NCBI GenBank assembly: GCA_003140315.1
Contig: PLJS01000313.1
Span: 127 to 39,928, forward strand
Reading direction: 5' to 3'
Length of the DNA: 39,802 nt
Source of the DNA: Hyphomicrobiales bacterium
GTDB taxonomy: Bacteria; Pseudomonadota; Alphaproteobacteria; Rhizobiales; Xanthobacteraceae
Of this stretch, positions 1-39,802 are shown in pieces. The position numbers were made by a program, and so were the translations under genes. How positions within the stretch are numbered: the stretch's first letter is position 1; each line of letters starts with the position of its first letter. Below the pieces are notes generated by a model, which was not told the DNA's origin, made no database searches, and worked only from the letters and a program-made list of their open reading frames with translations.

Positions 1-31
1 GGTCAAGCCCGGCCATGACGGAGTAGGATAT

Positions 32-1261
32 TCAGCTCGACTTCGGCTTGTTCGCGATCGCGCTCACTGGCACGAGCGTGATGCCGCGCGCCTCCGCGGC
101 CTTCGCCCATTGGGCGATGCGGTCGATCGTGACCGGCAGCGCCGTTGCAAAGCCGACGGCGCTGCCGCGAGCGCGCGCCACCGCTTCGAGACGCGCCAGC
201 GCTGCGTCGATCTCGGCGGATGAGGGCGCGGCATCGAGCGCGACGTCGGCCTTGGCGAATGCGGCGCTGTTGGCGCCGGAAATCTGGCTCGCCAGGCTGC
301 GCGGCGAGGTGCCGTCGTCGAAGTAGATGAGGCCGCGCTTGGCGATCTCGCTCAACACCGGCGCGAACGCCTTGTCGGTCGCGGTGAAGCGCGCGCCCAT
401 CATATTGGTGATGCCGACATAGCCCTGGAAGCGGCTCATGAACCATTGCAGGCGGTCGATGTTCTGGTCGGCTGGCGCCGACGTGAGCAGCGTCTGCGGC
501 CCCGGGTCATTGTCCGGATAATCGAACGGCTCCATGCCGACCTGCAGCAGCACCTCGTGGCCTTCGCCGCGCGCCCGCGCGACCCAGCGGTCGAGGTCGG
601 TGCCGTAGGGCGCGAATGCGAATGTGACGGGCGCCGGCAGCTTGGCGAACGCCTCGGAGGTTAAGTTCGCCCCGATGCCGAGCCCGCCGATCACGATCGC
701 AATGCGCGGCCCGTCGGGACGGCCGCTCTGCGGCTTGACCGGGCGTGCGTAGACTTCGGACGCACGCGCGCCATCGGCGGCGATCTTCGGGATCGCGCCG
801 TGACGCGACGTCTCGATCAGGCGTTGATCGATGTTGGCGCCCGGCCTGGCGGCGGCTTTGATGTCGCTCGGTGCGACGACCTGGACGTCCTGCCGCCTGC
901 CAGTCGAGCCATCGATGATGGTGATGGTGTGCGCGTCGCTCGAGGGCCGGTCGGTCGCGGTGAGTGTTGTCGGCGGGATGGTCGGGTCCGGCTTGCCCGG
1001 CACAAGCGGCGTGACGGCGTCGGTGGTTTTCTTCGGCTGTGCGGGCGTTAGCGCTTCGGCGCTGACGATCGCCACCGGCTCGCCGCCGAACGGGTCGTCC
1101 ATGAACAATGCCGATCCGATCAGCGCCGTGACGCAAAGACCGAGCGCGCCGGCGATGATCCGCGACGGGGCGACAGGCAGCCTGAATCGCCTCTTCTTCT
1201 TCCTAGTGCCCTGTCCAAGGGGCGCGCTGAGATCGTCGCTCGCCACGGATCGAATCCCCAT
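32..1261 (-). CDS. Divergent polysaccharide deacetylase family protein (YibQ-like), N-terminal membrane anchor
   Basis: 409-aa ORF with single N-terminal TM and motif PRIAIVIGGLGIGANLT...LPAPVTFAFAPYG...EVLLQVGMEPFDYPDNDPGPQTL typical of the family; located downstream of ctpA/envC as is usual in Alphaproteobacteria. Confidence 0.9.
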   Translation of the reverse strand: MGIRSVASDDLSAPLGQGTRKKKRRFRLPVAPSRIIAGALGLCVTALIGSALFMDDPFGGEPVAIVSAEALTPAQPKKTTDAVTPLVPGKPDPTIPPTTLTATDRPSSDAHTITIIDGSTGRRQDVQVVAPSDIKAAARPGANIDQRLIETSRHGAIPKIAADGARASEVYARPVKPQSGRPDGPRIAIVIGGLGIGANLTSEAFAKLPAPVTFAFAPYGTDLDRWVARARGEGHEVLLQVGMEPFDYPDNDPGPQTLLTSAPADQNIDRLQWFMSRFQGYVGITNMMGARFTATDKAFAPVLSEIAKRGLIYFDDGTSPRSLASQISGANSAAFAKADVALDAAPSSAEIDAALARLEAVARARGSAVGFATALPVTIDRIAQWAKAAEARGITLVPVSAIANKPKSS

Positions 1262-1368
1262 TGATCCGGCAAGGCTAACGGGCAGGCGTTAACCGATCGT
1301 TTACCGTAACGGCCGAGCCAAAATGCGTCGGGGCCGCCCCGACGAAAGTTCGATTGAAAGCGTCGAGT

Positions 1369-2709
1369 TCAGTTTGGCGCTTGCGCCGCCTTCGGGTTCG
1401 GCGGGAAGGCCGGGTTGGTGGTGACCCCGCGCAAGAGGTCGAGCGCGGCGTGCAACGCCTTGTCGTCCTTGGTCTCGGGCGGAATGTAGGACTGCGAGCC
1501 GGTCTGCTCCTCGCCTTCCTGTACCTTCAGGTGACCGCGCAGCGAGGCTTCGCCCTTGGTGTCGGCGCGGCTCTTGAGCTCCTCCGGCACGTCCTGGAGC
1601 ACTTCGATCTCCGGCACGATGCCCTTGGCCTGGATCGAGCGGCCCGACGGCGTGTAGTAGCGCGCCGTGGTGAGCCGCAGCGCGCCGTTGCCGGAGCCGA
1701 GCGGGATGATGGTCTGCACCGAGCCCTTGCCGAACGAGCGCGTGCCGAGGATGGTCGCGCGCTTGTGATCCTGCAGGGCGCCGGCGACGATCTCGGACGC
1801 CGAGGCCGAGCCGCCATTGATCAGCACGATGATCGGCTTGCCTTTGGTGAGATCGCCGGGGCGTGCGCTGTAGCGCTGGGTTTCCTCGGCGTTGCGGCCG
1901 CGGGTGGAGACGATCTCGCCGCGCTCCAGGAAGGCATCGGAGACCGAGATCGCCTGATCGAGCAGTCCGCCCGGATTGTTGCGCAGGTCGATGATGTAAC
2001 CGCGCAGCTTGTCGTTCGGGATCTGCGCCAGGATATCGCTGATGGCTTTCTTCAGGCCTTCAGAGGTCTGCTCGTTGAACTGCGTGATGCGGATGAAGCC
2101 GACGTCGTCGCCCTCGATGCGCATGCGGACCGAACGGACCCGGATGACGTCGCGCGTGATCGAGACCTCGATCGGCTTGTCCTGACCCTTGCGCATGATA
2201 GTCAGCTTGATCTTGGTGTTGACCGGGCCGCGCATCTTGTCGACCGCCTGGTTCAGGGTCAGCCCCTGCACCTGCTCGCCGTCGAGCTGCGTGATGATGT
2301 CGTTCGACATCACGCCGGCCTTGGCGGCGGGCGTGTCGTCGATCGGCGCCACGACCTTCACGAGGCCGTCTTCCATCGTCACCTCGATGCCGAGGCCGCC
2401 GAACTCGCCGCGCGTCTGCACCTGCATGTCGCGGAAGCTCTTCGGGTCCATGTAGCTCGAATGCGGATCAAGGGCATTGAGCATGCCGTTGATGGCGGAT
2501 TCGACCAGCTTGGCGTCGTCGGGCTTTTCGACGTAATCGGCGCGCACGCGCTCGAACACGTCGCCGAACAAATTGAGCTGCCGATAGGTGTCCGCGGCAG
2601 CGGCCTTCGCACTCGACCCGACGATCAGCATCCGGGGCTGGGTGGCGTAGAGGGTGAGCGCCACGCCGGCCGCCGCGCCGAGCAGAACCAACGAAGTTTT
2701 CCGTATCAT
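1369..2709 (-). CDS. ctpA: S41 family carboxy-terminal processing peptidase
   Basis: MIRKTSLVLLGAAAGVAL..., PDZ-like GLGIEVTMEDGLVKVVAPIDDTPAAKAGV, catalytic-region LINGGSASASEIVAGALQDHKRATILGTRSFGKGSVQTI; start overlaps envC stop (ATGA). Confidence 0.95.
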   Translation of the reverse strand: MIRKTSLVLLGAAAGVALTLYATQPRMLIVGSSAKAAAADTYRQLNLFGDVFERVRADYVEKPDDAKLVESAINGMLNALDPHSSYMDPKSFRDMQVQTRGEFGGLGIEVTMEDGLVKVVAPIDDTPAAKAGVMSNDIITQLDGEQVQGLTLNQAVDKMRGPVNTKIKLTIMRKGQDKPIEVSITRDVIRVRSVRMRIEGDDVGFIRITQFNEQTSEGLKKAISDILAQIPNDKLRGYIIDLRNNPGGLLDQAISVSDAFLERGEIVSTRGRNAEETQRYSARPGDLTKGKPIIVLINGGSASASEIVAGALQDHKRATILGTRSFGKGSVQTIIPLGSGNGALRLTTARYYTPSGRSIQAKGIVPEIEVLQDVPEELKSRADTKGEASLRGHLKVQEGEEQTGSQSYIPPETKDDKALHAALDLLRGVTTNPAFPPNPKAAQAPN

Positions 2710-4094
2710 CCGCGAACCTTTTCGTTTTCGGTTATAGCCCACCAGGGGCTGGGATCGACGGGCGACCCGTCCTTGCGAAACTCGATGTACAGTACCGGTT
2801 GACTAGAGCCGATCGCGACGGCAGCGGCCGATTGCGGCCCGCCCCCCATCACCGCCACTGGCTCTCCGGTCAGCACGAACTGACCGAGATCCACCGAAAT
2901 CCGTTCCATTCCGGCTAGGAGGATATGATACCCGCCCCCGGCATTCAGGATCAAGAGTTGTCCGTAGGAGCGGAACGGACCCGCATAGACCACCCAGCCG
3001 TCGCAGGGCGCGGTGACCTGGGCGCCGGCGCGGCTGGTGACCGAGAGTCCCTTTTCGGTTCCGCCGAGGCCGTCGGCGTCGCCGAAGGCCCTGATCTTGA
3101 TGCCGTTCACGGGGAGCGGCAGCAAAGCCTTGGCCGAGGCAAAGGCGATCGCGGGCGCAAGGCGCCCCGGATCGTTGAGGGCCGCAAGGCTCCCTTTCGG
3201 ATCGGGTTTCTCGGTTCCGGCGCGGGCGGCCGTTGCGGCGCGCGCGGATGAGGCGATCTCCTGCTCCAGGCGGGAGATCAAATCCTTCAGATTGTCGGCC
3301 TGGCGGGCAAGCTGGACGGAGCGGATGCGCTCGCTATCGAGCGCCTTTTCGGTCTCGGCCTGCTTGCGCTGGCGCTCCTGGATGAGCAGCGTCATCCGTG
3401 TTCTTTCCTGCGAAAGTGCGGCGAGATCACGGCCGAGCGCCTCCCGTTCGGCGCCAATGTCCGCGCGCACCCGGACCAGCGCGGCCAGGTCCGCCACCAG
3501 GGTGTCGACCTCGACCTTCATGTCCGGCAGCACTGCGCCGAGCAGAATGGCCGTCCGCACCGACGTCAGCGCGTCCTCCGGGCTTACCATCAGCGCCGGC
3601 GGGGGATGGCGGCCGATGCGCTGCAGGGCGGCCAGCACCTCGGCAATGACCGATCGGCGGCTCGCGAGCGATTTTCGGATCGTTTCTTCGCTGCCGGAGA
3701 GGTCCGCGAGGCGCTTTTCGGCCGCGGCGGTGCGTTCTTCCACGGCGCGCGTCGCCGCCGCGGAGGAGATCAGAAGCTGGTTGAGCTTGCGCCGGTCCTC
3801 GCCTACCGCATCGAGCTCGGCTTTGAGCCGCGCTTCGGTCTCGGCGGTCCGTTTCTGGTCGGCGCGGATCTTGTCGAGTTCCTCCCGGCGCGCGCCTTTG
3901 GCGGCCTCGGGCGCGACCGCCACCCCGGTCGTCTGCGGTTGGGCCGGCGCGATCTGGAGCGGCGGCTGCTGGGCCTGGACCGCGGTCGCGAGGATCAGGA
4001 CACCGCCAAGCGCGCTCGCCAACAAGTAGCGGCGCACCGTTTTCGGGCCTGTGCGGAACAGGATCATCGATTGCAAAATACGCACGAAGTTCAT
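2706..4094 (-). CDS. Murein hydrolase activator EnvC family protein (coiled coil plus degenerate M23/LytM domain)
   Basis: 462-aa ORF, signal/TM then long coiled coil, C-terminal VTAPCDGWVVYAGPFRSYGQLLILNAGGGYHILLAGM M23-type fold. Confidence 0.9.
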   Translation of the reverse strand: MNFVRILQSMILFRTGPKTVRRYLLASALGGVLILATAVQAQQPPLQIAPAQPQTTGVAVAPEAAKGARREELDKIRADQKRTAETEARLKAELDAVGEDRRKLNQLLISSAAATRAVEERTAAAEKRLADLSGSEETIRKSLASRRSVIAEVLAALQRIGRHPPPALMVSPEDALTSVRTAILLGAVLPDMKVEVDTLVADLAALVRVRADIGAEREALGRDLAALSQERTRMTLLIQERQRKQAETEKALDSERIRSVQLARQADNLKDLISRLEQEIASSARAATAARAGTEKPDPKGSLAALNDPGRLAPAIAFASAKALLPLPVNGIKIRAFGDADGLGGTEKGLSVTSRAGAQVTAPCDGWVVYAGPFRSYGQLLILNAGGGYHILLAGMERISVDLGQFVLTGEPVAVMGGGPQSAAAVAIGSSQPVLYIEFRKDGSPVDPSPWWAITENEKVRG

Positions 4095-4205
4095 TGACGA
4101 ACCATTAACCTTTGCGACCCAGGCGCAATTGGGCGCGCTTTTTGGTTGCGCGGCGCGCTGGGACCCTTCGGGGTCACAACTCCGTGATGTTGCTGCAAAT
4201 CCCGC

Positions 4206-4688
4206 CTATTCGCGATGGTAGGGGTGCCCCGACTGGATCGTGACGGCTCGGTAGAGCTGCTCCAGAAGCATGATCCGGACCATCTGATGCGGCCATGTGG
4301 CGGCCCCGAAGGCCAGGCGGATCGTGGCCTTCTCGGCGAGGCTTGGCGCAAGCCCATCCGGCCCGCCGATCACGAACGCGATGTCGGCGCGCCCCGCATC
4401 GCCCCAACCGTGCAGGCGCGCCGTCAGCGAGGGACTGTCAAGGTTCTCGCCGCGCGGGTCGAGCAGGACGACGGCGGCGCCGCCAGGGATGATGTTTGCA
4501 AGCGCGATCGATTCTTCCAGCATGCGCCGCTGCGCCTCGCGCGCGCGGCTCTCGGCGATCTCGACGACCTCAACGGAGCGGATGCCGATGATGCGGCCGG
4601 ATTTCGCCGCACGGTCGCGATAGCGCTCGGCAAGATCGCGCTCGGGTCCGCGTTTCAATCGACCAACAGCCGCGACGACGATCCGCAT
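4206..4688 (-). CDS. rlmH: 23S rRNA (pseudouridine1915-N3)-methyltransferase RlmH
   Basis: 160 aa, MRIVVAAVGRLKRGPERDLAERY...FVIGGPDGLAPSLAEKA...WPHQMVRIMLLEQLYRAVTIQSGHPYHRE. Confidence 0.97.
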   Translation of the reverse strand: MRIVVAAVGRLKRGPERDLAERYRDRAAKSGRIIGIRSVEVVEIAESRAREAQRRMLEESIALANIIPGGAAVVLLDPRGENLDSPSLTARLHGWGDAGRADIAFVIGGPDGLAPSLAEKATIRLAFGAATWPHQMVRIMLLEQLYRAVTIQSGHPYHRE

Positions 4689-4700
4689 GGCCGCAGGCTA

Positions 4701-4749
4701 GAGCATGATCCCGAAAAGTGGGAACCGGTTTTCGGATCAGATCATGCTC
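4701..4749. repeat. Dispersed palindromic intergenic repeat
   Basis: gagcatgatcccgaaaagtgggaaccggttttcggatcagatcatgctc; ends form an inverted repeat (gagcatgat/atcatgctc); recognised as a common Hyphomicrobiales intergenic palindrome. Confidence 0.8.
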
Positions 4750-4762
4750 ACAAACAAATCTT

Positions 4763-5161
4763 TCAGCTCGCCTGGCGGCGGTTCGGCCCGACCGGCCCCC
4801 ACATCTTCTCCAGATCGTAGAAGGCGCGCACTTCGGGCCGGAAGACGTGGACGATGACGTCGCCCGCGTCGATCAGCACCCAGTCGCAATGCGGCATGCC
4901 TTCCGCGCGCAGTCTCGGCGCGCCGGCTTTGCGGAGATCTTCGACGACACGATCGGCGACCGCACCGACATGACGGTTCGACCTGCCTGAGGTCACCACC
5001 ATGGTGTCTGCGATCGTCGACTTGCCGCGGAGATCGATTGAGATGGTGTCCTCGGCCTTCATGTCGTCGAGGCTCGCGAGGACGAGGCGAAGGGTCTCCT
5101 CAGGGTCAGGACGCGCCTTGGAGACCGGTACGGGCTTTAAACGGGCTGCCCGAGAGAGCAC
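4763..5161 (-). CDS. rsfS: Ribosome silencing factor RsfS
   Basis: 132 aa, LASLDDMKAEDTISIDLRGKSTIADTMVVTSGRSNRHVGAVADRVVEDL...DWVLIDAGDVIVHVFRPEVRAFYDLEKMWG. Confidence 0.96.
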   Translation of the reverse strand: MLSRAARLKPVPVSKARPDPEETLRLVLASLDDMKAEDTISIDLRGKSTIADTMVVTSGRSNRHVGAVADRVVEDLRKAGAPRLRAEGMPHCDWVLIDAGDVIVHVFRPEVRAFYDLEKMWGPVGPNRRQAS

Positions 5162-5254
5162 AGTGCTGGACAGGGCTGTTGATCCTTTCGGCTCATCACC
5201 CCGGGCACCCTGCCCGGGGCCTGCGACTAAGATAGGCGCGGGCAGTTAATGGTT

Positions 5255-6046
5255 TCAACCTCCCGCCGTTCTAATGTCCTGTTTTCGGGCCTTTGCGCGA
5301 CCTTTATGTGACACCTGTGCGGCACGCAGCGCCGTCGAGGATAGTGGCAGCCGCAGCCCGTGCAGGAACAGCCACGCCAGCGGTTTTCTGAGCGCAAGGT
5401 GATTCGCCGCTCCTTCGGGCAGCCGCCAGCGGGAAAGCGCGCGTGGCGCTCGCGCCGCGAAGGCGCGCAGGCCGACAAGGCCGCGATCGATCACGGCAAT
5501 CGGCACGACGGCCGCAATCGCCTTCCAGGATTTCCAACGATGGAAATTGAGCAGGTTGTCGGCCCCCATCAGCCAGACGAAATGCGTGCCTTTGTAACGG
5601 CGCTTGAGCGCGCGCAGCGTATCGATCGAATAGCGCGTCCCAAGCCGTGCCTCGATGTCGGTCACGTCGATGCGCGGGTGGTTCGCGACCGCGCGCGCGG
5701 CGGCCACGCGCTCGTCCAAGGGCGGCAGGTCGTCGGTCGCCTTGAGCGGATTGCCCGGCGTCACAAGCCACCAGACGCGGTCGAGTCCGAGCCGCTTCAT
5801 GGCGTGGAGGCTCGCGGCGCGATGGGCCTCATGCGGCGGGTTGAACGAGCCGCCGAGCAGGCCGATGCGGAGGCCGCGCGCATGGAGTGGGAGGCGGATC
5901 GCGCCACGGGCTCCGTGACCCTCTCCCCTTGAGGGAGAGGGTGGCGAGCGGCGAAGCCGCGAGCCGGGCGAGGGGTTCTTTGCCGATGTGCTCAAAGAAG
6001 AAGAACCCCTCACCCGGCGCGCTGCGCGCGCCACCCTCTCCCTCAA
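5255..6046 (-). CDS. nadD: Nicotinate-nucleotide adenylyltransferase NadD (5' end uncertain; conserved domain starts near 5872)
   Basis: [44 protein letters not shown] and [19 protein letters not shown]; the only in-frame start seen is a TTG at 6046 inside a palindromic repeat. Confidence 0.93.
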
Positions 6047-6057
6047 GGGGAGAGGGT
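5918..6057. repeat. Large palindromic dispersed repeat
   Basis: Perfect 29-bp terminal inverted arms accctctccccttgagggagagggtggcg ... cgccaccctctccctcaaggggagagggt, plus inner gaggggttctt/aagaacccctc pairing. Confidence 0.92.
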
Positions 6058-6079
6058 AACACCGCGCTCGCGGAGAGAA

Positions 6080-7372
6080 CTATGGCCTGACTTGCCCCGT
6101 CCCGCGAATGCGGTACTTGAACGTCGTGAGCTGCTCGACGCCGACCGGCCCCCGCGCATGCATCCGTCCCGTGGCGATCCCGATCTCGGCGCCGAAGCCG
6201 AACTCGCCGCCGTCGGCGAATTGCGTCGAGGCGTTGTGCAGCACGATCGCCGAGTCCACCTCGTTGAGGAATTGATCGGCGGCCTTCTGGTCCGCCGCGA
6301 CGATCGCGTCGGTGTGGTGCGAGCCATAGCGCTCGATGTGGGCGATCGCCGCATCGACGCCGTCGACGACCTTCGCGGCGATCACGGCGTCGAGATATTC
6401 GGCCGGCCAGTCTTCCTCGGTCACGGGTTTCGCGCGCGGGTCGGCCTTTTGGACATCGGCGTCGCCGCGCACCTCGCAGCCGGCATCGAGCAGCATCGTG
6501 ACCAGCGGCTTGAGCATCACGGTCGCGGCCGCGCGGTCGACCAGCAGCGTCTCGGCCGCGCCGCACACGCCGGTGCGGCGCATCTTGGCGTTGAGCACGA
6601 TCTCTTTCGCCATCGCGAGGTCGGCGCTCTTGTCGACATAGACGTGCACGACGCCTTCGAGATGAGCGAACACCGGAACACGCGCTTCCGCCTGTACGCG
6701 GGCGACGAGGCCCTTGCCGCCGCGCGGCACGATCACGTCGATCGTGCCGTCGAGGCCCGCGAGCATCAGCCCGACCGCGGCGCGGTCGCGCGTCGGCACC
6801 AGCGCGATCGCGTCGTCGGGCAAGTCGGCGGCGCGCAAGCCTTCAACCAGCGCCGCATGGATCGCGCGCGCGGAGCGGAAGCTTTCCGAGCCGCCGCGCA
6901 GGATCACGGCGTTGCCGGCCTTGAGGCAGAGCACGGCGGCATCCGCCGTGACGTTCGGTCGGCTCTCGTAGATCACGCCGATAACGCCGAGCGGCACGCG
7001 CACGCGCTCGATCGTCATGCCGTTCGGGCGGGTCCAGCTCTCCGTCACGGTGCCGACCGGGTCCTTGAGATCGCGCACGATCTCGATGCCGCCGGCCATC
7101 GCGGCCACCCGCTTTTCATCGAGCGTCAGGCGATCGATGAAAGCCGCCGTCGCGCCGCCTGATTTCGCCTCGGCGACATCCTCGGCGTTGGCCGCGAGGA
7201 TACCGGCCTCGCTGTCGCGAATGGATTGCGCCATGGCGCCAAGCGCCCGATTGCGCTGCGCCGTGGGGCTGAGCGCGAGCAGACGCGTCGCGGCGCTCGC
7301 GCGGGCTCCGATGTCGCGCATCACGGGCGTGATATCGCTTGTCCCTTCAATGGTTTTCAGCGGTGCGGTCAT
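6080..7372 (-). CDS. proA: Glutamate-5-semialdehyde dehydrogenase (gamma-glutamyl phosphate reductase)
   Basis: [33 protein letters not shown]...[38 protein letters not shown]...[12 protein letters not shown]...; start trimmed to ATG at 7372 from the longer ORF. Confidence 0.96.
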
Positions 7373-7579
7373 GGCGGCGATCCGGGTCGGGCGCTTCCTA
7401 CCATGTAAGGCGGTTCCGGGCGAGAACCAGCGGAATGGGGCGCTGAAGCGCCTGAGGCAGGGCTTTTCGGCGGGACGGTTCGAGCCTGTGGAATATGAGG
7501 ATAAGGAGCCGTGCCCCGGAACGGCTGTCATCACGCCGTATTGAGCCTTCAGATCAATGTGGTGTCAGGAGGAGTGTGT

Positions 7580-7822
7580 ATGGCCGCAATGCGTAAATTG
7601 CCCAGCCGTTTTCCGGCCGGGACCAAATTCGTGGTCGAGGGGGAGGACGCCGCGGGCGGCGGCACGCGAGTCGTCGCGCGCTATCTCGTCTATCCGGACG
7701 GGACGCGGGTCGACCTCCTCAACGGAGCGCCGCGCGTGTTCGAATGCTGCGCGCGGAAAGCCCGCGGCGCCGTAGCGCCGCGAGCACCGGCTCGCGCCTC
7801 AACAGAGCTTGCGTATCAGTAG
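7580..7822 (+). CDS. Small hypothetical protein (80 aa)
   Basis: ATG preceded by SD-like aggaggag at about 7568; MAAMRKLPSRFPAGTKFVVEGEDAAGGGTRVVARYLVYPDGTRVDLL; tail-to-tail stop overlap with the next gene. Confidence 0.55.
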   Translation: MAAMRKLPSRFPAGTKFVVEGEDAAGGGTRVVARYLVYPDGTRVDLLNGAPRVFECCARKARGAVAPRAPARASTELAYQ

Positions 7823-8163
7823 GGGTAGTAGTCGTCGCAGGTGTTGACCCAACGCCAGCCGAACGGCGTCGGAACGCGCGTCACGCAGTTGTCGTAGCCG
7901 TTGTAATACGGGTAGCCCCCGACCAGCGGCAGTCCGACGAAGCCGAAACGACGCGCGCCATAGAAGCGGCGTGGTCCGGCGAAACGGAAGCCCGGTCCGC
8001 GCGCGAAGCTGGGTCCTGCACGGAAGGACGGTCCACGCGCGAAAGACGGTCCGGCGCGAAAGCTTCCACGAAATCCGCCCGGACCGCGGGCGGATGCATC
8101 GGTAGTCACCAAGGTCAGGCCGAGAGCCGCGACCGCGGCAGCGACGACAATTGAGCGCAACAT
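7816..8163 (-). CDS. Small secreted protein with internal RAGPSFARGPSF repeats and Tyr-rich C-terminus
   Basis: MLRSIVVAAAVAALGLTLVTTDASA signal peptide, then GSFRAGPSFARGPSFRAGPSFARGPGF and C-terminal NTCDDYYPY. Confidence 0.75.
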   Translation of the reverse strand: MLRSIVVAAAVAALGLTLVTTDASARGPGGFRGSFRAGPSFARGPSFRAGPSFARGPGFRFAGPRRFYGARRFGFVGLPLVGGYPYYNGYDNCVTRVPTPFGWRWVNTCDDYYPY

Positions 8164-8279
8164 GACGCTTCTCCCACAAGGGATGCGAGGCGCATCCGTT
8201 AAGTCACCCTCATCTCCTATCAATGCACACGATGGCTGAATATTGGCTGTCAATGTCGTTCAGCAGACGCCGTGCGCGT

Positions 8280-8507
8280 TCACACATCCGCGATGACGAT
8301 GTCGCGCGCGGAGACCAGGTCGGATAACAGTCCGTTCACATAGGCCTTCACGGCGTCGTCGTTTTGATCATGGGTGCGCCAGACCGTGACGCTTGGCGCG
8401 AGCTGCCCGTGCGCTCCGTGCCAGGCGACCAGATATTCCGAGAGCCAACCCGCCGCTTTCCCGGCCTCAAGCTTTCCGGCGATGGCGTGGTGCATGTCGA
8501 GGTCCAT
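8280..8507 (-). CDS. Hypothetical protein (75 aa)
   Basis: MDLDMHHAIAGKLEAGKAAGWLSEYLVAWHGAHGQLAPSVTVWRTHDQNDDAVKAYVNGLL; plausible composition, no recognised family. Confidence 0.5.
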   Translation of the reverse strand: MDLDMHHAIAGKLEAGKAAGWLSEYLVAWHGAHGQLAPSVTVWRTHDQNDDAVKAYVNGLLSDLVSARDIVIADV

Positions 8508-8712
8508 GGTCAGCCTCCGAGCGATCCGGCCTTCCGGCGGCTAGATAACACCGTGCGCTGCAACATGTTCCACCGCAGCGCACCGGCCGGCATGACTGGC
8601 AATGCGGCTCAAGCTCCATTGCGGCGCGGGCGCGGGAGGCTAAAAGCGGAGTGCCGAGCCGCTCCGGCCGCATCCGCTGTTTCTTGAACTCATCCTCTTA
8701 CCAGGCCGCCGC

Positions 8713-9618
8713 GTGCCAGACCGAAATCGTGACCTCACGGCCAAGCTGATGCTTGTGGGCTTGACGGTCGCGTGGGGCCTCACCTGGCCGGCGATGCGCT
8801 TCACGCTTTTCGAAATGCCGCCGTTCAGCATGCGCTTCGTCACCATGGGGCTCGGCGCCGCGACCTTGTTCGTGATCTTGGCGTTGCAGCGGCGCACGCT
8901 CAGTGTCACGGGCGCAACCGCGCGCGTTCACGTCGCAGTGGCGGGAGTGCTCAATATCGTCGGCTTCAGCGTGCTCGCGTCCTTCGCGCAATTGACTGCC
9001 GGCACCTCGCGCGTCGTCATCCTCGCCTACACGATGCCGATCTGGGCGAGCCTACTGGCGCGGCCGATTTTGGGCGAACGGCTGAATCTGGCGCGCGGCG
9101 CAGCGCTTGCGTTGTGCGTCGCCGGCATGGCGGTGCTGATCTGGCCGCTCGCCGGCGCCGGGCTGCCGGGCGGCATCATGCTGGCGATCGCCGCCGCCAT
9201 GAGCTGGGCGGCCGGGACGGTCTATCTGAAATGGGCGCAGATCGACGGCGATCCCATCACGGTGGCGGCATGGCAGTTGATCGTCGGATTTGTGGTCGTG
9301 ACGTGCGGCCTTCCTTTTTTCGAAGGCTGGCCGCATCTGTGGCCGCTGCATCTGCCGGCGCTGCTGGGCGTAGTCTTCGTCGGCATCGTCGGATCGGGCG
9401 TTGCTTACCTGCTCTGGTTCGACATCATCATGCGCGTCCCGGCGATGACGGCGTCGCTCGGCGTGCTGAGCGTTCCGATGATCGGCGTCGTTGCGTCGGT
9501 CCTGCTCTTCGGCGAGCGGCCGACGATCCCGGACCTTGTCGGCTTTGCGCTCATTTTCGCGGCGTCCGGTTGCGTGCTGCTGACGTCGAACGAGCCGGTG
9601 CCGCCCGAGCCGACGTGA
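8713..9618 (+). CDS. DMT family (EamA) transporter; probable GTG start
   Basis: 301 aa, multiple TM segments, LVGLTVAWGLTWPAMRFTLFEMPPFSMRF and a second EamA half with GIVGSGVAYLLWF. Confidence 0.9.
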   Translation: MPDRNRDLTAKLMLVGLTVAWGLTWPAMRFTLFEMPPFSMRFVTMGLGAATLFVILALQRRTLSVTGATARVHVAVAGVLNIVGFSVLASFAQLTAGTSRVVILAYTMPIWASLLARPILGERLNLARGAALALCVAGMAVLIWPLAGAGLPGGIMLAIAAAMSWAAGTVYLKWAQIDGDPITVAAWQLIVGFVVVTCGLPFFEGWPHLWPLHLPALLGVVFVGIVGSGVAYLLWFDIIMRVPAMTASLGVLSVPMIGVVASVLLFGERPTIPDLVGFALIFAASGCVLLTSNEPVPPEPT

Positions 9619-9624
9619 AGAAAG

Positions 9625-11796
9625 TCAGAGGAAACTCTGCGGATCGACGTCGACGTCGAGCTTGATGCCGCCGGCCTTTTTCGGCGCGGCGGCGGCCCAT
9701 TCGCGCAGGTAGGCCGACAGATCGAAGTTGCGCGCCGACTTCACCATCAGCCGGAATCGATGGCGTCCGCGCAGCACCGCAAGCGGCGCTTCCGCCGGCC
9801 CGAGAACGCGCACCTGCTCGTCGATCGGCGCAACCGCGGCGAGACGGCGCGCGTAGCCCTCCGTCGCGCCTTTCTCCGGGCCGGTCACGAGCAGGCTCGC
9901 GAGCCGTCCGAACGGCGGATAATGCGCCTTTTCGCGCGCCTCGATCTCGCTGTCGTAGAAGGCTTTGCGGTCCTGCGCGATCAGCGCCTTCATCACCGGA
10001 TGCTCGGGCTGATGGGTTTGCAGATAGCCGACGCTGTGGCCCTTGTCGCGCCCGGCGCGGCCGATCACCTGATGCAGGAGCTGGAACGTGCGCTCGGTCG
10101 CGCGCGGATCGCCGGAGCCGAGACCGAGATCGGCATCGACCACCCCGACGAGGTTGAGTTTCGGGAAATGGTGGCCCTTGGCGACGAGCTGCGTGCCGAT
10201 GACGATGTCGATCTCGCCTTGTTCGATTGACTTGAATTCCTCGCGCATGCGCTCGAGCGATGCGATCAGATCGCTCGACAGCACCAGAACACGCTTGTTC
10301 GGAAAGAGAACCTGAACTTCCTCTTCCAGGCGCTCCACGCCCGGCCCGCAGGCGACGAAGCTGTCTGGCGCCTCGCATTTCGGGCACTTCGGCGGCGGCG
10401 GCTTGGTGTAGCCGCAGTGGTGGCAGACGAGCGCGCGCTTGAAGCGGTGATCGACCAGCCAGGCGTCGCAGTTCGGACAGTTGAGCCGGAAACCGCAGGC
10501 GCGGCACAGCGTGAGCGGCGCATAGCCGCGTCGGTTGAGAAATAGAAGCGCCTGCTCGCCGCGCTCCAGCGCGAGGTTGACGGCTTCGGCGAGGCGCGGC
10601 GCGATGAAGCGCGTGCGCGGCGGGCCCTCGCGGCGCAGATCGATCGCCTCGATCGCGGGCTCCTTCTGGCCGCCGAAGCGCTGGTTGAGCGCGAGCCGCC
10701 GATAGCGGCCGCGCCGCGCATTGACCACGGTCTCGATCGAGGGCGTCGCCGAGGCCAGCACGATCGGGATATCGGCGATGCGTGCGCGCACGACCGCCAT
10801 GTCGCGCGCGTGATAGTGCACGCCGTCCTCCTGCTTGTAGACCGCATCGTGCTCCTCATCGACGACGATGAGGCCGAGGTCCGCATAGGGCAGGAACAGC
10901 GCCGAGCGCGCGCCGACGACCACGCTCACGTCGCCCGCCGAAACCGCCGCGAAAGTGCGCGCGCGTTTACGCGGCGAGAGCTCGGAATGCCATTCGGCCG
11001 GGCGCGTGCCGAAGCGTGCCGCGAAACGATCGAGGAACTGCCCGGTGAGCGCAATCTCGGGCATCAGGATCAGCGACTGCCGGCCCTTGCGGATCGTCTC
11101 AGCGACCGCCTCGAAATAAACCTCGGTCTTGCCCGAGCCGGTGACGCCGTCGAGCAGGTCGACCGCAAAGCCACCCTGCGTGACGGCGTTGCGCAGGATG
11201 TTGGCCGCCATCCGCTGCGCCGGCGTGAAGTCGGCGGTGCGATGGTCGGGATTGGGAGGGCGCGCGACCGTTTGTGATGGCAAAGCGACCGTCTCCAGCG
11301 CGCCATCGTCCACCAGGCCGTCGACGACGCCGACCGAGACGCCGGCATCCTTGGCGACCTCCGGCTTGCTGCGCATCAAGCCGTCCGCGAGCACGTCGAG
11401 CACGCGGCGGCGCGCGGCGGTCATGCGAGTGGGCGCGTTTCCGGAGAGGCGCACGGCGACGCGGTCACGCTCCGGACCGAGTTCGCCCATACGCAGCGCC
11501 ATGCGCAGCACCATGCCGCGCGGCGAGAGCGTGTAGTTCGACACCCAGTCGATGAACTGGCGCAGCTCGGGCTTCAGCCGAGGGAAATCAAGCTTTGCCT
11601 CGACATCCTTCAGCCGGTTATGCAGGCCCGGCCTCACCGCGACATCGCAGTCCCACACCACGCCGATCGCCTCGCGCGGCCCGAGCGGCACGGACACCAC
11701 ATCGCCGGCCGCGAGCGCCAGTTCATCGGGCACGCGATACGAATAGGCATGGTCGAGCGCGACCGGCACCAGAACGTCGACGATGCGCAGCGCCAT
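9625..11796 (-). CDS. priA: Primosomal protein N' (replication restart helicase PriA)
   Basis: MALRIVDVLVPVALDHAYSYRVP..., DGVTGSGKTEVYFEAV Walker A, VVDEEHDAVYKQ, Cys-rich zinc motifs CRACGFRLNCPNCDAWL / CHHCGYTKPPPPKCPKCEA. Confidence 0.97.
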   Translation of the reverse strand: MALRIVDVLVPVALDHAYSYRVPDELALAAGDVVSVPLGPREAIGVVWDCDVAVRPGLHNRLKDVEAKLDFPRLKPELRQFIDWVSNYTLSPRGMVLRMALRMGELGPERDRVAVRLSGNAPTRMTAARRRVLDVLADGLMRSKPEVAKDAGVSVGVVDGLVDDGALETVALPSQTVARPPNPDHRTADFTPAQRMAANILRNAVTQGGFAVDLLDGVTGSGKTEVYFEAVAETIRKGRQSLILMPEIALTGQFLDRFAARFGTRPAEWHSELSPRKRARTFAAVSAGDVSVVVGARSALFLPYADLGLIVVDEEHDAVYKQEDGVHYHARDMAVVRARIADIPIVLASATPSIETVVNARRGRYRRLALNQRFGGQKEPAIEAIDLRREGPPRTRFIAPRLAEAVNLALERGEQALLFLNRRGYAPLTLCRACGFRLNCPNCDAWLVDHRFKRALVCHHCGYTKPPPPKCPKCEAPDSFVACGPGVERLEEEVQVLFPNKRVLVLSSDLIASLERMREEFKSIEQGEIDIVIGTQLVAKGHHFPKLNLVGVVDADLGLGSGDPRATERTFQLLHQVIGRAGRDKGHSVGYLQTHQPEHPVMKALIAQDRKAFYDSEIEAREKAHYPPFGRLASLLVTGPEKGATEGYARRLAAVAPIDEQVRVLGPAEAPLAVLRGRHRFRLMVKSARNFDLSAYLREWAAAAPKKAGGIKLDVDVDPQSFL

Positions 11797-11867
11797 GAGA
11801 GGGCCGATCCTTGGGACTTCGGTAACGAAGCGAGGTGAATATAGGCAGCGTGTCAAGACAGGCCCCC

Positions 11868-12818
11868 ATGACGTTGGAGGAGGCGAAGCCGGTTGCCCCC
11901 GACGTCGTGGCCGAGCTCGCGCGCTGGCTCGCGCATCTCGGCGCCGAGCGGCGCATGTCGGGCAAGACCGTCGAAGCCTACGAGCGCGACGCGCGGCAGT
12001 TCCTGGTGTTTTTGGCCGAGCACTTCGGCGGGCCGGTCTCGCTTTCAGTCTTGGCGGAGGTCGCGCCGCGCGACGTGCGCGCCTTCATGGCGGCGCGGCG
12101 CTCCATTGGAATCGGCTCACGCTCGCTGATGCGCGCGCTCGCGGGCATGCGCTCGTTCGCGCGGTTCCTCGAACGCGACGGCAAGGGCAAGGTCGGCGCG
12201 CTTGCGGCGGTGCGTGCGCCGAAGCTCCCCAAGACGCTGCCGAAGCCGATCGCGGCTGCGGAGGCGAAGCGATTTGCGGATGCCGATCTGCGCGCCGGCG
12301 AAGAAAGGGAGCCCTGGGTGCTGGCGCGGGACGCTGCCGTGCTCGGTCTGCTTTACGGTTCGGGCCTGCGCATCTCGGAAGCGCTGGGCTTGACGCGTGC
12401 CGCCATCCCTGTCCCCGGGGCGGGCGACGTGATCATCGTCACCGGCAAGGGCAACAAAGCGCGGATGGTGCCGGTCCTGCCGCAGGTCGCAAAGCTCGTC
12501 GCTGACTATGTCGCGCTCTGCCCGTATGATCTGACGCTGGACGAACCGATCTTTCGCGGCGCGAAGGGCGGTGTTCTCAGTCCCCGCATCATCCAGCTCG
12601 CCATGGCGCGGCTGCGCGGCGCGCTCGGCCTGCCCGACAGCGCGACACCGCACGCGCTGCGTCATTCCTTCGCGACGCATCTGCTGGTCCGCGGCGGCGA
12701 TCTGCGCTCGATCCAGGAACTGCTCGGCCACGCCTCGCTCTCGACCACGCAAATCTATACGGCGGTCGACAGCGAGCGGCTGCTTGAGGTCTATCGCAGC
12801 GCGCATCCGCGCGCCTGA
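11868..12818 (+). CDS. xerC: Tyrosine recombinase XerC
   Basis: YGSGLRISEALGLTRAAI..., GKGNKARMVPVLP, HALRHSFATHLLVRGGDLRSIQELLGHASLSTTQIYTAVDSERLLEVYRSAHPRA. Confidence 0.95.
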   Translation: MTLEEAKPVAPDVVAELARWLAHLGAERRMSGKTVEAYERDARQFLVFLAEHFGGPVSLSVLAEVAPRDVRAFMAARRSIGIGSRSLMRALAGMRSFARFLERDGKGKVGALAAVRAPKLPKTLPKPIAAAEAKRFADADLRAGEEREPWVLARDAAVLGLLYGSGLRISEALGLTRAAIPVPGAGDVIIVTGKGNKARMVPVLPQVAKLVADYVALCPYDLTLDEPIFRGAKGGVLSPRIIQLAMARLRGALGLPDSATPHALRHSFATHLLVRGGDLRSIQELLGHASLSTTQIYTAVDSERLLEVYRSAHPRA

Positions 12819-12890
12819 TCCTCGCCTTGCCAAGCGCCCGCGCGCCGGATAGCAATCCGCGCGCTTTTGAAAACGTGAGGCGATCCATCC

Positions 12891-14018
12891 ATGGCGACCA
12901 TGAAGCTCCTTCTTCTCCCCGGCGACGGCATCGGTCCGGAGGTGATGGCCGAGGTGAAGAAGCTCATCGCCTGGATGAACGGCCACGGCATGGGGACGTT
13001 CGAGACCGAAGAAGGCCTGTGCGGCGGCTGCGCGTATGACGCGCATGGCGTCGCCGTCACCGACGAGACGGTCGCGAAGGCGAAGGCCGCGGACGCCGTG
13101 ATCTTCGGATCGGTCGGCGGGCCGAAGTGGGACAAGGTGCCCTATGAGCACCGTCCCGAAGCCGGGCTCCTGCGGCTGCGCAAGGACCTCGACCTCTACG
13201 CCAACCTGCGGCCGGCCGTGACCTATCCGGCGCTGGCGGACGCTTCTTCGTTGAAGCGCGAACTGGTCGAGGGCCTCGACATCATGATCCTGCGCGAGCT
13301 GACCGGCGGGGTTTACTTCGGCGAACCGAAGACCATCACGGATCTCGGCAACGGACAGAAACGCGCCGTGGATACGCAGATCTACGACACCTACGAGATC
13401 GAGCGCATCGCGCGGGTCGCGTTTGAGTTGGCGCGCAAGCGGCGCAACAAGGTCACCTCGATGGAGAAGCGCAACGTCATGAAGACGGGCGTGCTCTGGA
13501 ACGAAGTGGTGGGCCAAGTGCACGCCCGCGAGTTCAAGGACGTGCAGCTCGAGCACGTGCTCGCCGATTCCGGCGGCATGCAGCTTGTGCGCAATCCCAA
13601 ACAGTTCGACGTGATCGTCACCGACAACTTGTTCGGCGACATGCTCTCCGACATCGCCGCGATGCTGACCGGCTCGCTCGGCATGCTGGCGTCGGCCTCG
13701 CTCGGCGAGGCCGATCCCAAGACGCAGAAACGCAAGGCGCTGTACGAGCCGGTGCACGGCTCGGCGCCCGACATCGCCGGCAAGGGTATCGCCAATCCAA
13801 TCGCCATGATCGCGTCGTTCGCGATGGCGCTGCGCTTTTCGTTCGGGATGCTGAAAGAAGCCGACTTAATTGAAGCTGCGATCGCAGCGGCGCTCGCGAA
13901 GGGTTTGCGAACGGCCGACATCGCGGCGCCGGGCGACAAGACGATCGGCACGACCCAGATGGGCGATGCGATCATCGGCGAGGTGGAAAAGCTGGCGGCT
14001 GCACAGCCGTCACCCTGA
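12891..14018 (+). CDS. leuB: 3-isopropylmalate dehydrogenase
   Basis: [26 protein letters not shown]...[36 protein letters not shown]...[30 protein letters not shown]. Confidence 0.97.
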
Positions 14019-14103
14019 GGAGCGAGCGTGAGCCGAGCCTCGAAGGGCGACGGCGCGCGCGGCCATCCTTCGAGGCCCGCGCTTCGCGCGGGCACCTCAG
14101 GAT
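14012..14103. repeat. Dispersed palindromic repeat (ccctgagg...cctcgaagg...ccttcgagg...cctcagg type), likely bidirectional terminator
   Basis: Inverted arms accctgagg..cctcgaagg / ccttcgagg..cctcaggat plus inner cccgcgcttcgcgcggg hairpin, between convergent genes; overlaps the leuB stop codon. Confidence 0.85.
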
Positions 14104-14113
14104 GGAGTTCTTC

Positions 14114-14458
14114 TCAATACGGCGTGTAGGGATTGAAGCCCGGCAGCTCGAACGGCAGCGGCAGCGGCGCGCGATGCGAGCCGCTTGGATCCCAAATCGC
14201 ATAGGGGGAGCCGTTCATATAGGTCGGCGGAGTGGCGTAGTCGGAGAACTTGCGTTCGCCCGGGTTCACCTCGGTGCCGCCGTCGAGATAGCTGCGCGGC
14301 CGCACCGTGATCTTGGTGTGCGCGCGGCCATTCTCGTCGATGAAGGTGATGCGCTCGCTGCGGTCGACACGCCGGGTCTGCGCGTCGGCCGGCGCGGCGA
14401 CGAGCGTCAGGGTCGCGGCGGCCGTTGCGGCGATAACGATGGCGGTTGCGATACGCAT
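14114..14458 (-). CDS. Small secreted hypothetical protein
   Basis: MRIATAIVIAATAAATLTLVAAPADA signal peptide followed by QTRRVDRSERITFIDENGRAHTKITVRPRSYLDGGTEV. Confidence 0.75.
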   Translation of the reverse strand: MRIATAIVIAATAAATLTLVAAPADAQTRRVDRSERITFIDENGRAHTKITVRPRSYLDGGTEVNPGERKFSDYATPPTYMNGSPYAIWDPSGSHRAPLPLPFELPGFNPYTPY

Positions 14459-14645
14459 CAATAACCCTTTCGACCAGCTTCCCAACCTAACGGCGCAGCA
14501 CGCCGGGCCGTTCCCTGATCCGGGGAACAATAAACCAGCTTGCCGGGCTGAGGGCAGTCACTTCTTTGCCACAGGTGCGTGACAAATTCGTTATTCCGGG
14601 CAGGGAGTTGGCTAAAGTCTCGCCGCCGACACACCGCGGCCGCCG

Positions 14646-16478
14646 TCAGGCAGGTTTCGCATCGGCCCGCGTCGCGGTGCCCGGCGAAAGCTCGGAACGC
14701 TCTTGGGCCGGCTTCTCGGCGCGCGTCAGGTTGAACGCCGTATTGATCAGCGCCACGTGCGAGAACCCCTGCGGGAAGTTGCCGAGATGTCGCTTGTCGT
14801 GCGGATCGTATTCTTCGCTCAACAGTCCGACATCGTTGCAAAGCCCGGCCAGCCGCCGAAACAGCCGCTCAGCGTCGGCGCGGCGGCCGAGCAGGAGGTA
14901 GGCGTCGGCGAGCCAGAAGCTGCAGGGAAGGAACGCGCCTTCGCCGGCCGGCAGGCCGTCCTTCGACGTCAGCGAATCGTAACGCATCACGAGGCCGTCA
15001 GAAATCAGCGTGCGCTCGATCGCCTCGACGGTGCCACGATAGCACAGATCGTCGGGCTTCAAGAATCCGATCGGCGCCAGCAACAGCAGGCTCGCATCGA
15101 GATCGTCCGATCCATAGGAGCGCGTGAAGCTGTTGCGCCTGCCGTCCCAGGCGTTGCGGCAGACATCCTCGTGGATTTCGGCGCACAACGTCTGCCAGCG
15201 CTCCACCTTGCCGGGCAGGCCGAACATCTCGGCGCTCTTGATGGCGCGATCGAACGCGACCCAGGTCATCGCCTTCGAATAGGTGAAGTGCTGCGGCGGC
15301 GTGCGCACCTCCCAGATGCCGTGATCGGGCTCGTGCCAGATCTCTTCGAGATGATCGAGCAGCGCGATCTGGACATCCCATCCGGATTCGTTTGCCGCAA
15401 GGCCGCCCCGTCGGCCCTGATGCAGCGTGTCCATGACCTCGCCGAACACGTCGAGCTGGAGCTGCTGGTGCGCGGCGTTTCCAATCCGGACCGGCTTTGA
15501 GTCCAGATAGCCCGGCAGCCAGTCCACTTCCCATTCGGTCAGGCGGCGCTCGCCTGCGATGCCGTACATCACGCCCATCTGCCCCGGCTGGCCCGCGATC
15601 GCGCGGGTGAGCCAGTCGCGCCACGCCTGCGCTTCCTCGAAATAGCCGGCGTTCATCAGGGCCAGGAGCGTCAGCGTCGAATCGCGCAGCCAGCAGAAGC
15701 GGTAGTCCCAGTTGCGCTTGCCGCCGATGCGTTCGGGTAGCGACGTGGTGGGCGCCGCCACGATGCCGCCGGTCGGCGCGTAGGTCAGCGCCTTCAGGGT
15801 GAGCAGCGAGCGCGAAACGATCTCCGACCATGGGCCTTGGACGCTGCCCTTGCGGGTCCATTCCTGCCAGTAGGTCTCGGTGTCCGTCAGCGCCGCGTTG
15901 GCATTCACGGCTTCCGGGAGCGGAAGATGCGAGGGACCGTAGCTCAGCACGAAGGGCACGCGATCGCCTTCACCGACGGTGAACGCGCCGACCGAGGTCA
16001 TGTTCTCGCCGCGCAGGTGCACCGGCGTGCGCAGCGTCACCATGTCGGGCCCGGCGACCGCTCGTAACGCGCCTTTGTCGAGCTTGCGTACCCAGGGCAC
16101 GACCGCGCCGTAACCGAAACGCAGAATGAGCTCGACCGACATGCTGACGCGGCCGCTCTCGCCCGCGACGATACGCACGCAATCCGGATTGCGGCCGCGC
16201 ATCGGCATGAAATCGATGAGCGTGACGATGCCGTCTTTGGTCTCGAAGCGGGTTTCGAGGATCAGCGTGCCGGGTCGGTAGCGCCGCGTGACGCGCGCGG
16301 CCTCGTCGCGCGGCGCGATGCGGAAGCGCCCGTGCTCGGGCGTGCCGAGCAAGGCGGCGAAACAGGCGTCGGAATCAAAGCGCGGCCAGCAAAGCCAGTC
16401 GATCGAGCCATCGCGCCCGACCAGCGCGGCGCTCTCGCAATCGCCGATGATGGCGTAGTCCTCGATGCGGAGGGGCAT
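14646..16478 (-). CDS. Glycoside hydrolase family 15 protein (glucoamylase/trehalase-like)
   Basis: MPLRIEDYAIIGDCESAALVGRDGSIDWLCWPRFDSDACFAALLG..., GGKRNWDYRFCWLRDSTLTLLALMNAGY, CSFWLADAYLLLGRRADAERLF. Confidence 0.93.
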   Translation of the reverse strand: MPLRIEDYAIIGDCESAALVGRDGSIDWLCWPRFDSDACFAALLGTPEHGRFRIAPRDEAARVTRRYRPGTLILETRFETKDGIVTLIDFMPMRGRNPDCVRIVAGESGRVSMSVELILRFGYGAVVPWVRKLDKGALRAVAGPDMVTLRTPVHLRGENMTSVGAFTVGEGDRVPFVLSYGPSHLPLPEAVNANAALTDTETYWQEWTRKGSVQGPWSEIVSRSLLTLKALTYAPTGGIVAAPTTSLPERIGGKRNWDYRFCWLRDSTLTLLALMNAGYFEEAQAWRDWLTRAIAGQPGQMGVMYGIAGERRLTEWEVDWLPGYLDSKPVRIGNAAHQQLQLDVFGEVMDTLHQGRRGGLAANESGWDVQIALLDHLEEIWHEPDHGIWEVRTPPQHFTYSKAMTWVAFDRAIKSAEMFGLPGKVERWQTLCAEIHEDVCRNAWDGRRNSFTRSYGSDDLDASLLLLAPIGFLKPDDLCYRGTVEAIERTLISDGLVMRYDSLTSKDGLPAGEGAFLPCSFWLADAYLLLGRRADAERLFRRLAGLCNDVGLLSEEYDPHDKRHLGNFPQGFSHVALINTAFNLTRAEKPAQERSELSPGTATRADAKPA

Positions 16479-16480
16479 GG

Positions 16481-17524
16481 CTAGATGAACTCGATGACGA
16501 CTTTGATGTCGCCTTTGCGGCGTTCGAAGGCTTCGGCGAAGCGCGCAAGCGGCACGCGGCGCGTGATCAGGCGCGCGAGCCAGCCCGGGTCGGCGCGCGC
16601 GAGCGCCTCTGCGGCCATCGCGTAATGCCGAAGGTTCGCATTCACGGAGCCGAACACGACGCCGTTGTTGAGCACCATGTTGCGGTTGAACAGTCCGATG
16701 TCGAAGTCGCTGCGGCGCGACGAGCCGACTCCGGTCAGGCAAATCAGGCTGTCCGGCGCGACGTGGGGAAGAAGCGCCGCGATGACCGACGGCACGCCGG
16801 TGCATTCGATCACGATGTCGGGCGTTAGCTTCACGAGGTCCTCGGGCGCGCCGCAATGGTAGGTCGCGCCGAGTGCCGCGGTGATGTCGGGCTTCGGCCC
16901 CGTCTTGTTGTGATCGTGGACATGGACGTCGAGCCCGCGCTGCTTGCCGAGCAACGCCGCGAGCAGCCCGATCGGTCCCGCGCCGGTGACGAGCACGCGG
17001 CGCGGCGGTGCTTCGGCGAGGCGCCACAGCCGGTGGATGTGGTCCCAGGCCTTGGCCACGACGCTGGTCGGCTCCATCAGCACGCCGTTGAGCCCGAGCG
17101 ATGCGTCGACCTTGACGGCGAATTCGGGCGCGATGCGCCAGCGCTCCGCGCCGAAGCCGTTGAGGCCCTTGATGCCGTGCTCGGTGTATTGCCCGTTGCG
17201 GCACATATCCCATTGACCGGAGGCGCAGGCCGGGCAGGGGATCGGATCGGGATGGCGCACGATGCCGACGACATGGTCGCCGGGCACAAGGCCGCAATCG
17301 GCCGGCGCCTCGCGCACGCGCCCGAACGACTCATGGCCGAGGATCAGGCGCGTCGCGCCGCCGGGTGCCTCGCCATACTCGCCCGCAATGATCTCGCGGT
17401 CGGTGCCGCAGACGCCAAGCGCCAGCGCATCGACCAGGACCGCGCCGTCCGTGGCGGGCGGTTCGGCAACCTCTTGTAATTCAACGGAATTCGGCTTTGC
17501 CGGATGGACCGTGATCGCGCGCAT
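16481..17524 (-). CDS. Zinc-type medium-chain dehydrogenase, glucose 1-dehydrogenase-like
   Basis: MRAITVHPAKPNSVELQEV...LGVCGTDREIIAGEYGEAPGGATRLILGHESFGRV..., CPACASGQWDMCRNG, VLVTGAGPIGLLAALLG. Confidence 0.85.
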   Translation of the reverse strand: MRAITVHPAKPNSVELQEVAEPPATDGAVLVDALALGVCGTDREIIAGEYGEAPGGATRLILGHESFGRVREAPADCGLVPGDHVVGIVRHPDPIPCPACASGQWDMCRNGQYTEHGIKGLNGFGAERWRIAPEFAVKVDASLGLNGVLMEPTSVVAKAWDHIHRLWRLAEAPPRRVLVTGAGPIGLLAALLGKQRGLDVHVHDHNKTGPKPDITAALGATYHCGAPEDLVKLTPDIVIECTGVPSVIAALLPHVAPDSLICLTGVGSSRRSDFDIGLFNRNMVLNNGVVFGSVNANLRHYAMAAEALARADPGWLARLITRRVPLARFAEAFERRKGDIKVVIEFI

Positions 17525-17596
17525 TGCGCCCCTGGTGCTGAAAACGACGGCCCCGGGGGAAGACGCCGCCGAAGCGGCAAAGTTCCATCGCAAGGC

Positions 17597-18730
17597 TCAG
17601 GCGTGGCCGAGCACCAGATCGTCACGGTGCACCATCTCGGCACGGCCTTCGATGCCGAGGATGAGCAGGACGTCGGCTGAGGACTTGCCCCGGATCTTCT
17701 CGGCGTCCTCGGCGTCGTAGGCGACGAGCCCGCGGCCGATCTCGGCGCCGTCCGGTCCGCGCACGATCACGGCATCGCCGCGCGTGAAGGCGCCCTCGAC
17801 CTTGATGACGCCGACGGGGAGCAGGCTCGTGCCGCGCCGCAGCGCCGCGACCGCGCCGGCATCGATGACGAGCGTGCCTTTGGGTTCGAGCGAACCCGCG
17901 ATCCATTTCTTGCGCGCCGTGACCGGATTGGCCGGGGTGAGGAACCAGGTGCAGGTCGCACCGTCGGCGATCGCACGCAGCGGATGCTCGATGCGGCCCG
18001 ACGCGATGACCATGTGGATGCCGCCGGTGGTGGCGATCTTGGCGGCCTCGATCTTGGTCACCATGCCGCCGCGCGAGAGCTCCGAGCCGGATGTTCCGGC
18101 CATGGCTTCGATCTCGGGCGTGACGCGCTCGACCAGCGGAATGAGCTTGGCGCCCGCATTGCCATCGGGCGGCGCGTCGTAGAGGCCATCGATGTCCGAG
18201 AGCAGGACCAGCAGGTCGGCGCTCACCATGGTGGCGACGCGCGCGGCGAGCCGGTCATTGTCGCCGAAGCGGATTTCATTGGTGGCGACGGTGTCGTTCT
18301 CGTTGATCACCGGTACGCTGCGCCATTCGAGCAGCTTGTCGATCGTGCTACGCGCGTTGAGGTAGCGGCGGCGCTCTTCGGTATCGCCGAGGGTCACCAG
18401 AATCTGCCCGGCCGTGATGCCGTGGCGGCCGAGCGCCTCGGCCCAGGTGCGCGCGAGCGCGATCTGCCCGACGGCGGCGGCGGCTTGCGAATCTTCGAGC
18501 TTGAGCGGTCCGGGCGGAAGCCTGAGCACGGCGCGGCCGAGCGCGATCGCGCCCGACGACACCACCAGGATGTCGCGCTTCTCGCCGTGCAGGGCGGCGA
18601 TGTCGTCGGCAAGCGCGGCGAGCCAGCCTTCGTTGACGCGCCCTGCGCTCGCGTCAACGAGCAGGGACGAGCCGACCTTGACGACGATGCGGCGGAAGTC
18701 GGCGAGCGCTGGGGCCTTGCGGGACATCAT
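17597..18730 (-). CDS. proB: Glutamate 5-kinase (AAK plus PUA domains)
   Basis: [35 protein letters not shown]...[10 protein letters not shown]...[28 protein letters not shown]-terminal PUA-like region. Confidence 0.97.
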
Positions 18731-18828
18731 GGCGATCCGGAACGGTCAGCGTTGGTAATCATGTGGCGTGGGCTTTGCAATCGTGGGAACTTCGTGCGCG
18801 CGGTGCGGTTCATCCCGGCAGGTCCGCG

Positions 18829-19554
18829 ATGGTCAAAGTCCGCATCGGCACGTCGGGTTGGTCATACAAAGAGTGGCGCGGGATTTTCTATCCGGCCGCT
18901 CTGAAGCCTGCCGAGCAGCTTGCCTTCTACGCGCGCCATCTCGACACGACGGAAATCAATAACTCGTTCTATCGGATACCCGGCGAGCCCATGGTGGCGG
19001 CTTGGCGCGAGCGTACGCCGGACGACTTCCTGTTTGCCCGGAAGGCCTCGCGGCACATCACGCATTACAGCAAACTGAATGACGTGGCGGAGAGCGTGCG
19101 GCTTGCATTCGACAGGATGCGGGCCTTGGGATCCAAGCTCGGACCCGCGTTGTTCCAGTTGCCGCCAAGCCTGCAGCGCGATCGCGACTTGCTGGCGCGC
19201 TTCCTCGATGTCCTGCCGCCGGGCGAGCACACGGTCGAATTCCGCCATCCGAGCTGGTATGCGCCCGATATCCTCGATCTCTTGCGCGACCACGATGTTG
19301 CGCTTTGCATCTCGGACCATCGCGCCGCACCCGCCCCGTGGGAGGCGACGGCGGGCCACGTTTACGTTCGTCCGCACGGACCGGAGGCGAATTATTCCGG
19401 CCACTACGACGACGAGACGTTACGCGTATGGGCTGGGCGCCTCGCGCAATGGCGCGAGGAAGGCCGAAAAATCTACTGCTACTTCGACAACACGATGAAA
19501 ACCGACGCACCGCAGGATGCCGCGCGACTGAAAGAGCAGCTTGGCACCGCGTGA
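18829..19554 (+). CDS. DUF72 domain-containing protein (YecE-like)
   Basis: MVKVRIGTSGWSYKEWRGIFYPAALKPAEQLAFYARHLDTTEINNSFYRIP...HTVEFRHPSWY...CYFDNTMKTDAPQDA. Confidence 0.93.
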   Translation: MVKVRIGTSGWSYKEWRGIFYPAALKPAEQLAFYARHLDTTEINNSFYRIPGEPMVAAWRERTPDDFLFARKASRHITHYSKLNDVAESVRLAFDRMRALGSKLGPALFQLPPSLQRDRDLLARFLDVLPPGEHTVEFRHPSWYAPDILDLLRDHDVALCISDHRAAPAPWEATAGHVYVRPHGPEANYSGHYDDETLRVWAGRLAQWREEGRKIYCYFDNTMKTDAPQDAARLKEQLGTA

Positions 19555-19567
19555 CGGCGTTACGCGC

Positions 19568-20599
19568 TCAAGGCTGCCAGGCATCCGCCGGCACCATTTC
19601 GGCGGCGGTCCGTCCCTGGTCGATAGCAATGAGCAATGCGCGCAACACCTCCGGCACGCCCGCGCCGCTTACCGCGGACAATACGAACGGCGTTTTCTTG
19701 GCGGCGCGTTTGAGCCGCGCGAGCTGCTGCTTGAGCTGCTCGGGGTCGAGCGCGTCGGCCTTGTTGAGCGCGACGATCTCGAGCTTGTCGGCAAGGTCGT
19801 GACCGTAGGCGGCAAGCTCCGCGCGCACGGTCTTATAGGCTTCGCCTGCATGCTCGCCGGTGCCGTCGACGAGATGCAGCAGTACGCGGCAGCGCTCGAT
19901 GTGGCCGAGGAAGCGGTCGCCGAGGCCTGCGCCCTCATGCGCGCCTTCGATCAGGCCCGGGATGTCGGCGAGCACGAACTCGCGCGTATCGATGCGCACG
20001 ACACCGAGCTGCGGATTGAGCGTGGTGAACGGATAGTCGGCGATCTTGGGCTTGGCGGCGCTGGCGGCGGCAAGGAAGGTCGACTTGCCGGCGTTGGGCA
20101 ACCCGACGAGGCCGGCGTCGGCGATCAGCTTCAGCCGCAGCCAAATATACATCTCCTGGCCGACCAGGCCCGGATTGGCGCGGCGCGGCGTGCGGTTCAC
20201 CGACGACTTGAAATAGGCGTTGCCGAAGCCGCCATTGCCGCCCTTGGCGAGCACCAGGCGCTCGCCGACCGTCGCCAGGTCGGCGATCAGCGTCTCCTTG
20301 TCCTCGGCGAAGATCTGCGTGCCGGCCGGGACTTTCAGCGTGACCGAGGCGCCGTTCGCGCCGGAGCGGTTCTTGCCCATGCCGTGGCCGCCGGTCTTGG
20401 CCTTGAAGTGCTGCTGGTAGCGGTAATCGATCAGCGTGTTGAGGCCGTCGACCGCCACGACGGTCACGTCGCCGCCGCGCCCGCCGTCGCCGCCGTCCGG
20501 CCCGCCGAACTCGATGAACTTCTCACGCCGAAACGAGATCGAGCCGGCGCCGCCGTCGCCCGAGCGGATATAGACCTTGGCTTCGTCGAGGAATTTCAT
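19568..20599 (-). CDS. obgE: GTPase ObgE/CgtA
   Basis: [45 protein letters not shown]..., [42 protein letters not shown]. Confidence 0.98.
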
Positions 20600-23500
20600 G
20601 GCTTGTCCGGGGCAGGTGGCCCGCGCAAGGCTTCCGAAATCAGGTAGGTGTCGAGCGAAGCGAGCACCGCGCAGGCATCCTTAGCAGGTACCACGGGCGA
20701 CATCACGGCGACATGGACGAAGCCTTCGGGGGTGACCAACGCCCTGTGGGCGAACGCTCCCTCGGTCAGCTCCGCTCCACATTCGTTGAACGTCTTCATG
20801 TCGGGCATGAAACGCTTCATGCCCTGGCGGCCTTGCTTGCTGGCCTGCGAAAACATGGCCTCGAGGGTTCGCTGCGTGAACTGCTCCTCGAGTACCTTCG
20901 CCGGCAATCCGCGGGGCGCAAAGAAGGTGGCGAGAACCATTACGTTCTCTGTTTCGTCCTTGATCTTGGCGGAATAGAGCCGAAACAGGTCAGCGCTCCA
21001 TCCCTTTTGCTCCAATCCCGCGTGCACGCGCCATTCTTTTGGCGCGCAGAACGCCACATTGAGCTCGCGCGAGCGGTAGTCTTCGAAATCCACCGCGAGC
21101 GGCGTGAGCCTCAATCCGGGCACCAGGACGCCGTCAAGATAGAGTTCGGCGGTGAATTGTCCGCGCGGCAGGCACCTGCTGTCCCCGCGCGGATAAGGGA
21201 CCGTCATTCCGACGAACCCATCGGCGTCCGGCTGCAGCGTGGCGAGATCGATCGTCCGCGAAAGGCCCGGGACGGCGCGCGGGACGTGCCAGTCGTCGTC
21301 CGCATTGAGCGGAGGCGCATCGAGCACGTACCAGACGACGGCGAGCTTCTGAGCCATCTCCGCACCTGGATCGAGCTTGCCGCGCCAGCTCGCGCTCGAC
21401 GGCGAAAGCGAGACGCTGACGTCGCGAAGAGCAGCGCCGGTTGCCGGCTGCTCCTGCCAGCGTCCGGCGACGAGCTTTTGCTTCACCGTCGCGACGACGT
21501 CTTCAAGCTCCCTGCAGCGCACATCGGGAAGGACGTTCGAACAGTAGTGCGTGAAGATGTTGAGATCGGTCAATATCGAGAGCGTCAGGTTCCAGTCCTC
21601 GGAAACCTTGAGATCGTCGATCACGAGCCGATAGACCTTCTCGGCGTCGGCGGCCCTGTCTGCCACCAGATAGGCGAGCGCGAGATTGAGATAGAGCACC
21701 GGGTTCTTCGGGTCCCTGGCGCTCCTGATCCCCGGCTTGCCGCCGGATTCGGGCGCCGCAGGCTCTAGCCCGTCCGTCTTGAGGAATGCTTCCAGCGCCT
21801 GCAGCCCGTCGCGCAGCACATTCTTGGCCTTCTGCGGATCCGTCTGGAGCAGTGCCAACATCGTCTTGTCGAAAGCGCCGTTGTGCGGCAGCACCGCTTC
21901 GGGGGGCGTCAGCTCATTCGACCTAAACGACGCCAATGCCTTTTCCTGCGCGCGAACGATGTCGTCGACCTTCGATCGCGTAAACAGGCTGTGATAGTCG
22001 TCGTCGCGCTGCGGCGAGGCCATGCGCTCGTAGCTGGTCCTCAGCACGGAGTAGGCCTGTGCGAAAGACGGCCGCGCCAGGAGCGCGCATTCGAGCGACT
22101 CCGCCGATTTGACGTAGGCGTGGTAGGCGGCCGCGGAGGACAGGGCCGCACCCAGCGCTTGATGAGCTTCGCCGTTGCCGTAATGACGTGCCGCGAGCGC
22201 CGCCAGCCCGATCGGCGTGCGATCGCGTTCCGGCTTCGGATCCAGCTTGTTGTCGCAGTCGTCCAACATCGCGGTGCGCGCGGCGTCCGGAACGAATCCG
22301 CCGCGGTCGGCGAACGTGTAAGCGGCCCAGCACAGGGCGCCGACGGTGAACAGGATGCCGATGGCGAAGAAATTGCGGGCGAGCCTTACTTCCGTGACAC
22401 CCAGCGCCTGACCGAAGAAATAGAGCGCGATCGCGAACAGCGTCAGATTGGCGAGATAGACCGTGACCTTTCGATTCCAGGCGACGGAAAGCTCCTGATA
22501 GCCGTCGACCAAAGCATAGAGTTGCGCGGGATTGTCGCCCGAGCCGTAGAACTGCGCGTAATAGAGGAAACGGCCGGGGCTGTAGTCGCGATCGAAGTGC
22601 GATCCGGCCTCGATCAGGTCTTTGGGGAGATACTTGGTCGGGCGGAATTCGGCGCGCAGCGAATACATGTCCTCGAGTATGTCCGCGATGCTCTTCTTCG
22701 CGTTGAGCTCCGCGCATACGACGTCATGCTCTTGCACGCGCGAGCGCTCCTGAGGCGATTCGGCCGCGGTCGTCCGGCGGTGCGTCGCGCCCGCGCAACG
22801 GACCTGCAAGGTCAAGCGCGAGACTGCGCTTTCAAACACGCCACCGGTCGCCTCTACGGCCGATTGCGAGACGCGCTCGTCGAACGTGACTTGAAAGCGG
22901 AATGCCGTTCGCGACATATCATCGCGCTTTGACGCGGCGTCGGTGTACAGATAGCCGACGAAGGCGCTGAAAAAGACCGTGAGCGCGATCGCCATGATCG
23001 ACCAGCGGGACATCTTCTCGTTGGTATGCGGCAGCAGAACAAGATGCGGGCCGCGAAACAGCTCCCATTTGACTTCCTTGGGATAGAGCCACTCGCCTTG
23101 CTCGTCCTCGCCCGATGCGCCCAGGTGCCACAGCCCGGCAACCGCGAATAGCGCGATGGCAAGGCAAATGCCGACGAACGGCCAAAGGCTATCGTGGTCG
23201 ACGATCGCAATGGAAACGCCGGTGACGGACGCGATCGTTATTCCGATTGCGGCGAAAATCATCGCGGTGCGGACGCGTCGCAGATAAAGATCGGCGAGCG
23301 TGAACCACACGAGCGAAAAGACGAAGCACGCCACCGCGCCGACAAGGGCGAGGACTTTGTGATGCGCGTGGTCGAGCTGTTCGTTCAAAAATCCCCACAA
23401 CAGTGAGCTTTCGCTGGGGGGCGGAGCACCGGCGTCGGATTTTTCGGGTTCAGGCCCGTCCGCCGCGGGAGTCGTACTAATGCCGAAGCCGAGGTTGACG

Positions 23501-24117
23501 AGGTCAGAGGTCACATCGGTGGTGAGCGAGCGTGCGATCGACATGTTGCGGCGCGGCACCTTCATGAAATAACTGAAAGAACCGAAGATGCGGCTGATCG
23601 CGAACTCTTCCTCGGCGCGCAGGTCGAGCTGCCGCGCTTCCTGCAGGTCGGTGGCGCGAATTTCGTCGGCGCGCGCGATGAGCTGGCGCGCAAAAGACGT
23701 GTGCTCTTTGGTGCGCGTTTCCAGCGATGCGACGACAGCGTATTGGCGCGCGTATTCGGACCAGCGCGCGACTTCGAACATCCGGCCGAGCGATAGCCGC
23801 AGCGTCAACTGCGTGGTCTCGTGTTCGAGCGTGGCGGCGCGGTAGGCCGCGAACGCACCGAGCGTCGCGACCGCGATCATCACCCAGGCAAGCACCGGCC
23901 GGAACCAGACAGGCGGCGCCGGAGCGTCATCGGGGATGAGGTCCGGCGCCACATCGTCGAGAATTGGAGGCGGGGGCGGAGGATCGGCCGCAGGGGGTTG
24001 CGGTTCGTTCGCAGGTGCGTTCGGCACCGATGAGGCGACGTGCCCGGTCGGTTGTGGCGCTGAGGCCGGCGGCGTGGTCACGGGATCGGACGGCGACGGA
24101 CCGGGCTGATCTGTCAT
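20596..24117 (-). CDS. Large multi-TM membrane protein of unknown function, TPR-like middle region
   Basis: 1173-aa ORF: Pro-rich N-terminus, several TM segments ([83 protein letters not shown]), helical-repeat-like middle with [27 protein letters not shown], Cys-containing C-terminal domain; ATGA overlap with obgE. Confidence 0.85.
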
Positions 24118-24252
24118 GAATGAACACTATCCCCTGAGGCCCCTGCCAAATCTTGCGGCTTTCGCTCGGCGAGGCAAGGGGTCGGCGGTTGCCGGGACGT
24201 GCTCCGCTCACTACGGTCCGCGCCGCAATCGTCCACGATCCGCCGGCCCGGC

Positions 24253-25167
24253 ATGACCACAAAGCCGATCACACGCGACAGGAACCGGTCCAGCGCGCTC
24301 GCCGGCATCGGCCTGATGGCGCTCGGCATCTTCCTGTTCACCTGCAACGACGCGCTCGGCAAATGGCTGCTCGGCACCTATTCGGTCGCCCAGATGCTCA
24401 TGCTGCGCAGTATTGCGGCGCTCGCGCTGCTGTCGCCCTTCATCTGGCGCGAGGGCGTCGCGGGTTTTGCCGCCGCGCCGCGCCGGGGCCTGCAGATCGC
24501 GCGCGTCCTGCTTTCGGTGCTGGAATCGATCATGTTCTTCTGGGCGGTTACGTACCTGCCGCTCGCCGACACCGTGACGTTCTATCTCGCGGCGCCGATC
24601 TATGTGACGGCGTTGTCGGCCGTCGTGCCCCGCGAACCGGTCGGCTGGCGCCGCTGGAGCGCGGTCGGCATCGGTTTCGTCGGCGTGCTGATCGCGCTGC
24701 GGCCATCGGCCGCCACGCTGACCTGGCCGGCGCTGATCGCGCTGACGGGGAGCCTGTTCTGCTCGGTCTTTCTCATCCTGACGCGGACGCTGCGCGGCAC
24801 GTCGGAGGTCGTGATGGTGAGCGGGACATTCGGCGCCATGGTCATCGTCAGCGGCGCCGTCGCGCCTTTCGCCTGGGTCGCGCCGAGCGCGCGTGACGTC
24901 GGCCTGATGGCAATCATGGGCGTGATCGCGATGGCGGCGTTCGCCTGCGTCAACCGCGCGCTGAAACTCAGTCCAGCGAGCGTCGTGGTGCCGTTTCAAT
25001 ACACGATGATCGTGTGGGCGGTCGCGCTCGGCTGGATGGTGTTCGGGGATAGGCCCAATGTTTACACGCTCGGCGGCGCCGCGATCATCGTGGCGGCAGG
25101 ACTTTATATCCTGTGGCGCGAGCAGATCGTCGCGCATCGAGAGCCGACGCTGGAGCCGCTGCCGTGA
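24253..25167 (+). CDS. DMT family (EamA) transporter
   Basis: GIGLMALGIFLFTCNDALGKWLLGTYSVAQMLMLRS... multiple TM segments, C-terminal VFGDRPNVYTLGGAAIIVAAGLYILWRE. Confidence 0.9.
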   Translation: MTTKPITRDRNRSSALAGIGLMALGIFLFTCNDALGKWLLGTYSVAQMLMLRSIAALALLSPFIWREGVAGFAAAPRRGLQIARVLLSVLESIMFFWAVTYLPLADTVTFYLAAPIYVTALSAVVPREPVGWRRWSAVGIGFVGVLIALRPSAATLTWPALIALTGSLFCSVFLILTRTLRGTSEVVMVSGTFGAMVIVSGAVAPFAWVAPSARDVGLMAIMGVIAMAAFACVNRALKLSPASVVVPFQYTMIVWAVALGWMVFGDRPNVYTLGGAAIIVAAGLYILWREQIVAHREPTLEPLP

Positions 25168-25224
25168 CCGTGCGTGCGCCGCGAACGGGACGGGACAAGA
25201 GCCCCGTCCCTCGATGTTTCGGCC

Positions 25225-25827
25225 TCACGCCACGCGCTTGACCGGACCCCAGCTCTTGAGCGCGGACCAGATGCCGCGCTCGAGCCGGAAACGATCGACC
25301 GGCACCGACGAGCCGAGCGCGCGGATACGGCAGAGCCCGACCCCGATCCACTGGAAGCCGCATTTCTCCAGCACCCGGCGCGAGGCCGGATTGGTGACGC
25401 GCACGGAGGATTGCAGCGCCTTGTATTCGAGGTTCTCGAAGGCGTGATCGATCAGCGCACGCACCGCCTCGGTGGCGTAGCCCTTGCCCCAATGACGGGC
25501 GCCGAGCCAATAGCCGATCTCCGGCGTGGGGCCATCGTCGCGTATGTCGAATCCGCAGCCGCCGATGACGACGCTGCCGAGCGTGATCAGGTAGGTCTCG
25601 CCCTCGGGCTCGGCATTCGCGCCCGCGATCCAGCTTTCGGCGTCCGCCTGCCTATAGGGATGCGGAATGCGCGCGGTGTTCTCGGCGATGCGGCGATCGT
25701 TGGCGAGCGCCGTCACCGCTTTTGCGTCCCCGAGCCGCGGCGCACGCAAAATCAGCCGCTTCGTCTCGAGGACGGGAATACATCTTTCGGGGAGTGGCGT
25801 CTGTCGCAGGGTCTCGAGGCACGTCAT
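25225..25827 (-). CDS. GNAT family N-acetyltransferase (RimJ/RimL-type)
   Basis: VLETKRLILRAPRLGDAKAVTALANDRRIAENTARIPHPY...EIGYWLGARHWGKGYATEAVRALIDHAFENLEYKALQSSVRVTNPASRRVLEKCGF. Confidence 0.93.
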   Translation of the reverse strand: MTCLETLRQTPLPERCIPVLETKRLILRAPRLGDAKAVTALANDRRIAENTARIPHPYRQADAESWIAGANAEPEGETYLITLGSVVIGGCGFDIRDDGPTPEIGYWLGARHWGKGYATEAVRALIDHAFENLEYKALQSSVRVTNPASRRVLEKCGFQWIGVGLCRIRALGSSVPVDRFRLERGIWSALKSWGPVKRVA

Positions 25828-25954
25828 GACACGGGCTCCTTTAAAAGCACCGAGGGGGAGCCGGCATCCCGTCTCCCCCTCGGACTTGGAACCTCGTGTG
25901 TCCAAGATCCGCCGGGGCTCAGGATGCCGGCGGATCAGGGACTTGATCCACCGT

Positions 25955-26227
25955 CTATTCGGCCGCAGCCTCCGTCATCGGAAGGACGGATACGTAGGTG
26001 CGGCCTTTGGCTTTGGTATTGAACGAAACGCGACCGGTGATTTTTGCGAACAGGGTGTGATCGCGGCCGATGCCGACATTGGAGCCGGGATGCCATTGGG
26101 TGCCGCGCTGGCGCACGAGAATATTGCCGGCGAGACAGGCCTGTCCGCCGAACAACTTCACGCCGAGACGCTTGCCTGCCGAATCGCGCCCATTGCGCGA
26201 TGATCCGCCGGCTTTCTTGTGAGCCAT
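25955..26227 (-). CDS. rpmA: 50S ribosomal protein L27
   Basis: [65 protein letters not shown]. Confidence 0.99.
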
Positions 26228-26301
26228 GAGAGAACTCCGAAGTCCGTTATCTTCTAATCCGATTCCGTGACGAAATCATCACCCGATTGGGGCGGGATTC
26301 A

Positions 26302-26799
26302 TCACTTCTTTTGACGTTTGGCCGCGCTCTTGGCCTTGGCGGCCGGCTTAGCGGGCTTCTTGGCGGCTGGCTTCGCGGGTTTCTTGGCGGCCGGTTTTGA
26401 AGCCTTCGGCTCGGCGGCCGCTTGCGCTTCCCCGCTTGCGGCTTCGGCGGGCGGGCGCTCGGGCTTTGCCTTCTTCTCGGGCTTCTTGCCGTCGGTCAGG
26501 ATCTCAGTGATGCGCACAAGCGTGAACTCCTCGCGGTAGCCACGCTTGCGGCGCGAGTTCTTGCGGCGGCGTTTCTTGAACGCGATGATCTTAGGGCCCC
26601 GATCCTGGGCCACGACCTCAGCGGCGACCGTCACGCCAGATACGGTCGGCGTGCCGAGCTGGACATTATCGCCGCCGAGCACCAGTACTTCGCCGAACTC
26701 GACAATGTCGCCGGGCTCGCCCGGAACGCGTGCGACCTTGATCTTCTCATCGGCTGAGACGCGATATTGCTTCCCGCCGGTCTTGATGACTGCGAACAT
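26302..26799 (-). CDS. rplU: 50S ribosomal protein L21 with long Lys/Ala/Pro C-terminal extension
   Basis: MFAVIKTGGKQYRVSADEKIKVARVPGEPGDIVEFGEVLVLGG...FKKRRRKNSRRKRGYREEFTLVRITEI, then repetitive KPAAKKPAKPAAKKPAKPAAK tail. Confidence 0.98.
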   Translation of the reverse strand: MFAVIKTGGKQYRVSADEKIKVARVPGEPGDIVEFGEVLVLGGDNVQLGTPTVSGVTVAAEVVAQDRGPKIIAFKKRRRKNSRRKRGYREEFTLVRITEILTDGKKPEKKAKPERPPAEAASGEAQAAAEPKASKPAAKKPAKPAAKKPAKPAAKAKSAAKRQKK

Positions 26800-27099
26800 T
26801 CTATCCTCGCGTTCGATCCCGGCGCTCGAGGGCGAACCTCCGGCCCGGCTTCTTGTTCAGTCGTTGATTTTGAGTGGTTCTGACCGCCCTGAGGCCGCCA
26901 AAAACGCCGGACGGGCCCGTAAAGGCCCGCACGCGCGATGCTTATGGCGGGATGCCGGAAGGCTGTCAAGGAACCGGCGGGCGGCGACGGCCGCGCACGG
27001 CGGCGGCCTTTACGACGACGCGAGCTTGTTTCGACGGGACCGGTTCGTTATGACTGCCGCCGCACGGCGGGCAGACCACTCCCGCCCTCGGCCCCTGAT

Positions 27100-27189
27100 G
27101 GAGAGGTGGCAGAGTGGTTGAATGCACCGCACTCGAAATGCGGCATACGGGCAACCGTATCGGGGGTTCGAATCCCTCCCTCTCCGCCA
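27100..27189 (+). tRNA. tRNA-Ser (anticodon CGA), CCA encoded
   Basis: ggagaggtggcagagtggttgaatgcaccgcactcgaaatgcggcatacgggcaaccgtatcgggggttcgaatccctccctctccgcca: acceptor ggagagg/cctctcc, anticodon loop ctcgaaa, long variable arm, T-loop ggttcgaatcc. Confidence 0.95.
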
Positions 27190-27289
27190 CGACTTAAGAT
27201 ATTGATATTACTCATGTTTTTACGTTTTCGCCAGGCCGAATTCTCCCGATAATTCCGCGACTTTGCGGCATGTCGCGAGTGTGAGGTTT

Positions 27290-27520
27290 CGCGCAGAGAC
27301 GAATTTGGGCCTTGCTCGTGACGTCGACGCTGCGGTCAAGTTGACGTGTGGCTTTCGTCTGACGAAAACCGGCTTTCCCTATGACGACCTGACACCATAC
27401 GCGCAGGCGTTGTTGGAGACGTTCGGAGTCAAGCGGTGCATGTGGGGCTCGGATTGGCCGTTCTTAAACCCCGATCACCAGCGCCCTGTCCGCTATCAGG
27501 AAGAATACGCGATGCTTAGC
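27290..27520 (+). pseudogene. C-terminal remnant of an amidohydrolase_2 family (TIM-barrel) hydrolase
   Basis: AAVKLTCGFRLTKTGFPYDDLTPYAQALLETFGVKRCMWGSDWPFLNPDHQ resembles the metal-site C-terminal part of the family, without the N-terminal barrel. Confidence 0.7.
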
Positions 27521-27566
27521 GCCCCGACAAAAGCGGGTCGCCCGCGTAAGACGAATACCGACCCCG

Positions 27567-28838
27567 TCAGCTCGCCTTTTTGGCCTGTCGTACACTGCTC
27601 AGAAGCGGGTCGCAAACAAGCACTTTTTTGGCATAGAGCTGACGAATCTCAGCTTCGGTCATGCCGAGCATGTCGCGCAAAATGTCGTCGTTGTGCTCCC
27701 CAAGGCGATCCGCCACGAGCTCGGTTGCCGGCGTCCACCGCGAAAATTTCGCCGCCAGGCCCGGAATATCGAACTCGCCGATGTCGTCATCTTGGACACG
27801 CCGAACCGTCCCTCTCGCGCGCAAATGCGGATGTGCCATCGCCTCGTGCAGGCTCAGAACCGGCGCACAGGGAACACGCTCGGCTTCCAAAGCGGAGATA
27901 GCCGCGTCCCGGCTTGGGAACCTTCCAAGCCACGCCTCGATGATTTCCTTGAGGGCTACGTTATTGTCGCGCCGCGCGCGAGGGTCGCTGAAGCGCTCAT
28001 CTTGCGCGAGCTCCGGCATCTGCATGGCCTTGACCATCTGCGGCCATTGATGCGGGATCACCATGATCGAAACAAACTCGTCACCCTTGCAGCGGAATAC
28101 CCCGGTCGGCCCGCCGTCCGGATGCAGCGAGCCAGCACGCTGCGGGACAAACTGCTTCCCTCGCAGCGACGACTTCGGAATATTGACTTCGTGCATGTTG
28201 AAATAGGTGTCCACAAGCGAGCAGTCGATATGCTGTCCCTCGCCGGTCCGCTCCCGGTGCAGAAGTGCGAAGCCGATTGCCATGGCCGCCGTCACGCCAG
28301 TGGCGCTATCGCTGATGGCGAAGGGTAGCTGCGCCGGTCCGCGATCCGCTTCGCCGATGGCCGCGGTGATGCCGGCGTAGGCGGCGCCCATATAGTCGAA
28401 ACCCGGCTTGCCGCTGAGCGGACCCGTTTGTCCGGCTAGCGAAATCGAGCACATGATCAGGTTGCGATTGATCTTGGACAGCTCTTCATAGCCGAGACCG
28501 CTCCGTGCCATGACGCCTGGCGCGAAATTCTCGACCATGACGTCGATTTTCGGAATGAGGGCATGAACGAGTGCGCGGCCCTGCTCCTGCTTGATGTCGA
28601 CAGCAAGCGACTTCTTCGAGTGATTGTGCTGGAAATAATATGTGCTCTTCGACGATTTCTTCAGCGCCGGATCGCGCGACTTGTCTCCGGCAGAACGCCC
28701 CCGGTCGCCGAAGGGCGCGAGCTCCAACTTGATGACCTCGGCACCAAGCTCTGCGAGAATACGTGTACAGGTCGGCCCGGCGACGAACTGAGTGATATCG
28801 AGGACACGAAACCCTTTAAGCATCGGCAGATCGCGCAT
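27567..28838 (-). CDS. CaiB/BaiF (family III) CoA-transferase
   Basis: LKGFRVLDITQFVAGPTCTRILAELGAEVIKLE...DIKQEQGRALVHALIPKIDVMVENFAPGVMARSGLGYEELSKINRNLIMCSIS; Asp in ISDSATG at the expected catalytic position. Confidence 0.93.
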   Translation of the reverse strand: MRDLPMLKGFRVLDITQFVAGPTCTRILAELGAEVIKLELAPFGDRGRSAGDKSRDPALKKSSKSTYYFQHNHSKKSLAVDIKQEQGRALVHALIPKIDVMVENFAPGVMARSGLGYEELSKINRNLIMCSISLAGQTGPLSGKPGFDYMGAAYAGITAAIGEADRGPAQLPFAISDSATGVTAAMAIGFALLHRERTGEGQHIDCSLVDTYFNMHEVNIPKSSLRGKQFVPQRAGSLHPDGGPTGVFRCKGDEFVSIMVIPHQWPQMVKAMQMPELAQDERFSDPRARRDNNVALKEIIEAWLGRFPSRDAAISALEAERVPCAPVLSLHEAMAHPHLRARGTVRRVQDDDIGEFDIPGLAAKFSRWTPATELVADRLGEHNDDILRDMLGMTEAEIRQLYAKKVLVCDPLLSSVRQAKKAS

Positions 28839-28856
28839 CGTCCCCTCGTCGCCGCG

Positions 28857-29558
28857 TCATCGCGCCTGGAATTGTTGCTCGCCGAAGAGGATGTCCCAGG
28901 ACTCGCCTGAGGGCTTCTTGCGGTTCTTCTCGTGCCGTTCGTGCGCTACCGCCAAGCCGCGCTGCACGGCGGGCCGTGCGCGCACGGCGTTGTACCAGCG
29001 CTGGAGGTTGGGCCACGCCGCGATGTCCTGGCCCTGCCACTTGTGAGGTCTGAGCCACGGATAGACGGCCATATCGGCGATCGAATAGTCCCCGGCGAGG
29101 AACTCCGCCTGCGCCAGCCGCGTATCTAGGACGCGATAGAGCCGCATCGCCTCGCTGGTGTAACGCTCGATCGCATAGGGAATCTGCTCCTTGGCGTAGC
29201 GGCGGAAGTGGTGCGCCTGCCCGAGCATCGGACCGACGCCGCCCATTTGGAACATCAGCCACTGAATGACGTCATAACGCCGGCGCAGATCGGCGGGCAT
29301 GAAGCGCCAGCCGCACTTCTCCGCGAGGTACATCATGATAGCGCCCGACTCGAACAGCGCAAGCGGCCTTCCGTCCGGCGCTTGATGATCGACCAGCGCT
29401 GGAATTTTGTTGTTCGGGCTGATCTTCAGAAAGTCTGGATTGAATCGCTCGCCTTTGCCGATGTGAATCGGGACCACATTGTAGGCGAGCCCCAACTCCT
29501 CGAGCAGGATCGTGATCTTGTATCCGTTAGGCGTCGCCCAAAAATAGAGGTCGAGCAT
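28857..29558 (-). CDS. Glutathione S-transferase (YghU/YfcG, nu-class-like)
   Basis: MLDLYFWATPNGYKITILLEELGLAYNVVPIHIGKGERFNPDFLKISPNNKIPALVDHQAPDGRPLALFESGAIMMYLAEK. Confidence 0.92.
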   Translation of the reverse strand: MLDLYFWATPNGYKITILLEELGLAYNVVPIHIGKGERFNPDFLKISPNNKIPALVDHQAPDGRPLALFESGAIMMYLAEKCGWRFMPADLRRRYDVIQWLMFQMGGVGPMLGQAHHFRRYAKEQIPYAIERYTSEAMRLYRVLDTRLAQAEFLAGDYSIADMAVYPWLRPHKWQGQDIAAWPNLQRWYNAVRARPAVQRGLAVAHERHEKNRKKPSGESWDILFGEQQFQAR

Positions 29559-29568
29559 CGCGATGCCT

Positions 29569-30189
29569 TTACACCGCTCGCTTGAGCGGTTGATCGCGCT
29601 TGAGACCGGCTTCCGTCAGTCGATGCTCAAGCAAATCCTTGCGGTCGTGGCCCCAAAACTGCTCACCTTCGAAGTAGAACATCGGCACGCCGAAGACCTG
29701 ATCGACGACGGCCTCTTCCTGGATGCGCTCGTAGTCCGCTGGGCCTTCGTCGGCCAGATAATCGCGATAGGCCTGTTCCGACAGGCCGAGATTTCCAATG
29801 AGCTGCGCGACCGCATCCGGCTCGTCGGCCGCGAATTCGCGCTTGAAGAACAGATCGAAAGCCTTGTTGCCGTATTCGCGGATCCTGCCGTGCTTTTCGG
29901 CGAACAGGCCGCCGATCAGGGCGGGCTTGGTATCGAAAATCTTCAACGGCCCGCGGATCGTCAGACCGCCGCGCATGTTCGCCCAGCGCCGGGCATCCAT
30001 GTAGGAGTACTTTATTTTATACTCCGAATATTGGCTGCGTTGGCCCTTGCCCTTCAGGCGGAGCTGAAACGGCTTCCACTGCAATCGCACGGAGTATTTG
30101 TCTTCGAGCGCAAAAGCCGGGTCGAAAGCCAGATAGGCATAGGGGCTCTTGAAGTCGGAGTACATCTTTACTTCTTTGCGGTCGTTCAT
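29569..30189 (-). CDS. DsbA-family / 2-hydroxychromene-2-carboxylate isomerase-like protein (kappa-GST fold)
   Basis: MYSDFKSPYAYLAFDPAFALEDKYSVRLQWKPFQLRLKG...YGNKAFDLFFKRE...VFGVPMFYFEGEQFWGHDRKDLLEHRL. Confidence 0.85.
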   Translation of the reverse strand: MNDRKEVKMYSDFKSPYAYLAFDPAFALEDKYSVRLQWKPFQLRLKGKGQRSQYSEYKIKYSYMDARRWANMRGGLTIRGPLKIFDTKPALIGGLFAEKHGRIREYGNKAFDLFFKREFAADEPDAVAQLIGNLGLSEQAYRDYLADEGPADYERIQEEAVVDQVFGVPMFYFEGEQFWGHDRKDLLEHRLTEAGLKRDQPLKRAV

Positions 30190-30264
30190 CGATGCCCCTG
30201 ACTTCGTCCGTCGCTCGCCCAGCCTTGCCCGCACGCATGGCGAACCATCCGGGCCGATGTAGGC

Positions 30265-30300
30265 CCGCATCGGTTCATGCGCAATCTGATACTGATGCGG
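30265..30300. promoter_or_regulatory. Candidate operator: inverted repeat ccgcatc...gatgcgg enclosing ttcatgcg
   Basis: Perfect 7-bp inverted repeat in the intergenic region between divergent 29569-30189(-) and 30593-31510(+) genes. Confidence 0.4.
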
Positions 30301-30592
30301 AGTTCTTATATTGATCTCGCATAAATCGAATCCGGCCTGCGGAAGATCACGACGCAAGTCGGATTTTGCGAGATCGTCTTGAGGGTCCCCTGCATCGATG
30401 CGGAACCTGCATCAAGAATCGTAATTCCTATGGCGTTGACTCGCTATCGGCCCTTTGCAAGGTTGCTGGCGCTCTCGGCTTGCCCTCGATTGTTCTTTGC
30501 GTCGCGGAGCTTGTCGAGGTCGGACGACGACGACATTCTCGCGTTCAGCTTTCTCAATCACGGACGGCACTGACGAGCGAGGCAGCACGTAA

Positions 30593-31510
30593 ATGGACTT
30601 GCCATTCATTGACGCCCACCTTCACCTGTCGCGTGATACGGCACAGGAAAAACTGGTTTATTCCAAACCTGGCGCGGCGGATTCCTGGTTCTGGGCGTCT
30701 CCTGACAAGATCGGCCGGTATCTCGACTGGTTCGGGATGAGCCATGTCGTGTTTCTGAACGTCATGGACACGACGCGAATGACGCGGGCGCGGCTCGCGA
30801 AATCCGGCTCGACGCCTTCTCGGGACGAAATTGATGCGGTTCGCCGCGATATGCAGACTCGTGTGTCGCGGTTCAACGACTGGGGTTGTGAAATCCATCG
30901 TCAGGATCGCCGGCTTGTTCCGTGTGTGTACATCGATCCGGTGCTCTTCGGCGAAGGAGCGATCCCAGAACTCGAGCGCTCGGTCCGCGCCGGCGCAAAG
31001 GGTGTGAAGATGCACCCGGATCTCTCCGGATTTCGCCCCGACGAACGGCAGCTATGGCCGCTGTTTGAGCGGATGCAGGAATTGGACATTCCGGTGGTAT
31101 TCGATACTGGCGCAAGCCGCCATTCTCCGGAAGATCTCGGTCGCCCTGCGCTCTTCGCCGATCTCCTCGAGGCATTTCCTCGGCTCACTGTCGTCTTGGC
31201 CCATCTGGCGAGCGCCTATTGGGACGAACGGATCGATCTCGCGGAACGCTTTCCCAACGTGGTGTTCGACACGGCTGGCGGTTTCAATAACCCGATGTAC
31301 ATGGCGCGTGGAGGACCGAGGGCGCTTCCGGAAACGGATGCTGTCCGCTTGATCCGGAAGATCGGACCACACAGGGTCATGTTCGGGTCAGACGGGCCCG
31401 CTGCCGATCCATTCTGGCAGGCACATCAGCTTGCGCGGCTGCCGATGGAGCGGGCGGAATTGGAGCTGGTGTTGGCCGGAACAGCCAGGCGGGTTTACCG
31501 CCTCGCATGA
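30593..31510 (+). CDS. Amidohydrolase family 2 (TIM-barrel metal-dependent hydrolase/decarboxylase-like)
   Basis: MDLPFIDAHLHLS..., GAKGVKMHPDLSGFRPDERQLWPLFERMQELDIPVVFDTG, HLASAYWDERIDLAERFPNVVFDTAG, GPHRVMFGSDGPAADP. Confidence 0.9.
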   Translation: MDLPFIDAHLHLSRDTAQEKLVYSKPGAADSWFWASPDKIGRYLDWFGMSHVVFLNVMDTTRMTRARLAKSGSTPSRDEIDAVRRDMQTRVSRFNDWGCEIHRQDRRLVPCVYIDPVLFGEGAIPELERSVRAGAKGVKMHPDLSGFRPDERQLWPLFERMQELDIPVVFDTGASRHSPEDLGRPALFADLLEAFPRLTVVLAHLASAYWDERIDLAERFPNVVFDTAGGFNNPMYMARGGPRALPETDAVRLIRKIGPHRVMFGSDGPAADPFWQAHQLARLPMERAELELVLAGTARRVYRLA

Positions 31511-31607
31511 TTGTCGACGTCGCCGCGACTTCGGCTCATCGACACATTTCGGCTCTGGCCAGACTGAACCAGCTTCTTAGCTGTGCGACTCCCGGGCCGC
31601 ATTCGCG

Positions 31608-32558
31608 CTATTTGGACACCGCGCGCGCTCTTTGTTGCTGACTGCGGGTCGCCGCGAAGAATCTCGGCTGAAAAATCTCCAGAAAAGCCCGCGAAGCGGG
31701 CTGGAGCGATCGTTCGGCAAGTCGCAGAACTCCGATGCGGCGCACGATCGCGGGACGCAGCGGCCTCACGGTGATCAACGGATCGGCTATCGGCGGCAAC
31801 GCCGAAACAGGGACGATGGAAATTCCCAATCCGTGCGCTACGAAATCGAACACCGACCCGAATTGATTGATGATGATGCTGTGGTTGAACACCACACCGC
31901 ACTCGCTTGCGACGATGTCGATGGTGCGACGAAGGCCGGATTCGGTAGGCCACGAGATCATGGGCTCGTCGCCGATGTCCTTGAGAGATACGGCCTCGCG
32001 GCTGCTGAGCCGATGCCGCTTCGGCATCACCGCAAAGCACGCCTCGTTAACGACCGGCTCGGCGACGACGCCTTCCGTCAGGCCGGCCGCGTTGCCGATG
32101 CCAAAATCCGCGACACCGCCGCGTACGTCCTCGTGGACCGAGCTCCCCATGCCTTCCCTGATTTGCACATGCATCTTCGGATGCTTCCTGCGGAATGCAA
32201 CCAGGGCGGCCGGAAGAACGTGATGCGATATGGAGATCAGACAGGAGATGATGAGCTGGCCACGCATCTCGCCGTCGAGCGTCCGAACCTTTTGCACCTG
32301 CTGTATCATTTCGCCGAGGAGCCGTTCCGCTGACGGAATGAACTCACGGCCGGCTTCTGTCTGCGATACGCTTCGCGTTCCGCGCGTGAAAAGCTTTACG
32401 CCTAGCATCAACTCGGCCTGCTGAATGATGCGGCTCAAGCCGGGCTGCGACATGCGCAGGTACGACGCAGCGGCGATGAAACTCCCGTAACGCGCGAGCG
32501 CGACCACGGCGCGCAGATGTTTCATCGACAGGTTCGGCGCGTCCTTCAGGTCAAGCAT
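31608..32558 (-). CDS. LysR-family transcriptional regulator
   Basis: MKHLRAVVALARYGSFIAAASYLRMSQPGLSRIIQQAELMLGVKLFTRGTRSVSQTEAGREFI N-terminal wHTH plus substrate-binding domain. Confidence 0.95.
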   Translation of the reverse strand: MLDLKDAPNLSMKHLRAVVALARYGSFIAAASYLRMSQPGLSRIIQQAELMLGVKLFTRGTRSVSQTEAGREFIPSAERLLGEMIQQVQKVRTLDGEMRGQLIISCLISISHHVLPAALVAFRRKHPKMHVQIREGMGSSVHEDVRGGVADFGIGNAAGLTEGVVAEPVVNEACFAVMPKRHRLSSREAVSLKDIGDEPMISWPTESGLRRTIDIVASECGVVFNHSIIINQFGSVFDFVAHGLGISIVPVSALPPIADPLITVRPLRPAIVRRIGVLRLAERSLQPASRAFLEIFQPRFFAATRSQQQRARAVSK

Positions 32559-32575
32559 GACGGAGTCACTTCGTA

Positions 32576-32596
32576 TTCATGCGAAACCCGCATGAA
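32576..32596. promoter_or_regulatory. Candidate LysR operator ttcatgcg-N5-cgcatgaa
   Basis: Perfect 8-bp inverted repeat in the 134-bp divergent region between lysR-type gene and CitE-like gene. Confidence 0.6.
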
Positions 32597-32616
32597 AAGC
32601 CGTAATCCGTATAAGA

Positions 32617-32645
32617 TTGACATCGCTGTGGCCGCTTGTCAAAAT
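32617..32645 (+). promoter_or_regulatory. Candidate sigma70-like promoter (TTGACA-N17-CAAAAT) for the CitE-like operon
   Basis: Consensus -35 and 4/6 -10 at 17-bp spacing upstream of the ATG at 32693. Confidence 0.4.
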
Positions 32646-32692
32646 TTGGCATCAGCTTCCTGCATTGAAATTCTCAAAGAGGTGGTGCTGCA

Positions 32693-33631
32693 ATGGCACG
32701 GTTGCTTCCGCGCAGCTGGTTGTTCGTCCCCGGCGATCGCGCCGATCGAGTCGAAAAGGCGCTGGCGTCCTCCGCCGAGGCGGTGATCATCGACTTTGAG
32801 GATTCGATCCCGCGTGACGCCAAGCTCGCCACCCGCGCCGGTCTTCGCGGAATAATGAAAGGGTCAACCCGGCAGAACGTCTTTGTCCGGCTCAATGAGG
32901 CCACGTCGGAGTGGTTCAAAGACGACGTTCAGGCGCTGGATGGGGTCAACCTCGCGGGCGTACTGCTTCCGATGACGAATTCGGCCGATGAAGTACGCAC
33001 CTTGGCCGAGCTTCTGCAGCGGGTCGACACCGGGCAATGGATCGTGCCGCTTTTGGAGTCCGCGTCCGGCATCTACTTTGCGCGCGAGATTGCACAGTGC
33101 AGCCCTCAGGTGCTCGCGCTGGCGTTTGGCGCCGGCGACTATTCGCTGGAAGTCGGCATTCCCAAGTGGCCGGTCGGAGAACAGTTGGCGTTCCTCGTGC
33201 CACGGGTGACGGTGATCATTGCGTCTCGCGTTGCAAATCTGGCCGGTGCGCTGGATACGCCGACCCCGACCTTTCGCGACCCCGATTCGGTACGGGATCA
33301 ATCGCTGCTCGCTGCTTCGCTGGGGTTCCAGGGAAAGCTCGCCATTCATCCGAACCAGGTTGAAACGATCAACAGCATTTTCAGGCCCGACGCGGCGGCG
33401 TTGAAATACGCGCAGCGGGTCGTCGCGGCCTTCGAGGCGGCGCTCGCGGAAGGGAGGGCCTCGACGTCTGTGGACGGGAAGGTGGTGACCCACACGATCG
33501 CGGAGCAGTCGGCTGGCGTCATCGAGCGCGCGTCGGACAACATCGACGTTGGCCGCGGGCCGACGACCAGCCCACCAGGTGGCGAACCCGTGAATCGCTT
33601 CAAAGCCAGACATCCGGCACCGCGGCAATAG
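32693..33631 (+). CDS. HpcH/HpaI / CitE-like CoA ester lyase
   Basis: LLPRSWLFVPGDRADRVEKALASSAEAVIIDFEDSIPRDAK...VPLLESASGIYFAREIAQCSPQVLALAFGAGDYSLEVGI...GFQGKLAIHPNQVETIN. Confidence 0.93.
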   Translation: MARLLPRSWLFVPGDRADRVEKALASSAEAVIIDFEDSIPRDAKLATRAGLRGIMKGSTRQNVFVRLNEATSEWFKDDVQALDGVNLAGVLLPMTNSADEVRTLAELLQRVDTGQWIVPLLESASGIYFAREIAQCSPQVLALAFGAGDYSLEVGIPKWPVGEQLAFLVPRVTVIIASRVANLAGALDTPTPTFRDPDSVRDQSLLAASLGFQGKLAIHPNQVETINSIFRPDAAALKYAQRVVAAFEAALAEGRASTSVDGKVVTHTIAEQSAGVIERASDNIDVGRGPTTSPPGGEPVNRFKARHPAPRQ

Positions 33632-33638
33632 GTCTCGC

Positions 33639-34883
33639 ATGGACTCCCCCGAACCGCGCGACGCAAACGCTCCCGCCCGCCCGCCGGCTGCCCTCGAGGG
33701 CTTGAGAGTCATCGAGATGGGCCAGCTCATCGCCGGCCCATTCGCCGGCCATCTCCTTGCGGACTTCGGCGCCGATGTCATCAAGGTCGAAATGCCCGGC
33801 GAGGGCGACTCGCTCCGTCAGTGGGGGCAAAATCGCGTACAAGGCCGAACGCTGTGGTGGTCGGTGATGTCCCGCAACAAGCGCTGCGTCACGCTCAATG
33901 TCAGCGTGCCGGAGGGACGGCGGCTGTTGCTGGAGCTCGTCAAAAAGTCGGATGCACTGATCGAGAACTTCCGCCCGGGAACGCTCGAACGCTGGGGACT
34001 ATCTCCCGCCGAGCTGTTCGAAGTGAACCCCAGCCTCGTCATCGTTCGCGTCTCGGGCTTCGGGCAGACCGGCCCGTACGCAAGCCGGGTCGGCTACGCA
34101 AGCGTCGGCGAGGCAATGGGAGGGCTGCGCTATCTCAATGGCTATCCCAATCAGCCTCCGCCGCGAACCGGCGTCTCGTTGGGCGACCCGCTGGCGGGCA
34201 TGTTCGCGACGCTGGGTCTGCTAATGGCGCTGCGCTGGCGAGACCACTCCGGCGCGCGGCGCGGCCAGGTCGTCGATGCTTCCATCATGGAATCTTGCTA
34301 CGCGATGCTGGAAAGCACGATAACGGAGTACGACAAGCTCCGTGTCGTGCGCCAGCCGACCGGTACGGGCCTCAAGAACGTCGTTCCCTCCAACATCTAT
34401 CGCTCGAAAGACGGCAAGTGGATGGTGATCGCGGCCAACGCGGACAATCTCTTTCGCCGCCTCTGCAAGGTGATGCAGCAGCCGGAACTGGCCGACGATC
34501 CCCGCTTCGACTCGCATGCGACGCGCGGCGCCAATGCCGACGCGCTCGACAAGATCATCGCTGACTGGGTCGTCCAGCACGATGCTCAAGAGCTGGATCG
34601 GGTGCTGAACGATGCTGGCGTGGTGTGCGGACCCATCTACACGATCGCCGACATCTACGACGACCCGCATTACGCGGCCCGCGAGATGATCGTGCGCCTC
34701 AAGGATTCCTATTTTGGCGATCTCGCGATGCCTGGCGTGGTTCCAAAGCTTACAGAGAGCCCCGGGACACTTCGTTGGACGGGCCCGCAAGAGCTCGGCG
34801 AACATAACCGCGAGGTCTACGGGGAGCTTCTCGGCCTTTCGAATGATCAGATAACCAAGCTCAAGAGCACTGGCGTTCTCTGA
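33639..34883 (+). CDS. CaiB/BaiF (family III) CoA-transferase
   Basis: LEGLRVIEMGQLIAGPFAGHLLADFGADVIKVEMPGEGDSLRQWGQ...NVSVPEGRRLLLELVKKSDALIENFRPGTLERWGLSP; catalytic-type Asp in SLGDPLAG. Confidence 0.95.
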   Translation: MDSPEPRDANAPARPPAALEGLRVIEMGQLIAGPFAGHLLADFGADVIKVEMPGEGDSLRQWGQNRVQGRTLWWSVMSRNKRCVTLNVSVPEGRRLLLELVKKSDALIENFRPGTLERWGLSPAELFEVNPSLVIVRVSGFGQTGPYASRVGYASVGEAMGGLRYLNGYPNQPPPRTGVSLGDPLAGMFATLGLLMALRWRDHSGARRGQVVDASIMESCYAMLESTITEYDKLRVVRQPTGTGLKNVVPSNIYRSKDGKWMVIAANADNLFRRLCKVMQQPELADDPRFDSHATRGANADALDKIIADWVVQHDAQELDRVLNDAGVVCGPIYTIADIYDDPHYAAREMIVRLKDSYFGDLAMPGVVPKLTESPGTLRWTGPQELGEHNREVYGELLGLSNDQITKLKSTGVL

Positions 34884-34949
34884 GCGATCCGGCATCAAGG
34901 AGTCTGGTTGGGATAAGCGCCGCATCCCCGGGAGGAAAAGGACAATGCC

Positions 34950-35933
34950 ATGATGATACGCAGAAGGCATCTATTGGGCGGCGGCGCGAGCGCAATACTG
35001 TCGTCTTGCTTACCTTTGTCGGCATTTTCCGATACGTATCCCAATAGGCCGATCCAGATACTCATCGGCTTTTCCGCAGGGTCGTCCACCGACGTGTTGA
35101 TGCGCATTGTCGCTCAGAAACTGGGCGAGATGTGGGGACACCATCCGGTCATCGTCAACCGAACCGGCGCGGGCGGCACGACCGCGGCGGCGGCCGTTGC
35201 CAGGGCTAATCCCGATGGTTACACGCTGTATTTTTCGAATGGCGGTCTCGCGACGGGCGCTTCGCTCTATAAGAACTTGTCATACAATTCTCGTACCGAC
35301 TTTGCGCCTGTCGCGTTGGTCGCGCGCATGCCGCACCTCGCGTGCGTGGATCCTGCCTTGCCCGTGAAGTCGATCAGCGACCTCATTGCCCTCGCACGGT
35401 CCAAACAGGGGAGCCTGCTGTTCTCCTCCGCCGGATTCGGCAACTCGGATCACATGGCCGCCGAGCTCTTCCTTCATATGACCAACACCAAGATGGTTCA
35501 TCTGCCCAGCAAGGGAGGACCCGAGGCGCTGTACGACGTCATCCAGCATCGCGCGGCCGTGACTTTTACCGGTCCGCCGATCGGCCTGCCGGCGATTAAA
35601 GTCGGCACTGTCCGTGCGATAGCGGTAACGTCGACCAAGCGCAGTCCGGACCTGCCGGATGTTCCAACAATGGAAGAGGCTGGTGTGGCCGGCTACGAGC
35701 ACACTCAGTGGAACGGGCTATTCGCTCCCGCCGAGACGCCGCCAGAGATCGTCAACAAGCTCAATTCCGATGTCGTGCAGGCACTTGCGGCGAGCGATGT
35801 ACGCAGCCGACTGGACGCAATTGGCGCCGAAAGCCCGGCGATGTCGCCTATGGAATTCAGTCAATTCTTCCGCGGCCAACTGGATAAATGGGAGACGGTG
35901 ATCAAGGTGACCGGTATGAAGCAGATCGAATAG
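34950..35933 (+). CDS. Bug family (TctC-like) tripartite tricarboxylate-type solute-binding protein
   Basis: RRRHLLGG signal, YPNRPIQILIGFSAGSSTDVLMRIVAQKLGEMWGHHPVIVNRTGAGGTTAAAAVARANPDGYTLYFSNGG...VPTMEEAGVAGYEHTQWNGLFAPAETPPEIVNKLN. Confidence 0.95.
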   Translation: MMIRRRHLLGGGASAILSSCLPLSAFSDTYPNRPIQILIGFSAGSSTDVLMRIVAQKLGEMWGHHPVIVNRTGAGGTTAAAAVARANPDGYTLYFSNGGLATGASLYKNLSYNSRTDFAPVALVARMPHLACVDPALPVKSISDLIALARSKQGSLLFSSAGFGNSDHMAAELFLHMTNTKMVHLPSKGGPEALYDVIQHRAAVTFTGPPIGLPAIKVGTVRAIAVTSTKRSPDLPDVPTMEEAGVAGYEHTQWNGLFAPAETPPEIVNKLNSDVVQALAASDVRSRLDAIGAESPAMSPMEFSQFFRGQLDKWETVIKVTGMKQIE

Positions 35934-36095
35934 CTGGCTTACACCGATGCGGTAGCGGATATTGAATCGATCGCCTTTGACGGAGGCGTGGCGTGTCGCG
36001 TCGCGGGGAGCTTGGCCGATCCGCGCCATGTGTCACCGCATGCCCAACCCTCGCAAAAGATAGCGCCCTACTGACATTTCCTTTACGAGAGAGCC

Positions 36096-37199
36096 ATGCC
36101 TTCTGTCGGTGACAAGACGATCGCTTCTGAAGGAATGGATGCCCTCAACCTGGGCTTACCGGTAACCATCATAACCGGATTCTTGGGTAGCGGTAAAACC
36201 ACCCTTCTCAATCACATTCTTTCCAATCAAGAGGGATTGAAAACAGCCGTCCTCGTCAATGAATTCGGAGAGATCGGCATCGATGGCGAGCTGATTGTCG
36301 CCACCGACGACAATGTCGTCGAACTCAGCAACGGCTGCGTCTGCTGCACGATCAACGAGGACTTGGTACAGGCGGTTTATAAGATCCTGGAACGCCGGGA
36401 AGCAATTGATTATCTCGTCGTTGAAACCACGGGCTTAGCCGATCCGCTGCCGGTGGCCATGACCTTTTTGGGAACCGAGTTGCGCGGGATGACCCGCCTC
36501 GACTCTATTGTAACTCTGGTCGACTGCGCGAACTACAGCTTGGATTTGTTCAACTCCGACGCGGCCTATAGCCAGATCGTCAACGGCGACGTGATCGTTC
36601 TGAATAAGATTGATCTGGTCGACGAAGCTGTTGTAAATTCGATCGAGACTAAAGTTCGAGATATCACGAAAAGTGCTCGAATCCTGCGCACCAAGAACTC
36701 AAAAGTACCGTTGCCTTTGATTTTGAGCGTCGGCCTATTTGAATCGGAACGCTATTTTGAGGCGGCCGGCGACCACGGGAACCATGTTCATGGGAAAGCT
36801 GAGCATCATCACGAGCACGGCCATGGCCACGACGCCGATCATATTGGTCATCGGCCTAGCCACCTCGAAAACGATGGATTTAGCTCTGTTTCTTTTAAAA
36901 GCGACAAGCCGTTTCATATTGGTAAGTTTCAGCACTTCCTGGAAACACTGGCGCCCCATGAAGTGTTCAGGGCCAAGGGAATCATTTGGTTTAAAGAAAG
37001 CCCTCGGCGCCATATTTTTCACCTGAGCGGCAAGCGCTTTACCTTCGAGACCAGCGAATGGCGGGGAGAAAAACAGACCCAATTGGTGTTGATTGGCCAA
37101 GCGCTGGATCGGCGAACGCTTCACGATCAAATTGAAGAATGCCTGGCCGCACCTGGAGAGACCGAGGTCGCGCAATTGCGAGGCAAGAAGGACCTCTGA
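36096..37199 (+). CDS. CobW/G3E family P-loop GTPase with His-rich segment
   Basis: GLPVTIITGFLGSGKTTLLNHILSNQEGLKTAVLVNEFGEIGIDGELI...ELSNGCVCCTINEDL...VVETTGLADPLPV, His-rich HGNHVHGKAEHHHEHGHGHDADHIGHRPSH, CobW C-terminal domain. Confidence 0.94.
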   Translation: MPSVGDKTIASEGMDALNLGLPVTIITGFLGSGKTTLLNHILSNQEGLKTAVLVNEFGEIGIDGELIVATDDNVVELSNGCVCCTINEDLVQAVYKILERREAIDYLVVETTGLADPLPVAMTFLGTELRGMTRLDSIVTLVDCANYSLDLFNSDAAYSQIVNGDVIVLNKIDLVDEAVVNSIETKVRDITKSARILRTKNSKVPLPLILSVGLFESERYFEAAGDHGNHVHGKAEHHHEHGHGHDADHIGHRPSHLENDGFSSVSFKSDKPFHIGKFQHFLETLAPHEVFRAKGIIWFKESPRRHIFHLSGKRFTFETSEWRGEKQTQLVLIGQALDRRTLHDQIEECLAAPGETEVAQLRGKKDL

Positions 37200-37230
37200 G
37201 TCTGGACAACTCAGCCACAGCTGAAGGCGG

Positions 37231-37841
37231 TCAGCCAGACGCTCGGGCACCGGGCCTGGAGGCACCGGTCCGCTTGTCGTCCAGACGCGACAGCAGCGTG
37301 TTGGTGTACCAGTTGTTCACAGCGCCGCGCCTGCTCTCCGAGAGCGGTCGTCCGGCTTGAGTGGATCGTCGATGATGATGATGTCGCCGCCGCGACCGGT
37401 CAAAGTCGCCCCCACGGAGGTCGCCATGCGAAAGCCGCGCGCCGTCAGCTCGATCTCGGTCTCGGTGTTCTTCTGGCCGATCCGCGCCTTCGGGAATATG
37501 CGTCGGAACCACGGCGACTCGATCACCGCCCGGAAGTCATTCGCGTGCTTCTTGGCAAGGTCCCCCGAGTAGCTGACGCAGATGATGCGGTGCGTGGGAT
37601 CAAGGCCGAGGACATATGCCTGGAACGCGACCGAGGCCATGATCGACTTGAGCGAACGCGGCGGCAGGTTGATGATCAGTCGGCGGATCGTGCCACGTCG
37701 CACCTGCTCGAGCTTCCAGGCGATCGCCTCGATGTGCCAGGCATCGATGAAGGTCTGGGCGGGGGCAAGCGTCGCAAAGCTCTTGCGCGCGAACGGGCGA
37801 AGGTCCGTCCGCAGAAGCGCATCGAGAATACGCATCGGCAA
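37231..37841 (-). pseudogene. Phage terminase large subunit, frameshifted and truncated
   Basis: N-terminal ATPase part LRRDLRPF-type region...RRLIINLPPRSLKSIMASVAFQAYVLGLDPTHRIICVSYSGDLAKKHANDFRAVIES...GGDIIIIDDPLKPDD; continuation ALSESRRGAVNNWYTNTLLSRLDDKRTGA lies in another frame and then breaks off. Confidence 0.85.
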
Positions 37842-38024
37842 CCACGTTATCGGCGAACATGGTGCGCGGCCTTGGCGGTTTAGCGAGGAGGACTACGAGG
37901 CCGCCATCTAGACCATCTCAGGTCTGGGCCACAGTCTCACGGGAAAGGCGATCGATGCATCGTGGGATAAAGGACTTTCGGTGGCGATGCGGCGATGCGG
38001 AGTATCCATTGAGAGGAGCAGCAC

Positions 38025-38237
38025 ATGAGCTTTGCAGCGAGAGTGATGGAAGTCGTTGAGCATCGGCCCGGCATCGCGGACAGACCACTGGCCGAGGCGC
38101 TGGCGTGCAGCGTGCAGCAGGTGAACGGCGAGTGCCGCCACCTTGAGAACCTGGGGCTGCTTTCCCGGAAGAAGGGAGACGGCGAGCCGATTGGCAATTA
38201 CCCCGTGCGGCAACGGCCGACGCTAACCGTCGTGTAA
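38025..38237 (+). CDS. Small winged-helix-like hypothetical protein (70 aa)
   Basis: MSFAARVMEVVEHRPGIADRPLAEALACSVQQVNGECRHLENLGLLSRKKGDGEP resembles a DNA-binding HTH; ATG preceded by gagaggagcagcac. Confidence 0.6.
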   Translation: MSFAARVMEVVEHRPGIADRPLAEALACSVQQVNGECRHLENLGLLSRKKGDGEPIGNYPVRQRPTLTVV

Positions 38238-38414
38238 CGGACATCGCGCGATGGGCCTAGTCGAACAGCCCTGCGGGCCGTCCGATAGGCGCTACCGCTG
38301 ACGCTCGCGATACATCGAACACGCGCAGGAGCGCGCGTCCGATATCCGCCTCGCGTCATGGCAGCACCATATTCGGAGGCGTAGAGTCGCGCTCTAGAAT
38401 CAGAGGAGGCGGCA

Positions 38415-39086
38415 ATGGCCGAAAGCCTCGACGACAAGCTAGCGAAGATTGAGGGCGGCGAACGAACGCTGTTGCAGATGTGCGCCCATTCGATGCCTGC
38501 CGGCGGCAACATGTACCACAGCGATCTCTTTTTGCTCGGCGTTGCCAAGCGGACCGTCGCACTTGCCGACGGCTTCCGCGCGCAAATCGCAGCGAGAAAT
38601 TTTATCTGCGCCGCGACACTCCTCCGAGCGCATCTCGACACCGCGCTCCGACTCTCCGGAGCTACTCTGGTTGCCGATCCGGAAGCATACGCTGATGCCG
38701 TATTCAGCGGTGAACAGGTTGATCGACGCAAGGATCGCGACGGCAACCGCCTGACCGATAGCTATCTCGCCAAGAAGCTATCTGAAAACCAGCCGTGGGT
38801 GCAGAACGTGTACAAGGAGCTGTGCAAGTTCGGACACTTCACGAGCCGCCACATCTTCGCGTCGACGGCCAAGCTCAATGACGAGAACCGGACCGTCCAT
38901 TTTCAAGTCAGCGCGAAAGACCCCCCGCGTCCGGACTCCGACTACTTCGAGGTTGTCGACGCATTCCACGACACGATGCGGATCATCTTTACGTTCGCGG
39001 CAGCATGGCAGACGGCTAAGCGACCGGAACGAATGGCTCCCACGACCCCGAGCAACGATTTCAGCGGCGAGCCGGCCGCTGCCTAG
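38415..39086 (+). CDS. Hypothetical protein (223 aa), accessory-type
   Basis: MAESLDDKLAKIEGGERTLLQMCAHSMPAGGNMYHSDLFLLGVAKRTVALADGFRAQIAARNFICAATLLRAHLDTALRLSG; good SD (agaggaggcggca) upstream. Confidence 0.75.
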   Translation: MAESLDDKLAKIEGGERTLLQMCAHSMPAGGNMYHSDLFLLGVAKRTVALADGFRAQIAARNFICAATLLRAHLDTALRLSGATLVADPEAYADAVFSGEQVDRRKDRDGNRLTDSYLAKKLSENQPWVQNVYKELCKFGHFTSRHIFASTAKLNDENRTVHFQVSAKDPPRPDSDYFEVVDAFHDTMRIIFTFAAAWQTAKRPERMAPTTPSNDFSGEPAAA

Positions 39087-39097
39087 CCGAAGTTGAC

Positions 39098-39289
39098 ATG
39101 AAAAAGGACGAGGCGAAGCAAGCGCTGCACCAGCTCTTCGGTGATTGGGCCGACGAGACGAAACAGCCGCGCGAGCCGGGCGCCCATCTGAGTTTCTCGG
39201 CATCTCGGCGCTGGCTCAAATCCTCATGCAGGCGGCCGGCCTCAGCGTCGAGGAGCTTGAAGATGACGAGCGCTGAGCTGATTCCGGCG
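39098..39289 (+). pseudogene. Small upstream ORF(s) of the recombinase element, apparently frame-disrupted
   Basis: MKKDEAKQALHQLFGDWADETKQPREPGAHLSFSA... in one frame and FLGISALAQILMQAAGLSVEELEDDER* in another, the latter overlapping the recombinase ATG. Confidence 0.5.
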
Positions 39290-39802
39290 GTCGTCCTCAA
39301 GAGGAAGGCTGTCGTGTATGTGCGCCAGTCGACGCAATCGCAGGTTATGACCAACCTGGAGAGTAAGCGGCGCCAATATGACCTGGTCGATGTCGCCCGC
39401 CAACGCGGTTTTGTCGATGTTGAAATCATCGATGATGATCTCGGCCGCTCGGCAAGCGGAACGGTGGCACGCCCCGGCTTCGACCGCTTGGTCGCATGGC
39501 TGTGCGCCGGCAAGGTCGGCGCCGTTCTATGCTTCGATGCGTCCAGGCTCGCGCGAAACGGTCGCGATTGGCATCACCTGCTCTAATTATGTGGGCTTGT
39601 CGAAGCCCGCGTCATCGATCTCGACGGCGTCTATAATCCGTGTCGGCCAAATGATCGCCTGCTCCCTGGCATGAAAGGCAGTATCAGCGAGTTCGAGCTC
39701 GGCGTGCTGCGCGCGAGAATGCTGGACGCCGCCCGGTCCAAGGCCAGCCGGGGCGAGCTGCGGCTATCGGTTCCGTTCGGCGTATCCCGCCGGCGGCGGC
39801 CG
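39264..39802 (+). pseudogene. Serine recombinase (resolvase/invertase type), interrupted by an in-frame TAA and truncated by the window edge
   Basis: RKAVVYVRQSTQSQVMTNLESKRRQYDLVDVARQRGF...GTVARPGFDRLVAWLCAGKVGAVLCFDASRLARNGRDWHHLL-stop-LCGLVEARVIDLDGVYNPCRPNDRLLPGMKGSISEFELGVLRARM in the same frame. Confidence 0.85.

Follow-up and report, generated by a model that had tools for sequence, protein, structure and literature searches.

A candidate LysR-controlled gene cluster combining glutathione and CoA enzymes in a Hyphomicrobiales bacterium

Genes and proteins of the locus

The window analysed here is a stretch of 39,802 nucleotides from a soil-type alphaproteobacterium of the Hyphomicrobiales (Xanthobacteraceae; contig PLJS01000313.1 of assembly GCA_003140315.1). 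A preliminary description had placed eight genes in two divergent blocks at 27567-35933, and all eight are intact open reading frames (ORFs) at those positions. The genes and the features around them are as follows.

27100-27189, plus strand: tRNA-Ser(CGA), left edge of the variable region (ARAGORN)
27263-27559, plus strand: C-terminal remnant of another amidohydrolase_2 gene, directly 3' of tRNA-Ser (Pfam)
27567-28838, minus strand: CaiB1, class III (CaiB/BaiF, formyl-CoA-transferase-like) CoA-transferase (Pfam CoA_transf_3, 345.8 bits)
28857-29558, minus strand: GST, Nu-class (YfcG-like) glutathione transferase, candidate glutathione lyase (nearest structures and motifs)
29569-30189, minus strand: K, HCCA-isomerase/kappa-GST-like protein of the DsbA superfamily, no CXXC (hmmsearch and AF2/Foldseek)
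30398-30440, plus strand: LysR-type promoter 2, in the gap between K (minus) and AH2 (plus); palindrome 30398-30412, CGTAATTCCTAT 30420-30431, TTGAC 30436-30440
30593-31510, plus strand: AH2, amidohydrolase_2 (metal-dependent hydrolase/decarboxylase superfamily; Pfam Amidohydro_2, 125 bits)
31608-32558, minus strand: LysR-type regulator (Pfam HTH_1 and LysR_substrate domains)
32579-32621, plus strand: LysR-type promoter 1, in the gap between LysR (minus) and CitE (plus); palindrome 32579-32593, CGTAATCCGTAT 32601-32612, TTGAC 32617-32621
32693-33631, plus strand: CitE-like (HpcH/HpaI) acyl-CoA lyase (Pfam HpcH_HpaI, 108.6 bits)
33639-34883, plus strand: CaiB2, second class III CoA-transferase (Pfam CoA_transf_3, 408 bits)
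34950-35933, plus strand: Bug (TctC-type) periplasmic carboxylate-binding protein (Pfam TctC, 188.6 bits)

The catalytic Asp of class III CoA-transferases is kept in the alignment of CaiB1, CaiB2 and CaiBx, the last being a CoA-transferase of related loci. The CitE-like protein aligns along its length with the CitE/acyl-CoA lyases 1sgj and 8khl. The amidohydrolase remnant covers positions 205-256 of the 289 in the Amidohydro_2 profile (E 7.7e-10); this remnant and the two promoter sites were missed in the first reading.

K starts at the ATG at 30189, which is conserved among relatives; a longer ORF reaching 30357 has no support from them. In hmmsearch against solved structures K matched 3fz5 (8.8e-21) and 2imd (1e-18), and Foldseek with its AF2 model (pLDDT 80.6) returned an HCCA isomerase as the best match, followed by FrnE and kappa GST. 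The family motif is D-[FY]-K-S-P, with the Ser of D-x-x-S-P present. The name given to this gene earlier, HCCA-isomerase/DsbA-like, holds in its first half because K groups with HCCA isomerases and kappa GSTs, but "DsbA-like" is misleading: CXXC is missing in 33 of 33 family members, which rules out a role as thiol-disulfide oxidoreductase. Sequence and model together place K in the HCCA isomerase/kappa GST family of the DsbA superfamily, with a predicted glutathione-dependent isomerase activity. In the tree K forms a clade apart from NahD (support 97/95) whose stem is very long (4.4 changes per site), and K is therefore not a NahD-type orthologue. Its substrates may be free acids, or may not include the CoA ester at all.

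The solved structures closest to the GST include YfcG and other Nu-class-type GSTs. The motifs TPNG, NKIPA and FESGA are kept, in common with YfcG and StyJ, and T9/N11 (the Thr/Asn thiol-activating pair), K51/I52 and E70/S71 align with YfcG, consistent with a Nu-class enzyme; the glutathione contacts were taken from PMC5892560 and the residue numbering was carried over by motif. Glutathione lyase activity forming GSSG was found in all five Nu-class GSTs tested with the lyase substrate, and a carbonyl-stabilised enolate was proposed for the reaction (PMC5892560).

A module conserved across Alphaproteobacteria, its promoters and its local setting

The gene set LysR/CaiBx/K/Nu-class GST/CaiB1 forms a module found at 32 named genome loci (numbered with L below) in several families, with Bradyrhizobium, Methylobacterium, SAR116 and others as hosts. 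K is present at all 32 loci, CaiB1 at 30, GST and CaiBx at 21 each, and LysR at 16 by ORF calls, made in the relatives with a codon-usage score, or 17 by tblastn. The gaps between neighbouring module genes are mostly a few to about 60 bp. K, CaiB1 and CaiBx each form one clade with a long stem, CaiB1 being monophyletic (100/100). The window LysR is 73%, 69%, 61% and 56% identical to the LysR beside K/CaiBx in L025, L026, L055 and L029, respectively, and across loci its identity declines in parallel with that of K. These sequence comparisons show CaiB1, GST, K and LysR to be orthologues of a module conserved across Alphaproteobacteria. The conserved synteny looked for in the cluster thus extends far beyond close relatives for the minus block, LysR and CaiBx (which is missing here), but the eight families are not conserved together, since no close relatives of CitE or AH2 turned up among the genomes sampled.

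Many module loci have a transporter in or adjoining the operon, its type varying by lineage: TRAP DctP/DctM in L029, ABC Peripla_BP_6 in Bradyrhizobium, oligopeptide ABC in L026, MFS in SAR116 and L035, and Bug in L034/L035 and in the window. Enoyl-CoA hydratase is encoded downstream of the module in L030, L034 and L037, and acyl-CoA dehydrogenase in L034. About a third of the loci lack the GST in the operon, but those of their genomes that were checked encode other Nu-class-like GSTs. A literature search joining HCCA isomerase, CoA-transferase, GST and SAR116 found nothing, and no paper was found that joined HCCA isomerase with CaiB or formyl-CoA transferase. HCCA isomerase with "CoA transferase" returned only three papers, on PAH/aromatics. 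The module is apparently undescribed, and it is common to many land and ocean bacteria.

Promoters 1 and 2 are identical at 32 of 46 positions, a similarity reached in 0 of 1000 simulations. The T-N11-A palindrome ATGCG-AAACC-CGCAT at 32579-32593, in the divergent LysR/CitE promoter, is a putative operator of the LysR type. The composite promoter (ATGCGNAACCNGCAT, CGTAATYCNTAT and TTGAC) has just two copies in the 6.07 Mb genome, before AH2/K and before CitE, a uniqueness that is partly by construction because the pattern was built from the two sites themselves; the reversed pattern, used as control, occurs nowhere in the genome. Independent support therefore comes from the sites in relatives. 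In L025 and L026 the gap between LysR and CaiBx contains a site of the same build ahead of CaiBx. In L029 and L055, whose K gene is separated from CaiBx, a box is also present immediately in front of K. No clear match to the box was found in distant relatives (SAR116 and most Bradyrhizobium). All parts of the cluster appear to be joined by one LysR regulator, whose two promoter sites are almost identical, and the shared regulation of both blocks on which the preliminary description depended is supported by the sequences.

CaiBx was not found elsewhere in this genome (best match 36%), and since it is present at 21 of the loci, the window may not run the pathway of its relatives. The position of caiBx in relatives is occupied here by citE-caiB2-bug, divergent from LysR. 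CaiB2 is about 32% identical to CaiBx and falls in a different clade; it groups with unrelated paralogues and is an orthologue of neither CaiBx nor CaiB1. Searches with CitE gave no match in 250 genomes of the family (E<=1e-60) or in the phylum sample (1e-47), and its best relatives in the class sample are 36-38% identical; AH2 has no match at 1e-40 in the 250 family genomes, and its best relatives in the class sample are 32-36% identical. None of AH2, CitE, CaiB2 and Bug has close relatives among the sampled genomes, and the four look like a local replacement within an island beside tRNA-Ser. Terminase and integrase remnants lie on the side of the region opposite the tRNA, and congeners have the same tRNA-Ser but nothing downstream in common in the stretches compared. 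A direct repeat of the tRNA end as island border was not found within the window.

A possible regulon and competing explanations

We consider it an evenly balanced question whether the cluster is one LysR-controlled regulon for the use of an imported carboxylic acid by glutathione and CoA chemistry, as gene content and promoters suggest. LysR would bind the T-N11-A palindromes at 30398-30412 and 32579-32593 and, in the presence of the substrate, activate both transcription units. Bug and a permease encoded elsewhere would capture the acid, and a class III CoA-transferase (CaiB2 here, CaiBx in relatives) would form its CoA thioester. K would carry out a glutathione-dependent step, either attaching glutathione to an electrophilic carbon or interconverting cis and trans isomers via a transient adduct. 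The acid, now linked to glutathione or isomerised, would have its CoA thioester made or moved by CaiB1. Glutathione might then be taken off as GSSG by the Nu-class GST, leaving an enolate stabilised by the thioester carbonyl. The CitE-like lyase would perform retro-Claisen cleavage of the resulting hydroxyacyl-CoA, replacing the enoyl-CoA hydratase and acyl-CoA dehydrogenase genes that lie beside the module in some relatives, and AH2 would hydrolyse or decarboxylate a side product or precursor. With more reserve, we suggest that K, the Nu-class GST and the two class III CoA-transferases may constitute an undescribed catabolic pathway that many Alphaproteobacteria share, marine SAR116 among them. 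Its glutathione would be attached to and taken off an acyl-CoA or the acid, or would isomerise it.

A doubtful but serious alternative is that two functionally separate modules stand side by side in the island, the minus block being a glutathione/CoA module and AH2 with citE-caiB2-bug serving another acid under a copied or captured LysR promoter. Neither AH2 nor CitE shows conserved linkage to the module, CaiB2 belongs with unrelated paralogues, and the region beside tRNA-Ser, with the terminase and integrase remnants opposite, is absent at that place in congeners. However, the same LysR-type promoter stands before both units and nowhere else in the genome, and relatives too carry a second CaiB beside LysR, and their operons include part of a transporter.

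We regard as about equally doubtful a glutathione-dependent cis-trans isomerase pathway, in which K acts on an unsaturated di- or oxo-acid in the manner of NahD and maleylpyruvate isomerases, and the CaiB enzymes activate the resulting trans isomer. The GST would be merely auxiliary and no stable glutathione adduct would form; the proposal differs from the one-regulon explanation in the role of the GST and otherwise overlaps with it. The nearest solved relatives of K are HCCA isomerases, and K and CaiB1 stay together where the operon lacks the GST, at about a third of loci. In the tree, however, K is far from characterised HCCA isomerases, and the different GST subtype beside K in L038 and L040 suggests repeated recruitment of a GST that has work to do.

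The known CoA route for itaconate, mesaconate or citramalate (C5-dicarboxylates) is improbable. RipC is the best-scoring model for the CitE-like lyase and both CaiB proteins weakly match mesaconate/glutarate CoA-transferase models, but every score falls far short of its equivalog cut-off: RipC 147 bits against 375, and mesaconate CoA-transferase 207-211 against 700. The published itaconate pathway consists of transferase, hydratase and lyase (PMC12290011), and no itaconyl- or mesaconyl-CoA hydratase is among the cluster genes; the earlier guess of an itaconate/citramalate-like substrate is therefore not supported. A cluster for stress defence or detoxification by means of glutathione is just as improbable. 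YfcG and similar Nu-class GSTs have been linked to oxidative stress (PMC5892560), but two CoA-transferases, binding proteins or transporters, and neighbouring genes for enoyl-CoA hydratase and acyl-CoA dehydrogenase speak for assimilation.

If the undescribed pathway of K, GST and CoA-transferases is real, K would be the founding member of a new functional class, kappa-type glutathione enzymes linked to CoA, and the window would be a variant with a CitE lyase ending in place of the standard CaiBx/transporter part. The module would give a name to genes mostly annotated "CoA transferase", "DsbA family protein" and "glutathione S-transferase", and the predicted LysR operator would be a direct handle on the inducer and hence the substrate.

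Comparison with known pathways

To our knowledge, glutathione combined with CoA-transferase chemistry is known only from a few oxygenase-initiated pathways, those for isoprene and styrene. The gene set was earlier not recognised as a named pathway, and this stands, as it cannot be assigned to the itaconate, isoprene or styrene pathway. The isoprene (iso) cluster pairs, as the window does, a class III CoA-transferase (IsoG) with a glutathione transferase (IsoJ), and has a LysR regulator, upstream in Gram-negative isoprene degraders. For the order suggested for the regulon here, with CoA attached first and glutathione removed later, the published precedent is IsoG and IsoJ, itself a prediction (PMC9804861, PMC10057887); their exact roles are called uncertain. 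The isoABCDEF monooxygenase, IsoI, IsoH and AldH are missing from the window (no IsoI-type GST, IsoH dehydrogenase or monooxygenase lies in 27567-35933), whereas K and the second CaiB are extra in it. The carboxylate-binding protein of the window indicates that, unlike in the iso cluster, the substrate is probably imported as an acid.

In styGHIJ of Gordonia rubripertincta CWB2, the protein in the StyG position is a class III CoA-transferase with 32.8% identity to CaiB1; the labels StyG and StyJ were given by position and family, not from the record. In the trees StyG is not part of the CaiB1 clade and StyJ does not group with the window GST; styAB is missing from the window. The proposed regulon would resemble IsoG/IsoJ and StyG/StyJ in its logic while dispensing with their oxygenases. 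The window GST and the StyJ-position protein share 44.6% identity over 231 aa; other Nu-type GSTs score similarly, and with the tree grouping absent, specific StyJ orthology is not supported. A plasmid operon of Sphingobium sp. TomTYG65 encodes P450, dehydrogenases, two CoA ligases, a Nu-type GST and an HCCA isomerase. As in the window, the Nu-type GST gene adjoins the HCCA-isomerase-like gene after CoA-activating enzymes, with an amidohydrolase nearby, but the activating enzymes are ligases instead of transferases and the isomerase falls outside the K clade.

With NahD and kappa-class GSTs, K shares the fold, the lack of CXXC, the D-x-x-S-P motif and the FGVP...WG-x-DR region. K differs in its own long-stemmed clade and in its partners, which are CoA-transferases, whereas those of NahD are naphthalene genes. 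NaGSTNu and YfcG have the same glutathione-binding motifs as the window GST; the known lyase substrates are alpha-glutathionyl ketones, whereas the window GST would act on a glutathionyl acyl-CoA. Free of oxygenases and often accompanied by acid transporters from Bradyrhizobium to SAR116, the module would be a simpler system for glutathione/CoA chemistry.

The conserved module and the K protein

All eight genes of the preliminary description are intact and belong to the families named there; the source genome is a draft of 6.07 Mb in 342 contigs. The minus block contains CaiB1 (a class III CoA-transferase), a GST and K, an HCCA-isomerase/kappa-GST-like protein whose start codon is the ATG at 30189 (minus strand), since the alignment of relatives begins only there. 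A profile search and the AF2 model of K (pLDDT 80.6) both placed HCCA isomerases at the top, with FrnE and kappa GSTs next. Because CXXC is found in 0 of 33 members of the K family and D-[FY]-K-S-P in all 33, a GSH-dependent role would fit K better than disulfide exchange. Either an adduct model or a cis-trans isomerase model may apply.

K is sporadic among 250 genomes of the family (identity 62-82%), and CaiB1 is nearby every time. In the named genome collection, the module was found at 32 loci. After re-calling of genes, these contained K (32/32), CaiB1 (30/32), GST (21/32) and CaiBx, a further class III CoA-transferase (21/32); LysR was present at 16 of the 32 by re-called genes and at 17 by tblastn. 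The genes usually run from a divergent LysR through CaiBx (followed in some lineages by a gene for a transporter) to K, GST and CaiB1, and the gaps between them are short. Among the hosts are Bradyrhizobium, Methylobacterium, Enterovirga, Oceanibaculum, Magnetovibrio, Pseudolabrys MAGs and SAR116/Puniceispirillum. In trees, CaiB1, CaiBx and K each form a single clade with high support and a long stem, and the CaiB1 and K of the window nest within theirs. The window LysR shares 73%, 69%, 61% and 56% identity with the LysR of module loci L025, L026, L055 and L029, respectively. Module conservation, clade membership and LysR identities together argue that CaiB1, GST, K and LysR are an inherited unit.

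Genes near the module elsewhere encode transporters of several types and, at some loci, enoyl-CoA hydratase or acyl-CoA dehydrogenase, which points to acid import and CoA-linked oxidation. GST is missing from about a third of module operons, and the genomes checked carry other Nu-type GSTs. At L038 (8300-11900) and L040 (6605-10500), a different GST subtype, near StyJ in the tree on long branches, precedes K, and a nitronate monooxygenase/FabK-like gene replaces CaiBx. GST/CaiB1 is truncated at L041 (10001-11240) and CaiB1 is split in two frames at L035 (4000-5180); these may be decayed or misassembled copies. The genes flanking the SAR116 copies (L043, 4599-7192 and 12620-14284) encode M19 dipeptidase, 3-hydroxyisobutyrate-dehydrogenase-like and TPP enzymes; they are kept across SAR116 loci and may belong to the same pathway in that group.

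Putative promoter sites of the two blocks

Two matching sites, ATGCGGAACCTGCAT at 30398 (gap between K and the amidohydrolase_2 gene AH2) and ATGCGAAACCCGCAT at 32579 (LysR/CitE gap), are each trailed by CGTAATYCNTAT and TTGAC at identical spacing. The palindrome conforms to T-N11-A. The composite of palindrome and CGTAATYCNTAT, a pattern derived from these two sites themselves, occurs twice genome-wide with up to 3 mismatches permitted (reversed control, 0). When the two intergenic regions were compared without gaps, the best 46-base match had 32 identical positions, compared with a maximum of 29 in 1000 Markov simulations. The same layout lies 5' of CaiBx beside orthologous LysR in L025 and L026, with weaker versions in L029, L034 and L055. 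K is apart from CaiBx at two of these loci, L029 and L055, and at both a box also directly precedes K. When up to 3 mismatches are allowed, matches to the 15-base core across all loci are approximately 5 times denser upstream of operons (13 in 8.15 kb vs 174 in 568 kb). SAR116 and most Bradyrhizobium loci gave no clear match to the window pattern. The -35-like part of the K/AH2 site is oriented toward AH2, and this promoter may also start the divergent K operon. At the sequence level, the proposed shared control of both blocks is supported by matching LysR-type sites before each.

Window-specific genes and their probable island setting

The preliminary description proposed a check for conserved co-occurrence of all eight families. 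CaiB1, GST, K and LysR are widely shared, but CitE and AH2 have no close relatives in the genomes sampled and CaiB2 falls among unrelated paralogues. CitE had no match at E 1e-60 among the 250 family genomes or at 1e-47 in the phylum sample, and its relatives in the class sample were no more than 36-38% identical; AH2 had none at 1e-40 in family genomes and at best 32-36% identity in the class. CitE, CaiB2 and Bug (a TctC-type carboxylate-binding protein) lie divergent from LysR, where relatives have CaiBx. CaiBx is absent from the window, and nothing in the source genome exceeds 36% identity to it. The catalytic Asp is kept in CaiB1, CaiB2 and CaiBx alike. The surroundings contain the following features:

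27100-27189, plus strand: tRNA-Ser(CGA); the cluster stretch starts directly after it
27263-27559, plus strand: C-terminal remnant of a truncated amidohydrolase_2, distinct from AH2, directly 3' of the tRNA
36096-37199, plus strand: CobW-family GTPase with a His-rich stretch (best NCBIfam ZigA, below cut-off)
37317-37841, minus strand: phage terminase large subunit fragment, near the contig end
39098-39586, plus strand: serine integrase/resolvase fragment, near the contig end

The amidohydrolase_2 remnant is an insertion or decay scar, and the terminase and integrase/resolvase fragments, close to which the cluster stretch ends, suggest a decayed prophage or island border. Two congeners have the same tRNA-Ser, with nothing in common after it within the stretches compared. 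GC is 0.60-0.62 in the cluster stretch vs 0.66 on its left. The local genes, tRNA-Ser edge, remnants and GC would fit an island carrying a rearranged copy of the module. The GC of the CobW-family gene is 0.52, much below its surroundings.

Proposed chemistry and known systems

Structure hits and motifs assign the window GST to the Nu class. Tested Nu-class enzymes cleave glutathionyl ketones with formation of GSSG, and a carbonyl-stabilised enolate has been proposed (PMC5892560). Such an enolate is stabilised well by a CoA thioester and poorly by a carboxylate, which may explain in chemical terms why this GST is paired with a CoA-transferase. For the isoprene-degradation CoA-transferase and GST, IsoG and IsoJ, the proposed order is likewise CoA first and glutathione removal second (PMC9804861, PMC10057887). 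Orthology, module conservation, motif conservation and promoter sharing are established as far as sequences can do so; from these we infer an order of enzymatic steps in which K would make or use a glutathione adduct, CitE would act on the module product and AH2 would also take part.

The itaconate route considered earlier was set aside, as profile cut-offs were not reached and the hydratase of that pathway (PMC12290011) is absent from the cluster. Our literature search found no paper joining the HCCA isomerase, CoA-transferase and GST families, which is not proof of absence. The isoprene and styrene pathways resemble the cluster in only two of the required parts. In the Gordonia rubripertincta CWB2 styrene cluster, the StyJ-position protein is 44.6% identical to the window GST, and the StyG-position protein matches CaiB1 best, but neither pair groups specifically in trees. 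The likeness to these systems appears to be one of logic, not membership. Another glutathione/CoA pairing, analogous to that of the window, is found on the Sphingobium TomTYG65 plasmid (AP027332.1, 148863-165558), which has a P450, alcohol and aldehyde dehydrogenases and two CoA ligases, followed by a Nu-type GST adjoining an HCCA-isomerase-like gene.
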